Part shown: positions 1 through 64,000 of the stretch, one piece after another | Numbering within the stretch: position 1 is the stretch's first letter | Layout: each line of letters begins with the position of its first letter | Assembly (NCBI GenBank): GCA_951828385.1 | Contig: OX639973.1 | Location: 3,153,200-3,217,199, forward strand | DNA length: 64,000 nt | Reading direction: 5' to 3' | Origin: an uncultured Poribacteria bacterium | GTDB lineage: Bacteria; Poribacteria; WGA-4E; WGA-3G | Position numbers and translations under genes: made by a program | The notes under the pieces: model-generated | What the model was told of the DNA's origin: nothing | What the model saw: the letters and a program-made list of their open reading frames with translations, nothing else | Database searches by the model: none

Positions 1-30
1 CTCACTGCGAGGCAAACTGACAACTAATTA

Positions 31-66
31 TGCATTTTATGCACCATTTTGATTTCTATATGCGTC
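31..66 (+). promoter_or_regulatory. Candidate ECF-type promoter of first sigma-propeller gene
   Basis: TGCACC (40-45), a 17-base spacer and CGTC (63-66) match the general ECF pattern of an AAC-like -35 and a CGTC -10. A short inverted repeat, TGCAT-TTT-ATGCA (31-43), overlaps the -35. Nearly the same block lies upstream of the paralogue at 3117-3151. Assignment to ECF sigma is inference. Confidence 0.5.
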
Positions 67-105
67 ACTATATCATGAAGCCCCTATTCTTTCTCAGGAG
101 ATATG

Positions 106-3039
106 ATGAAAACAAACGACGTTGACCTCATTCGACGTGTTTTAGATGGCGATCAAGGCGCATTTACCGCACTCGTCAATAAATATCAGAAATCGGTGCA
201 CGCCCTCGTCTGGCGAAAGATAGGCGATTTCCATATCGCCGAAGAACTCACACAGGATGTCTTTCTGAAGGTCTACAAAAGACTCTCCACGTTGAAACGT
301 CCTGAACTTTTTCCGGGATGGCTCTACGTCATTGCCACGCGGCACTGTGTGTCATGGCTGCGCAAAAAGGAACTACCGACAAAATCTCTGGATGCCATGT
401 CCACAGTCGAACTCGAAGAAGCCTGCTACGCACAATATGAAGCGAACTGTGGTGAAGAAGCAGCCATTGAACATCAGCGCGAATTCGTCAAACGCCTCCT
501 CCAAAAGCTGCCGGAGAGCGAACGCACTGTTGTAACCCTGTATTATCTCGCAGAAATGAAGAGTGAAGAGATTAGCATGTTTTTGGGGGTATCGTCAAAC
601 ACAGTAAGGAGTCGGCTCCGCCGCGCCCGTGAGCGATTAGAAAAGGAAGAATTTATAGTTCAAGAAGTGCTGGGTAACTTCCAGATACCTACGAATCTAA
701 CCGAGAATATCATGCGCGAAATTGCACGCATCAAACCGGTATCTACTTCCGTGAGTAAGCCGTGGCTACCGTGGGGACTCTCACTCGCGTCAACCTTTTT
801 GGTTATCCTGATGGTCGGGATGGGACCTCAGGCGTTGTCGCGTTTTCAACAACCCTACAACTTGGACGCAACCTCGGAGATGACAGTTGAGTTGGTTGAT
901 GCACCCGTTGTGTTTGAATTGAAACGAGAACTGGATGTCAGAAATCAGTTTGGAAAGCGTAATACGCCAGGGAAAGGCAGCGGTGCGGGTCCGAGAACCG
1001 ATGCCGGACTGTTGGCAGCAGCACAGGCAGATACCGTAGAGAGACAGGAGACAGAACCGCAATGGATGCCAACAAGGGGACCGGAAGGCGGCGGTGTCAA
1101 GAACCTGTTTGCCACATCTCAGAAAGAGGTCTACGCGATTGGAGGCACTCGACTCTACCAGTTAGCAGATGACAATACTGGATGGACACTCATTAACGCC
1201 GCACTCCCCTTTACACCTTATAGCACGCCGATGGCAGAAGGGAAAGATACCCTCTATATTGTTACTGAGACTGACCTGCTCGCATCAACGGATCGTGGCC
1301 TAACGTTGCATTTCCTCGGTCCACGGCCACGCGGGCGCGCCATCGCCCTGCTTATCCCCAGCAGATTACGCTGGTCGAAGGATGCACAGATCGAAATGTA
1401 CCTCGTCCTCGCAGACGGTGTGTTTCGTTCAACAGATACTGGCGGCACCTGGCACGCCTTTAACGATGGTTTGACCGCACCAAAGATACATACTGCTGCT
1501 GCCGTTGAAAACGCACTCTTTTTGGGGACAAAGCACGGACTCTATCGACGCAATTCAGGGGTATGGGAGAAATTACCCGTCGCACAGTCACAATCTATTG
1601 ACGCATTAGCAGTCGCTGGCGACACAATTTACATCAGTGCTCCAAGGCAGAAAGATCAGGAATCCGCTGTGCTCTTTGCCTCAAGCGACTTCGGAGCGTC
1701 TTGGATTGACATAACCCCCACGAATCTAAAAACAGGAATGTCACCACTCAAAATCGGGTCTGTCAAGCTTATCGCGGCAGGTGAAATGCTCTTAGTGCTC
1801 GGTGCGGGTGTGTTAGGTTCACGAGATGCTGGCGATACATGGGAATACCTCGGTTTTCACAGAGACGCGCTTGCAGTCGGCATTTTCTCAGCAGTCGCTT
1901 TAGATGAGAATACTTTTTTTATCGCAGGAGCGGATAAACTCGGACGTTCAACCGATGGCGGTCATAGTTGGCATCAGTTCACAGCAGGTATAGCGGAATC
2001 TCGCATTCTTGATCTCGCTCAGGTTAACAACGTGCTCTACGCTGTAACCAATAAAGGTGTCGCTAAATCCATTGACGGTGGGAATCAATGGACACAGCTC
2101 GACACAAATCTACCGCTCCCGCCAAATAAATCGCTTGGTGCATTGAAATTGTCGAATATGACAGTCATGGGTGATTCGCTTTACGTCAGAGCGAATCAGG
2201 GCGGAAGTACAAACTGCCTGCTCCATTTACCCCCGGATGCCGATACACTGCGGCATATTGAAGAAATGCCGGTTTATGTGGATCCGAGCCACGGCAAATG
2301 GTTAGAAAGCAACATCCGAACTACAGCTGCTATTGGTCTTAGTAAGGCAAATCAGCCCGATCTGTTTCGCTATCAACTTGGCATTGAGGAAGCCGTTGTC
2401 CGAACAACGGGTGAATTCGCTACTAACGAAGACACCTTCTACATTGAATACGAGCGACGCCTCTACCGATGGACCCGTGGTGAACATAAATGGCACGACA
2501 CCGGTATGCACGACACACCTGTATTCGGGAACTTCTATGCGACTAACGGTTTCCAATTCGCCGTTTCAGGAAAGGTCATCTATCTCGGGAAAAGTGACGG
2601 CAGCCTCCTCCGCTCCTTCGACGACGGGGACACTTGGAAAGATATGAGCGTAGATTTTCCCTTCCGCCTTAATAAAGCGGAAGCGCAGGACCAACTTCTA
2701 AAGAAATTACCGCACTTCAGAGAGATATTCTTTCTGGATAACACGGTGTACGTTTCAACGAAAGACGGCGTTGCCATGTCAAGCGATGGTGAGAACTGGC
2801 ACACACTCACCGATTCACAATATACACCGATTGCCATGCGTCAATTAGCAGTCCATGATACAACCCTCTACGGCGTTTCCCAAACAGGGGTTTATCAATT
2901 GGACAATAGGACAAGCATCTGGGAGCAGATTACCTCAGAAGTCCTTGGACGCGTAACTTCCATTGTTATTGCGAGGAATGTCCTCTATATAGGCACAGAG
3001 CACCATGGCATCTTAAGCTTGCCGCTGTATGAACGCTAA
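106..3039 (+). CDS. ECF sigma factor fused to membrane-anchored Asp-box propeller
   Basis: The N-terminal 185 residues are a complete ECF sigma factor: region 2 (about residues 8-80, with the FHIAEELTQDVFLKVY core) and region 4 (about 125-180, helix-turn-helix with SSNTVRSRLRRARERL). A single hydrophobic helix follows at about 222-244. The remaining roughly 700 residues should be outside the cytoplasm and carry Asp-box (BNR/sortilin/Ycf48-like) motifs such as STDGGHSW, SIDGGNQW, SFDDGDTW and SSDGENW. The product therefore looks like a membrane-tethered transcription initiation factor with an external beta-propeller sensor. ECF sigma factors with long C-terminal extensions are known in Planctomycetes and relatives. 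AGGAG at 96-100 fits ATG 106 better than ATG 103. How sigma is released is unknown; proteolysis is one possibility. A very similar paralogue follows directly. Confidence 0.85.
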   Translation: MKTNDVDLIRRVLDGDQGAFTALVNKYQKSVHALVWRKIGDFHIAEELTQDVFLKVYKRLSTLKRPELFPGWLYVIATRHCVSWLRKKELPTKSLDAMSTVELEEACYAQYEANCGEEAAIEHQREFVKRLLQKLPESERTVVTLYYLAEMKSEEISMFLGVSSNTVRSRLRRARERLEKEEFIVQEVLGNFQIPTNLTENIMREIARIKPVSTSVSKPWLPWGLSLASTFLVILMVGMGPQALSRFQQPYNLDATSEMTVELVDAPVVFELKRELDVRNQFGKRNTPGKGSGAGPRTDAGLLAAAQADTVERQETEPQWMPTRGPEGGGVKNLFATSQKEVYAIGGTRLYQLADDNTGWTLINAALPFTPYSTPMAEGKDTLYIVTETDLLASTDRGLTLHFLGPRPRGRAIALLIPSRLRWSKDAQIEMYLVLADGVFRSTDTGGTWHAFNDGLTAPKIHTAAAVENALFLGTKHGLYRRNSGVWEKLPVAQSQSIDALAVAGDTIYISAPRQKDQESAVLFASSDFGASWIDITPTNLKTGMSPLKIGSVKLIAAGEMLLVLGAGVLGSRDAGDTWEYLGFHRDALAVGIFSAVALDENTFFIAGADKLGRSTDGGHSWHQFTAGIAESRILDLAQVNNVLYAVTNKGVAKSIDGGNQWTQLDTNLPLPPNKSLGALKLSNMTVMGDSLYVRANQGGSTNCLLHLPPDADTLRHIEEMPVYVDPSHGKWLESNIRTTAAIGLSKANQPDLFRYQLGIEEAVVRTTGEFATNEDTFYIEYERRLYRWTRGEHKWHDTGMHDTPVFGNFYATNGFQFAVSGKVIYLGKSDGSLLRSFDDGDTWKDMSVDFPFRLNKAEAQDQLLKKLPHFREIFFLDNTVYVSTKDGVAMSSDGENWHTLTDSQYTPIAMRQLAVHDTTLYGVSQTGVYQLDNRTSIWEQITSEVLGRVTSIVIARNVLYIGTEHHGILSLPLYER

Positions 3040-3057
3040 TAGATCAATAGCTTCGGT

Positions 3058-3081
3058 GACGAGATTTCCAATCCTCGTTTC
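3058..3081 (+). repeat. Imperfect inverted repeat after the first sigma-propeller gene
   Basis: ACGAG(G)ATT and AATCCTCGT arms flank a TCC loop, with one bulged base. It resembles the GGCGAGGT/ACCTCGCC hairpin at 6119-6139, so the two probably belong to one palindromic repeat family. It lies just after a stop codon but has no T-run, so a terminator role is uncertain. Confidence 0.35.
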
Positions 3082-3116
3082 CACCCCACAGTAAATCCTA
3101 AAATTTTCCCAAAATT

Positions 3117-3151
3117 GCATTTTGTGCAACATTCCAGCCTCCATACGCGTC
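3117..3151 (+). promoter_or_regulatory. Candidate ECF-type promoter of second sigma-propeller gene
   Basis: TGCAAC (3125-3130), a 17-base spacer and CGTC (3148-3151). The TGCATTTTGTGCA block upstream and the ATATCATGAA-CCCCTATT stretch downstream are shared with positions 31-90. The conservation of the elements and of the spacing, in otherwise diverged sequence, supports a real promoter. Confidence 0.55.
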
Positions 3152-3191
3152 TATAATATCATGAAACCCCTATTTTTTGAGAGGAGACATG

Positions 3192-6080
3192 ATGAACACC
3201 CATGACGCTGACCTCATTCAACGTATATTAGATGGTGATGAAGGCGCATTCACCGCGCTTGTGAACAAATATCAAAAATCGGTGCATGCTCTCGTGTGGC
3301 GGAAGATTGGTGATTTTCATATCGCCGAGGAAATCACACAAGATGTCTTTCTGAAGGTTTATAAGAGACTCTCAACGCTGAAACGTCGGGATCATTTTCC
3401 AGGATGGCTCTATGTCATTGCGACGCGGCACTGCATCGCATGGCTCCGGAAGAAGCAACTCCCGACGAAATCTTTAGATGCGATGTCCACAACCGAACTC
3501 GAGGAAATTTGCTATGCGCAATATCAGGCAGACCGCGACGAGGCAGCGGCGATCGAACACCAACGTGAAATCGTCAAACGCCTCCTCCAAAAGCTACCGG
3601 AGAGCGAGCACACTGTCGTAACCCTGTATTATCTCGCAGAAATGACAGGTGAGGAAATTAGCGTATTTTTAGGGGTATCGCCGAGCACCGTCAGGAGCCG
3701 GCTCCATCGCGCCCGCGAACGATTAGGAAAGGAAGAAGCTGTGATTCAAGAGGTCATAGACAATTTTCAACTCTCCCCACATCTAACCGAGACCATCATG
3801 CGCGAAATTGCGCGCATCAAACCCACTTCGCCTTCCGTGAGTAAACCGTGGCTACCGTGGGGACTCTCTTTCGCATCAACATTTTTGGTTATCTTGATGA
3901 TGGGGTTCGGTACACGGGCATTATCCCGTTTTCAACAACCTTACAGTTTGGATGCGACATCCGAAATGACCGTCGAACTGGTTGACGCACCTGTTGTCCT
4001 TGAATTGGCACGCAAATCCGACGCGCTGACCCGATTTGGAAGAGCCGATACACCTCATAGAAATAGTGGATCTGGATTCCAAGCAGAGCCCCTTCTCATC
4101 GCAGCTGCACAAGCAGACGAGACCGACCTTCCAGCAGCAAAACCTGAATGGGTTCAAACAAAGGGACCGGGCGGCGTTTCAAGAGCTGGACTCTTTCTCG
4201 CATCCGACCGGACCCTCTACGCTATTACAAAAACGGGCCTCCACCGACTGAGAGAAACAGCAGACGCGTGGACACTTGTCAGTGCCAGCGGTCCAAATCA
4301 AGAATTTGATCCAGTTATGGCAGAATACGGCGACACCCTCTATCTCCTCACGCTTGATGAACTCTTGGTCTCGGTTGATACCGGTCAGACATGGAATAGC
4401 CTCGGCGCACGCCCACAGGGACGTGCGGTTGCTCTAATCATCACAGACCCGGCGATGTATCTTGTCCTCCAAACCGAGGTATTTCGTTCTGAAGATGTCG
4501 GGAACCAGTGGCACCCCATAGGAAAGGGGTTGCGAACCGATAATCTACCGGCGGGAAACTTCCGTATATGGGACGTGCTCGCCGTTGACAACACCCTATA
4601 TGTCGGAACCAGTCAAGGGCTTTTCCGGTTCACCGACGATTGGGAAAAATTGCCGGTGCCGACTTCGCACGGCATCAAATCGTTGGCAGTCGCTGAAGAT
4701 AGGCTCTACGTCGGAACAATCTGCAGTCCACGACAAGAACCGGGATGGAGCCCATACGCCTCAGTTTTCTATTCAACCGACCTCGACGAGCTTTGGATTG
4801 ATATTACACCGGATACTGACCAGTATCCATTCAAGTTAGCAGTCGCAGTTGGGGTCGTTTCAGTTGGAAACACACTTATGCTCGTTGGTTCCAGTGGTGT
4901 CCTACTCTCTCATAATGGCGGTGAGACATGGATGGACCCAATGCCCGGTCCACATACGTTTAGATCATTTTTCGGAGCGTTTCCTACAGTCGCGTTGGAC
5001 GAAAACAATTTTTACAAAATCGCTAACCGTGGAATCGTGCGCTCAACGGATGGCGGTGCTACATGGCAACCCTTTGTGGCTGGACTGGTGAATTCCCATG
5101 TTCCAAGTCTGGTTACCATCGAAAATGTTCTTTACGCCCTCACACCTACGCAAATGCTCAAATCTACAGATGGCGGTGAGTCCTGGGAAACCATCGGCTT
5201 AAATGCTAAAGAAAATACCTCTTTTCAAGGCGCGAAGGCGAAAGTCGCTACAGCCAACGGTGTGCTCTATACAAGTACAAGTGCACTTGAAGGTGTCACG
5301 TTCTTTCGCCTCTCTAATATGGAAAACATGTTCCTACCCGTCGAAGGTGTACCAGATTTTGAAGAAGACACCTTATACAAGGAATGGGAGAAAAAACTCA
5401 TAGAAGTGGGAAAAAACAAGGGGGATGTTAATAAAGTCATGGAACAACGGTCAGCCGTCTTCGACCGCGGCATTAAAGAACGGGAGACAAATGGAACGTT
5501 TACGGTTTCTGACGATACCGTCTTCATGGAATACAGACATAAACTTTACAGATGGCGACGCGGCGAAACCGCATGGCACGACACAGGTTTAGAAGACATC
5601 AAAGGCATCTCACCTATCCGCGGAAAAGGGTTCACTCTCGCTGTTTCTGGGAACACCGTCTATGCCGGGAAACGAGAGGGAGAGCTTTTCCTGTCCCAAG
5701 ACGGCGGGGACACTTGGCGCGATGTCACCAAGAAACTCGCCTTTCAGTATGGATATTTCAAGGAGATACTGTTTGCAGGATCAACCGTCTACGTCTCAAC
5801 CGACATGGGAGCCATGCGTTCAAACGATGGCGAGACATGGCACACACTCACAGATGCGGATAGGAATAGACTTATCATGGACCGGATCGCAGTCAATGGC
5901 GCGTCGGCTTACGGCGTGCGTGATAGCGGAGTCTATCAGGTAGATCACCAGACAGGTACATGGGCACAGATCACGCCAGAACTGCCACACACAGCCACCT
6001 CTTTTGCTATTGATGGTGATATATTTTACATCGGCACAAAGCAAAGCGGCGTACTCCGTTTTCAGCTTAACCATCAGTAA
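3192..6080 (+). CDS. ECF sigma factor fused to membrane-anchored Asp-box propeller (paralogue)
   Basis: Same architecture as its upstream neighbour: sigma region 2 and region 4 in the first 185 residues, one membrane helix at about 222-244 (WLPWGLSFASTFLVILMMGF), then an external Asp-box propeller with motifs such as STDGGATW, STDGGESW, SQDGGDTW and SNDGETW. The sigma part and the juxtamembrane stretch (FQQPYSLDATSEMTVELVDAPVV) are almost identical between the copies. The propellers are clearly more diverged, which suggests the same promoters are read in response to different external ligands. An in-frame TTG at 3177 opens the reading frame, but GAGGAG at 3181-3186 points to ATG 3189 or, better spaced, ATG 3192. 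The adjacent position shows origin by tandem duplication. Function as a sigma factor is well supported; ligand and release mechanism are not known. Confidence 0.85.
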   Translation: MNTHDADLIQRILDGDEGAFTALVNKYQKSVHALVWRKIGDFHIAEEITQDVFLKVYKRLSTLKRRDHFPGWLYVIATRHCIAWLRKKQLPTKSLDAMSTTELEEICYAQYQADRDEAAAIEHQREIVKRLLQKLPESEHTVVTLYYLAEMTGEEISVFLGVSPSTVRSRLHRARERLGKEEAVIQEVIDNFQLSPHLTETIMREIARIKPTSPSVSKPWLPWGLSFASTFLVILMMGFGTRALSRFQQPYSLDATSEMTVELVDAPVVLELARKSDALTRFGRADTPHRNSGSGFQAEPLLIAAAQADETDLPAAKPEWVQTKGPGGVSRAGLFLASDRTLYAITKTGLHRLRETADAWTLVSASGPNQEFDPVMAEYGDTLYLLTLDELLVSVDTGQTWNSLGARPQGRAVALIITDPAMYLVLQTEVFRSEDVGNQWHPIGKGLRTDNLPAGNFRIWDVLAVDNTLYVGTSQGLFRFTDDWEKLPVPTSHGIKSLAVAEDRLYVGTICSPRQEPGWSPYASVFYSTDLDELWIDITPDTDQYPFKLAVAVGVVSVGNTLMLVGSSGVLLSHNGGETWMDPMPGPHTFRSFFGAFPTVALDENNFYKIANRGIVRSTDGGATWQPFVAGLVNSHVPSLVTIENVLYALTPTQMLKSTDGGESWETIGLNAKENTSFQGAKAKVATANGVLYTSTSALEGVTFFRLSNMENMFLPVEGVPDFEEDTLYKEWEKKLIEVGKNKGDVNKVMEQRSAVFDRGIKERETNGTFTVSDDTVFMEYRHKLYRWRRGETAWHDTGLEDIKGISPIRGKGFTLAVSGNTVYAGKREGELFLSQDGGDTWRDVTKKLAFQYGYFKEILFAGSTVYVSTDMGAMRSNDGETWHTLTDADRNRLIMDRIAVNGASAYGVRDSGVYQVDHQTGTWAQITPELPHTATSFAIDGDIFYIGTKQSGVLRFQLNHQ

Positions 6081-6118
6081 ACATCCGATTTTTCTTGCCC
6101 TCCCGAATCGTTTTTGCA

Positions 6119-6139
6119 GGCGAGGTCCCCAACCTCGCC
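6119..6139 (+). repeat. Perfect 8-bp hairpin (GGCGAGGT/ACCTCGCC)
   Basis: GGCGAGGT (6119-6126), loop CCCCA, ACCTCGCC (6132-6139), 38 bases after the stop codon of the second sigma-propeller gene. It could be a weak terminator or a dispersed palindromic repeat. No T-run follows. Confidence 0.5.
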
Positions 6140-6237
6140 GCTTTCTATGCTACCCATCTTAATTCACCCACTAATCCTGAAAATCCTGATTCAGACAACG
6201 CACATACACACCACCCAACGCATTTTTTACAAAATTA

Positions 6238-6264
6238 TGAAACTTTTTTATTGCCAATCGCGTC
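6238..6264 (+). promoter_or_regulatory. Candidate ECF-type promoter of the WD40 gene
   Basis: TGAAAC (6238-6243), a 17-base spacer and CGTC (6261-6264), followed by ACTA as at 67-70. Same elements and spacing as the two sigma-propeller promoters, suggesting that the WD40 gene belongs to their regulon. Confidence 0.45.
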
Positions 6265-6343
6265 ACTAAATGTTAATCTGAAATGATAGAACGCTCCGTC
6301 TTGAAATCCGCAATCAAAACACCCCTGCTGAAAGGAGTAATCC

Positions 6344-8272
6344 ATGAAGTTCAAGTTTTTCACATGCTTATCGCTTTCAATGGTGTTCCTGTCGTACGGA
6401 TATGCCGAAGACTACAGCACGTGGAACCTACCCGAAGGTGCCACAATGCGCATCGGCAAAGGTAGCATAGATGCCCTAAGATTTTCGCCGGACGGTAACG
6501 AACTCGCTGTAGCAAGTAGCATAGGCATCTGGATGTATAGCGTGGCGACTGGAGACGAACTCGCGCTGCTTACGGGACACACGGCACAGATTCAAAAATT
6601 AGCCTTTTCGCCGGACGGAAAGATTCTCGCTAGCACCGGCAATGATAGCACACTCCGATTGTGGGATACCGATACCGGTCAACAATTGATGGTACTTTCG
6701 GATGGGCGAAATTTATTTGAATCAATTGCCTTTTCACCTGATGGCACCACGATTGCTAGTGGTCAAACTGACACAATTCAGATATGGGATGTTGACACGG
6801 GGGACCCTCTTGCTACACTAACAGGACATACAGATACTGTTAAGGCGTTGGCATTTTCACCCGATGGTAAAACGCTTGCAAGCGCGAGTGAAGACCTGTC
6901 AATTCGGTTGTGGGATATTGATTCTGAAGAGCACCTATCTACGCTTACTGGACATCAGAACCCCGTTAAAGTATTGGCATTTTCACCCGATGGGAACACC
7001 CTCGCAAGTGCAGGCATGGGCGGTACCGTCCGACTGTGGAATCCAGGGATAGGAAAACAAGTACGTGCCCTTGTTCAATTTGGACTTACTGATACCAATC
7101 AGGAATTTCCTGCTGCCACACGGCAGGCAGCGTGGATTGATACACTGGCGTTCTCACCAGACGGATCCATTCTGGCAAGTGGCGATCATCACGGCATCAT
7201 TCAGTTATGGCGTATTGACGATGGCAGCCGCCTTTCTATGGCAAAGTCAGATACAAGACCAATTCGAGCGTTGGCATTCTCGATGGATAAGCCGATCTTC
7301 ATGACCGTTGATTGGAAAGGGACGATTTACTCATGGAATGCATCCACCGGAGTTCAGCTTGCCACGCTTACCCTTAAAGGACACGAAAGTTGGGGACGCG
7401 CGTTAGGCTTCTCTGCTGATGGGACAACCCTTATGACTGTCGGTTGGGATACAGTTCAGTTTTGGGACACCAATGGCGATAGAGAATTCACCCCGATGGC
7501 ACTACCCCAATCAGATGTGGTAAAAGCGTACGCATTTTCACCGGATGGCAACATCCTGGCCGGTGCGACAGATGATATGAATACCATAAAATTGTGGGAG
7601 CTTCAAACCGGCAGCCAACATGCAGCCCTTGCAGGACACACTTGGTTTGTCGAAACCCTCATTTTTTCGTCGGATGGCAGCCGCCTCGCCAGTGGAGACA
7701 GAACAGGCGCGATTTATGTCTGGGATACAGAGACAGGGCATCGCAAGAAAACACTCAAAGGACATCAGATATCGGTGAAAGCGTTGGCATTCTCACCGGA
7801 TGGCACAACCCTTGCAAGCGCGAGTCACCGAGGTATTCGTTTGTGGGACCTTGACACAGGTGATCCCCACACCACCCTTATAGAATATGAAGATTCAGGG
7901 CAAGTCGACACCTTAGCGTTGGCGTTCTCGCCAGACGGTGAAACACTTGTAAGTACCGGAAGAGGGAAGATGCAGTTATGGGATGTTAACAGGCACCGCC
8001 TCCTGTCTGAAATACCGGGACATAGAGGGCGGATCAGAGTGCTAACGTATTCGCCAGACGGCACAACGCTTCTCACCGGATGTGGTGACGGAACAATAGA
8101 GATGTGGCGCACAGACCCCTATACGCTTAAGTCCACCATCAAACCCCATACCGAAAGAGTTGAAATCCTGAAATTCTCATCAGATGGCAGAACGCTTGCC
8201 AGTGGAAGGATGGACGGTACAATTCTCCTATGGCACTGGGCGAGCATCGCTCACAGAAAAACCGGACCCTGA
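6344..8272 (+). CDS. Secreted WD40-repeat protein with 14 repeats
   Basis: 642 residues. The first about 21 residues form a signal peptide ending at a YGYA site. The rest consists of 14 WD40-like units, each with an LAFSPDG-type strand and an LWD-type end, enough for two seven-bladed propellers. It contains no enzymatic motif, so it probably works as an exported scaffold or binding protein outside the inner membrane. AAGGAG (6332-6337) sits 6 bases before the ATG. Unlike many bacterial WD40 proteins it has no kinase or peptidase domain. The upstream ECF-like promoter suggests co-regulation with the two sigma-propeller genes, although the propeller type (WD40 versus Asp-box) is different. The binding partner is unknown. 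Confidence 0.85.
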   Translation: MKFKFFTCLSLSMVFLSYGYAEDYSTWNLPEGATMRIGKGSIDALRFSPDGNELAVASSIGIWMYSVATGDELALLTGHTAQIQKLAFSPDGKILASTGNDSTLRLWDTDTGQQLMVLSDGRNLFESIAFSPDGTTIASGQTDTIQIWDVDTGDPLATLTGHTDTVKALAFSPDGKTLASASEDLSIRLWDIDSEEHLSTLTGHQNPVKVLAFSPDGNTLASAGMGGTVRLWNPGIGKQVRALVQFGLTDTNQEFPAATRQAAWIDTLAFSPDGSILASGDHHGIIQLWRIDDGSRLSMAKSDTRPIRALAFSMDKPIFMTVDWKGTIYSWNASTGVQLATLTLKGHESWGRALGFSADGTTLMTVGWDTVQFWDTNGDREFTPMALPQSDVVKAYAFSPDGNILAGATDDMNTIKLWELQTGSQHAALAGHTWFVETLIFSSDGSRLASGDRTGAIYVWDTETGHRKKTLKGHQISVKALAFSPDGTTLASASHRGIRLWDLDTGDPHTTLIEYEDSGQVDTLALAFSPDGETLVSTGRGKMQLWDVNRHRLLSEIPGHRGRIRVLTYSPDGTTLLTGCGDGTIEMWRTDPYTLKSTIKPHTERVEILKFSSDGRTLASGRMDGTILLWHWASIAHRKTGP

Positions 8273-8358
8273 AAAAAGGACGAGAAACTCTATATTCTCT
8301 TAAAACTGAATGGCCCTGGAAGAAATAGAGGATTCTGTAGTAGAAAAAAGACACCTTG

Positions 8359-8367
8359 TGTTATAAT
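8359..8367 (+). promoter_or_regulatory. Possible extended -10 promoter of the enolase-family gene
   Basis: TGT followed by TATAAT (8362-8367) makes an extended -10 element 90 bases before the start codon. No convincing -35 lies 17-18 bases upstream, so this is tentative. Confidence 0.35.
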
Positions 8368-8456
8368 GAGGCAATTAAAACCTTTCTCAACCCTTATAAC
8401 TGTAATGCGAGGTTCCTGTGCCTCACACCCCTCATTATCACCTAAGGAGTCCACCT

Positions 8457-9728
8457 ATGAAAGTCACAAACGTTGAACGTGTACTTGTAGATGTCCCTTT
8501 TACCCCGCGTCAACAACTGATTACCACCCAGAGCGTCTCAACCGTTTACAACTGGTCGCTCCTGGAATTGTGTAAGGTTACCACGGATACCGGACACGTT
8601 GGTTGGGGCGAGACCGTCGTCCACTACACCTATTCCCGTGTCAGCGACGCGAGTGTGGAACGCGTCATCGGACAAAGTCCTGCCGAATTGATGAACGACG
8701 ATTCACTCGGCGCTGGTCTACAGATGGCACTCTTTGATGTCGTCGGCAAGATTTTGGAAGTGCCCGTCTACCGACTCCTCAGCAATCAATGTCGAGACGC
8801 AGTCCCGATTTCGTGGTGGAGTATCGACGCTTCCCCAGAAAACTGGGCAGCGGAAGCCGCAGACGCTGTGGAAAATGGTTATACCAGTTTCAAAAACAAA
8901 CCGCGTCCGTGGTGGGATATCGTCGCGCAAGTAGAAACGGTCGCAGAGGTCGTGCCAGCAGACTTCAAATTGGATCTTGATCCAAATGGTTCTTGGCGCG
9001 ATGCGGAAACCGCTATCCCGATTTTGCAAAAACTCGCGACACACCCAAACGTAGCGATGTTTGAAACCCCTATCCCTCAGAGCGATGTTGACGGAAACAA
9101 GCAGATTCGTCAAGAGGTCGGTTGCCAAGTCGCGATGCACTTCGGTTCACCGCCGTATACCACCTGTATACGGGAGGACGTATGTAGTGGATTTGTCATC
9201 GGTGGCGGCAAGTCTCAAGTAATGCGTGAAGGGCAACTCAGTGCGGCAGCGGATATGCCATTTTGGCTCCAAATTGTTGGAAACGGTTTGACAACGACCT
9301 GGGCAGGACATCTCGGCAGCGTCCTCACGCATGCGACATGGCCCGCAATTACCTGTATTAATCTCTATAGTGAGCATCTGCTCACACAACCCGTGCAAGT
9401 GACAGATGGATGTCATAAGATCTCTGACGCGCCTGGGTTAGGTGTCGAAGTTGACGAAGACGCAGTCGAACGCTGCCGCGTGCCTGCTGAGAAGTTAGAC
9501 GCTGACGGCTACACGATTCATCCGGTGCCGCGCATCATCAAGACGGCTGTCTATCCTGACGGCAGCTGCATCCACATGGCGGGCGACGGGTTGAGTTATT
9601 TCAACGCTGGCAATGGCGAGGCACAAGTCGAAGGCGCGCGTCTGGAGTTAACCTTCGACGACGGTTCTGACGAATGGGCAGCCCTCTTTGAGAAAGCACG
9701 CGAAACCCCTGTGCATGGACAATGGTAG
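8457..9728 (+). CDS. Enolase-superfamily (mandelate racemase/muconate lactonizing-like) enzyme
   Basis: 423 residues with the enolase-superfamily layout: an N-terminal capping domain (about 1-120) and a TIM barrel. Candidate metal ligands are the Asp in LDLDPNG and the Glu in MFETPIP; KNK in YTSFKNKPRPWWD would supply the catalytic lysines. The third ligand position reads MHFGSPP, where an acidic residue is usual, and the segment after it (FVIGGGKSQ) resembles other diverged members. The enzyme should abstract a proton alpha to a carboxylate, typically in sugar-acid dehydration or racemization, but the substrate cannot be told. The reading frame is open from 8418, but AAGGAG at 8444-8449 selects ATG 8457, and the MKVTNVERV start matches the family. 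No linked transporter is seen. Confidence 0.75.
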   Translation: MKVTNVERVLVDVPFTPRQQLITTQSVSTVYNWSLLELCKVTTDTGHVGWGETVVHYTYSRVSDASVERVIGQSPAELMNDDSLGAGLQMALFDVVGKILEVPVYRLLSNQCRDAVPISWWSIDASPENWAAEAADAVENGYTSFKNKPRPWWDIVAQVETVAEVVPADFKLDLDPNGSWRDAETAIPILQKLATHPNVAMFETPIPQSDVDGNKQIRQEVGCQVAMHFGSPPYTTCIREDVCSGFVIGGGKSQVMREGQLSAAADMPFWLQIVGNGLTTTWAGHLGSVLTHATWPAITCINLYSEHLLTQPVQVTDGCHKISDAPGLGVEVDEDAVERCRVPAEKLDADGYTIHPVPRIIKTAVYPDGSCIHMAGDGLSYFNAGNGEAQVEGARLELTFDDGSDEWAALFEKARETPVHGQW

Positions 9729-9854
9729 AAGTTTTACCACACCAAGAAACAGTGGGTACAGTTTCCTTCATTCTCCGTTGGCGGGGTGTTTCCTCTACAA
9801 CCGCGCTTACTGACAACCGATAACTGAATGGCTCTGTGGAGTTTCATACTTCGC

Positions 9855-9884
9855 TTGAAACAGAGTTGAAAAATGTGGTATACT
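9855..9884 (+). promoter_or_regulatory. Sigma-70-type promoter for the HEPN operon
   Basis: TTGAAA (9855-9860), an 18-base spacer and TATACT (9879-9884) preceded by TGG (extended -10). The start codon is 19 bases downstream. The AAAATGTGGTAT segment recurs in the promoter ahead of tnpB (30240-30251). Confidence 0.6.
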
Positions 9885-9902
9885 TCCTAATGAGGTTAGG
9901 TG

Positions 9903-10346
9903 ATGAATCATGATTTACATGATAGTATAGGGGAGCAAGCCAGGGCCAGTCATCAACGCTTGGAAGATGCGAAAGTCCTTTTAAGAGCTTCTCGGTGGCG
10001 CGGAGCAATGTACATTGCTGGTTATGCTGTGGAATGTCTTTTGAAAACGAAATTGATGCAAATCTACGATTGTAAAAATTTGCGGGAACTTGAGGATGTC
10101 CTTCAGAAACGTTCCGTACTTCCTATAGGCAGCACGATTTTTACGCATCAGTTAGAGACATTATTTAAACTCACACCAAGTTATCAACGTCTACAACAAA
10201 ACCAGCATGTATTATCTTTGTTCAATGTCGTTAACCGCTGGGCTCCAAAATGGCGTTACGTCTCAAAGCGCGCAACTCGTGATGAAGCTTCCTTTTTCAT
10301 GAGTGCTGTCGAACAAATTATGCATTGGATAAATAATAATATGTAG
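9903..10346 (+). CDS. HEPN-domain protein
   Basis: 147 residues, mostly helical, with the HEPN signature GYAVECLLKTKLM after a helix of the YIAGYA type and the C-terminal RWAPKWRYVSKRATRDEASFFMSAVEQIMHWI stretch typical of one HEPN branch. HEPN proteins are often RNases of toxin-antitoxin or defence systems and dimerise. An R-x5-H arrangement is present (R96, H102), which fits the R-x4-6-H rule but may be chance because it lies before the usual final helix. The usual partner, a MNT nucleotidyltransferase, is absent; instead a BolA-like gene follows after 14 bases. The ATG at 9903 is preferred to GTG 9900 because GAGG at 9892-9895 is correctly spaced. Toxin function is inference. Confidence 0.75.
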   Translation: MNHDLHDSIGEQARASHQRLEDAKVLLRASRWRGAMYIAGYAVECLLKTKLMQIYDCKNLRELEDVLQKRSVLPIGSTIFTHQLETLFKLTPSYQRLQQNQHVLSLFNVVNRWAPKWRYVSKRATRDEASFFMSAVEQIMHWINNNM

Positions 10347-10360
10347 CAGAGGAATTACAC

Positions 10361-10624
10361 ATGGCATCAAAAAAATTAAAGCAAAAAATTTATGATTCGC
10401 TTAAATCTGGATATTTCAGTGAAACAACTGACCTTGTTGATGTCTCCGACGGTTTTGACGATCTTGTCCATGTTGTTATTGTGAGTCGAAAATTTGATGG
10501 AAAACTTGCACGCGAAAGACATGATCTGATCTGGTCGGAATTGACAAAGCAACTTTCAAACGAAGAATGGGCACATGTGTCTCTATCTATCGGTGCAAGC
10601 CCAGAGGAAATTAAAACCTTATAG
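10361..10624 (+). CDS. Small BolA-like protein paired with HEPN gene
   Basis: 87 residues. The core HVVIVSRKFDGKLARERHDLIW, followed after a loop by AHVSLSIGASPEEIKTL, follows the BolA pattern (VVS..F.GK...RH.L, then a strand and a TPEE-like end). BolA proteins bind nucleic acid or, with glutaredoxins, iron-sulfur clusters. Here no glutaredoxin is near, and the gene is tightly coupled to the upstream HEPN gene (14-base gap, own AGAGGA site at 10348-10353). It may be the antidote or a regulator of the HEPN protein, or an RNA-binding cofactor. The fold assignment rests on motif reading only. The segment NEEWAHVSLS replaces the usual IHALSL. Confidence 0.6.
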   Translation: MASKKLKQKIYDSLKSGYFSETTDLVDVSDGFDDLVHVVIVSRKFDGKLARERHDLIWSELTKQLSNEEWAHVSLSIGASPEEIKTL

Positions 10625-10729
10625 CAAATCCTTAGATGTTTTCGCTACGCGGCGCGATGAATAATACTTACTGTAACCCTGACAACAATTAAGGTCTATA
10701 CCTAACGCTTTTCGCAGAGGTACCTCGAC

Positions 10730-12652
10730 TTGACTTCTCCCCTGCAACAGCGAGCACTCACATGGCGTGTCCTGTGCATCTTTGCTATTACCGCACCGAT
10801 TAACTGCTACTTCCTCATCCAGATGGAAGTCGTACGCTATACCTTTCCGACATGGGTCGTCCCACTCTCCAATGTGATTTTCATCCTCACCGCAGTGATG
10901 CTAATCAACGCCGTCATCCGTCTCCTAAAAAGCAGTTACGCACTCGGGCAAGGCGAACTCCTACTTCTCTACGTGACGCTCAGCTTCGCCACAACGCTCG
11001 CTGGATGCGATGTCTTGCAAGCGATCCTCTCCGTGCTTGGACACAGCTTCTGGTTCGCCACGGAAGAAAACGAATGGCGCACCCTATTTTGGCACCACAT
11101 CCCGCAATGGCTCACGGTTTCAGATAGAGACGCGCTCCGGGGCTATTACCAAGGCGAATCAAGCCTATACCGTCCGCTGCACCTACAAGTCTGGCTACCC
11201 GTGGTCGGGGCATGGCTGCTGCTCTTTACAGTGATAGCGTTCATCTTCCTCTGCCTCAACACGATCCTCCGTCGGCAGTGGTCAGAACGTGAACGCCTCA
11301 CCTTCCCGATTATTCAACTCCCCTTAGCAATGACGAACCCCGCTTCCGCCTTCTTCCGAAATAAACGGATGTGGATCGGCTTCGCCATCGCTGCCGGTAT
11401 CAGCCTATTCAACGGGTTAAGCCATCTCTATCCCGTCCTTCCGCATATCCCTGTGACGCGGCGTTTCTTCAGATTCCAAGAACCGCCTTTCAGTTATTAC
11501 GGCACCATCATCACCGCCTTTTACCCATTCGCTATCGGCATTATGTTCCTGATGCCGTTGGATGTGCTCTTTTCGACAACTTTTTTCTATGTCCTCTATC
11601 GGAACGAGGTCGCTTTAGCACAAGCGGTCGGGTGGAACGCTATTCCACGCTTCCCTTACCTAAACGAACAGACAATCGGTGCCTTCGTGGGACTCTGTTT
11701 TTTCTTCGGTTGGACCGGCAAACGGCATTTCCAGGCAGTTCTGAAAAGCGTACTGCCCGCTCGCGGACGAGAACCGCCAGCACAACAACCCGATGAACCG
11801 ATGCCGTATCGAGTGGCGGTATGGGGCTTTGTACTCGGTATCCTACTCTTCGCGTTTCTCCTCTACAAAGCAGGCATGGCACCTTGGCTCGCGCTAACCT
11901 TCGCAGTGCTATTTTTGATAACGCCTTTGGTAACAACACGCATCCGAGCAGAGTCGGGTATCTTTGTCCACGCCTATCACTGGCAGGCACCACGATACAT
12001 CCTAAATACGATTTTGGGGACGCATCGTCTCGGTGCACGGAACTTGACTGCACTCTCGGTCTGCTTTTTCAACCGAGATTACCGTCCACAGCAGATGCCA
12101 CACCAATTAGAGGCGTTTAAAATCGCAGAGGTCGCCAATATTAACCAACGCCGGATGCTCCTGACCATCCTCATCGCCACCATTTTCGGGGTGTTCGTCG
12201 CTTTCTGGGTACAACTCCATCTCTACTATCAGTTCGGTGCCGATTCCGGATACTATGGACCGTGGGCACTCGGCTACGGTAGACAATACTTCGGACGGCT
12301 GACAAATTGGATATCTTACCCTGTTGGCACAGACTGGCTCGGCGTAATATTCATGGGCATCGGATTCACCGTCATGATGATCCTAACCTATCTACGTGTC
12401 AAATTCTTCTGGCTACCGTTACATCCGCTCGGTTACGTCATGGCGAGCAACCAAGAGATGTCGGACCTCTGGATTCCGTTGCTTATTGCATTGACCCTAA
12501 AATGGCTCATCCTCCGACACGGTGGCATCCAAAGTTACCGGCGCGTCATTCCATTCTTCTTAGGATTAGTCCTCGGCGATTACCTGATGGGCAGCACCTG
12601 GAGCCTCCTAAACGTCCTCCTAAACACAACGATGTACCAGTTTTACCCATAG
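10730..12652 (+). CDS. Polytopic membrane protein, DUF6785/DUF6784-like
   Basis: 640 residues with about 13 to 14 hydrophobic helices spread over the whole length, starting at residues 13-30. The sequence resembles the DUF6785/DUF6784 proteins, which are distant relatives of oligopeptide (OPT) transporters and are abundant in Poribacteria, Planctomycetes and similar bacteria. Recognisable parts are the LGQGELLLLYVTLSFAT segment, the RRQWSERERLTFPIIQLP loop and the late TRIRAESGIF loop. A transport role is plausible but the substrate is unknown. The start is TTG at 10730, chosen because GAGG (10717-10720) is 9 bases away and no upstream ATG fits. It ends 6 bases from the convergent archease gene. 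Confidence 0.7.
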   Translation: MTSPLQQRALTWRVLCIFAITAPINCYFLIQMEVVRYTFPTWVVPLSNVIFILTAVMLINAVIRLLKSSYALGQGELLLLYVTLSFATTLAGCDVLQAILSVLGHSFWFATEENEWRTLFWHHIPQWLTVSDRDALRGYYQGESSLYRPLHLQVWLPVVGAWLLLFTVIAFIFLCLNTILRRQWSERERLTFPIIQLPLAMTNPASAFFRNKRMWIGFAIAAGISLFNGLSHLYPVLPHIPVTRRFFRFQEPPFSYYGTIITAFYPFAIGIMFLMPLDVLFSTTFFYVLYRNEVALAQAVGWNAIPRFPYLNEQTIGAFVGLCFFFGWTGKRHFQAVLKSVLPARGREPPAQQPDEPMPYRVAVWGFVLGILLFAFLLYKAGMAPWLALTFAVLFLITPLVTTRIRAESGIFVHAYHWQAPRYILNTILGTHRLGARNLTALSVCFFNRDYRPQQMPHQLEAFKIAEVANINQRRMLLTILIATIFGVFVAFWVQLHLYYQFGADSGYYGPWALGYGRQYFGRLTNWISYPVGTDWLGVIFMGIGFTVMMILTYLRVKFFWLPLHPLGYVMASNQEMSDLWIPLLIALTLKWLILRHGGIQSYRRVIPFFLGLVLGDYLMGSTWSLLNVLLNTTMYQFYP

Positions 12653-12658
12653 TCGTGA

Positions 12659-13078
12659 TTACAGATCAAAAATAACCTGAGCAAACCAACTCCCATCCCC
12701 CTTTTGAACGACTTGCAATTGGTGATACGTAACACTCTTAATCTCGGTATAAACCGCGTGTTTATCAAAATTTACCGGTTCCCCGTAAACCGTCGCCAAC
12801 ATCTCCGTTTCGCCGCACTGCTGGATTTCTGCGCGTTTAAAGAAGACCTCTTCTGTCTCGTGCCGAAAAATGAGTTCATCAAGCCATCCCACAAATAGCT
12901 CCTCCACAGAATCAGCCGTGAGATGAATCTCGACCGATACCGTCTCATCAACCGTCTCCACAACCGCGATCGTCTCAAAGAGCCCTTGCGCCGCATGTGC
13001 CAAGAGTTCGGATAAACTCTTGCCGCGAACCACCAACCCCATATCCGCCGTATGTTCAAGATACTCATAAGGTTTCAT
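12659..13078 (-). CDS. Archease (RtcB RNA ligase activator)
   Basis: 139 residues, the usual length for archease. Both family signatures are present: HTADMGLVVRG near the N-terminus and the C-terminal EIKSVTYHQLQV followed by WFAQVIFDL. Archease helps guanylylation of the RNA ligase RtcB and makes it multiple-turnover in tRNA splicing or RNA repair. The acidic residues that form its metal site (D in HTAD, the final D in VIFDL) are in place. No rtcB lies within this window, so the partner must be elsewhere. GGAG precedes the ATG at the proper distance. It is transcribed divergently from the methyltransferase gene. Confidence 0.9.
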   Translation of the reverse strand: MKPYEYLEHTADMGLVVRGKSLSELLAHAAQGLFETIAVVETVDETVSVEIHLTADSVEELFVGWLDELIFRHETEEVFFKRAEIQQCGETEMLATVYGEPVNFDKHAVYTEIKSVTYHQLQVVQKGDGSWFAQVIFDL

Positions 13079-13113
13079 ATCATCTCCGTCATCACGATTT
13101 TCCTTTGCATCCC

Positions 13114-13142
13114 ATCATACCCTGAAAATGCCGTCCTGTCAA
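13114..13142 (-). promoter_or_regulatory. Sigma-70 promoter of archease
   Basis: On the minus strand TTGACA (13142-13137), a 17-base spacer and TATGAT (13119-13114), 36 bases before the archease start codon. Confidence 0.65.
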
Positions 13143-13191
13143 TTTTCAAAATTGCCCAAGCTTGACACTTTTCACTTGCCTGTTTATTTTA

Positions 13192-13230
13192 TTATATGTT
13201 ATTATATCTATTTATATGTTATTATATCTA
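13192..13230 (+). repeat. AT-rich 19-bp direct repeat, two copies
   Basis: TTATATGTTATTATATCTA occurs at 13192-13210 and again, exactly, at 13212-13230 (period 20). It sits between a possible -35 (TTGACA, 13162-13167) and the methyltransferase start. It could be an operator, an AT-rich promoter region or a slipped-strand duplication. Confidence 0.7.
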
Positions 13231-13275
13231 TGCAGTGCTGCTACTAATCTAACAACCAATAACTGACAACCAATC

Positions 13276-14997
13276 ATGAACAAACTCTACTTCGGCGATA
13301 ACCTCGAAATCCTACGCGAACTCGACGACGCACGCGTCCACCTGATATGCACCGACCCTCCCTTCAACTCCGGACGCGACTACAACGCCTTCATCGGTGA
13401 TTCCCTCGCACAGAAGAAAGCGTTTACCGATACATGGACGTGGGACACCGCCGCACAAGATACTCGCGCCGACATCGAACACCGCGCCTACACCAGCGAT
13501 ACCTACAAAGCATTGGACAACTGCCTCAAGGGATATGACTTAGTACTCCAAAACGCCGTCTCCGGTAACAGTGGCGCGATGCGTGCCTATCTCGGTTTCA
13601 TGGGACCCCGACTCGCCGAGATGCACCGAATCCTCACACCGACTGGCAGCATCTATCTTCACTGCGATCCGACTGCAAGCCACTATCTTAAAGGCGTGCT
13701 GGACGCTATTTTTGGCGTAGACAACTTCAGGAACGAGATTATCTGGCAACGCACCAACGCACATAACGACGGCAAACAGTACGGCAGAGTCCACGACACA
13801 ATCCTATTCTATAGCAAAAGCCGGAAAACAGTATGGAACCCTGTGTATACAGCGCATGATCCAGAGTATATAAGAAAATTTTATCGCCATCAGGACGAAA
13901 GGGGCCCCTACCAGATTGCCTCCCTGAATGCCCCCGGGATTAGACACGGTGAATCCGGTCAACCGTGGCGAGATATAAATCCGAGCGAGGTAGGTAGACA
14001 TTGGAGTACACCGCGCAGAGAAGCATGGCCCGAAGACATCCACCCTCCGGAAAACTATGAATCCCTCTCAGTTCACCAAAGATTAGATATTTTAGACGCG
14101 AAAGGGTTGGTTTACTGGCCCCCAAAGGGCAACGTTCCAAGGTTCAAGCGGTATCTGTCTACCTCAAAGGGAAGTAGAGTACACGATCTTATTACAGATA
14201 TAAGTTCACTCGCAAGTGCTTCCAAAGAACGTCTCGGTTACCCGACACAAAAGCCGCTCGCGCTTTATGAACGCCTGATATCCGCCTCCAGCAACGAAGG
14301 CGACATCGTTCTTGATCCGTTCTCCGGTTGTGGCACGACGATTGATGCGGCACATACCCTCAAACGCCAATGGATGGGGATTGACATCACAATCCTCGCA
14401 CTCGATCCGATGCGACAGCGATTAGCAGACCGACACGGCTTGGAACCCTCAATAGACTATCAAATCGAAGGCTATCCGACGAACATGCAGGAAGTCCGAA
14501 AACTCTTGAAGGACGGCGATAAACGCAAATATCACGACTTCTCGAATTGGGCAGTAACACGACTCGGTTTGAACCCGACAAAAGATGTCGGCGATGGCGG
14601 ACTCGACGGTGTCGGACATGTGACGCTCTGGAATCCACAGCAGATGAAAGAGACAAACGCGCGCATCCTCGCCGAAGTCAAGACCGGCAAACCCACCATC
14701 ACGCAAGTCCGCGCCTTCTGCCACGTCATGGATCAGCACAATGCAGAAGTCGGCATCTTTATCACGATTGAACCCGTCTCCGCAAAAATGCGTCAGGAAG
14801 CGGAAAACATGGGGAGTTTCGAGCACAATCAGAAAAATTACCCACGCCTCCAATTCTGGCAACTCGACGACGCATACTTCGAGAACCCAGACAGCATCAA
14901 TACCCTCGTCCGCTTACCGGATGCGTGGCGCATCCGTCCCACCCAAAAATCAGAACGTCACTTCGACAACCGACAAATGCAACTCCTCCGCGGATGA
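13276..14997 (+). CDS. Beta-class DNA methyltransferase with C-terminal Mrr-like nuclease domain
   Basis: 573 residues. The catalytic motif IV TDPPF (26-30) lies before the AdoMet-binding motif DPFSGCGTT (347-355), the order of beta-class N6-adenine or N4-cytosine methyltransferases such as type III Mod and CcrM-like enzymes. The C-terminal 140 residues look like a PD-(D/E)xK nuclease of the Mrr type: VGDGGLDGVG (about 438-447), then LAEVKTG with E467 and K469, then GIFITIEPVSAKMRQEA. One chain could therefore both modify and cut DNA, or the nuclease-like part could serve only for DNA recognition. No separate restriction or specificity gene is adjacent. The ATG is the first in the frame, after a segment rich in the ACTGACAAC repeat. 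Methyltransferase assignment is strong; cleavage is inference. Confidence 0.8.
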   Translation: MNKLYFGDNLEILRELDDARVHLICTDPPFNSGRDYNAFIGDSLAQKKAFTDTWTWDTAAQDTRADIEHRAYTSDTYKALDNCLKGYDLVLQNAVSGNSGAMRAYLGFMGPRLAEMHRILTPTGSIYLHCDPTASHYLKGVLDAIFGVDNFRNEIIWQRTNAHNDGKQYGRVHDTILFYSKSRKTVWNPVYTAHDPEYIRKFYRHQDERGPYQIASLNAPGIRHGESGQPWRDINPSEVGRHWSTPRREAWPEDIHPPENYESLSVHQRLDILDAKGLVYWPPKGNVPRFKRYLSTSKGSRVHDLITDISSLASASKERLGYPTQKPLALYERLISASSNEGDIVLDPFSGCGTTIDAAHTLKRQWMGIDITILALDPMRQRLADRHGLEPSIDYQIEGYPTNMQEVRKLLKDGDKRKYHDFSNWAVTRLGLNPTKDVGDGGLDGVGHVTLWNPQQMKETNARILAEVKTGKPTITQVRAFCHVMDQHNAEVGIFITIEPVSAKMRQEAENMGSFEHNQKNYPRLQFWQLDDAYFENPDSINTLVRLPDAWRIRPTQKSERHFDNRQMQLLRG

Positions 14998-15644
14998 AAA
15001 AAATTTGCAACGCCTATCTAAATATGTTATACTTAATAAATATGTATTATATTTTTTATCTGTATGTGTGTTTGGATAAACATCTATCCCACATCTTTCT
15101 AAAAATCCAAACAGTCCTCTAAACCAAATGTTACACTTTTCGGCTTTTTTTTCAAAAAAGAGGACTAAAGAAAAATGCCCATAAACCCTTACAACCACAG
15201 GGTTTAGCACGATAAACCATTTATACCAAATGTTACACTGGTGTAACATTTTCAGGACTTTTAGGATGCATGCCAACACCTATTCCCAATAAAGGTGGGA
15301 ACTCCGGGAACTTCGCCAATAGACTGTTAGTCTGTGGCAAGTTTCCGCTGTAGGTTAGTCTGTGACACGTATTTCCCAATCCGCGAAATCCGTGATTTGC
15401 AGCGTACTCGCCCAAATTTGGCTTCCCACACGCGGAAACCAAATTTTGCTTCGCAGTGAGAATGCTTCACATTTGCAACCTGCATTCAGACAACAAGTGG
15501 CAAAATATTTACACCCCTTCAGGTTGTGTTACATTTGATTTTTTTTGAACACTAAAGTCATTTTGGACATCTTATATACTATAGTTTGGACAATCTCCCG
15601 TAGAATAGGCTGTTAGCCTGTTCAATCTGCTAAGGAGTCTAAAA
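14998..15644. other. 647-base intergenic region with palindrome and small hairpins
   Basis: AT-rich, no believable gene. It holds an exact 11-bp palindrome (15228-15251), a matching half-site (15126-15136), a near half-site (15526-15536), and two short hairpins with related arms (15321-15333 and 15607-15619). Open frames on the minus strand here (for example 14950-15279) have no ribosome site or recognisable protein and are judged spurious. Confidence 0.6.
15228..15251. promoter_or_regulatory. Exact palindrome AAATGTTACAC-TG-GTGTAACATTT (operator-like)
   Basis: Two 11-base arms, 15228-15238 and 15241-15251, separated by TG. One arm recurs exactly at 15126-15136 and with one change at 15526-15536 (GTGTTACATTT). 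The symmetry and repetition suggest a binding site for a dimeric regulator; which one is unknown. It lies about 400 bases before the PA14-domain gene. Confidence 0.5.
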
Positions 15645-16538
15645 ATGAAAATACGAAAACATACAAGCCGTGCGTTATTATTATCGCTTTGTGCACATAT
15701 TGCTTTGATGCTCGTTGTTTCTGTGTTCCTTGCCCATCATCTTGATACGGAGAAGGAGCATATATCTGCGGAGATATTGGAAGCTGCCCCTGAAATGCAG
15801 GTCCGGCGGCGGATCTTGCACCGGCACACCCGTCCAAACCGACAGATGGCAAATGCCGAGGCATCAGAGGTCTCCGCTACTCCACTGACTTATGCCTTAC
15901 GGGCAAGTGTGCCTAAAGCACTGATTCGTGCTGATGCCGTTACCGATATCGTTACGTACACCGATCTGCCGCAAATAGATGCACCCAGTCCAGTTTCCAA
16001 TATCAGCCTCGGTCATGATATAAGTAGGGGTCTCGGAATTTTCGATACAGGAGCGATGCCGGAACACGGATTCATCGGAGAGGTGTACGTGTTCGGTGGT
16101 CCTATCTCCCGAATGCCCAATTTTGATCGCCTGCTTCCTGCCGATACTTTTATTGCGGCAAACTTAAACGTCTCCACACGGGACTACATGATCGGATTCC
16201 CGATGCCGGACATGCTATCTGTCACTGAAAATTTCGCAATTCGCTTTCGCGCAGAATTGAAGATTGACACACCTGGGATATACACCTTTGAACTTAGCTC
16301 AGACGATGGTTCAAAATTCTATATTAATGGAGAACTCGTAATAGATAACGATGGAATTCATGGGACAGTCAGTAAACAGGGCAGCATAAAACTTGACATA
16401 GGGATTCACTCTGTTGAGATTCACTATTTCCAAGGACCCCGATTTCGTATTGCACTACAATGGTTTTATCAGCCACCAAATATCTCCAGAAAAATTGTTG
16501 TACCACCCGAGGTTATCTATCTGCCCAGCGAGCCGTAG
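15645..16538 (+). CDS. Membrane-anchored PA14-domain protein
   Basis: 297 residues. A short basic start and a hydrophobic segment (about residues 9-31) would anchor or export the protein, in a manner reminiscent of TonB-like N-termini. A Ser/Ala/Pro-containing linker follows. The C-terminal 130 residues read as a PA14 domain: FAIRFRAELKIDTPGIYTFELSSDDG, KFYINGELVIDNDG, then the IHSVEIHYFQGP strand. PA14 domains bind carbohydrate and occur in glycosidases, adhesins and toxins. No enzyme domain is attached here. AAGGAG ahead of ATG 15645 is well placed. The gene stands alone between two long intergenic regions. A role in sugar binding at the cell envelope is inference. Confidence 0.7.
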   Translation: MKIRKHTSRALLLSLCAHIALMLVVSVFLAHHLDTEKEHISAEILEAAPEMQVRRRILHRHTRPNRQMANAEASEVSATPLTYALRASVPKALIRADAVTDIVTYTDLPQIDAPSPVSNISLGHDISRGLGIFDTGAMPEHGFIGEVYVFGGPISRMPNFDRLLPADTFIAANLNVSTRDYMIGFPMPDMLSVTENFAIRFRAELKIDTPGIYTFELSSDDGSKFYINGELVIDNDGIHGTVSKQGSIKLDIGIHSVEIHYFQGPRFRIALQWFYQPPNISRKIVVPPEVIYLPSEP

Positions 16539-16651
16539 ATACCAATTGTTGGATAACCGACAACCACAACAAAATTTCATAGTACCATCCAAAGAGAATC
16601 CCACCAAAACCGCCAAAAAAACAATCGTAACACGGGTTCAGCGCATTCCAC

Positions 16652-16695
16652 AAATTTCATAGTTTCTCGACTTAACTATGAAAACTATGAAATTT
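16652..16695. repeat. 14-bp inverted repeat AAATTTCATAGTTT / AAACTATGAAATTT
   Basis: Exact arms at 16652-16665 and 16682-16695 with a 16-base loop that itself contains another AACTATGA. A further copy, AAATTTCATAGT, lies at 16572-16583. It could terminate the PA14 gene, since T-rich sequence follows, or be an operator cluster. Confidence 0.6.
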
Positions 16696-16823
16696 TATAT
16701 TAATCCTTTTTCCAATTTTTAAATCTCGCGACCATACTGACTGCTGACCGCTGATGGTTTCCAGCTGATATTTCTCTGACGACTGATAACTGACAATCGA
16801 CAACTTTCCAAAGTACAAATCCG

Positions 16824-16852
16824 TTGACAGAAAACAATTTTTAGGGTATAAT
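16824..16852 (+). promoter_or_regulatory. Consensus sigma-70 promoter of the aldolase gene
   Basis: TTGACA (16824-16829), 17-base spacer, TATAAT (16847-16852). Both boxes match the consensus exactly. Transcription would start near 16859, leaving a leader of about 115 bases. Confidence 0.8.
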
Positions 16853-16895
16853 TATAGAGATTTAGTCGCAATCGCAATGTCTACCTCGGTTTCAG

Positions 16896-16917
16896 AATAG
16901 CATCTCGCGATGCTATT
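16896..16917 (+). repeat. Leader hairpin AATAGCAT-ctcgcg-ATGCTATT
   Basis: Perfect 8-bp stem with a 6-base loop in the 5' leader of the aldolase gene, 58 bases before its ATG. It has no riboswitch hallmarks that I recognise. It may be a dispersed palindrome. Confidence 0.5.
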
Positions 16918-16975
16918 TATATTTTGTAGATACTGAAATTACGCGCGCACAGCAGATATAAGAGCGAGGATAATT

Positions 16976-17683
16976 ATGTCAGCAGCAAATTTAAAACAGC
17001 GGATTCATAATGGAGAACACGTCTACGGGGCTAACGTCTCAATGGCGACATCCCGCGACGCGCTCGTTGCGAGAGTCGAAGAAGGTGGCTACGATTTTGT
17101 CGCCGTTGATAGTCAGCACTCTCCGTACAACGAAGACCGGCTCGTTGCTTTCTGCAATATGGCAAATGAACTGGAGATTCCAGTCAATTTTCGGATTAAA
17201 CATACCCGAAACGCCTATCTCATTGGCAACTACCTCGACCTGGGGCCCTCTGGTATTGAGGTGCCGCAAGTTGAATTAGACCAAACAGTAGACGAAGCAG
17301 TCGCTGCTTTCTACTACCCGCAGCAGGGCATCCGGAGTTGGGGCGGTGCCCCTCGCGTGAATTCCGCCGGCAAAGAACGCCTCGAATATGCCGAATGGTG
17401 GAACAACAACGGAATCCTCTGGATGCAGATCGAATCCATAGAAGCCGTCACACACGCAAGACACCTCGCCAAGCCCGGTGTCGATTGCCTCTCTTTCGGG
17501 CCCGCTGACCTGACATTTAGCATGGAGGCACACCCAAATCACGCCCTTCAGACGGTAGATGCGTGTGTCGAATACGTTGCCAAAGCCTTGGAGGGAACAA
17601 CAACGGCTGTCTGCTTTAGGAACGGCAACCCGAGCACACGCCAGAAATACGCCGATATGGGCGTTACCGTCTTTTTAGAATAA
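16976..17683 (+). CDS. HpcH/HpaI family aldolase
   Basis: 235 residues, slightly short for this class II, divalent-metal-dependent aldolase family (about 250). Signatures are VDSQHSP with the catalytic His, the GIEVPQVE segment, YYPQQGIRSWGG, LWMQIES with the metal-ligand Glu, and SFGPADLT with the Asp. Such enzymes cleave 2-keto-3-deoxy sugar acids or related hydroxy acids to pyruvate plus an aldehyde. That fits the sugar-acid dehydratases in the window, which make 2-keto-3-deoxy acids. ATG 16976 follows GAGGAT at a suitable distance. The next gene starts 36 bases downstream and may be cotranscribed. Confidence 0.85.
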   Translation: MSAANLKQRIHNGEHVYGANVSMATSRDALVARVEEGGYDFVAVDSQHSPYNEDRLVAFCNMANELEIPVNFRIKHTRNAYLIGNYLDLGPSGIEVPQVELDQTVDEAVAAFYYPQQGIRSWGGAPRVNSAGKERLEYAEWWNNNGILWMQIESIEAVTHARHLAKPGVDCLSFGPADLTFSMEAHPNHALQTVDACVEYVAKALEGTTTAVCFRNGNPSTRQKYADMGVTVFLE

Positions 17684-17719
17684 TACGGATACCGCGTATT
17701 ACTGAAAACCATTAAAAAC

Positions 17720-19051
17720 ATGTTAAACTACGGATTGGTAAGCACAGCAATAGTGAGGGAGGACAGAACACAACTACTTGATGGGATGCGACTGTTAGCG
17801 GAAATCGCACACAAACACGGTATCCCGATCACATGGGCAATAGACACCAAGTCCGCTCCGGTCATCGCGAAGTCCCTCACAACGTGGCATACTGAGGTTG
17901 GAGACGTTCCGTTGCTAATGCTTGATATCAAGCCGATGTGGGATTCAAATTGGGAGGCACAACGCGAAGCGAACCCCGGCAGTAGCACAGAAGCCATGGC
18001 ATCACACGTCGTCACGATGCGCGAAAAACTGCCAGAATATATAGCTAAGGAGTCGGAAAGAATCAAGCGCGCACTGCCGTGGGCGGAATTGAGTGTCGCA
18101 GGAGCAGTCTTTAAGAACGATGTTTTTCTGCGTGCACTTGAACAGACAGGGTTCCAAGGCCTCTGGGGGTATCACTGGAGCCAACAAGATACGGATGATA
18201 CAGCACCTGACACATCCGAACCCGAAATGGATCGGGGCGGTTTTGGGTGCTTTTATCCGCTTGAGGCTTCAACGTTTAGCGATGCTATTGTAACACGAGA
18301 AACCTCTGATGAAAGTCTTGCGCAGCAATTCAAAAACATCGTCGGTATCCCATACCATACTGCTGGACATCTCGGAGAGGATACCGATAATCTCCGTGCC
18401 GCGCTTTTAAATGGAACAGCACAGCAGCATTACGATATCTATGTAGAAAATACAGCATGGAATCCGTGGCTCGGTTATGTTGAACATATCAATCCACTTA
18501 CCGTTGCGCAGCTTGGAGAAGACGGATTGCAACGACTGGATGCCTACTTCGCACACGTTGTTAGCGTTGAAGACACAAAACCGATACTGCTTTCTCAAAT
18601 GGTTGACGATTACATGTCGCATTGTGAGAAAACCGAACCGACGGCTGTTGTAACGAAAAGCACAGAAACACAGGACGCAGCTGCGAATCCGAAATCTACG
18701 TTAAGGATGCTCTATTGTGATGCAACATGTGAATTCGCCTTCCTTGAAGGCGGTATGGAACCCGTTAAAATCAAAAATTATACCAGCGAACGGGTGGTGC
18801 AGTCTGATGCGAGTAAGCCTGTGCTAACAGGTTTTTCGCCGACTCGGCACCGCACAGAATTACGCATTGCTATTGTGGTAGAATCGATAAAGGCGATGCC
18901 TTATGGAATAACTGTATGGGGCAACCACGAGGGTTTACAGTTAACCGAATCTAACGCGGACGATGTTAGATGGATCGGGAAACACGCCCTCTTTATACGC
19001 CTGACATTGCAAACTGGCAAGAACGAATTTAACCTTAAGTTGACAATCTGA
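17720..19051 (+). CDS. Conserved hypothetical protein, possibly polysaccharide-deacetylase-like fold
   Basis: 443 residues, no signal peptide. The N-terminal half (VSTAIVREDRTQLLDGMRLLAEIAHKHGIPITWAID) looks like the start of a NodB/polysaccharide-deacetylase-type barrel, in which a first strand is followed by a helix and a strand ending in a catalytic Asp. Later histidines (PYHTAGH, about 213-219) could be metal ligands. The C-terminal third (from about 330) is predicted beta-rich and may be a separate sandwich domain. I do not recognise a named family. It follows the aldolase by 36 bases with no obvious ribosome site before ATG 17720. A carbohydrate role is only an inference from fold and context. 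Confidence 0.55.
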   Translation: MLNYGLVSTAIVREDRTQLLDGMRLLAEIAHKHGIPITWAIDTKSAPVIAKSLTTWHTEVGDVPLLMLDIKPMWDSNWEAQREANPGSSTEAMASHVVTMREKLPEYIAKESERIKRALPWAELSVAGAVFKNDVFLRALEQTGFQGLWGYHWSQQDTDDTAPDTSEPEMDRGGFGCFYPLEASTFSDAIVTRETSDESLAQQFKNIVGIPYHTAGHLGEDTDNLRAALLNGTAQQHYDIYVENTAWNPWLGYVEHINPLTVAQLGEDGLQRLDAYFAHVVSVEDTKPILLSQMVDDYMSHCEKTEPTAVVTKSTETQDAAANPKSTLRMLYCDATCEFAFLEGGMEPVKIKNYTSERVVQSDASKPVLTGFSPTRHRTELRIAIVVESIKAMPYGITVWGNHEGLQLTESNADDVRWIGKHALFIRLTLQTGKNEFNLKLTI

Positions 19052-19174
19052 AAATATGTAAGCATTTTAGGGACTAATGGTGACGATGAAATACTGACCG
19101 CTGATGGCTAACAGTTTGCCACGGAAAATCGGCGCGAAAACCTCATCGTTGAATCATCGAAGAGGAATAAAACA

Positions 19175-20407
19175 ATGGAAAAAGTATTGGGGCTCAGATG
19201 CCGTGAATGTGATAACAAATATCCGAAAGAACCGCTTCACGTTTGCGAATTCTGTTTTGGCCCCCTCGAAGTAGACTATAACTATGAAGAGATAAAAAAA
19301 TCTATCTCAAGACGTTCAATAGAAAACGGACCCGAAAACTTATGGCGTTACGCCGATCTTCTCCCAATAGATGGTGAACCGACCGATGGACATAATACCG
19401 GGTTCACACCGCTCATCCGAGCGAAAAATCTCGGAGACGCGATCGGGGTCAAGGAACTCTATATTAAAGACGACTCTGTTTGTCACCCGACACTCTCTTT
19501 TAAGGACCGTGTTGTCGCGATTGCCCTGAGTAAGGCAAAAGAATTCGATTTTGACACGGTTTCTTGTGCTTCTACTGGCAACCTCGCTAACGCCGTTGCA
19601 GCACACGCTGCCATCGCCAAAATGAACTGCTTCATTTTCATTCCTGCCGACCTTGAAGTGGGTAAAATCGTTGCATCCCTCGTTTATGCCCCCACAGTCG
19701 TAAGCATTACGGGTACGTATGACGAAGTCAACCGGCTTTGCAGTGAAGTCGGTGGTGTCTATCCTTGGGCATTTGTTAACATAAACATCCGTCCCTTCTA
19801 CGCCGAAGGCTCGAAAACGCTCTGCTTTGAACTGATCGAACAACTCGGCTGGGAAGCACCCGCACATATCGTCGCACCTGCCGCTGGCGGATCGCTTATC
19901 ACAAAAATTGGCAAGGCACTCAAAGAATTCCACCTTTTGGGACTAATAGACAAACCGAACACCAAAATCCACGTCGCCCAAGCGGAAGGCTGCGGCCCAA
20001 TCGTCAACACTTATAAAGAGGGGGGCGATTTTGTGAAGCCGGTTCGGCCGAACACGATCGCTAAATCGCTCGCTATTGGCAATCCTGCAGACGGCATCTA
20101 TGCCGTCGATACAGTCCGTAACTCCGGGGGTGTCGGCGAACACGCGACTGATATTGAAATCGTAGAAGCCATCAAACTCCTTGCCGCTACAGAGGGAATT
20201 TTCACGGAAACCGCGGGTGGCGTTACACTTGCCGCTGCGAAAAAATTGATAGAAAACGGGCACATCCAACCCGATGAACCGACAGTTCTTGCGATCACTG
20301 GCAACGGATTCAAAACCATCGAGGCACTTGAGAATAAGACCGATACAACGCACATCATTCCGCCGCAACTCAACGCTTTCCGCAAGTTGATGACGGAAAT
20401 TAGGTAG
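19175..20407 (+). CDS. thrC: Threonine synthase
   Basis: 410 residues, PLP-dependent fold type II. An N-terminal zinc ribbon (C9, C12, C24, C27) is followed by the PLP lysine in LSFKDR (K110) and the STGNLANAVAAHAA helix that grips the cofactor phosphate. The enzyme converts O-phosphohomoserine to threonine. The zinc ribbon and length match the thrC type found in many archaea and deep-branching bacteria. A related family, the cysteate synthases, has a similar layout and cannot be fully excluded. AAGAGGAAT before the ATG is a good ribosome site. There are no other threonine-pathway genes nearby. Confidence 0.85.
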   Translation: MEKVLGLRCRECDNKYPKEPLHVCEFCFGPLEVDYNYEEIKKSISRRSIENGPENLWRYADLLPIDGEPTDGHNTGFTPLIRAKNLGDAIGVKELYIKDDSVCHPTLSFKDRVVAIALSKAKEFDFDTVSCASTGNLANAVAAHAAIAKMNCFIFIPADLEVGKIVASLVYAPTVVSITGTYDEVNRLCSEVGGVYPWAFVNINIRPFYAEGSKTLCFELIEQLGWEAPAHIVAPAAGGSLITKIGKALKEFHLLGLIDKPNTKIHVAQAEGCGPIVNTYKEGGDFVKPVRPNTIAKSLAIGNPADGIYAVDTVRNSGGVGEHATDIEIVEAIKLLAATEGIFTETAGGVTLAAAKKLIENGHIQPDEPTVLAITGNGFKTIEALENKTDTTHIIPPQLNAFRKLMTEIR

Positions 20408-20517
20408 GGACCGGTTGAAGATTGCGCGTAAAATAGATGGTAGGCTCCTTGTTTTTCTGATTCAAACGTGCTTGGACTTTAGCACACTGTGGACATTCTA
20501 TACGGAGGATTGAGAAC

Positions 20518-21201
20518 ATGACGCAACAAGAAATCCACGAAGTCGAGCAAGGTATACGTCCGCCAGAAAGTGTCAAAATGACGTTAGAGGAATTTCTGGA
20601 GCATGATGTAGAAGGGTATGAATACATAGATGGCAAATTAGTACCCAAATCACCGTCACTCCCTCCAGAGATGTGCGCAATACCCACCACAATGACATTG
20701 GAAGAGTTTTTAGCGCATGATGTCGAGGGATATGAATACGTTAACGGAGAATTAGTACCAATGCCACCGCCATCAAGAGAACATGGCGAAATTAGCGTCA
20801 ATGTCATTCATTATTTGTATGAACATGTCTATCAACAGAAATTAGGGCGTTTGTATACGGCGGAGACGACATTTCAGGTTGGGGAACGGACAGCAAAACC
20901 GGATGTGGCGTTTGTTTCAACTGCCCAATTGACTGGTGACAAAACAAAAGGGTTTTCAATACCGCCCGATTTGGCAATTGAGGTCGTTTCTCCGTCAGAT
21001 GTGCAGTCCCGTATTGCCGAAAAGGCACTTGCCTATTTGGAAGCAGGAACGCGCCTCGTCTGGGTTCTTGAACCTGTTGCCAAAACAGTAACGATATATC
21101 GTTCCGAGACAGACATTGAAACACTAACACGCGAGGATACGCTTACTGGTGAGGATGTCGTCCCAGGATTCACTTGCTTAGTCGCGCACCTATTCGAGTA
21201 G
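20518..21201 (+). CDS. Uma2-family nuclease-like protein with internal duplication
   Basis: 227 residues, Uma2 (DUF820) family of the PD-(D/E)xK superfamily. Core residues are visible: KPDVAFV (Asp), LAIEVVSPSD (Glu) and the EKALAYLEAG helix (Lys), followed by the VWVLEP strand. The N-terminal motif MTLEEFLxHDVEGYEYxxGxLVP is present twice (residues about 21-43 and 59-81), a 38-residue duplication of the family's usual opening segment; only the second copy continues into the catalytic core. Uma2 genes are strongly expanded in Cyanobacteria and other multicellular or symbiotic bacteria, and their role remains unknown. GGAGG lies about 10 bases before the ATG. Confidence 0.85.
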   Translation: MTQQEIHEVEQGIRPPESVKMTLEEFLEHDVEGYEYIDGKLVPKSPSLPPEMCAIPTTMTLEEFLAHDVEGYEYVNGELVPMPPPSREHGEISVNVIHYLYEHVYQQKLGRLYTAETTFQVGERTAKPDVAFVSTAQLTGDKTKGFSIPPDLAIEVVSPSDVQSRIAEKALAYLEAGTRLVWVLEPVAKTVTIYRSETDIETLTREDTLTGEDVVPGFTCLVAHLFE

Positions 21202-21231
21202 TTCACACAATCATACCGATCTGAGCAAAAC

Positions 21232-23583
21232 ATGGAAACCCTACAAGGCATACTCGAACGCATCGTTTATGAGAGCCATGACACCGGCTATACTGTCGGG
21301 CGGCTCTCCGCGCGCGACCACGCCGAACTCGTCACCGTCGTCGGCAACTTGGCTTCCATCAACCCCGGCGAAAGCCTACTCCTACAAGGTGAATGGGTAG
21401 ACAACCCCAAATACGGCAGACAGTTCCAAATTGAGAAGTATGAAACCATCTTACCGGCAAACGTCGTCGGGTTGAGAAAATACCTCGGTTCAGGGCTCAT
21501 CAAAGGCATCGGCCCGAAGATGGCGGCACTCATCGTCCGTAAATTCGGTATGGATACTATGGACATCATTGAGCACGAACCGGACAAATTGGCGCGCGTG
21601 CCAGGGATCGGGCGGAAACGCGTCGAAATTATCAAAGAAGCGTGGGAAGCACAACGCGAAATTAAAAACGTCATGATCTTCCTACAGTCCCATGATGTCA
21701 GCACAACACACGCCGCAAAGATTTATAAAACCTACGGAAACGACGCAATCCCAGTCGTCACAGAAAACCCCTACCAACTCGCCGATGATATTTACGGCAT
21801 CGGCTTTGTAACCGCGGACACAATCGCGCAGAAACTCGGCATGGATAAAGACACACCCCAACGCGTAGAAGCCGGGATCAAATACGTCCTCAGCCAAAAA
21901 GCAGATGAAGGACACGTCTTTCAACACTGTTCTGAACTTGTTCAGGCGTGTCAAACTATGCTTGAGCAAGAGTTGGCAGCGATTGAACAAGGTATTCATG
22001 CACTCGTTGAAAAAGAGGAAATCATCAATCCAAGTTTCACTGCCCTATCGAATACTGACGAACAAGACACCATAGGCGAACCCCAGGAGAACTATGAGAT
22101 TTCCGAGGCAGATCAAACACCTCTTTCAACTGACAACCAACACCTAATAACTAATAACCACTCCGCTATCTATCTCGCACCCTTTTACTACGCTGAACTC
22201 GGAGTCGCAAACCAGTTTTCGAGACTCTTAGCGAGTCAAGCGCAAAGTCCCATTCTGTTGCCCCCTAACACCACCCTACTCCTCACGCAATTAGAGAACG
22301 AGATGGACCTCCATTTCGCACCACAACAACGCAAGGCGATCCTGACAGCGATGACGACACGCGCCATGATCCTCACAGGCGGACCTGGCACCGGTAAAAC
22401 CACAACTGTTGTCGGCATGATCCGCCTCTTTGAAGCACAAGGTAAGCATATCACCTTAACAGCACCTACCGGACGCGCCGCAAAACGACTCAGCGAGACA
22501 ACCGGCGGTGAAGCCAAAACCATCCATCGACTCCTCGAATTCTCGCCGCAAATTAACAGCTTTAAACGCAATCGCCAGAACCCTTTAGATACCGATGTCG
22601 TCATCGTTGACGAAACATCTATGGTCGACCTCGTCCTCATGAATCGGTTGATGCAGGCGATCCGTCCGAGCACCACGGTCATCCTTATCGGCGATACCGA
22701 CCAGTTACCCTCTGTTGGCGCAGGCAATGTCCTCAAGGCACTTATTGATTCGCAAAAGATACCCGTTATTGAATTGACCGAAATATTCCGTCAAGCGCAG
22801 GAGAGTATGATCGTCACAAACGCGCATCGCATCAACAAGGGCGATTACCCGGAACTCACTGGCGACGCAGATCGGAACTTTTTCTTCATCGAAGCGGAAG
22901 ACCCCGAACTAATTACGGATATGATATGTTCGCTCATTGCCGACCGCTTACCGCAGCACTACAATTACCATCCCATAGACGACATCCAGCTCCTCTGTCC
23001 AATGCGACGCGGCGTACTCGGCACTGAAAATCTCAACAAACGGCTCCAAGAAGTCTTGAACGCCGGATATACTGCCCCAGCGACACATCCGTTAGAAAAA
23101 GCGCGCTTCGGCGCACGCCCCTCTAAACAAACATCGCCTTTCGGAGACCCGTCCGCGACAATAGGCGGCTTCCGCATCGGCGATAAAGTCATGCAGATCC
23201 GAAACAACTACGACTATGACGTGTTTAACGGCGATATTGGAAGAGTTGTCGCCATCGAACGCCTTGACAAAAAAGTCCACATCCAGTACCCTGATAAACA
23301 GGTCGCTTACGATACGGCAGACCTCGGGGAACTCGTCTTGGCGTACGCCACGACGATCCACAAAGCACAAGGCAGCGAGTATCCTGCCGTTGTTATCCCT
23401 TTGCACACACAACACTATCTCATGCTACAACGGAATCTGCTATACACCGGCATCACCCGTGCGAAGGAGCGGGTCGTGATCGTCGGCACCAAAAAGGCAC
23501 TCGGCATCTGTATCCGCAACAATCAAGTCATGCAACGCAACAGCTACCTCGCCGAACGCCTTCAAGAGGTGGCAAAATCGTAA
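21232..23583 (+). CDS. recD2: RecD2-type ATP-dependent DNA helicase
   Basis: 783 residues. Order of parts: N-terminal OB-like domain (1-80), helix-hairpin-helix region (about 85-190), two RecA-like motor domains. Walker A is GGPGTGKTTT (383-392), motif II includes VVIVDETSMVD, and the C-terminal motifs LAYATTIHKAQGSEYPAV and LLYTGITRAKE are typical of SF1B helicases. RecD2 unwinds 5' to 3' and works without RecBC in repair. Between the helix-hairpin-helix part and the motor (about residues 280-310) there is a poorly conserved insert. Its DNA (22129-22160) closely resembles the ACTGACAAC intergenic repeats of this genome, so a repeat seems to have been captured in frame. Starts at ATG 21232, 30 bases after the Uma2 gene. 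Confidence 0.9.
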   Translation: METLQGILERIVYESHDTGYTVGRLSARDHAELVTVVGNLASINPGESLLLQGEWVDNPKYGRQFQIEKYETILPANVVGLRKYLGSGLIKGIGPKMAALIVRKFGMDTMDIIEHEPDKLARVPGIGRKRVEIIKEAWEAQREIKNVMIFLQSHDVSTTHAAKIYKTYGNDAIPVVTENPYQLADDIYGIGFVTADTIAQKLGMDKDTPQRVEAGIKYVLSQKADEGHVFQHCSELVQACQTMLEQELAAIEQGIHALVEKEEIINPSFTALSNTDEQDTIGEPQENYEISEADQTPLSTDNQHLITNNHSAIYLAPFYYAELGVANQFSRLLASQAQSPILLPPNTTLLLTQLENEMDLHFAPQQRKAILTAMTTRAMILTGGPGTGKTTTVVGMIRLFEAQGKHITLTAPTGRAAKRLSETTGGEAKTIHRLLEFSPQINSFKRNRQNPLDTDVVIVDETSMVDLVLMNRLMQAIRPSTTVILIGDTDQLPSVGAGNVLKALIDSQKIPVIELTEIFRQAQESMIVTNAHRINKGDYPELTGDADRNFFFIEAEDPELITDMICSLIADRLPQHYNYHPIDDIQLLCPMRRGVLGTENLNKRLQEVLNAGYTAPATHPLEKARFGARPSKQTSPFGDPSATIGGFRIGDKVMQIRNNYDYDVFNGDIGRVVAIERLDKKVHIQYPDKQVAYDTADLGELVLAYATTIHKAQGSEYPAVVIPLHTQHYLMLQRNLLYTGITRAKERVVIVGTKKALGICIRNNQVMQRNSYLAERLQEVAKS
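22129..22160 (+). repeat. ACTGACAAC-type repeat inside recD2
   Basis: This stretch is built of the same ACTGACAAC / CTAATAAC units seen between genes at 9809-9827, 13252-13274, 16781-16804 and 49518-49538. Here it is translated in frame as part of RecD2. Confidence 0.55.
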
Positions 23584-23591
23584 CTCCGAAA

Positions 23592-23612
23592 CGATAGGCA
23601 ATCGACCTATCG
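23592..23612 (+). terminator. Hairpin after recD2
   Basis: CGATAGG (23592-23598), 7-base loop, CCTATCG (23606-23612), 8 bases past the recD2 stop. There is no long T-run, so its strength as a terminator is uncertain. Confidence 0.4.
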
Positions 23613-23725
23613 CAATTGTCCAAAGTCTGTTTCTACAGATATGTTCGGAAATCTACAGGTTTAATTCATCGGTTGGAATAAAAATTAACAGATGCTTGCT
23701 GAGGAGATCACTCGTCAACCGCTAC

Positions 23726-23754
23726 TTGACCTATGCCTCTGTATATGCTAAAAT
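23726..23754 (+). promoter_or_regulatory. Sigma-70 promoter of the AAA-like/nuclease gene
   Basis: TTGACC (23726-23731), 17-base spacer, TAAAAT (23749-23754). Transcription would begin about 23761, just before the in-frame TTG at 23762. This supports the downstream ATG 23810 as the true start. Confidence 0.65.
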
Positions 23755-23809
23755 TTAAAACTTGAAATATAAACTTTCAGATGACATTTACCGTTCGGAG
23801 CAACCCAAG

Positions 23810-25432
23810 ATGAGACACTTCGGTACTTATGGCCCCGTCAATAAAATAGACAACTACGTTGTCGCACGGAGTGAGGACCTCGCTGACTTCATAAGGCGAA
23901 TAAAACTTGGACGCTACATTGTTCTCTTCGCACCCCGACAGACCGGAAAAACCACTTTCTTCCAAAATGCCCTCAATGTGCTTATAGAGGAAGCCCCCAA
24001 CTTTTTTCCGATACAACTCAATTTTGAAGCATATCAAAACTTAACACAGGACGCATTTTACGTCAACCTTGCTGAAGAACTCATCGAGGCAATTAACCAA
24101 GTGCTTCAGAAGCGCGGACATCAGTCTTCTCAACACCTCACGAATCTTTTGGAAAACCCTGGGATCACCGACCATCTCGCCATGAGACGTTTCTTTGTGA
24201 AACTGCCGCGCCTTCTTCAATACGGGCACTCCAACTGTCCACAGATCGTTTTGATTATTGATGAATTTGATGGTATACCGCGAGCCGTTGTGAGCGATTT
24301 TCTGCATATCCTTCGTCGTATCTATCTTACTGGACGTGAGACGCGCTCCCCGTATAGCCTCGCTATTGTCGGCGTGAAGAATATCACCCAACTTGACTAC
24401 GATCTCTCCATATCTCCGTTCAATATACAAGACGATTTTACGCTCCCGAATTTTACCCTCGAACAGGTCGACGAACTCCTCGCCCAATATACCGAAGAAG
24501 TCGGACAGCAGTTTGCCCCTGAAGTCATCGAAGTACTACATAAACAGACAGGCGGACAGCCATTCCTCATCAACAGATTCGCACAAATTTTCACCGAAGA
24601 ACTTGACATTCCGAAAACCGAGATGATTCAGATGGCGCACTTTCTATCCGCCTACGAAAAACTTCTCGTTGAACGTAATACCAACATCTCACATCTGATT
24701 ACAAACATTCGTAGGGACCCGCGCTTTGAGAAAACACTGATGCGGATCGCTTTTCATGACAGCCGCCTAAATTTCACGCTACGTAACGAAGTCATCAGCG
24801 AACTTGCCACCTACGGCATCATCGGCCCCGATGAACACGGCATGTGTCAAATCCTCAGTCCTATCTACCTACATTGTATTATTCAAGCATTTAAACCGCT
24901 CATAAACGGGTTGGAGGACGAATATCTTCCTGAAGATGGACCCATTGACTTTACGGGATATATTAAACCGACGGGTGAGATTCAGATGAATACGCTCCTT
25001 GAAAACTTTAAGGACTTCATCGCACGTGCAGGGTTCAGAATACTCCAAGTCCCTGATACACCGCAAGAATTCGTTGGACAATATCTGCTTTTTGCTTATC
25101 TCGACGAGTTCGTCAAAATAGTGCAAGCGACGATGCGATTAGAGGTGCAAACCGGCAGAGGCAGAGCGGACATCGTTATCACACACAACCTACAACACTA
25201 CATCATCGAAACAAAAATTTGGCGCAGCGAGCAAGCCTATCAGGCAGGGAAACAGCAACTTACAGCGTATCTGAAACTCGAACGAGAGACGCAAGGGTAC
25301 TATATTGTCTTTGACCACCGCCAGCACGCAAATCCCAAGGTCGAAACAGAGGTTATTGATGGATGCACGATCTACAGTTATGTTATACCGGTATTACAAG
25401 ACACTCCCTCAATTTCCGCTGTATCTGGGTAG
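23810..25432 (+). CDS. AAA-like ATPase with C-terminal PD-(D/E)xK nuclease domain
   Basis: 540 residues from ATG 23810. The P-loop APRQTGKTT is near residue 45 and Walker B is QIVLIIDEFDG. The C-terminal 120 residues match the nuclease-like end seen in AAA-like/DUF1703 proteins: GRGRADIVI (Asp), YIIETKIW (Glu, Lys) and YQAGKQQLTAYL. These proteins are common in Bacteroidetes, Cyanobacteria and Poribacteria; their role is unknown but the combination suggests ATP-driven DNA processing, defence or a selfish element. The frame is open from a TTG at 23762, but CGGAG at 23796-23800 and the family's typical MR.F...GPV opening select 23810. Confidence 0.8.
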   Translation: MRHFGTYGPVNKIDNYVVARSEDLADFIRRIKLGRYIVLFAPRQTGKTTFFQNALNVLIEEAPNFFPIQLNFEAYQNLTQDAFYVNLAEELIEAINQVLQKRGHQSSQHLTNLLENPGITDHLAMRRFFVKLPRLLQYGHSNCPQIVLIIDEFDGIPRAVVSDFLHILRRIYLTGRETRSPYSLAIVGVKNITQLDYDLSISPFNIQDDFTLPNFTLEQVDELLAQYTEEVGQQFAPEVIEVLHKQTGGQPFLINRFAQIFTEELDIPKTEMIQMAHFLSAYEKLLVERNTNISHLITNIRRDPRFEKTLMRIAFHDSRLNFTLRNEVISELATYGIIGPDEHGMCQILSPIYLHCIIQAFKPLINGLEDEYLPEDGPIDFTGYIKPTGEIQMNTLLENFKDFIARAGFRILQVPDTPQEFVGQYLLFAYLDEFVKIVQATMRLEVQTGRGRADIVITHNLQHYIIETKIWRSEQAYQAGKQQLTAYLKLERETQGYYIVFDHRQHANPKVETEVIDGCTIYSYVIPVLQDTPSISAVSG

Positions 25433-25504
25433 GTAGAGAGGGATCGCTTCAGTAATACTACCAGCGCAGACACTATTTTTTCATCGCCGGGCACAAATTC
25501 TCAA

Positions 25505-25522
25505 CGCGCAATGAATTGCGCG
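25505..25522. repeat. Palindrome CGCGCAA-TGAA-TTGCGCG
   Basis: Perfect 7-bp stem with a four-base loop, between the ATPase gene and the esterase pair. It probably belongs to a dispersed palindromic repeat; it has no T-run, so it is not a classic terminator. Confidence 0.5.
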
Positions 25523-25573
25523 ACTACAAACAAAAAGTTATAAACCGTTCTCATCTAATCAAAGGAGCAAAAC

Positions 25574-33409: not shown

Positions 33410-34450
33410 ATGGGAACACAATACCGTGTCTGTATTGTCGGCTGTGGCAGAATGGGCGGTACAATTGATGAAGAGGTCCGTGCGACACCACACGGGGCGT
33501 TACCCTATTCGCACGCCGCCGGATATACTGCTTTCGAGCGGACAGAACTTGTTGCCGCCGCAGATGTCGTCGAAGAAAAAGCACAATACGTCTGTGATAA
33601 ATGGGATATCCCGAAGTACTACTTAGACTATCGCGAGATGATTGTCGCAGAGAAACCGGATATTGTCAGTATCGCCACACGCCCCGGTAACCATGCTGAA
33701 ATTACGGAATTCGCTGCGGAAAACGGTGTCCAGGGTATCTATTGCGATAAACCGCTGTGTGCTTCTATGGAAGAGGCAGACGCAATGGTGGAAGTCTGCG
33801 AAAAACACAATATCAAATTCAACCTCGGCACGCAGCGTCGTTACACGCCAGGATACATCAAAATGCGTGAGATTCTCGAAAGTGGTGAACTTGGCGAAAG
33901 ACGTTCTATCATCGCCTACAGCGGCGGTTCCGCACTCTGGGGATACACGCACGCAGCGGACATGCTCCTCTTTCTGGCAAGCGACTCCCCAATAGAATAC
34001 GTGCAAGGCAACGTTGCTGTCGATGACGCTGACTTTGAGGACAACCGCACGGAATCCGACCCCGGAATCGTGATGGGGTTCATCCGCTTTGAGAACGGTA
34101 TTAACGGTATTAGCATTCCCGGTACGGCTTATGAATTTGAGGTGAATTGCAGCGAAGGCACAATTCGTGCTCTCAATAATGGGCTCGGTTTTCATCTCCG
34201 CAAACGGCAAGGACAGTTCAACGAGATTTTGGAAGCGCAATTCCCCCCTTATGAACGGAAAAGTGGCACTGTCGGCTGTATTGAAGACATTGTTGATGCA
34301 ATTGACACCGATACCGAGACGCAAGGCAATATTCATCTCGCACACCGAAGCACTGAGATGGTCTTCGCAATCGTTGATTCACAACGGCAGCAAGGCAAAC
34401 GGGTACCGATGCCGATGGAAAACCGCGGGCTCTACCTCGGAAGGTGGTAA
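33410..34450 (+). CDS. Gfo/Idh/MocA-family oxidoreductase
   Basis: 346 residues. N-terminal Rossmann domain with the NAD(P)-binding GCGRMG (about residues 10-15), then the family's catalytic lysine in YCDKPLCASMEEAD (usual form EKP), and a C-terminal alpha/beta domain from about 130. Such enzymes oxidise or epimerise sugars, inositols and sugar acids. TLGTQRRYTPGYIKMRE places the conserved Tyr/Arg after the Rossmann part. GGAGG precedes the ATG. It follows the dioxygenase pair by 63 bases and is followed within 3 bases by a methyltransferase gene, which suggests a four-gene operon. Confidence 0.85.
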   Translation: MGTQYRVCIVGCGRMGGTIDEEVRATPHGALPYSHAAGYTAFERTELVAAADVVEEKAQYVCDKWDIPKYYLDYREMIVAEKPDIVSIATRPGNHAEITEFAAENGVQGIYCDKPLCASMEEADAMVEVCEKHNIKFNLGTQRRYTPGYIKMREILESGELGERRSIIAYSGGSALWGYTHAADMLLFLASDSPIEYVQGNVAVDDADFEDNRTESDPGIVMGFIRFENGINGISIPGTAYEFEVNCSEGTIRALNNGLGFHLRKRQGQFNEILEAQFPPYERKSGTVGCIEDIVDAIDTDTETQGNIHLAHRSTEMVFAIVDSQRQQGKRVPMPMENRGLYLGRW

Positions 34451-34453
34451 CCA

Positions 34454-35251
34454 ATGTTCAGAAAGCGTCAGAAAACAGAGCGCACACGCCGTGGGTTTAT
34501 AATCTTCGGCGTTATCGCTGTTGTGTTGTTCCTATTGAGCCACGTAGCGACCGTACCGAGTGACGAATCAGAATCAGAAACCGATCCGATGCGTCCAGCC
34601 AGTACGCGCTACGAACAGCGGACACCGAGCCGAGACGGGATCGGTAAAATCTACATGGGACGCGAAATCTCTCACGTGATGGGACATCTCGCCGCAGGAT
34701 GGTTAGAACGTCCAGAGCGTGAACGAGAAGAGATGCCGAATCGTCTCATTGAAATGCTGAAACTCAAAGAGGGAGATGTTGTCGCGGATATTGGGGTCGG
34801 TACGGGTTACATCGCTCGGCGGATCTCACCGAAAATCGGCAAAACAGGGATCCTCTACGGCGTTGAAATTCAGCAGGAGATGCTTGACATCCTTGCCGAG
34901 AAGATGGCGGAAGAAGGAATTACCAATATCAAAGGAATATTAGGCACGATTACCGACCCGAAATTGCCACCGAACTCAGTCGATTTAGTGATTATGGTAG
35001 ACGTCTACCACGAATTTTCGCATCCGTATGAGATGATGCAGAATATCTGCCGTGGTCTCAAAATAGGCGGTAGGGTCGCCTTTGTGGAATACCGCTTGGA
35101 AGATGACAATGTACCAATCAAACGCTTGCACAAAATGAGTGAATTGCAGGTGATTAAAGAGGCGACACCCCATCCACTTGTATGGGTAGAGACGCTTGAA
35201 AATCTACCGTGGCAGCACGTTATCATTTTCGAGAAAATTGGTGGGCAATAG
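34454..35251 (+). CDS. Membrane-anchored SAM-dependent methyltransferase
   Basis: 265 residues. The first 13 residues are strongly basic, followed by a hydrophobic helix (about 14-32). A class I methyltransferase domain follows from about 90: motif I VVADIGVGTGYI, then the acidic VEIQQEMLD strand end, and VDLVIMVDVYHEF (motif IV). If the N-terminal helix is an anchor with a basic cytoplasmic end, the catalytic domain would be outside the inner membrane, where AdoMet is not available, so a reversed topology or a cleaved peptide must be considered. Similar anchored methyltransferases are frequent in Planctomycetes-like genomes. The gene starts 3 bases after the oxidoreductase stop. Substrate unknown. 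Confidence 0.75.
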   Translation: MFRKRQKTERTRRGFIIFGVIAVVLFLLSHVATVPSDESESETDPMRPASTRYEQRTPSRDGIGKIYMGREISHVMGHLAAGWLERPEREREEMPNRLIEMLKLKEGDVVADIGVGTGYIARRISPKIGKTGILYGVEIQQEMLDILAEKMAEEGITNIKGILGTITDPKLPPNSVDLVIMVDVYHEFSHPYEMMQNICRGLKIGGRVAFVEYRLEDDNVPIKRLHKMSELQVIKEATPHPLVWVETLENLPWQHVIIFEKIGGQ

Positions 35252-35270
35252 ACAGATTACATTCGGCATT

Positions 35271-35894
35271 TTATTTCGCGGATATCTTCTGAGAAAACTC
35301 GCTTGCCGCTTTAAAGACAGAATTAATTGCCCCAAATAGGACAGGCAAATTATCTACGCTAAAACTCGTTCGATTTTGGGTGAAGGTTTCGTTGACGAGG
35401 TGCCCAATCTGCCACAACGTGCCGTCACTGACAATACCGTGCACGGGCATATCCGCGTTCGCGTTTATTTTTTGTGCCGCTACCAATTCCGCTAAGCATT
35501 GTCCCCAGCCTTGCTCAAAGTCGTTCTTCTTTGCCTCAACGAGTATTATCAACGGCGTGCCTACAATGAGTATGCCCAATTCGGATCTTGTTGAGACAAA
35601 GTAATCGGGCGTGCCGCTCAGCGTTTCATCGTAGGCAAGAGGTTCCTTTATCCATAGGGCGTAGTTAGCAGCGTACGCTTTATACACTTCCCGCAAAACA
35701 GGGTAGATAACGGCTTCACAACGCGCGCCCTCAGACGCAAAAACAGGAATATACTGTCTGCTAAATTCCAATTCTTGCAGAAATTGTTCCGACGGCAACA
35801 CGTCTTCCTCAATCTTTATGAAGTCATTTTCGATGTGTCGGATACCAAATCTTTTCTGAACGTCAGGGATCTTCTTAAAATCGCTAAATGCCAT
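35271..35894 (-). CDS. PD-(D/E)xK nuclease-like protein of unknown role
   Basis: 207 residues. The core reads GTPDYFVSTRSE, a strand-rich stretch PLIILVEAKKNDFEQGWGQCLAEL, that is Asp, then Glu-x-Lys, then a Gln/Glu helix, the pattern of restriction-endonuclease-like folds. Proteins with this layout are common in Cyanobacteria and filamentous or symbiotic bacteria and have no settled function. It has no partner gene. GGAGGA precedes the ATG. It is convergent with the methyltransferase gene (19 bases between stops) and has a clear promoter. Confidence 0.65.
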   Translation of the reverse strand: MAFSDFKKIPDVQKRFGIRHIENDFIKIEEDVLPSEQFLQELEFSRQYIPVFASEGARCEAVIYPVLREVYKAYAANYALWIKEPLAYDETLSGTPDYFVSTRSELGILIVGTPLIILVEAKKNDFEQGWGQCLAELVAAQKINANADMPVHGIVSDGTLWQIGHLVNETFTQNRTSFSVDNLPVLFGAINSVFKAASEFSQKISAK

Positions 35895-35927
35895 GCTGTT
35901 CCTCCTTGATGATTGGTAATTGTTAAA

Positions 35928-35956
35928 ATTATATCACACCGCGTATGGCGTATCAA
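35928..35956 (-). promoter_or_regulatory. Sigma-70 promoter of the PD-(D/E)xK gene
   Basis: Minus strand: TTGATA (35956-35951), 17-base spacer, TATAAT (35933-35928) with TGA just before it, 33 bases ahead of the start codon. Confidence 0.7.
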
Positions 35957-35989
35957 TAAAAACTGAATGCCCAATCAAGTAGAAAATAT

Positions 35990-36018
35990 TTGACAAGGAC
36001 CCAACTGTAATGTAAAAT
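35990..36018 (+). promoter_or_regulatory. Sigma-70 promoter of the PSD1 cytochrome gene
   Basis: TTGACA (35990-35995), 17-base spacer, TAAAAT (36013-36018). The leader would be about 125 bases long. Confidence 0.65.
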
Positions 36019-36149
36019 ATAGCGACGCTGCTAAACTTTTCGCCTAATGAAACGTCACAATTGCCAATTACGCGTTATAGCACATTGCAGCACGCTTTTT
36101 CTTACCTGCAAGCTGCAGACGACAACGCCGAAAAAGGGAGAGAATTTCT

Positions 36150-39100
36150 GTGAAAATCGCTAAAAGTTCAATTCCACTATTAGCTACATTGGCGTGTTTC
36201 TGCCTCGCCGTGTTCGGGGGCCCCTCGGCACCTGCGGACCATCACGAAACACCACAAGCCACCCTAAATTACAACCTTGACATCCGCCCGATTCTTGCGG
36301 ACAATTGCTTCGCTTGCCACGGACCGGACGCGAAAACTCGACAGGCTGACCTCCGGCTTGATACGAAAGCGGGCGCGTTCTCTGAACCCAGCGGATACCC
36401 CGTCATCGTCCCCGGTAAACCTGAAGAGAGCGAACTGCATCTCCGCATCGTATCCGAGGACGACACCTACCGTATGCCGCCAGCCGATTTCAACAAGACG
36501 CTGACACCGGAGCAGATCGAAGCCGTCACGCAATGGATTCGTGAAGGGGCAAATTGGGAAGAACACTGGGCGTTCACCACACCCGTCCGTCCAACACCAC
36601 CAGCAGTCACGAACAAAGACTGGGTGCGAAACCCGATTGACGCGTTCATCCTCTCACGACTCGAAAAAGAGGGATTAACCCCTGCCAGCGAAGCGGATAA
36701 ACGGACACTCATTCGACGCTTAAGTTTCGATCTTACCGGCTTACCGCCGACGCGCGAAGAGATCCACCAATTCCTTGCAGACGATTCACCCAACGCTTAC
36801 GAAACACTCATTGATGCCTTTATGGCGAAACCCGAATACGGTGAGCATCTCGGCCGCTTCTGGTTAGATGTCGCACGGTACGGCGATACCCACGGACTCC
36901 ACTTGGATAACTACCGCGAAATGTGGCCCTACCGGGATTGGGTTATCAACGCATTCAACAAAAATATGCCGTTCGATCAGTTTACGATTGAGCAATTGGC
37001 GGGTGACCTCTTACCAGAACCGACGCTCGATCAGCGCGTCGCCACCGGTTTCAATCGCTGCCACGTCACGACGAGTGAAGGCGGTTCGATTAATGCAGAA
37101 TACTTCGTTCGATACGCTATTGACAGAGCGAACACCACCTCGACTGTTTGGATGGGATTAACCGTCGGGTGCGCGCAATGCCACGATCATAAATACGACC
37201 CGATTACACAGAAGGAATTCTATCAACTCTACGCCTATTTCAACAATATCACCGAAAACGCGATGGACGGCAACCGCAAGGATTCGCCCCCTGTTGTGAA
37301 GTTGCCGACACCAGAGCAGGAAGCGGAACTCGCCGCTTTTGATGCACAGATCACCGAGTTAGATGCGCAAACCAAAGCCGCTATCCCCGAACTCGATGCG
37401 ACCCAAATCGCTTGGGAAAATAGGATGCCGCGCTGGACAACGCTGAAACCGACATCACTTCACTCAAAAGGCGGAGCGACACTCGAAGTTTTAGAGGATA
37501 ATTCCGTATTAGCCAGCGGCACCAATCCCGAACAGGAGACCTACGAGGTCATTGTAGACCTGCCACCCGGTAAATGGAGTGCTGTGCGTTTAGAAGGTAT
37601 CAAGCATGAATCCTTGCCGAAAGGTGGTATCGGCAGAAGTAGTAACGGTAACGTCGTCTTAACCGATTTTGCGGTCTTTATCGCACCACCTGCAGCAGAG
37701 ACTGATGAATCCCCTGTAGCGGAAAGTAGCGACAGCGATGCTGACCCTGAGACGCAGCCAGAAGGCGAAACTACTGATGCAGAAGCCGGAAGCACACCTG
37801 ATACTGATGCCGACACTGAAGCGCAAGCAGAGGATACACCTGATGCCGATACTGAGGCACAAGTAGAAGACACACCCGATGCTGAAGCACAAGCAGAAAG
37901 CACACCTACTGCTGATACCGACACTCAGACACAAACTTCCGATAAAGCACTCCAGCGGAGTGCCACGTCTATAGAAGCGGAAAATGAAACTGAAGATACC
38001 GAAGCAGCCGATCCGTGGACACCTGTCCAAATTGTACAAGCCTGGTCGGACCACGAACAGGTCATGGGTGAAAACAATCTCGGCGGTGTCATCGCAAACG
38101 CGATTGACGATAAACCGGAAACCGGATGGGCACTCGACAGAAGAAACGAGAATCGACAAGCAATCTTTCTTGTCGCCGCACCGTTTGGGACGGAAGGCGG
38201 CAGATTGAAAATCCGGCTTAAGCATGAGTTCGATCTGCGTCAGAAGCAATTAGGGCGATTTCGACTTGCGCTCACAGATGCCGCTACCGTTTACCCCATC
38301 GGTTCCAAGATCGGATTAGGGAACTGGCACGCTGCGGGTCCGTTTACCGCGGAACACGGTAACCTCGCCTTTTATCAGGTTTATGAACCCGAAACGAAAG
38401 GTGTCAATGCAGGCGACACTTTCAAGGTAAACGACAAAACCATCAAATGGGAACAGCAGAGCCACTGGGTTGACGAACAGGTACATAACGACATTGTCGG
38501 TGAAAACAGTGCCACCTATCTTTTCCGAAACATCTCCTCCGTTACGCAACAGAAAGCACTGCTGCATATCGGGAGCAACGACGCGCTGAAGGTCTGGATG
38601 AACGGCACTGAACTCCTTTCCAAAAACGTCCAGCGAGATGCTGCCGCTGACCAAGAACAGATACAGGTGGAACTCAAACCCGGTAACAACACGTTACTCC
38701 TGAAAATTGTCAACTACTCAGGCCCCTCTGGTTTCTACTTCCGTATGGAAAGCGCGCCGCCGATGCTACCCGCTAACATCGTAGATATTGCTGGTACCCC
38801 TCGCGGCGAGCGTGAGACCGCGCAGAAGGATCAAATCCGGGATTACTATCGGGCTAACATCACGCTTGACAAGAGCATAAACGAAAATGCACATCGTGCA
38901 TTCGCGAATTTGAAAGAGGTTTTTGCTGACTTAGCAGAAACCCGACAGAAGCGAAATACACTCGACGGTTCACTAACAACGACGCTTGTGATGCAGGAGC
39001 GAACCGAACCGCGAGGTGCCTACGTTTTGGCGCGTGGTGAATACCAGCACCCTGGCGAACAAGTATACCCACAAACGCCGGCAGTGCTGCCAAGTATAGC

Positions 39101-40070
39101 AGAAAACGCGTCTCCGAACCGTCTCGGCTTTGCCAAGTGGTTGCTTTCACCGGAACACCCGCTCACTGCTCGTGTTGCAATCAACCGTTTCTGGCAAGAC
39201 CTCTTCGGTGCCGGAATTGTAGTAACCGCGGAGGACTTCGGGACACAAGGCACACCGCCGGTGCATCCGGAACTCCTCGATTGGCTGGCAACCGAATTTA
39301 TTGCCTCCGGTTGGGATATTCAAGTCATGCTCAAACTCATGCTTACATCAGCAACATATCGGCAAAGTGCAAAGGTCACGCCTGAAAAATTGGAACGTGA
39401 TGCGGATAACGCGCTGCTCTCGCGTGCACCAAGGTACCGACTTGATGCCGAAACCGTGCGCGATAATGCACTTGCACTCAGTGGTCTGCTGTATACCAAA
39501 ATCGGTGGTCAGAGCGTCAAACCGCCGCAACCGGATGGGCTTTGGAAAGCTGTCGGGTTTACGGGATCTAATACCGACACGTTTGTTAAAGATACCGGTG
39601 CCGATAAGATATATCGCCGGAGTCTCTACACATTCTGGAAGCGCACCGCACCACCACCACAGATGAACATCTTGGATGCGCCGTCACGTGAAGCCTGTAC
39701 AATCCGCCGTGAACGCACGAACACGCCGATGCAGGCGTTAATGCTGATGAACGATCCACAGTTCTTTGAAGCGGCGCGCACCCTCGCGGAGCGAGTCATT
39801 AAGGAGGGTGGGGAGACAACGGAAGCACGCCTCGCCTACCTCTTTGAGACAGCCACTGCCCGACTCCCAAAACCCAAAGAGGAAGCACTGCTACTGGAAA
39901 CGTTCCAAGCACACCATCAGGAGTTGGCGGCAAACCCAGAAGCAGCCAAAGAACTGATCGCTGTCGGCGAATCAACCCCTAATGAAACTTTAGACGCAGT
40001 CGAAGTCGCTACATGGACGATGATTGCAAATCTGATCCTGAATCTGGACGAAGTCCTGAACAAGGGATAA
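36150..40070 (+). CDS. PSD1/DUF1549/DUF1553 cytochrome c-type protein
   Basis: 1306 residues with a signal peptide (about 1-30). An N-terminal cytochrome c-like domain has the haem motif CFACH (about 53-57). Then come the DUF1549 region (DAFILSRLEKEGLTPA onward, with RYGDTHG and CAQCHDHKYDPI) and, at the C-terminus, DUF1553 (FAKWLLSPEHPLTARVAINRFWQDLFG through NTPMQALMLMNDPQF). Between them is a long insert: an acidic Asp/Glu/Thr/Ala-rich tract (about 515-600) and a beta-rich module (about 700-900) reminiscent of carbohydrate-binding domains. The family is typical of Planctomycetes, where it is paired with DUF1501; its chemistry is unknown, probably periplasmic redox work on polymers. GTG 36150 is preceded by AGGGAG at 36135-36140. 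Confidence 0.85.
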   Translation: MKIAKSSIPLLATLACFCLAVFGGPSAPADHHETPQATLNYNLDIRPILADNCFACHGPDAKTRQADLRLDTKAGAFSEPSGYPVIVPGKPEESELHLRIVSEDDTYRMPPADFNKTLTPEQIEAVTQWIREGANWEEHWAFTTPVRPTPPAVTNKDWVRNPIDAFILSRLEKEGLTPASEADKRTLIRRLSFDLTGLPPTREEIHQFLADDSPNAYETLIDAFMAKPEYGEHLGRFWLDVARYGDTHGLHLDNYREMWPYRDWVINAFNKNMPFDQFTIEQLAGDLLPEPTLDQRVATGFNRCHVTTSEGGSINAEYFVRYAIDRANTTSTVWMGLTVGCAQCHDHKYDPITQKEFYQLYAYFNNITENAMDGNRKDSPPVVKLPTPEQEAELAAFDAQITELDAQTKAAIPELDATQIAWENRMPRWTTLKPTSLHSKGGATLEVLEDNSVLASGTNPEQETYEVIVDLPPGKWSAVRLEGIKHESLPKGGIGRSSNGNVVLTDFAVFIAPPAAETDESPVAESSDSDADPETQPEGETTDAEAGSTPDTDADTEAQAEDTPDADTEAQVEDTPDAEAQAESTPTADTDTQTQTSDKALQRSATSIEAENETEDTEAADPWTPVQIVQAWSDHEQVMGENNLGGVIANAIDDKPETGWALDRRNENRQAIFLVAAPFGTEGGRLKIRLKHEFDLRQKQLGRFRLALTDAATVYPIGSKIGLGNWHAAGPFTAEHGNLAFYQVYEPETKGVNAGDTFKVNDKTIKWEQQSHWVDEQVHNDIVGENSATYLFRNISSVTQQKALLHIGSNDALKVWMNGTELLSKNVQRDAAADQEQIQVELKPGNNTLLLKIVNYSGPSGFYFRMESAPPMLPANIVDIAGTPRGERETAQKDQIRDYYRANITLDKSINENAHRAFANLKEVFADLAETRQKRNTLDGSLTTTLVMQERTEPRGAYVLARGEYQHPGEQVYPQTPAVLPSIAENASPNRLGFAKWLLSPEHPLTARVAINRFWQDLFGAGIVVTAEDFGTQGTPPVHPELLDWLATEFIASGWDIQVMLKLMLTSATYRQSAKVTPEKLERDADNALLSRAPRYRLDAETVRDNALALSGLLYTKIGGQSVKPPQPDGLWKAVGFTGSNTDTFVKDTGADKIYRRSLYTFWKRTAPPPQMNILDAPSREACTIRRERTNTPMQALMLMNDPQFFEAARTLAERVIKEGGETTEARLAYLFETATARLPKPKEEALLLETFQAHHQELAANPEAAKELIAVGESTPNETLDAVEVATWTMIANLILNLDEVLNKG
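37790..37910 (+). repeat. Degenerate about 33-36-base tandem repeat in the PSD1 gene
   Basis: Three to four degenerate units coding roughly D-T-E-A-Q-A-E-D-T-P-D-A, inside the acidic linker. Slippage or unequal crossing-over would change linker length. Confidence 0.5.
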
Positions 40071-40080
40071 TTACACCTAA

Positions 40081-40106
40081 TGGGCGCGACCTGCGGGCTG
40101 CGCCCA
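40081..40106 (+). repeat. Hairpin TGGGCGC ... GCGCCCA between PSD1 and LRR genes
   Basis: 7-bp perfect stem (40081-40087 and 40100-40106) with a 12-base loop, 11 bases after the PSD1 stop. A weak terminator or a dispersed palindrome. Confidence 0.45.
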
Positions 40107-40121
40107 CCATAGGATAACTTC

Positions 40122-41792
40122 ATGAAGACCCTGAAATATTTGTACACATTGCTTGTCCTTCCTATAATTACTGTGCTAAATCGTTCATCTAATGCGTATG
40201 TGAAGATCCCGGATGCCAACTTAGCGAGGGTAGTCCGAAAGGCACTTCGCTTAGATTCAAAGGCGCGTATCCCGCTACAGAAGTTTCAAAGATTAACGCA
40301 TCTGGATGGTAACAACAATCAGATACGCGATTTAACCGGGCTGGAAAAAGCCGTGGGTCTCATTGAATTAGATATCTACGCGAATCAAATTGAGAACCTT
40401 ACACCGCTTACTGGATTAACGCAGTTAAGAGATTTGAGCCTGTCAAGTAATAATATTACCGACATCACGCCGCTTGCCGGATTAACGCAACTGAAACATT
40501 TATCGCTCGGCTACAATAAAATCAGCGACATCACACCCCTCACTGGATTAAAGCAGCTGAAAGACTTAGGACTCGGAAAAAATCAGATCCACGATATTAC
40601 ACCGCTCACGGAATTGACACAAATTACAGAGTTGGGACTCTGGGGGAATCCGCTGAGTGATATCACACCGCTCGCTGGACTCACACTACTGAGATTGTTG
40701 AACATCCGGCAAAATCAAATTAGCGACATTACACCGTTATCGGAATTAACGCAAATTACGAACTTATGGCTCTGGGATAATCAGATTCGCGATATTACAC
40801 CCCTCACGCAATTAACAAAATTGCGGTATTTATGGCTGAGTGAAAATGAAATTAGCGACATTACACCGCTCGCTGGACTCACACATCTTAAAACCTTAGA
40901 CCTTAGTAAAAACCAAATCACGGACATCGCGCCGCTCATGAGATTGACACAAGTAGACCAGTTAGGGTTAAGCAGAAATCAAATCACGGACATCACACCC
41001 CTCGATGGATTAACCGAGATGACAGGTTTAGGTCTCTCGGAAAATCAAATCAACGACATCACACCCCTCACAAAACTGATATATCTAACAGAATTGGGAC
41101 TGAAAAAAAACCAAATCAGCGATATTACACCGCTATCCGGATTAACACAGTTGAAGGAACTGCGGATCGGTGAAAATCAAATCAGCGATATTACACCCCT
41201 CACTGGATTGGCAAAATTAACAGAATTAGAACTCGAAAAAAACCAAATCAGCAATATAAAACCGATCATTGGATTGACGCAACTCACAAATGTAGAGTTC
41301 TGGGACAATCAAATCAGTGATATTGAACCACTGGCGAACCTGACGCAAATGAAGAAATTAGGGCTCGGTGAGAATCAGATTAGCAACATAAAACCGCTCG
41401 CGGAATTGACACAGACCACAGAATTAGGGCTTTGGGACAATCAAATCAGTGACATTGAACCACTAGCGAACTTGGCACAGCTGCAGTTGTTGAACATCCG
41501 GGGCAATCAACTTTATGACATCTCGCCGCTCGCTAATCTCAAACAGATAACACATCTATGGCTGAGTGGAAATCAAATCGACAACATTGCGCGACTCACT
41601 GAATTGACGCAGCTAACACACTTAGCATTGGATCAGAATCAAATCAGTAACATCAGTCCGATAGAAAACTTTACAAGTTTAGAGCGTTTAGATATTAAAG
41701 AAAACCCCATTCGAGATATAGAATCACTCCGAAGTCTCTTGAAACAACTGCCAAACTTGGAACTTGATATACTATTGCCTATTGAAGATTAA
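40122..41792 (+). CDS. Secreted leucine-rich-repeat protein (about 22 repeats)
   Basis: 556 residues. An N-terminal signal peptide (about 1-26) and a short cap (IPDANLARVVRKALRL, then a first divergent unit) precede about 22 repeats of 22 residues with the consensus LTxLxxLxLxxNQIxDITPL, the SDS22/internalin-like type. The last unit (PIRDIESLRSLLKQLPNLELD) forms the C-cap. No sortase motif, autotransporter part or other anchor is visible. Such proteins bind proteins outside the cell; in symbionts a role in host contact is often proposed. The following LRR gene begins 8 bases after the stop and has the same cap, so the two are tandem paralogues. Confidence 0.9.
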   Translation: MKTLKYLYTLLVLPIITVLNRSSNAYVKIPDANLARVVRKALRLDSKARIPLQKFQRLTHLDGNNNQIRDLTGLEKAVGLIELDIYANQIENLTPLTGLTQLRDLSLSSNNITDITPLAGLTQLKHLSLGYNKISDITPLTGLKQLKDLGLGKNQIHDITPLTELTQITELGLWGNPLSDITPLAGLTLLRLLNIRQNQISDITPLSELTQITNLWLWDNQIRDITPLTQLTKLRYLWLSENEISDITPLAGLTHLKTLDLSKNQITDIAPLMRLTQVDQLGLSRNQITDITPLDGLTEMTGLGLSENQINDITPLTKLIYLTELGLKKNQISDITPLSGLTQLKELRIGENQISDITPLTGLAKLTELELEKNQISNIKPIIGLTQLTNVEFWDNQISDIEPLANLTQMKKLGLGENQISNIKPLAELTQTTELGLWDNQISDIEPLANLAQLQLLNIRGNQLYDISPLANLKQITHLWLSGNQIDNIARLTELTQLTHLALDQNQISNISPIENFTSLERLDIKENPIRDIESLRSLLKQLPNLELDILLPIED

Positions 41793-41799
41793 GGTGCGC

Positions 41800-44700
41800 A
41801 TGAAAAGGTTTTGCATGATCCTTACTATTCTCATAACTGCTTTCACTTATTCATCCGGCTATGCTGCGACAATACCGGATGTGAACTTGGCTGCTGCCGT
41901 GCGCGAGGCACTCGGTTTAGGTCCAACTGACCCTATTCCACAAATGGCGTTAGAAAAATTAGAGCACTTAGATGCAAAAGAAAAAGGGATAAAAGACCTA
42001 ACAGGACTGGAAAAAGCAAGGGGGTTAACGACCTTAGAACTTCACGGCGACCAAATCAGTGACATAAAACCTATCGCTGATTTGACAAACTTGACAGAAT
42101 TACGCCTCACGAATAATCAAATCAGTAATATAAAACCGCTCGCCAACTTGACACAACTCACAAAATTATCAATCTATGGCAACCAAATCAGTGACATCAC
42201 ACCACTCACAGGATTGACGAAACTCACAGAGTTATGGTGTAGTAAAAATCAAATCCGCGATATAAAGCCACTCGCGGGATTGACGCAGCTCACAGCACTA
42301 AACCTCACGAAGAATCCAATTAGCGACATCACACTGCTTGCGGGATTGACGAAACTGGAAAAGTTATATCTCATAGAAAATCAGATTAGCGACATAAAAC
42401 CCATCGCAGGACTGACGCAACTGACAACATTATGGCTTGACAAAAATCAAATTAGTGACATCACGCCACTCGTAAAATTGACGCAGCTCACAGAGCTAAC
42501 CCTTATGGATAATGAAGTTAGCGACATCACACCACTCGCAAAATTGACGCAGTTGCGATGGTTGCGACTCTGGGGCAATCAGATAAATGACATCACACCA
42601 CTCACTGCGTTAGCACAGTTGAAGTCGTTAAATCTTAGACAGAATCAAATTACGAACATAGCACCGCTCGCGGAATTGACACAACTGACAGAACTATACC
42701 TTGGTGCTAATCAAATCACGGACATCACGCCCCTCACTGAATTGACACAGTTGACCAGGTTATCCCTTGACAGTAATGAAATCAGCGACCTCACACCGCT
42801 GGCAGGATTGACACAGTTAACATTCTTAGATGTTTACGAGAATAAAATCAGCGATATAAAACCTATCGCAGGACTCGTACAACTTCGTAACTTATTGCTC
42901 AAGAGAAACCAAATTACTGACATAAAACCTATTACTGGGTTGACAGAGCTCAGACAGTTATGGCTTTCAGACAATCAAATCACCGATATAAAACCGCTTG
43001 AGAACTTGACACAACTCACAGAATTATCGATGTATGGTAATCAAATCACCAATATAAAATCAATCGCTAACCTAACACAGCTAAAGCAGTTATGGCTTTT
43101 TGATAACCAAATCAGGGACATTACACCGATTGCTGGATTGACGAAGTTGGAAGATTTATCTCTCTGGAAAAATCAGATCAGCGACATCACATCACTCACA
43201 AACTTGACACAACTCACTGAGTTACTGCTTAATAATAATCAAATTAACGACATAAAACCGCTCACTAATTTGACGCAACTCACTGTGTTATGGCTTCAAG
43301 ACAACCAAATCAGCGACATAGAACCCATCGGTAACTTGACACAGTTGACAAAATTAGAACTGGGTCAGAACCAAATCAGCGATCTCACGCCGCTCGCCAA
43401 CCTGACACAACTCACTGCATTAGGACTTTGGGACAACCAGATCAGCGACATAAAACCTATCGGTAACTTGACACAGTTGACAAAATTAGGACTGGATCAG
43501 AACCCAATCAACGATCTAACGCCGCTTGCCAATTTGACACAACTCACTGAGTTAATGCTTCAAGAAATTCAGACTAACGACATAACACCACTTACGGGGT
43601 TGACACAACTGACGAAACTAACCCTTTGGGGCAATCAAATTAGTGACATAACACCTCTAAACGGATTGACACAACTAACAGACCTCAACCTCTGGGGTAA
43701 TCGGGTTAGGGACATCACACCTCTCGCTAATCTGCCCCAATTGATAAAATTAACCCTCGGGAAGAATCAGATCAGTGACATAAAACCACTTGCCGACTTA
43801 ACACAACTCACTGAACTACGACTCCAATATAATGAAATCAGAGACATCACACCGCTCGCCAACTTGACACAAATAACGGAATTACGCCTTGTTGAAAATC
43901 AAATCAAGGACATCAGCCCTGTTGAAAATCTGACGAATTTAACGCTTTTAAATGTCAAGGGGAATCCCATTCAGGATATGGAACCCCTCGAAAGGCTGCT
44001 GAATCAACTTCCAAATTTAGAATCAGATATCCAAGCGGAACTTCCAAACACGTTTGTCCCGGACCCGACAATACAGGACCGCAATTTAGCCAACGTGGTG
44101 CGAAAAACACTCGGTTTGAGGCGCAGCGACACCATACCCCCAGAGAAATTGGAAGAATTAGAACGCCTGGATGCTGACAACAAGGGGATAACCGATTTAA
44201 CAGGACTTGAGAAAGCTACAGGATTAAAAACTTTAGAACTTCGCAGGAATCAAATTACTGATATTACCCCGTTGACTGGATTAACACAGTTGACAAAGCT
44301 ATACTTCATGAAGAATCAAATCAGCGACATCACGCCACTAACTCATTTGACCCTGTTAACCGAACTATCTCTCGCAGAAAATCAGATCCGTGATATTACG
44401 CCTCTCACAAAATTGAAGCAATTGACAAAGTTATGGCTCTGGGACAATCAGATCCGCGACATCGAACCCCTCACTGGATCAGCGCAGCTGACAGAATTAT
44501 GGATCAGCACAAATCAGATTCGCGATATTATCCCCCTCACAGGATTGACACAGCTAACAAAGTTACGGCTCCAGAGAAATCAAATCAGTGACATCACCCC
44601 TCTAACCGAATTGGTTTCGCTAAGAGAGTTAAATATCGGCGGGAATCTAATTAACGATATAAAACCGATTGCTAACTTGACGCAGTTGACAGAGTTTTGG

Positions 44701-45090
44701 GCTTGGCGGAATCAAATCAGTGATATTACCCCACTCACCGAGTTGACGCAGCTGACAAAGTTAGTGATCTGGGGAAATCAAATTAACGATATTTCATCGC
44801 TTGCTAAACTAACAGATTTGACTGAGTTGGGGCTGGGGAGGAATCAAATCCAAGACATTTCACCACTTGCTGGAACCACACAGTTAAGTGTTTTGCACGT
44901 TGACCGCAACCGGATCAACAACATCAGTCAAATTGAACAACTTACAAATTTAACGAGTTTAAAAGTTAGTGAGAATCCAATCCAGGATATGGAACCCCTC
45001 CGAAAATTACTTGAACAACTGCCAGATATGGAACTGGATATACCAACACCAGCGGAACTGGTGATTCAACCACCCCGTGCAAATAAGTAA
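41800..45090 (+). CDS. Giant secreted leucine-rich-repeat protein with two arrays
   Basis: 1096 residues from ATG 41800; the frame is open from 41764 but the signal peptide MKRFCMILTILITAFTYSSGYA starts here, with AAGG at 41791-41794. The first array has about 31 units of 22 residues and ends with a C-cap (PIQDMEPLERLLNQLPNLESD). A second cap (about residue 755, starting IQDRNLANVVRKTLGL) and a second array of about 13 units follow, ending with the same kind of C-cap. The protein therefore consists of two complete cap-array-cap modules joined by a short linker. Repeats are the SDS22/internalin-like NQISDITPL type with many near-identical DNA copies, a substrate for recombination. No anchor is seen. 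Ligand unknown. Confidence 0.9.
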   Translation: MKRFCMILTILITAFTYSSGYAATIPDVNLAAAVREALGLGPTDPIPQMALEKLEHLDAKEKGIKDLTGLEKARGLTTLELHGDQISDIKPIADLTNLTELRLTNNQISNIKPLANLTQLTKLSIYGNQISDITPLTGLTKLTELWCSKNQIRDIKPLAGLTQLTALNLTKNPISDITLLAGLTKLEKLYLIENQISDIKPIAGLTQLTTLWLDKNQISDITPLVKLTQLTELTLMDNEVSDITPLAKLTQLRWLRLWGNQINDITPLTALAQLKSLNLRQNQITNIAPLAELTQLTELYLGANQITDITPLTELTQLTRLSLDSNEISDLTPLAGLTQLTFLDVYENKISDIKPIAGLVQLRNLLLKRNQITDIKPITGLTELRQLWLSDNQITDIKPLENLTQLTELSMYGNQITNIKSIANLTQLKQLWLFDNQIRDITPIAGLTKLEDLSLWKNQISDITSLTNLTQLTELLLNNNQINDIKPLTNLTQLTVLWLQDNQISDIEPIGNLTQLTKLELGQNQISDLTPLANLTQLTALGLWDNQISDIKPIGNLTQLTKLGLDQNPINDLTPLANLTQLTELMLQEIQTNDITPLTGLTQLTKLTLWGNQISDITPLNGLTQLTDLNLWGNRVRDITPLANLPQLIKLTLGKNQISDIKPLADLTQLTELRLQYNEIRDITPLANLTQITELRLVENQIKDISPVENLTNLTLLNVKGNPIQDMEPLERLLNQLPNLESDIQAELPNTFVPDPTIQDRNLANVVRKTLGLRRSDTIPPEKLEELERLDADNKGITDLTGLEKATGLKTLELRRNQITDITPLTGLTQLTKLYFMKNQISDITPLTHLTLLTELSLAENQIRDITPLTKLKQLTKLWLWDNQIRDIEPLTGSAQLTELWISTNQIRDIIPLTGLTQLTKLRLQRNQISDITPLTELVSLRELNIGGNLINDIKPIANLTQLTEFWAWRNQISDITPLTELTQLTKLVIWGNQINDISSLAKLTDLTELGLGRNQIQDISPLAGTTQLSVLHVDRNRINNISQIEQLTNLTSLKVSENPIQDMEPLRKLLEQLPDMELDIPTPAELVIQPPRANK

Positions 45091-45141
45091 AGCATCGTGA
45101 TACTGCAACCACGGAATAGGTATCGCAAAAGGAGACGAACA

Positions 45142-46647
45142 ATGGACCCAATTAAGGAATATCTGAAACTTGAGACGCGTCGCCAATTTTTTGGTAAATG
45201 CGCGTCAGGTCTCGGCGGTGCGGCACTCGCGACATTGCTGCCGAACGCCGTTGTGAATGCACTTGACCTTTCTTTATCTCCCGACAAGCGGGATGGGCAA
45301 GCAAAACCGAGATTCGGTGGTCTGCCAGAATTGCCGCACTTCGCACCCAAGGCAAAACGCGCCGTCTACCTCTTTATGTCGGGCGCACCTTCACAACTCG
45401 ACCTGTACGACTATAAACCGAATATGGGGGAATGGTTTGATACAGACCTCCCAGAATCTGTCCGCATGGGGCAACGTCTCACAACAATGACTTCCGGACA
45501 GGATAAGTTTCCGATCGCGCCTTCTATATTTGAGTTCAAGAAATACGACAACGGTGGCGACGGCGTGTGGATTAGCGAATTACTGCCACATACCGGATCT
45601 ATGGTGAAAGACCTCGCGATTATCAAGACGGTACATACCGAAGCAATCAATCACGATCCGGCGATCACCTTCTTCTGTACCGGCGATGAAAGTCCGGGCA
45701 AACCGAGCCTCGGCGCGTGGTTGAGTTATGGTCTTGGCAGCGAAAATAGAAATCTACCCGCTTTCATTGTGATGAACGCGACATGGAGCGGTCCAAAGGG
45801 TGCACAGGCACTCTATAATCGTCTCTGGGGTTCCGGTTTCCTCCCATCGGAGCATCAAGGCGTGCTGCTGCGTAGCCAAGGCGATCCGGTGTTATTCCTT
45901 TCAAACCCAGAAGGTGTTAACGAGAAAACAAGGAAACAGATGTTAGACACCCTCGTCGAACTCAACCAAGAACTCTACGAGGAGATCGGTGATCCAGAAA
46001 CGCACGCTCGCATCTCGCAGTATGAGATGGCATTCCGTATGCAGACGAGTGTACCTGAACTTACGGATCTATCAAAGGAGCCAGAGCACGTCTTAGAAAT
46101 GTATGGACCTGAGGTCAAGACCCCTGGAACATTCGCTAACTGCTGTATTCTCGCACGGCGGATGATGGAGCGCGATGTCCGACTCGTCCAAGTTTTCCAT
46201 CGCGGGTGGGATCAGCACGGCGACCTTCCCAAAAATATCCGGAACCAGGCACGCGACATCGACCAACCTTCAACCGCACTCGTTCAAGACTTGAAACAGC
46301 GTGGCATGCTGGACGAAACTTTAGTTGTGTGGGGCGGTGAATTCGGACGCACCGTTTATTGCCAAGGGAAACTTAGTCCTGATAACTATGGACGCGACCA
46401 TCATCCGAAATGTTTTACGCGTTGGATGGCGGGTGGTGGCATCAAGGGCGGTGTCGTCCACGGCGAAACTGATGATTTCAGCTACAATATCGTCAAAGAC
46501 CCCGTCCATGTTCGGGACATAAATGCGACGATTCTCAACCAACTCGGCATCGATCACGAGCGGTTAACCTATAAGTTCCAAGGGCTTGATCATCGGTTAA
46601 CAGGCGTTGAGGAGAAAGCACGGATTGTCAACGAAATCTTGGCATAG
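45142..46647 (+). CDS. DUF1501 protein with Tat signal, copy 1
   Basis: 501 residues from ATG 45142, chosen because AAGGAG (45129-45134) is 7 bases upstream, although the frame is open from 45097. The N-terminus has a twin-arginine signal ([23 protein letters not shown]). The body matches DUF1501, a sulfatase/phosphatase-like fold: [21 protein letters not shown] at the start, a central [10 protein letters not shown] segment, [11 protein letters not shown] and [13 protein letters not shown] near the end, the histidine-rich [11 protein letters not shown] motif last. DUF1501 genes normally stand beside PSD1 genes; here two LRR genes come between. Function unknown, probably periplasmic. A near-identical copy follows after 29 bases. 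Confidence 0.85.
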
Positions 46648-46676
46648 GGTGGTAAACCGCGCAAAGGAGATGCACG

Positions 46677-48155
46677 ATGGACCCAATTAAAGAATATCTG
46701 AAACTTGAGACGCGCCGACAATTTTTCGGTAAATGTGCGATGGGTCTCGGTAGTGCAGCCCTCGCTTCATTACTACCGAGTAGCGTTGTAAATGCGCTTG
46801 AACAGCAAGCAGGCACGCGGAGTGGCGGCTTGCCTGAACTCCCGCATTTTGCGCCGAAGGCGAAGCGGGCTATCTACCTATTCATGTCGGGCGCACCCTC
46901 ACAGATGGACCTCTATGACTATAAACCGAAGATGGGAGAATGGTTTGATAAAGAGCTACCAGAAACCGTCCGGATGGGACAACGCCTCACGACGATGACC
47001 TCCGGTCAGAATCGGTTTCCGATCGCACCTTCTATCTTCGAGTTCAAGCAGCACGACAACGGCAGCGATGGCGCATGGCTCAGCGAGTTACTACCGCATA
47101 CCGCTTCGATGGTCAAAGACATCGCGATTATCAAGTCGCTACACACCGAAGCGATTAACCACGATCCCGCGATTACTTATGTTTGTACCGGCAATGAGAC
47201 CCCCGGCAAACCGAGTCTCGGCGCATGGCTCAGTTACGGGTTGGGGACTGAAAACGAGAACCTCCCCTCCTTTATTGTGATGAATGCCACGTGGACAGGC
47301 AGAAAATCAGCACAAGCACTCTATAACCGCCTCTGGGGTGCCGGCTTCCTTCCTTCTGAACATCAAGGGGTGTTACTCCGGAGTCAAGGCGATCCGGTGT
47401 TATTCCTCTCAAATCCGAAAGGCATGAGTGAAAAAGGGCGGAAACGGATGTTGGATTCGTTGGTCAAACTCAACGAAGAACTCTATGAAGAAGTCGGGGA
47501 CCCGGAAACGCACGCCCGTATCTCACAATATGAAATGGCGTTTCGGATGCAGTCCTCTGTCCCCGAACTGACAGACCTGAAGCAGGAACCTGCCAATATT
47601 CTTGAAATGTACGGGCCCGATGTTAACACACCGGGTACATTTGCCAACTGCTGTATCCTCGCACGGCGGATGATGGAGCGCGATGTCCGACTCGTCCAAA
47701 TTTTCCATCGCGGGTGGGACCAACACGGCAACCTACCGAACGACATCCGGAACCAAGCGCGCGACATTGATCAACCCTCAACAGCACTCGTCCAAGACCT
47801 GAAACAACGCGGTATGCTTGACGATACGCTCGTCGTCTGGGGCGGTGAATTCGGACGCACTGTTTACTGCCAAGGGGCACTCAAGAAGGATAACTACGGA
47901 CGCGATCATCACCCGAAGTGCTTCACGATGTGGATGGCGGGTGGTGGCATTAAAGGCGGAATCGTCCACGGTGAAACCGATGACTTCAGCTACAATATCG
48001 TCAAAGACCCTGTTTCTGTTCGCGACCTAAACGCTACGATTCTCAACCAACTCGGTGTTGACCATGAACGGTTGACCTTCAAGTTCCAAGGGCTTGATCA
48101 TCGCTTAACTGGCGTTGAAGAGAAAGCGCAAGTTGTCAGTGAGATCCTTGCATAA
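46677..48155 (+). CDS. DUF1501 protein with Tat signal, copy 2
   Basis: 492 residues, a close paralogue of the preceding gene with the same Tat signal ([23 protein letters not shown]) and the same motif series ([47 protein letters not shown]). It lacks about 13 residues after the signal region. Changes are spread evenly, so this is a duplication with moderate drift under selection. AAAGGAG precedes the ATG. Its stop overlaps by one base the start of the oxidoreductase gene that follows (TAATG), which shows cotranscription and translational coupling. Confidence 0.85.
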
Positions 48156-49327
48156 TGAAAAAATTAAAAGCGGTTGTTGTCGGCGCAGGTTGGTCAGCGG
48201 AAGGACACACAAAGGCTTTTCAACATTACGGTGTTGAAGTGTTGGCTATCTGTGCCAGAAAACCAGACATCGTACAGAAAGTCGCCTCCGAGTTAGGCGT
48301 GCCAGAGGCTTCAACCGATTGGCGACAGAGTCTGCTGAAACACAAACCGGATATCGTGGCGTTGACAACGCCTGCGATTCTACGGACCGAGGTCATCGAA
48401 TTGGCGGTGGAACTCGGGTGCCATATCATCAGCGAGAAACCGTTAGCACTCACCGCAGCGGAAGCCGAACATATCTACAATCTTATCAAAGATACAGGGT
48501 TGAAACACGGTTTCGCCGCGACACATCTATACGACCCAAGCGTCGCTTACGTACGAGAACTATTGACGCAGCAGCACATCATCGGCGAGTTAACAGCCGT
48601 CGATATCGGATACAGCCGTCGGATCGCAAGCAATACCTCTTCAAAGACAGTGAAACCGTGGAATTGGATGAGCTCTTTGGCGCACGGCGGTGGGGCATTG
48701 AACAACGGACTTACACATCGGCTCGGTATGTTGGAACGGATGACGGGTCTGAAGGTCGTCTCGGCTGTCGGTGAAGCGAAAACCGCCATCAGGCAAGCAC
48801 CCGTCGTTCCCGAAATTCGGGATTTCCGAGAATGGCGACGTAGGGAGATCATACACGAAGAAGCATCAAAACTTGAGTGGCGCGTATGTGATGCTGAATG
48901 GGATTATTCGGCGTTCTTTAAATTAGCACCTTCAGACACAGTAGAGAATGAAAACACCATCCTTGTAACGATGCGTACGCACCCAGGAGTGCCAACGCAT
49001 TCGCCGACGGGTGGTTGGTATTTCTATGGGACGCACGGAACGCTTGTTGGCAGCGGTGGACATATCCTATCGCCCATTACAAAACACGTTGCGGAAATGT
49101 CTGAGGAATTGCCTGTTCCACAAATTTTAACAGAGGATCTACCGCGTATCGGCGACGACATCCAAAACAAATGGGTCGCGCTCGTCCGGGATTTCCTCTC
49201 AGATATTGAGGAGCGTCCACACGTCCCGTATTTAACTTTTCAAGATGGTTGGCGTTACCAGATCGCTATTGACGCAATCCGGGGCAGCAACGGATGGACG
49301 CAGATTCCGGATTATAGCGAATCCTAA
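48155..49327 (+). CDS. Gfo/Idh/MocA-family oxidoreductase, second type
   Basis: 390 residues. NAD(P)-binding VVGAGWSAEGH at 8-18, the catalytic-lysine motif ISEKPLALTAAEAE around residue 94, and a long C-terminal substrate domain including HGGGALNNGLTHRLGML, where His and Asn/Asp-like residues sit in the usual position. It shares little sequence with the oxidoreductase at 33410. Its start overlaps the stop of the second DUF1501 gene, so it belongs to the same transcript; in related genomes oxidoreductases of this family often accompany DUF1501/PSD1 genes. Sugar or cyclitol oxidation is likely, the substrate open. Confidence 0.8.
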   Translation: MKKLKAVVVGAGWSAEGHTKAFQHYGVEVLAICARKPDIVQKVASELGVPEASTDWRQSLLKHKPDIVALTTPAILRTEVIELAVELGCHIISEKPLALTAAEAEHIYNLIKDTGLKHGFAATHLYDPSVAYVRELLTQQHIIGELTAVDIGYSRRIASNTSSKTVKPWNWMSSLAHGGGALNNGLTHRLGMLERMTGLKVVSAVGEAKTAIRQAPVVPEIRDFREWRRREIIHEEASKLEWRVCDAEWDYSAFFKLAPSDTVENENTILVTMRTHPGVPTHSPTGGWYFYGTHGTLVGSGGHILSPITKHVAEMSEELPVPQILTEDLPRIGDDIQNKWVALVRDFLSDIEERPHVPYLTFQDGWRYQIAIDAIRGSNGWTQIPDYSES

Positions 49328-49348
49328 AAATAAATAGACACATTCGTA

Positions 49349-49369
49349 GCACAAACTGGAAGTTTGTGC
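49349..49369. repeat. Perfect hairpin GCACAAACT-GGA-AGTTTGTGC
   Basis: 9-bp stem with a 3-base loop, 21 bases after the oxidoreductase stop. It could act as a terminator, but there is no T-run; more likely it is a dispersed palindromic repeat. Confidence 0.6.
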
Positions 49370-49517
49370 CAGTCTAAATGCCTGTTATAGGTATTCAGAC
49401 TGTTTGAAAGTGCCTAATTAATTCTAAACTTTACTATAACTAAGAAAGAAGCCATCAGCCGTCGGCTTTCAGAGAAATAGTTATCGGTTAAAGAGGTTTC
49501 TGATTCACCCACTTCTT

Positions 49518-49538
49518 AACTGATAACTGACAACTGAA
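49518..49538 (+). repeat. ACTGATAAC repeat unit
   Basis: Copies of ACTGAYAACTGA in direct succession, the same short interspersed motif as at 9809, 13252, 16781 and 22129. Confidence 0.5.
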
Positions 49539-49595
49539 AGATCTTTCGGAGAAAAATCGTACTGAAAACTGCTCCTCACCTAATATGGAAATTTT

Positions 49596-51029
49596 ATGCC
49601 TAAACTGGTTGTCAAAAACTTTATAAATATCCGAGAAGCAGAAATCGACATGGATAAAACCTTAGTCGTTTTCATCGGCGCGACAGCCAGCGGCAAAAGC
49701 GTTCTCGCGAAGCTACTCTACTTTTTTCACGAATTAATCCGCGATTTCAGGCAATACATCAAACAAATTAATGCCTATCCGCCGGAACATCTGAAATCCG
49801 ATTTACCTGATCTGTCAACGGTATTTCGTGCACAAATCTCGTATAAATTTCGGGAGTTTTTTGGAGATGCAAGCGAGTTAGCACTGATCACAGATAATGA
49901 CGATGCCATAAAACCATTTGAAATTATTTACCACTGGACAACAGACAGCACAATCACGTTAACGTTAGACGCTGAAAAAACGCTTGAAATCCAGCTGCCC
50001 ACGGTTATGGACGAAGTTGAAACGCTTTGTTACGCCTTACAAGAAAAGTTAAGACAGTTTGAGAAAAAACAACTCAGCAGCGAAACAAAAGACGCGGATT
50101 CACCCACAAAAGCAGATGTACCTTCAGCAGATAGCGCGCAGGAATCTAAAACCAGCGAGCGGTTCTTTTTTATCTTAAAGATGGCAATCGGGATAGGCGA
50201 CATCACTGAGAAGTTAGCCGGTACATACCGCGATAGCCTTTTCATCCCTGCGGATCGGAATATCGCGGTTAACTATCCGGATGCTCTTAAACGGATCTTC
50301 TATGGTGGGATAAAAAGCGATCTCCATACGCGTGCTGCGACCCGCCCGCGTGTGAACCTACATCTCATCGCACGCTTTTTGGAAAAGAACGAAGAATTCC
50401 TTGACACCTTCAGCACACAAAATTTTCACAATATCTTCGATGAAAAAGCGGAAGCGGAATCAGATAGTATGGATAAACCGATGATCGAATTCCTCCTTAA
50501 AAAAATCTCATGTATTTTAAAGAGTGAATACGAAACGATAGGTGAGATCTCCGAATCGCGACTCTTTTCACATCCGACTGGCGAGAATGCCGCTTTCTTA
50601 GAAAGAGCATCAACAGGGCAACAAAACATCATACGGATTCTACAAGATATGTTTATGAACGTGCTTTACAATGAAGTCATCTTCCGAGTAATTGAAGAAC
50701 CGGAAGCACACCTACATCCGACCGCACAAAAACACCTCATGCATATCATCGCCCTGATGCGGAATCATATCGATAGTCAGATTGTTATAACAACCCATAG
50801 TCCGTACCTTTTAGCGGTTCTTAAAAATCTATTAACCGCAGGACAACTGTCAGAAAAAGAACCGGAGGCTGTTGCGGAGATAGAAGCACTGACACCAAAG
50901 TTATGTTGGTTAAATCCTGATGATGTTGAGGTATACCATCTTAAAGACGGTATCAGTCATGCCATTGTGCAGCCAGAAGCTGAACCTATTCTTGAAAACC
51001 CACTTGCCGACCTTCTGGCAGAATTTTAA
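49596..51029 (+). CDS. AAA-family ATPase (OLD/SMC-like, no TOPRIM)
   Basis: 477 residues. Walker A GATASGKS (28-35), an ABC-type signature RASTGQQN (about 338-345), Walker B VIFRVIEEPEAHLHP (about 363-377) and the switch-His motif VITTHSPYL (about 399-407): the head of an OLD/SMC-like ATPase in which the middle region (about 55-330) is a helical insert. No TOPRIM nuclease domain follows, unlike in full-length OLD proteins. Such ATPases act in phage defence when coupled to an effector, or in DNA repair. Directly downstream (62 bases) lies a pentapeptide-repeat channel-like gene. The reading frame begins at ATG 49596 without a strong ribosome site. The sensor-effector idea is inference. Confidence 0.75.
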   Translation: MPKLVVKNFINIREAEIDMDKTLVVFIGATASGKSVLAKLLYFFHELIRDFRQYIKQINAYPPEHLKSDLPDLSTVFRAQISYKFREFFGDASELALITDNDDAIKPFEIIYHWTTDSTITLTLDAEKTLEIQLPTVMDEVETLCYALQEKLRQFEKKQLSSETKDADSPTKADVPSADSAQESKTSERFFFILKMAIGIGDITEKLAGTYRDSLFIPADRNIAVNYPDALKRIFYGGIKSDLHTRAATRPRVNLHLIARFLEKNEEFLDTFSTQNFHNIFDEKAEAESDSMDKPMIEFLLKKISCILKSEYETIGEISESRLFSHPTGENAAFLERASTGQQNIIRILQDMFMNVLYNEVIFRVIEEPEAHLHPTAQKHLMHIIALMRNHIDSQIVITTHSPYLLAVLKNLLTAGQLSEKEPEAVAEIEALTPKLCWLNPDDVEVYHLKDGISHAIVQPEAEPILENPLADLLAEF

Positions 51030-51091
51030 ACCGGCACCAAGCAAGAAAAGAATATTGGGCCAGAAAATAAAAATTAAGGTAAAAGCCACAG

Positions 51092-52252
51092 ATGTACGAG
51101 AAGCACAACGAAACAATTAAAGCGCGAGCTTTCCTTGAAGCATTACAAAGCGATGCAACATCTATTACATTCACGAATTGTATTATTGAAGGGGTCGTTG
51201 ACATCTTTTCTATCGCGTTGGAACGCGACGAAAATGACCGGATTCTTCTCAACAAGAGCCTCTCCTGCACCGGGTGTACGTTTAAAAATATTGTCAATTT
51301 CCGGACGGTCGTCTTCCAAAAAGATGTAGACTTCCGGCGTACGCTCTTTGAGGCAGATCTTGATTTAGATGAAACCGTCTTACATGGTTCCTGTGCGTTC
51401 CGTGAGGCTATCTTCCAGAGGCGCGCTGACTTTCACAGCGCGATCTTTCACAAGAGTGCCAGCTTTTGGCGGGCGAGATTTAACAACGTTGCCGATTTTC
51501 ATAGGGTTGAATTCCGTAGAAACGCCGTATTTCATGAGGCTTATTTCTTTAATGAAGTCAATTTTCGGCAGACCCTATTCCAAGGTATACTTGACTGTAC
51601 AGGAACATGGTTCTCCGAGACAACAACGTTCAACAATGCCACTTTTCTCGGCACTGCTAACTGTACCGGGGCACAGTTTGTCGCTGTCGCTGCCTTTCGT
51701 GATGTCCGGTATATCCCTAACACATTGCTCCAGTTCGTTAAAGACAAACTCGGTCGCAGGAGACATCATCCTACCGAATTCTATTTAAATAGTCAACATG
51801 TAGACGAGGTGGAGAATCCTTTTTTCAAACGATACGTCGCTGACCAACAGTTCATTCGCGCCTTCAACCAAGCCAATCCCGTGTTGGCGTATTTATGGCG
51901 CTGGAGTTCCGATTATGGACGGAGTTTAGCACTCTGGGCATCTTGGTCCATCCTTTTTGTCTTTCTCTTCGCGATTGCGTACAGGTTTCCGTTTCCATCG
52001 TGGACATCCTTATGGTTAGCAGATTTCACACCACACTTTCATCAAATCACAGGGGCGTATAGCGGGAAGCCGTTAACTTTCTGGGACTGTTTCTATTTTA
52101 GCGTCGTTACTTTCACGACACTCGGCTTCGGTGATGTCGTAGCGGATAATACCGCCGCGCGTTTTCTCGTCACTTTAGAGGTGATTTTTGGGTATGTGAT
52201 GTTAGGTGGGTTAATCAGTATCTTCGCAAACAAACTCGCGAGTCGGAGTTAA
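51092..52252 (+). CDS. Pentapeptide-repeat protein with potassium-channel pore
   Basis: 386 residues. The N-terminal 190 residues have phenylalanine-rich pentapeptide-type repeats (units such as FQKDVDFRRTLFEAD, FHKSASFWRARF), which form a right-handed beta helix. Two membrane helices follow (about 277-297 and 359-382) with a pore loop between them bearing TLGFGDV (T343, G345, G347, D348), close to the potassium-selectivity filter TVGYGD. So this looks like a two-helix ion channel gated or localised by a beta-helix domain in the cytoplasm. Similar proteins exist in Cyanobacteria and Planctomycetes. The neighbouring ATPase and the following secreted protease-TPR gene (27 bases on) may be cotranscribed. 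Channel activity is well supported by the filter; the trigger is unknown. Confidence 0.8.
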   Translation: MYEKHNETIKARAFLEALQSDATSITFTNCIIEGVVDIFSIALERDENDRILLNKSLSCTGCTFKNIVNFRTVVFQKDVDFRRTLFEADLDLDETVLHGSCAFREAIFQRRADFHSAIFHKSASFWRARFNNVADFHRVEFRRNAVFHEAYFFNEVNFRQTLFQGILDCTGTWFSETTTFNNATFLGTANCTGAQFVAVAAFRDVRYIPNTLLQFVKDKLGRRRHHPTEFYLNSQHVDEVENPFFKRYVADQQFIRAFNQANPVLAYLWRWSSDYGRSLALWASWSILFVFLFAIAYRFPFPSWTSLWLADFTPHFHQITGAYSGKPLTFWDCFYFSVVTFTTLGFGDVVADNTAARFLVTLEVIFGYVMLGGLISIFANKLASRS

Positions 52253-52279
52253 CTCAATAAGTAACAAGGATTCTCTTAG

Positions 52280-54727
52280 ATGAAAATTAGAACACTACAC
52301 ATTTTCTGGTGCAGACTTCAGTCAAGATTTGTCAATGTCGAAATTTGTGCAAAAAACATCTTGAACCTTACGTTAATCAGTCTCACCCTCATACTATTTA
52401 ACACCGGAAACCCGCAGGTCGCGATAGCACGAGATGCCCACGGGGCAGTTTATACGGACTATTTTGATCACATCACGCTTTTTTCTCAAGGCAGAATCAC
52501 CCGTTTTACGCAGATGCCGATCCGCGTCTACATCTCGCCTATCCTAAAAGAGAGCCCGTATCTACCCGAAATCCGATACGCCATGCAAGAATGGCACACC
52601 GCCAGCGAGGGCAACATCCGCTTTGAAGAGACTCAGACACCTCAGAACGCAGACATCCGCGTCAGTTGGGGACACAGCGGCCTCCACACCGACTTTCAGG
52701 ACATGAGACTCGGTAGTGCAGAACTCACACGCCTCCACGATACAAAACAAACCGTCGCGCACGTAGAGGCTGGGTTACCCAGTTCCTACGCTGCCTCACC
52801 GCCGTTTACCGTTGAGGTTATACTTATGTTGGAAGGCGACGGCACTATCGGTGAACTCTCACAGAAGGAGATGCAGACGGTCTGCCTCCACGAGTTTGGA
52901 CACGCAATCGGATTATGGGGACACAGTCCACACCCCGGCGACATCAGTTATCCGACAGCAACAGCTCAACAGCCATCAACACGCGATATCACCACATTGC
53001 GTAAACTCTACAATACACCCCTTAATACACCACAACACGACATCGCTATCCAAGTCTTGAAATCCGAGATCGAAACGAAACCCTACGCAGAAAAACAAAA
53101 ACGTCTCCGACATCACTACCTGCTCGGAACCGTCTATTTCGATAAAGGCGATACAGCGTCCGCAATCAGGTGTTTTCTGACCTGCAGGCAGTTAGATCCG
53201 AAGTTTCAACCCGCGATAGAGAAACTGATTCAAGTCTACCATGAAACCGGAAAAACACATGACGCGATCGCACTCCTTGAAAAACGGATAACGCAGAAAC
53301 CGTCGCCGGCGGACTACAATACGCTCGGTATCTTCTACTATGAGAAAAAAGAGGCAGAAAAGGCGATACAGGCGTTTGAAAAAGCACTTCACATTGCACC
53401 CTATCACAAAGCCGCGCGGCGAAATTTACATCAACTCCTCCGAGCTAAGGGGTTCAGAGCGTTGGCGGTGAAAGACTTTGAGACCGCCAGTACCACGTTC
53501 AAAAGGGTACTTCGGATGGACCCGCTCGACGCGCCTACCTATCAACTGATGGGCAACGGGTACGCGCAAGTTGGGCAATTTGAAACAGCCATCAATTATT
53601 ACCAGAAAGCGATTGATATTAACCCTGTCAATACACTCACGAAGCACCATCTTGCAGAATGCTATAACAACTACGGGGTCACCCTGCGAAATCGTGGCGA
53701 CTGGGATGCGGCAATTGATGCATATCGTAATGCCTTGTTGCTAATGCCGACGTTTGGTATTGCCCGCACGAATTTAGGCGATGTGTTCACCCGAAAAGCG
53801 AACGCGCATACCGAAGCCGGTGAATTAGACGCAGCCGTGAACGCCTATCTCGAATTACAGAAACTCCATCCGAACGAAATGCAGGTACGCAACTTACTTG
53901 GAGAGCTATATCTGAAAAAAGGCAACTACGCTGAGGCACTATCGGCCTTCCAACACGTCTACAATATCAACCCAAACGCTGAGCATGCGCTCCATAACCT
54001 CATCGCCGCTTATCACCACTATGCGCGAAGTCTTAGCGATACTGAAGAGTACACCACAGCGATCCAACTGCTTCAGAAAGCACTTCGCCTCGCGCCGACC
54101 GACCTGAATTTGCGTCTGAGTTTCGCAAACGTCTATCAAGGTGCCGGGAACTACGAACGCGCCGCCGCAGAGGTGTCGCGCGTCTTAGCACAAGAACCGG
54201 AGAATCCACAAGCGAAGAAAGAAAAGATTAACCTCCAAATCCGGCGCGGGAATTCGCTCATGGGACAACGGCAATACGCCGCCGCTATCGCTGAATTCGA
54301 GGGGATCCCTGAATCCAAGCGAAATATTGAGATTTACAACACCCTGGGGTATCTCTATCTCGTGGAGGGTGAACACCAGAAAGCACTTTCAGGTTTTGAA
54401 ACCGTTCTCCAGAAAGACCCGATTAATATGCCGGCGTTTAGGAATCTATTGTCGTTAGAATCACAACTGATTCGGCATCGTTTTGATAAAACGAAAATCG
54501 ATATCCTCACCAAGGTCCGATGTACGCTCGCCCTTACTTTAATCAGACGTAAACAGACGCATGCAGCAATCGAAAAATATCAATCCGCATTGAAGTCTAA
54601 ATCTGAAGAGATGGAGACACTCCTCATTGAAACAGGTAAACACCTCGCGAACTGGTTTCAGCAATATGGCGATACAGAAAACCGTGAAATGGTTCTCCGT
54701 TGGGTTGAAGCGCGGCGTGGTAGATGA
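52280..54727 (+). CDS. Matrixin-like metalloprotease with TPR repeats
   Basis: 815 residues. A membrane segment at about 26-50 (signal or anchor) leads into a zinc-metalloprotease domain with HEFGHAIGLWGH (204-215), the extended HExxHxxGxxH motif of metzincins/matrixins, followed by SYPTA where a Met-turn might be expected. From about residue 255 to the end come roughly 13 to 15 tetratricopeptide repeats (for example AEKAIQAFEKALHIAP and FETAINYYQKAIDINP). Fusion of a small metalloprotease with a long TPR superhelix suggests a periplasmic protease that selects or scaffolds protein partners. It begins 27 bases after the channel gene and ends near a terminator. Catalytic activity is probable, the Met-turn is not clearly seen. 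Confidence 0.8.
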   Translation: MKIRTLHIFWCRLQSRFVNVEICAKNILNLTLISLTLILFNTGNPQVAIARDAHGAVYTDYFDHITLFSQGRITRFTQMPIRVYISPILKESPYLPEIRYAMQEWHTASEGNIRFEETQTPQNADIRVSWGHSGLHTDFQDMRLGSAELTRLHDTKQTVAHVEAGLPSSYAASPPFTVEVILMLEGDGTIGELSQKEMQTVCLHEFGHAIGLWGHSPHPGDISYPTATAQQPSTRDITTLRKLYNTPLNTPQHDIAIQVLKSEIETKPYAEKQKRLRHHYLLGTVYFDKGDTASAIRCFLTCRQLDPKFQPAIEKLIQVYHETGKTHDAIALLEKRITQKPSPADYNTLGIFYYEKKEAEKAIQAFEKALHIAPYHKAARRNLHQLLRAKGFRALAVKDFETASTTFKRVLRMDPLDAPTYQLMGNGYAQVGQFETAINYYQKAIDINPVNTLTKHHLAECYNNYGVTLRNRGDWDAAIDAYRNALLLMPTFGIARTNLGDVFTRKANAHTEAGELDAAVNAYLELQKLHPNEMQVRNLLGELYLKKGNYAEALSAFQHVYNINPNAEHALHNLIAAYHHYARSLSDTEEYTTAIQLLQKALRLAPTDLNLRLSFANVYQGAGNYERAAAEVSRVLAQEPENPQAKKEKINLQIRRGNSLMGQRQYAAAIAEFEGIPESKRNIEIYNTLGYLYLVEGEHQKALSGFETVLQKDPINMPAFRNLLSLESQLIRHRFDKTKIDILTKVRCTLALTLIRRKQTHAAIEKYQSALKSKSEEMETLLIETGKHLANWFQQYGDTENREMVLRWVEARRGR

Positions 54728-54791
54728 TTTTCATACTGAGTTGGTTCACGCATACTTTTAATCCAACCGACACGCTACCTTAAAAAGCAAA

Positions 54792-54815
54792 GGGTCAGGC
54801 AAATATGCCCGACCC
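54792..54815. terminator. Terminator hairpin shared by convergent genes
   Basis: GGGTC (A) GGCA - AATA - TGCC (C) GACCC with one mismatched pair. On the minus strand the stem is followed by TTTGCTTTTT, so it serves the minus-strand gene 54860-55378 best, and possibly also the TPR gene. Confidence 0.6.
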
Positions 54816-54859
54816 AGCGTATAGATGCGCGAATGAGACGCGAGGCTGCTAAACGATAA

Positions 54860-55378
54860 TTACTGATTACCCCCGCCACCGCCGCGACGACCGCGTTCAC
54901 CACCACCACGGAAGCGGTTCATACGTTGCTGCATTTCTGTAAGGCGTTTCTTCGTTAGTTCGTTGAGCTTAGCCGACTGCTCTTCTGTCAAAATTTCTTT
55001 GAGGCTCACGTTGAGTCCTTGGAGAATCCCTTGAATTTCCTTTGTCGTGGCTTCACGCATGCCGGGTTGACGTAACACTTCCATCTTCGATGCGATATTG
55101 TCCCGAGCTGTTTGATAGTGCGGACGTGTCTTGGCGAGCGTCTCATCTTCAACTTTCACAACAAAAGATAAATCAATCCAAGAATTATCAACAAGGGACA
55201 CATAGTTCATCCCCATCATTCCAGCCCTGTTGCCGCGTTCACCACCCTGACGATTGCCACGTTGTTGATTCTGGGCGTTCCGGTCCGGACGTTGTGCCAA
55301 CGTTGCATATTCAAAAATAAAGACTCCGACGATTGCGAGGACTGCGATTGCACCGATTGCAAAAAATTTCTGCTTCAT
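54860..55378 (-). CDS. Small exported protein with Gly/Arg-rich tail (Spy/CpxP-like possibility)
   Basis: 172 residues. A hydrophobic N-terminal segment (about 5-25, MKQKFFAIGAIAVLAIVGVFIFEY) is followed by an NQQRGNRQGGERGNR stretch, a helical middle (ILTEEQSAKLNELTKKRLTEMQQRM) and a C-terminal Gly/Arg tail. The LTEEQ.AK motif is like that of periplasmic Spy/CpxP-type chaperones and of heavy-metal-sensing relatives, but the two conserved LTxxQ motifs are not both clear. Two ATGs are in frame; AGGAG is only 2 bases from the first (55384) and 8 from the second (55378), so the second is chosen. Function uncertain. Confidence 0.6.
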   Translation of the reverse strand: MKQKFFAIGAIAVLAIVGVFIFEYATLAQRPDRNAQNQQRGNRQGGERGNRAGMMGMNYVSLVDNSWIDLSFVVKVEDETLAKTRPHYQTARDNIASKMEVLRQPGMREATTKEIQGILQGLNVSLKEILTEEQSAKLNELTKKRLTEMQQRMNRFRGGGERGRRGGGGGNQ

Positions 55379-55548
55379 TTTCATTTCTCCTATAAGATTT
55401 TGGTTGTGCGAATACCGCCAATGTTATTTCAAAGGCGTTCACATTTTAGTTTCGCATGTTTAGTCAAATCTGTCAACAAAAGGTTCGTTTTTTATTTTTC
55501 GCAAACGTGAAACATGAGACTCTATGCCTTTTGTTCCGCTCACAGACT

Positions 55549-55577
55549 TTGACAACCGCCAATGTATATGCTATAAT
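55549..55577 (+). promoter_or_regulatory. Consensus sigma-70 promoter of murB
   Basis: TTGACA (55549-55554), 17-base spacer, TATAAT (55572-55577) with TGC before it. Transcription would start about 55584, only some 14 bases before the start codon. Confidence 0.8.
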
Positions 55578-55597
55578 TGAGAAAAAAGGAGGGTAGA

Positions 55598-56506
55598 ATG
55601 GACTGGAAAGACGCACTGCCAGAAATTGTAACACAACCCGGCTCACGGCTCCGGTTTCGGGAGCCGCTTGCAAAACATACCCACTTCGGTATCGGTGGTG
55701 AAGCGACAGCTTACATTGAAGTCAGCACGGTATCCGAACTGGCAGCATTGGCGCGCTTTCATAAGCAGTGGGATGTTCCGGTTGCAGTTATCGGTCGCGG
55801 GTCTAATCTGCTCGTGAGTGATAGTGGTTTCAAAGGTATCGGTATCAGGTTAGTCGGTGAGTTGGCGAAGCTGGAGGTGGAAGGGAATGTTGTCTCCGTT
55901 GGTGCGGGACTCTCACTGCCGAAACTCTCGAAAACGATGTCAAGACACGGCTTGAGCGGTGTGGAATTTGCGCTCGGTATCCCCGGATCCGTTGGCGGTG
56001 CGTTAATTATGAACGCCGGGGCATGGGGAAGCAGTTTCGGAGATGTCGTCACAAACGTTACGGTCATGAACGACGCTGGAGATATTATTAACTTAACCCA
56101 CGATGAAGCACACTTTGAATACCGACACAGCGGTTTAGAGACCTATTTCTGTGTTACAAGCGCGACGCTGGCACTTGAGCCCGGGGATGTTGACACTATC
56201 ACTGAGCGGATGCAAACGTTCTACAAGCAGAAAGTCGCAACGCAACCCTTCGCCGAAGAGAATGCGGGGTGTATGTTCAAGAATCCACCCAGTGATTCCG
56301 CTGGACGGTTGATTGACATTAGCGGACTGAAAGGCTACCGTATCGGCGGCGCAGAGGTGTCCACAGTGCATGGGAACTTCATCCTCAACATTGACAATGC
56401 AACAGCAGAAGATGTGCTGAAGTTAGTCGCACATATCCAACAACAGGTCCGTGAAAAAACTGGAATCTCCCTCCAGACGGAGGTCAAACGGTTAGGGTTT
56501 GAATAA
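55598..56506 (+). CDS. murB: UDP-N-acetylenolpyruvoylglucosamine reductase (MurB)
   Basis: 302 residues, the size of the short type II MurB. FAD-binding motifs are clear: HTHFGIGG, VIGRGSNLLVSD, GIPGSVGGALIMNAGAWG. The proton-donating residue, Ser in Escherichia coli (GSxFKNP), is a Cys here in NAGCMFKNP (C225), a substitution seen in other bacteria. The enzyme makes UDP-N-acetylmuramate for peptidoglycan, so the organism retains a peptidoglycan pathway. The frame is open from TTG 55577, but AAGGAGGG (55586-55593) and the promoter select ATG 55598. There are no other mur genes nearby. The TPR gene follows after 27 bases. Confidence 0.9.
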   Translation: MDWKDALPEIVTQPGSRLRFREPLAKHTHFGIGGEATAYIEVSTVSELAALARFHKQWDVPVAVIGRGSNLLVSDSGFKGIGIRLVGELAKLEVEGNVVSVGAGLSLPKLSKTMSRHGLSGVEFALGIPGSVGGALIMNAGAWGSSFGDVVTNVTVMNDAGDIINLTHDEAHFEYRHSGLETYFCVTSATLALEPGDVDTITERMQTFYKQKVATQPFAEENAGCMFKNPPSDSAGRLIDISGLKGYRIGGAEVSTVHGNFILNIDNATAEDVLKLVAHIQQQVREKTGISLQTEVKRLGFE

Positions 56507-56572
56507 ACCCGTTTACTTTCCTTCGTCAGGTGAATGCACGTCGCATTTGGGCGTGTACGCCGCAAAATAGCG

Positions 56573-58000
56573 ATGAAAACCTTACTTCGTTGGCTATCTA
56601 TTACATTATACCTTTATGCGTTAGGTGGACACCCTGCTACCGCTCAAAATGCTTATGAACTCGGGGAAGCGGCACTCCAACTCGAAAATTACGAAGAAGC
56701 CATCGAACACTTTGCGAGTGCAGAGAAAAGTGGAAAGACGCTTGCTCGTTTAGGGTACGCTTATTCCCAACTGGGTCGCTACGCGGACGCTACTCGCGCT
56801 TATCAAGACGTGCTTCGCTCGGATGTAAGCGAAAAGCAGCGCGTGGAAACTGAGATTGCAATGTCACAAGCATTGTTGGGGTTGGGTTACATCGCTTCCC
56901 GACAAGGTAAGTTTGATGACGCAATCCGACGCTATACGGAAGTGATTCAGCAAGGCATGGAAGGTGTTGCTGAGGCACATCATAACCTCGGTAGAATTTA
57001 TGCGGGACGTGGAGAGATTGAGAAGGCAGTCACTGCACAACAGCAAGCCATTGCGGAAGCCCCCAATCTTGCCGAGGCACACTATCATCTCGGTGTGCTT
57101 TACAGCCGTCAACAGAACTGGCAAGCAGCGATTGCAGCGTATCAGAAAACTATCGTGTTAGCACCGATGATGCCGAACGCCTACTATCAACTCGCCCGAT
57201 GCTACCAGCAAACTCGAGATATACCCGAAACTGAAAAAGCGATGCAACGGTTCCGTGCTTTAAAGACGGCGGATACAGAAATCCAGAAACACCTTGAAGC
57301 AGTTTTCACTGCGGATACCGATGAAAAAGCCGAGGCATTGCTCAAACTCGCGAATACTTATCTTAAACACGAAAGATATGAAAAGGCTACCGACGCGTTC
57401 AAGCGTATTGGCAAATATAGCACATCGGATACCCAAACCGCACAAGTGTTCATTGGACTCGCCAGAATTGCATTGGAACAAAGAGACGCAAAGCAAGCGA
57501 TCACACACTACGAACGTGCTATTGAACTCGGCTCAGAGACAGCAGAAATGTACCAGAATCTCGGTATGGCCTATATGCAGAACCGAGATGCGGAGAACGC
57601 CTTAAAGCAGTTCCACCGTGCGCTTGAGATTGACGCTAATTTGCCAGAAACCTTGACAATGCTCGGCACGCTTTATGCGGCGAAGAATAAGTTTGATGAA
57701 GCAGAGACGCACTACAAACAAGCTATTGCGCTCACACCGAAAGTGGCAGTGGCGTACCACGGACTCGCTTATTTGTATGGACAACATAATCGCAATTTGG
57801 AAAAAGCGGTTGAATTGGCACGCCACGCGACAGCATTATCCCCCGATTCCGCACCGTATTACAACACTTTATCGTGGTTATGCTATAAGGTCGGGCGGTA
57901 CGATGCAGCAGAAACAGCGATTTTAAAGGCGATCGAACTCGCGCCTGATAATCCACTTTATCAAGAAGGTTTGGCAGAGATCCGACAGCGCGGGCAATAA
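56573..58000 (+). CDS. Exported TPR-repeat protein
   Basis: 475 residues from ATG 56573, which starts a signal peptide (MKTLLRWLSITLYLYALGG...ATAQ); the frame is open from ATG 56534, and neither start has a strong ribosome site. The rest consists of about 11 to 12 tetratricopeptide repeats (for example YEEAIEHFASAEKSGKTLARLGYAYSQLGR and ENALKQFHRALEIDANLPE), with no catalytic domain. TPR proteins of this kind scaffold complexes in the periplasm or outer membrane. It lies downstream of murB and upstream of the convergent LamG gene. Role unknown. Confidence 0.7.
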   Translation: MKTLLRWLSITLYLYALGGHPATAQNAYELGEAALQLENYEEAIEHFASAEKSGKTLARLGYAYSQLGRYADATRAYQDVLRSDVSEKQRVETEIAMSQALLGLGYIASRQGKFDDAIRRYTEVIQQGMEGVAEAHHNLGRIYAGRGEIEKAVTAQQQAIAEAPNLAEAHYHLGVLYSRQQNWQAAIAAYQKTIVLAPMMPNAYYQLARCYQQTRDIPETEKAMQRFRALKTADTEIQKHLEAVFTADTDEKAEALLKLANTYLKHERYEKATDAFKRIGKYSTSDTQTAQVFIGLARIALEQRDAKQAITHYERAIELGSETAEMYQNLGMAYMQNRDAENALKQFHRALEIDANLPETLTMLGTLYAAKNKFDEAETHYKQAIALTPKVAVAYHGLAYLYGQHNRNLEKAVELARHATALSPDSAPYYNTLSWLCYKVGRYDAAETAILKAIELAPDNPLYQEGLAEIRQRGQ

Positions 58001-58005
58001 CGGAA

Positions 58006-58806
58006 TCATAAGTCGCCCTTCAGTTTCCCCCACGTTGTTGCCAACTTGCTTTCGGGGTCCACTGCCAACAGTCCTGTTGCCCTTTCAAGCCCGTCTTCCA
58101 TGATGGTTTTGATGTCGCCCTGCTCAAGTGGGACATTGAAGAGCGCGACCTCGTCAAGTAAACCTTCGCACTGGTGTCCACCGTTTGATCCGTCCCCAAT
58201 CCGCATCCGACCTGGATCCGCATCGAGACTCGGCTTCGCATACGCCTGCTTACCAACTTCCTCACCATCGGCATAGATGACCAAACCGGCTTTTTCGCCG
58301 ACAACACCCGCAAGGTGATGCCATCCGTCACCTGTAACGACGGGACCGCCGATCGGGCCTCCCCATGCACCCGGTGCGCCCTTGGTAAGACTGAATTGGA
58401 GCTTTTGGCTGTCTTTATCCACAGCTAACAGATAGTTGCGTGGGTTCTGACCCCGCATCATAATAGACTGCCAACGCGTACCTTGCGACGGTTCCAGATT
58501 CGCCCACGCGACAATTGTTAACTCTTCAAGCGTAATGCTCTTATTGGATTCGACTTCTACATAGACAGCATTGCCGTCAAATTCAAGTGCTTGTCCGAAT
58601 TTTCCATCGCGCCACTTCTTGGGGCCCGCGATGGTACCGTCATTTCCAGTCTTAGAAGTATCCTTAGCAACATCACCCGCGCCCTCCTCAAACAACCACA
58701 TGCCAACAACGGTGTCGGGGTCAATTTTCGCCAATGTATGCGGACTTACAACAAGCACGAGCATCACTGCAAAACTAAGGAACGTGAGAAACAATTTGCT
58801 ATTCAT
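58006..58806 (-). CDS. Secreted LamG/concanavalin A-like domain protein
   Basis: 266 residues from ATG 58806; the frame is open from 58860 but GGAGGA lies upstream of 58806 and the signal peptide (MNSKLFLTFLSFAVMLVLVVSPHTLA) starts there. The body is one LamG-type jelly roll: VVGMWLFEEGAGDVAKDTS opening, IVAWANLEPSQGTRWQSIMMRG middle strands, HLAGVVGEKAGLVIYADGEEVG, and CEGLLDEVALFNVPLEQGDIKTIMEDG closing with the characteristic LDEVxxFNxxL motif. Such single-domain proteins bind sugars or proteins at the cell surface and are very numerous in Poribacteria and Planctomycetes. No anchor is seen. Confidence 0.85.
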   Translation of the reverse strand: MNSKLFLTFLSFAVMLVLVVSPHTLAKIDPDTVVGMWLFEEGAGDVAKDTSKTGNDGTIAGPKKWRDGKFGQALEFDGNAVYVEVESNKSITLEELTIVAWANLEPSQGTRWQSIMMRGQNPRNYLLAVDKDSQKLQFSLTKGAPGAWGGPIGGPVVTGDGWHHLAGVVGEKAGLVIYADGEEVGKQAYAKPSLDADPGRMRIGDGSNGGHQCEGLLDEVALFNVPLEQGDIKTIMEDGLERATGLLAVDPESKLATTWGKLKGDL

Positions 58807-58869
58807 CGGATGTCCTCCATTAAGGTTTGTAGGGAAATCGAGGCATAGACCCTCGTCCAATAAATCAAC

Positions 58870-60525
58870 TTAATCTGATATGATACCCTTACCTTCTCGA
58901 ATTGTCAACCACTGATTGCATTGGACATTTTCAATGACATCCTGAACGCCATTTTGCCAGCGGACAACTATCCTGTCAACCTGATCTGCTGTGCCTAACC
59001 CAATCAAGAGCCGATGTGGGTTCTGTGAGAGATAACTCGCCCCGCTTTTTATTTCGCGAAGCAGGTGTACATCACCACTCTGCAGCATCACCTTCGCACC
59101 TATGCCGTCGCGATTTGACTTTCCACCGACGAGTTTAACCCCTAACCAGTGATGCGTCCCTGGCGTATCGTTTCGGAGCAGATCCAGTGTATCGGCAATG
59201 TTCGTGACAAGGATATCCAGATCGCCATCGTTATCATAGTCTCCGAAAATCGCGCCACGGCTGGATTTCTCGGTTAACAGACCGTCACCAGATATGCTGG
59301 AAATATCGGTATACGTTAGGTCGCCTACGTTGCGGAAAAGCTGGTTTTGCTGTTTGTAGACCCCGATTTCTTCCAGTTCTTCGATATTATCGTGGAGGTG
59401 TCCATTCGCAAAAAAGATGTCCAGCCAACCGTCATTATCAAAATCGACGAAGCCGGTGCCCCACGCTAAGGGTAGAAGCGTCGGTTCACTCAGGCGGCTT
59501 TGCGCCGTGACATCCCAAAAGACCCCGTTTCCGTCGTTCTGATAAAGCGTATTCGTTTCGGCTTGGTAATGCGTGAGGATCACATCGAAATCGCCATCGT
59601 TGTCGTAGTCCGCTGTATCAATGCCCATACTACTTTCAACGTCACCGTGTTCGTTGCGTGCGATGCCGTGTAATTCAGCGAGTTCTGCAAAAGTGCCATC
59701 GCCGTTGTTGTGGTAGAGAAAGTTAGGCTCTCGGTCATTGGCGATGTAAAGGTCAGGGGAACCGTCGTTATCGACATCCGTCCAGATTGCGCCGAGTCCT
59801 CTGCCGAGTGCGGTAAGCCCGGCATCCTGCGTTACATCGGTGAAAGTGCCATCGCCGTTGTTGCGGTAAAGCACGTCCGATGCCGGAGGAAAGTCTTCTG
59901 GACGACAATATGCGGGTATCCCGGCTTGCGAACAATCTGGAGCAGCATTTAAGTCAATCAATACATAGTTAACGACGACCAGATCAAGCCAACCGTCGTT
60001 ATCGTAATCGGCAAAGGCAGCCCCCGTTGAAAAGCACGGTTCACCCAAAATATTGGTGTCGTTTGTTACGTTCGTAAAAGTACCATCGCCATCGTTTCGA
60101 TAGAGGACATTCTGCCCGAAGTTGGTAAGAAAAATATCGCGGTTCCCATCGTTATCGTAATCGGCGACACAACAACCGATACCATAACCGGTGTCGGCGA
60201 TGCCAGCGCGTTGTGTCACGTCGCTGAAGGTGCCGTCACCATTATTCCGATAGAGCCGATTTGTGGGTAGTAAGGCATCCGGGTTCAAAACCCCTCCTAC
60301 AGTGAGCGGTGCCCCGTTGACGAAATAGAGATCTAAGTCGTCATCGTTATCGTAATCAAGGAAAGCAGCACCGCCGCCCATCGTCTCTACGAGATGCTTT
60401 TCACCAATTGCCCCATTAAAATGGCGAAATTGGATGCCAGTTTCCTCAGTCACCCGTGTGAACTCAATATCTGCGTATGTGAAACTTGTCAAGAGTGCAA
60501 AAGCAGCAGAAGCAATACGTCTCAT
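58870..60525 (-). CDS. FG-GAP/VCBS repeat protein with UnbV/ASPIC domain
   Basis: 551 residues with an N-terminal signal (about 1-18). About seven FG-GAP/VCBS blades follow, each with a calcium-binding DxDxDGxxD-like loop (for example DYDNDGNRD, DYDNDGWLD, DVDNDGSPD, DYDNDGDFD, DFDNDGWLD and DYDNDGDLD), giving a seven-bladed, integrin-alpha-like propeller. The C-terminus is an ASPIC/UnbV domain (HHWLGVKLVGGKSNRDGIGAKVMLQSGD...VVRWQNGVQDVIENV). The combination resembles CRTAC1-type proteins, which bind carbohydrate or glycoprotein. The gene starts 24 bases after the dehydratase stop and is probably cotranscribed with it. Confidence 0.85.
   Translation of the reverse strand: MRRIASAAFALLTSFTYADIEFTRVTEETGIQFRHFNGAIGEKHLVETMGGGAAFLDYDNDDDLDLYFVNGAPLTVGGVLNPDALLPTNRLYRNNGDGTFSDVTQRAGIADTGYGIGCCVADYDNDGNRDIFLTNFGQNVLYRNDGDGTFTNVTNDTNILGEPCFSTGAAFADYDNDGWLDLVVVNYVLIDLNAAPDCSQAGIPAYCRPEDFPPASDVLYRNNGDGTFTDVTQDAGLTALGRGLGAIWTDVDNDGSPDLYIANDREPNFLYHNNGDGTFAELAELHGIARNEHGDVESSMGIDTADYDNDGDFDVILTHYQAETNTLYQNDGNGVFWDVTAQSRLSEPTLLPLAWGTGFVDFDNDGWLDIFFANGHLHDNIEELEEIGVYKQQNQLFRNVGDLTYTDISSISGDGLLTEKSSRGAIFGDYDNDGDLDILVTNIADTLDLLRNDTPGTHHWLGVKLVGGKSNRDGIGAKVMLQSGDVHLLREIKSGASYLSQNPHRLLIGLGTADQVDRIVVRWQNGVQDVIENVQCNQWLTIREGKGIISD
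58880..58908 (-). promoter_or_regulatory. Sigma-70 promoter of the LamG gene, inside the preceding gene
   Basis: Minus strand: TTGACA (58908-58903), 17-base spacer, TATCAT (58885-58880). It lies within the last codons of the FG-GAP gene, so the LamG gene can be expressed on its own. Confidence 0.55.
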
Positions 60526-60549
60526 ATTCTACCAATGCTATTATTTCAT

Positions 60550-61743
60550 CTATGGGCGGATAACTGTACCATCCATTCGACGTACGGGTGCCCAGCCACC
60601 GTTGAGCGGATGTTCTGGAAACGGGAAGCGTGCCGCGAGTTCTTCGTTTAGATCCATGCCGAGTCCAGGTTCACCATTTGCCCAAAAACAGCCGTCCCGA
60701 ATTTCGGGGCAACCGGGAAAGACCTCTTGGGTATTCTCACCGAAGACGTGCTGCTCCTGGATCCCGAAGTTATAGCATGCCAGATCCAGCGCAACGTTGG
60801 CAGCATGCCCGACAGGAGAAACATCCCCCGGACCGTGCCACGCCGTGCGTACGCCGAAAAATTCACAGAACGCGGCGAGTTTACGCGCAGGACTGATGCC
60901 ACCGATCTGTGAGATATGTACCCGAATGAAGTCGATGAGCCGGTCTTTGATAAGATGGACGTACTCATTCGGATTGTTGAACAATTCTCCCATTGCAATG
61001 GGAATGCTCGTCTGTTGGCGCATCAGTTGGAAATAGTCCACGTCCTCTGGAGCAAAGGGGTCTTCAAGGAAAAAGAGGTTATACGGTTCCAGTCCTTTGG
61101 CAAGATTAATGGCTTGTATGGGTGGGATACGTTCATGGACATCGTGGAGAAGTTCGACCTCGTCGCCAAGATTTGTGCGCAGATGATCAAAGAGTTTGAT
61201 GATTGTATTGACATAAGGGGTCGGTTCAAAGGCAGGCGAACTCCGTTTCCCACCGCCCGCGCCATACGTCGAATACCCCGGTATTGCCACCTGTGCGCGG
61301 ACATAGCGATAACCCTGCTCCATATAACGGCGAATGCTTGCCTCTACTTCCTCGAAAGTCCCACCGCCTGCATGCGCATAAAGCGTTGCAGCTTCACGGC
61401 ATTTGCCGCCGAGCAGTTGGTAAACAGGCATGTTGGCACGTTTGCCCATGATGTCCCACAAGGCGATGTCTACACCGCTGAGCGCATTGTTCAGCACGGG
61501 CCCATTGCGCCAATAGGAACTGACAAAACTGGTCTGGAAGATGTCCTCTATATTCGTCGGGTCTTTCCCGATAAGGAAGGGTTTCAGATATTCATCAACC
61601 GCTGTCGCTACAGCAAGGGGACGTTGTGTAAACGTGGCACAACCGATGCCGTATAAGCCGGGTTCGCTTGTCTCAATCTTAACAACAACAAGCCGAATGC
61701 CATCGGGTGCTGTCAAAATCGTTTTTACATCTGTAATCTTCAA
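60550..61743 (-). CDS. D-mannonate dehydratase-like (RspA/ManD) enolase-superfamily enzyme
   Basis: 397 residues, standard length. Motifs of the mannonate dehydratase subgroup are present: HDVHERIPP (metal Asp and catalytic His), LEDPFAPED (Glu), IAMGELFNNPNEYV (Glu), and the late AWHGPGDVSPVGHAAN. Mannonate dehydratase converts D-mannonate to 2-keto-3-deoxygluconate in glucuronate catabolism; members with relaxed sugar-acid use are known. The start is TTG 61743: AGGAGA is 8 bases upstream and the family begins MKITDVKT. It has its own promoter (61796-61824) and leads a transcript with the FG-GAP gene. Confidence 0.85.
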   Translation of the reverse strand: MKITDVKTILTAPDGIRLVVVKIETSEPGLYGIGCATFTQRPLAVATAVDEYLKPFLIGKDPTNIEDIFQTSFVSSYWRNGPVLNNALSGVDIALWDIMGKRANMPVYQLLGGKCREAATLYAHAGGGTFEEVEASIRRYMEQGYRYVRAQVAIPGYSTYGAGGGKRSSPAFEPTPYVNTIIKLFDHLRTNLGDEVELLHDVHERIPPIQAINLAKGLEPYNLFFLEDPFAPEDVDYFQLMRQQTSIPIAMGELFNNPNEYVHLIKDRLIDFIRVHISQIGGISPARKLAAFCEFFGVRTAWHGPGDVSPVGHAANVALDLACYNFGIQEQHVFGENTQEVFPGCPEIRDGCFWANGEPGLGMDLNEELAARFPFPEHPLNGGWAPVRRMDGTVIRP

Positions 61744-61795
61744 GGCGATAATTCTCCTGTTTTCTCAACTTTCTGTCAAGTTTTGCGATACTGGA

Positions 61796-61824
61796 AGTAT
61801 ATCAAACTGGGCGCGAGGTGTCAA
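61796..61824 (-). promoter_or_regulatory. Sigma-70 promoter of the dehydratase/FG-GAP operon
   Basis: Minus strand: TTGACA (61824-61819), 17-base spacer, TATACT (61801-61796), 52 bases before the TTG start. Confidence 0.75.
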
Positions 61825-61840
61825 AGGAATTCGAGATCTC

Positions 61841-64000
61841 CTATTTTTTTCTCAAAATAAGATTCTGATACGCATCAACAACGGCGGCAAAATTCGGTGG
61901 TATTACAGTGGTTGCGCTGAATTCTGTTATAACTGCAGGACCCACGATTTGGTTGCCAGGACGCAACGCCTCACGACGGTAGAAATCGGTTGTGAGGGCT
62001 TCGCCCTCAAATACAACACGGTTTTGGACGGTAAACGCTTCAGACGGATCTGCATCAACGCGTGGCAACGGTTGAATAGGAGGATTATCGGTTGCTCCAG
62101 TGGCTGTCAGTCGGAGGTTTACGACTTCGACCGGTGCGTCGGTGCGTGCATAACCGAACCGCTGATCGTGTGCGGCGTGAAATTTCCGAACAAGTCCGTG
62201 TGCCCCTGTTTCGGTAAAATACGGGATATTGAGTTCATAAGACTGTCCTTCGTATCGCATATCAAGTGAACAGTCAATCTTAAGTTGATTAGGTGTGAAC
62301 CCTTCCGGTTTCATCTCATTTTCCGCACGGGTTAAGAGTTCGTCAAACCCAGTGTTTAATGTGTCAACGAGTGTTCCACTGCCAGTTTCAAACCGCAATA
62401 GAACCGTCTGTGAATAGTCTTTGACGACATCTGCAAAGAGCATCCCGTAGGCGGAGAGCAAACCGCCGTTGGGTGGAATCAGGATTGTTTCGATGCCGAG
62501 GTTTTCCGCCATAAATGCGGCGTGCAAACCGCCGGCACCTCCGAAAGAGACGAGTGTGAAATCGCGTGTATCAAATCCACGTTCCACAGAGATAACCTTG
62601 ATCGCACGTTCCATGGCTGCGTTGGCGACTTTGAGAATACCGTCAGCAGCTTGCAGGGCGGGAATACCGAGTTGTGACGCAAATTTTTCAATGTGTACGC
62701 GGGGCCTATCAAGGTCAAGTGCCATCGCACCGCCTAAAAACTGGGTCGCGGCGATGCGCCCTAAAAACAGGTTTGCGTCGGTTACAGTGATGTCTTCTCC
62801 GTTGTTTCCATAACATATCGGACCCGGATCAGCACCTGCGCTCTCCGGTCCAACGCGCATCGCACCACCCGCGTCCACAGTCGCGATAGAACCGCCACCC
62901 GCACCGACGGTATGGATGTCAATCAATGGTACCTTGATCGGAAGTCCACTAATCGTGCTTTCCGTCGTGAGTGAGATGCCGTTATTACACAGACTCACAT
63001 CCGTTGAGGTGCCACCCATATCAAATGTGATGATCTGATCGTAGCCAGCAGCTTTAGCGATTTGATACGCCCCGAGCACACCCCCCGCGGGGCCAGAGAG
63101 AACCGTGCGGATACCAACAGACGTATCTTCGGACGGTAAGTTTTCAGCTTGCAATCTTCCCTGAAATGCCTCTATGGAAACACTGCCGCCGTTGGAGAGC
63201 ATCAGTCGGAACGACTTTTTAATTTTTCCTTGCGGATAAGTATCGGCTGCTTGTTTCTTAACGCTTTTCGTGTTCGAGTTGAAGAAACGCCCAAGCAAAA
63301 ACCCCTCCATTTCATTACGGGCTACAGTTTCGTTAAAACTGCCCAGCAAATCAGAAGCTGTCAGTGTAGAGAGGTGCCGTTCTAAGGTAGGACGGATGTA
63401 CGCATTCGCAACAGTAGTGCTGAACCGTGCGTACTCGCGGTATTCCGGTAGGACTTCGTGCGAACATGAAATCGGTACCCCAAGCCGTGCAAGGTATTCC
63501 GCAACAACCTGTTCGTTTTGTGGGTTGACATAGGCGAAAAGGAAACAGATTGCGACTGCATCAAGTTCCAACGCGGCGAGTTCGGAGGCGAGTGTCTCCA
63601 AATCGGCGGGTTCAATCTCTGTCTGGATTTCGCCTGTGTATAGCGTCCGTTCCGATATACCGAAACGTCTATCGGCAGGGACAAGCGATGCTGGACGTTC
63701 TACGAAAAAATCGTAGAGACTTGGACGTGCCTGTCTACCTATCTCTAAAATGTCTTCAAAACCTTTCGTTGTAACGAGGGCAATGCGTGCACCCCTGCGT
63801 TCAAGGAGCGCGTTGGTTGCGACAGTCGATCCGTGAACAATTTCGAGATGTTCAGCATCGGTACCGTGTAATCGCAATATTTCACGGACCCCCTGTATTA
63901 CAGCGAGTGCTGGATTTTGCGGTGTGGAGAGGACTTTGTGTGTAAATAGGTTGCCCTCAATACGCATCACGATGTCGGTGAAGGTACCGCCCGTATCAAC
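61841..64000 (-). CDS. hyuA: Hydantoinase/oxoprolinase A subunit (HyuA), cut by window edge
   Basis: At least 719 residues; the 5' end lies beyond base 64000. The frame runs to the edge and the last visible codons give VDTGGTFTDIV, the conserved ATP-binding start of the family, so only about 6 residues are missing. Other signatures are EIVHGSTVATNALLERRGARIALVTTKGF, the TFDMGGTSTDVSL phosphate loop, and HTVGAGGGSIATVD. These enzymes cleave hydantoins or 5-oxoproline with ATP; the B subunit normally follows downstream but the next gene is the dehydratase, so hyuB may be elsewhere or absent. Confidence 0.9.
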   Translation of the reverse strand, partial: VDTGGTFTDIVMRIEGNLFTHKVLSTPQNPALAVIQGVREILRLHGTDAEHLEIVHGSTVATNALLERRGARIALVTTKGFEDILEIGRQARPSLYDFFVERPASLVPADRRFGISERTLYTGEIQTEIEPADLETLASELAALELDAVAICFLFAYVNPQNEQVVAEYLARLGVPISCSHEVLPEYREYARFSTTVANAYIRPTLERHLSTLTASDLLGSFNETVARNEMEGFLLGRFFNSNTKSVKKQAADTYPQGKIKKSFRLMLSNGGSVSIEAFQGRLQAENLPSEDTSVGIRTVLSGPAGGVLGAYQIAKAAGYDQIITFDMGGTSTDVSLCNNGISLTTESTISGLPIKVPLIDIHTVGAGGGSIATVDAGGAMRVGPESAGADPGPICYGNNGEDITVTDANLFLGRIAATQFLGGAMALDLDRPRVHIEKFASQLGIPALQAADGILKVANAAMERAIKVISVERGFDTRDFTLVSFGGAGGLHAAFMAENLGIETILIPPNGGLLSAYGMLFADVVKDYSQTVLLRFETGSGTLVDTLNTGFDELLTRAENEMKPEGFTPNQLKIDCSLDMRYEGQSYELNIPYFTETGAHGLVRKFHAAHDQRFGYARTDAPVEVVNLRLTATGATDNPPIQPLPRVDADPSEAFTVQNRVVFEGEALTTDFYRREALRPGNQIVGPAVITEFSATTVIPPNFAAVVDAYQNLILRKK

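Follow-up and report, generated by a model that had tools for sequence, protein, structure and literature searches.

An HEPN RNase as toxin and a non-enzymatic protein of the BolA fold as antitoxin is the reading proposed here for two small adjoining genes of an uncultured Poribacteria bacterium, and a toxin-antitoxin module of this kind is held to be somewhat probable. The genes lie in a stretch of 64,000 nucleotides that was analysed as a whole (the window), taken from a genome that consists of a single contig of 6.66 Mb. The product of the first gene would be a small HEPN protein, probably an RNA-cutting enzyme with an AF0298-type site (His82 with Arg118, and Glu44/Lys48), and that of the second a BolA-fold protein that would bind the HEPN protein and block it. 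Blocking would presumably occur without chemical modification, because the partner has no nucleotidyltransferase motif. The analysis shows that the genes are linked and conserved, that HEPN is lost one-sidedly, and which folds are predicted for the two proteins; RNase activity, toxicity and direct neutralisation are inferred. Few predicted toxin-antitoxin systems are as widespread as the HEPN modules, whose characterised antitoxin is an enzyme, the nucleotidyltransferase MNT, that modifies the toxin. If the proposal is true, a BolA-fold partner without MNT activity would represent a second way of controlling HEPN toxins, and the BolA-like family would be given a biological role in bacteria that have no recognisable BolA.

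The two genes and their protein families

The preliminary description of this DNA reported an HEPN gene followed 14 bases downstream by a partner under one promoter, and each of these points was confirmed in the sequence, with all features on the forward strand. The only good promoter match upstream of both genes in a consensus scan is a predicted sigma-70-like promoter, TTGAAA-18-TATACT with TG before the -10 element (9855-9884); the same stretch is visible 5' of the HEPN start in several relatives at the same type of site (site A, below). A putative ribosome-binding site, GAGG (9892-9895), precedes the HEPN gene (9903-10346), which encodes 147 amino acids counted from ATG, with an alternative GTG start one codon 5'. 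From the HEPN stop codon TAG (10344-10346) a 14-base gap, holding a second putative ribosome-binding site (AGAGG, 10348-10352), leads to the ATG at 10361 of the BolA-like gene (10361-10624; 87 amino acids), the predicted antitoxin. Two small, co-directional and tightly linked genes are the layout of type II toxin-antitoxin systems, and relatives of the pair are arranged likewise. Many type II modules, however, have the antitoxin gene first; here the HEPN gene comes first, which counts against the toxin-antitoxin reading.

Assignment of the first protein to HEPN, as originally made, is upheld by both profile and fold. It scores 30.3 bits against Pfam PF05168, above the curated cut-off of 22, and an AF2 model built from 20 relatives (pLDDT 91) has as its first-ranked Foldseek match 2hsb, the HEPN protein AF0298 (E 2.5e-3, TM about 0.6), with the ten best matches all HEPN or HEPN-like, including 2hsb, 4nqf, 1wol and 1ufb. 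A search of PDB sequences with the HEPN protein returned nothing useful, so that the structural relatives came from the fold search. The catalytic motif first suggested fared less well: R96-x5-H102 is present in the window copy and only there, relatives having D, E, N or some other residue at position 102, so it was rejected as the active site and no conserved canonical Rx4-6H was found in the protein. The positions that are conserved are Glu44/Lys48, His82, Trp113 and Arg118-Tyr119. Glu44-x3-Lys48 (10032-10046) and Arg118-Tyr119 within W-x4-R-Y (10254-10259), the former an instance of the known HEPN motif Ex3[KR] (PMC3710099) and the latter supplying a candidate basic active-site residue, are invariant in 20 aligned HEPN proteins, and His82 of a T-H motif (10146-10148), the candidate alternative catalytic histidine, is at least 90% conserved. 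HEPN proteins of the AF0298 type keep the basic residue of Rx4-6H but lack its histidine, for which a different conserved histidine farther upstream may substitute (Anantharaman et al. 2013, PMC3710099); the conserved His82 upstream of the conserved basic Arg118 fits this description. RNase activity is plausible for the HEPN protein because its conserved residues match the AF0298-type arrangement.

The BolA-like protein alone falls below the curated Pfam cut-off for PF01722 (18.7 bits, E 0.0023, against 25.7), whereas 19 of 31 members of its family match Pfam BolA, 22 of 31 match NCBIfam BolA, and a search of PDB sequences with the family profile retrieves E. coli BolA at E 2.4e-5. An AF2 model (pLDDT 90) has BolA structures as all of its 16 best Foldseek matches and displays the alpha-beta-beta-alpha-alpha-beta order of the BolA fold, with a VIA Z score of 10.1 to BolA1 over 78 residues (rmsd 2.5). 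The BolA-like character read from the lone sequence in the preliminary description therefore holds by family profile and by fold, with the single-sequence Pfam match below threshold. BolA proteins bind an iron-sulfur cluster or metal through a conserved C-terminal histidine. His72 falls at that position or one residue before it, depending on the alignment, and it varies among relatives. A misplaced housekeeping BolA was considered and rejected, because none of 83 Poribacteria genomes contains a true BolA above the Pfam cut-off. Purifying selection is indicated for both genes by dN/dS values between relatives of 0.08-0.18 (HEPN, pairwise) and 0.02-0.13 (BolA-like, pairs where computable), values that partly reflect ancestry with both genes present.

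Linkage, one-sided decay and spread

Among 85 Poribacteria genomes searched at a presence threshold of E 1e-3, 31 have the BolA-like gene and 23 the HEPN gene. Each of the 14 intact HEPN genes of the clade in these Poribacteria is followed directly by an intact BolA-like gene, and the pair is consistently linked; the preliminary description had named such linkage, together with the BolA-like identity of the partner, as a test of its idea. Two further HEPN matches of the clade (L061, L069) lie at the ends of contigs and are fragmentary or broken. The converse does not hold, in that just 12 of the 31 genomes carrying the BolA-like gene have an intact HEPN gene of the clade. At 39 loci, none of them at a contig edge, at least one BolA-like gene is intact in every case, whereas the HEPN gene is intact in 14, broken or a relic in 10 and absent in 15 (not intact in 25 of 39); these loci are related rather than independent, many come from metagenome-assembled genomes (MAGs), and one (L071) was moved to the HEPN-deleted class as its reading frame spans just 98 amino acids. 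HEPN genes have been damaged by stops, by frameshifts and by an internal deletion that keeps the reading frame, and some survive only as C-terminal relics lying 5' of the BolA-like gene. In one instance (L017; G076 compared with G080) about 470 bases have been cleanly deleted, which removed the HEPN gene and fused the promoter to the start of the BolA-like gene, and the BolA-like genes of the two genomes are identical across the compared codons.

Within one genus and its family the genes occur in two main settings. At site A, the type found in the window, a single BolA-like gene lies behind a gene that reads as a putative mandelate racemase-like gene, and at site B two or three BolA-like genes stand in tandem. 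The site A loci, counted with L019 despite its different upstream gene, number 10; all of them have an intact BolA-like gene, and 3 have an intact HEPN gene. The same asymmetry was seen in distant pairs (G085 C391 pair 1, G017 C103 and G005 C469), of which G017 C103 and G005 C469 have an intact partner and a broken HEPN gene. Five loci lacking the HEPN gene (L003, L030, L158, L159, L162) have in common a short sequence, CTACATACATTGGAA, directly 5' of the first BolA-like gene; an element that eliminated the HEPN gene when it inserted may end with this sequence.

Outside Poribacteria, a partner of the window's own class (class I) was found only in G085, a metagenome-assembled genome, among 395 Desulfobacterota genomes. 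There an intact pair, with 49% (HEPN) and 64% (BolA-like) identity to the window proteins, lies directly behind argH, and after it the final 183 bases of argH occur once more, in a copy that is 86% identical (L011, 2106-4468). This looks like an integrated cassette whose insertion duplicated the 3' end of argH and, together with the locus having its own flanks, speaks against contamination of G085 with Poribacteria DNA. G085 also carries two diverged pairs in tandem, and in one of these the HEPN gene is frameshifted. In other orders and classes of Poribacteria, diverged (class II) partners lie directly 3' of HEPN genes (four times in G015, and in G017 and G005), and they are homologous to class I by hhalign (97.9%). 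An origin from phage or plasmid was rejected, no relative of the BolA-like protein having been found among the viral contigs or plasmids searched.

One-sided decay of the HEPN gene is what would be expected of a costly toxin with a protective partner. The toxin-antitoxin reading first put forward is partly supported: BolA-like identity, linkage and decay fit, the catalytic motif offered with it was wrong, and an RNA-processing role, which had been named as the other option, may still apply. The orphan partners nevertheless exceed what a plain addiction module predicts, and this counts against the toxin-antitoxin reading. They suggest either anti-addiction, that is, protection against incoming copies, or a regulatory role acquired later; because the BolA-like protein is retained where no intact HEPN gene exists, action in trans or as a regulator is possible too.

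Alternative explanations and the origin of the partner

A dispensable HEPN gene beside a BolA-like protein with an important role of its own would yield the same picture of decay. On this explanation there would be no toxin-antitoxin pair at all: the BolA-like protein would serve the cell by binding nucleic acids or in regulation, with the HEPN protein as a dispensable accessory for RNA binding or processing. The many genomes in which BolA-like genes are intact, and duplicated to arrays of two or three, with no intact HEPN gene speak for it, as does their low dN/dS, which however partly reflects ancestry at a time when the HEPN gene still existed. Since an intact HEPN gene was never found without the partner, and the module occupies several genomic sites and has reached another phylum as an integrated cassette, this explanation is regarded as quite improbable. 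Far less probable again, and compatible with the toxin-antitoxin reading, is an anti-phage defence of the abortive-infection type in which the BolA-like protein would be both sensor and inhibitor. It draws on a match (E 5.6e-10) of the HEPN protein to PDC-M28A, a candidate-defence profile of PADLOC, on genes resembling Mrr_N or DUF4268, by reading of their sequence, that adjoin some homologous arrays, and on a DNA methylase-like protein with a putative Mrr-like restriction C-terminal part, likewise by reading, encoded 2.7 kb downstream in the window (13276-14997). Set against these are the metabolic-looking neighbours at site A, the want of relatives on viral contigs, and the second gene of PDC-M28, PDC-M28B (a profile of 438 positions), which is not the partner here.

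A further rival explanation concerns where a non-enzymatic antitoxin came from. The partner could descend from an MNT antitoxin through loss of the GS loop and the DxD motif, so that the pair would be an HEPN-MNT module with an antitoxin that became non-enzymatic, and the likeness to BolA a matter of convergence or deep homology; this is judged unlikely. The class II partner profile (A3) also retrieves MNT antitoxins that lie directly 3' of HEPN genes in Desulfobacterota, a profile of those MNTs in turn matches BolA structures weakly (E 0.0024), and this genome encodes six further proteins in which the same HEPN subtype is fused to an MNT that looks active. Over the C-terminal half of the partners the MNT score equals the BolA score (97.6% against 96.7%), a comparison in which both sets, MNT and BolA, were drawn by the partner profile and are not neutral samples, since such a choice favours a match. 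In unbiased libraries (PDB, Pfam, and NCBIfam for class I), on the other hand, partners match BolA and never MNT, while class II partners searched against NCBIfam matched neither BolA nor MNT. The BolA match extends over 72 columns and the MNT match over 45, the GS and DxD motifs are absent from all aligned partners, and the VIA fold comparison has no MNT among the 50 matches listed, a result with which MNT likeness is still compatible. Recruitment of a BolA protein is accordingly weighted about three times as heavily as decay of an MNT. A broader proposal, that HEPN toxins have an unrecognised superfamily of non-enzymatic BolA-fold antitoxins derived from MNT by loss of the loop or sharing ancestry with it, which would link BolA and MNT, is thought rather unlikely.

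Relation to known HEPN systems

The toxin-antitoxin reading brings the pair close to the type VII HEPN/MNT systems (HepT/MntA; PMC7641770, PMC11586414, PMC3710099), where a small HEPN protein that is a predicted RNase toxin is likewise encoded beside a small alpha/beta partner. The HEPN subtype with T-H and R-Y motifs is shared with MNT-linked HEPN proteins in Desulfobacterota and with the MNT-HEPN fusions of this genome. The partner here differs in having the BolA fold and no GS/DxD nucleotidyltransferase motif, so that AMPylation is not expected. From the BolA family (PF01722), with which it has in common the fold, the profile and an S-x-x-F-x-G...R core, the partner is set apart by its score below the Pfam cut-off, a ligand histidine that is not clearly kept, and linkage of its gene to HEPN. 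HEPN with a ParA/Soj-like ATPase (PMC3710099; Nostoc plasmid NZ_CP091916) is another known case in which a lone partner other than MNT follows the HEPN gene, though that partner is a large ATPase. The window's HEPN protein matches the HEPN component of PADLOC PDC-M28, PDC-M28A; membership in that system was rejected, as the neighbour does not match the second component. A search of open-licence papers gave none that describes HEPN and BolA as parts of the same system; as an antitoxin, the BolA-fold partner would be of a type not previously described for HEPN toxins.

Some further arrangements were observed around these genes. In Desulfobacterota (L095-L117), MNT antitoxins behind HEPN genes share with BolA a C-terminal core, VVISxxFxGK...ER...TPEEW, for which a deep relation or convergence is possible. 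The six MNT-HEPN fusions in the window's own genome (L163-L168) have largely kept GS...DxD-type and T-H/R-Y-type motifs. At L064, L076 and L079, HEPN genes of the same kind are followed by a small partner (class III) with a WDLVxSAxWL core and without an MNT motif, for which hhalign gives 43% against the BolA-like partners. A class IV partner (L078) gave no signal in comparison with the BolA-like partners. In Klebsiella phage Kp4864-1 (L157, 1459-2264) an HEPN gene overlaps a gene for a hypothetical protein of 134 amino acids that is like the class IV partner of L078. Of 5426 E. coli genomes, 189 have these two genes conserved as a pair, with a DNA identity of about 65% (for example NZ_CP101274, 1458658-1459454), and the E. 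coli pair is a tractable example of HEPN with a non-MNT partner.
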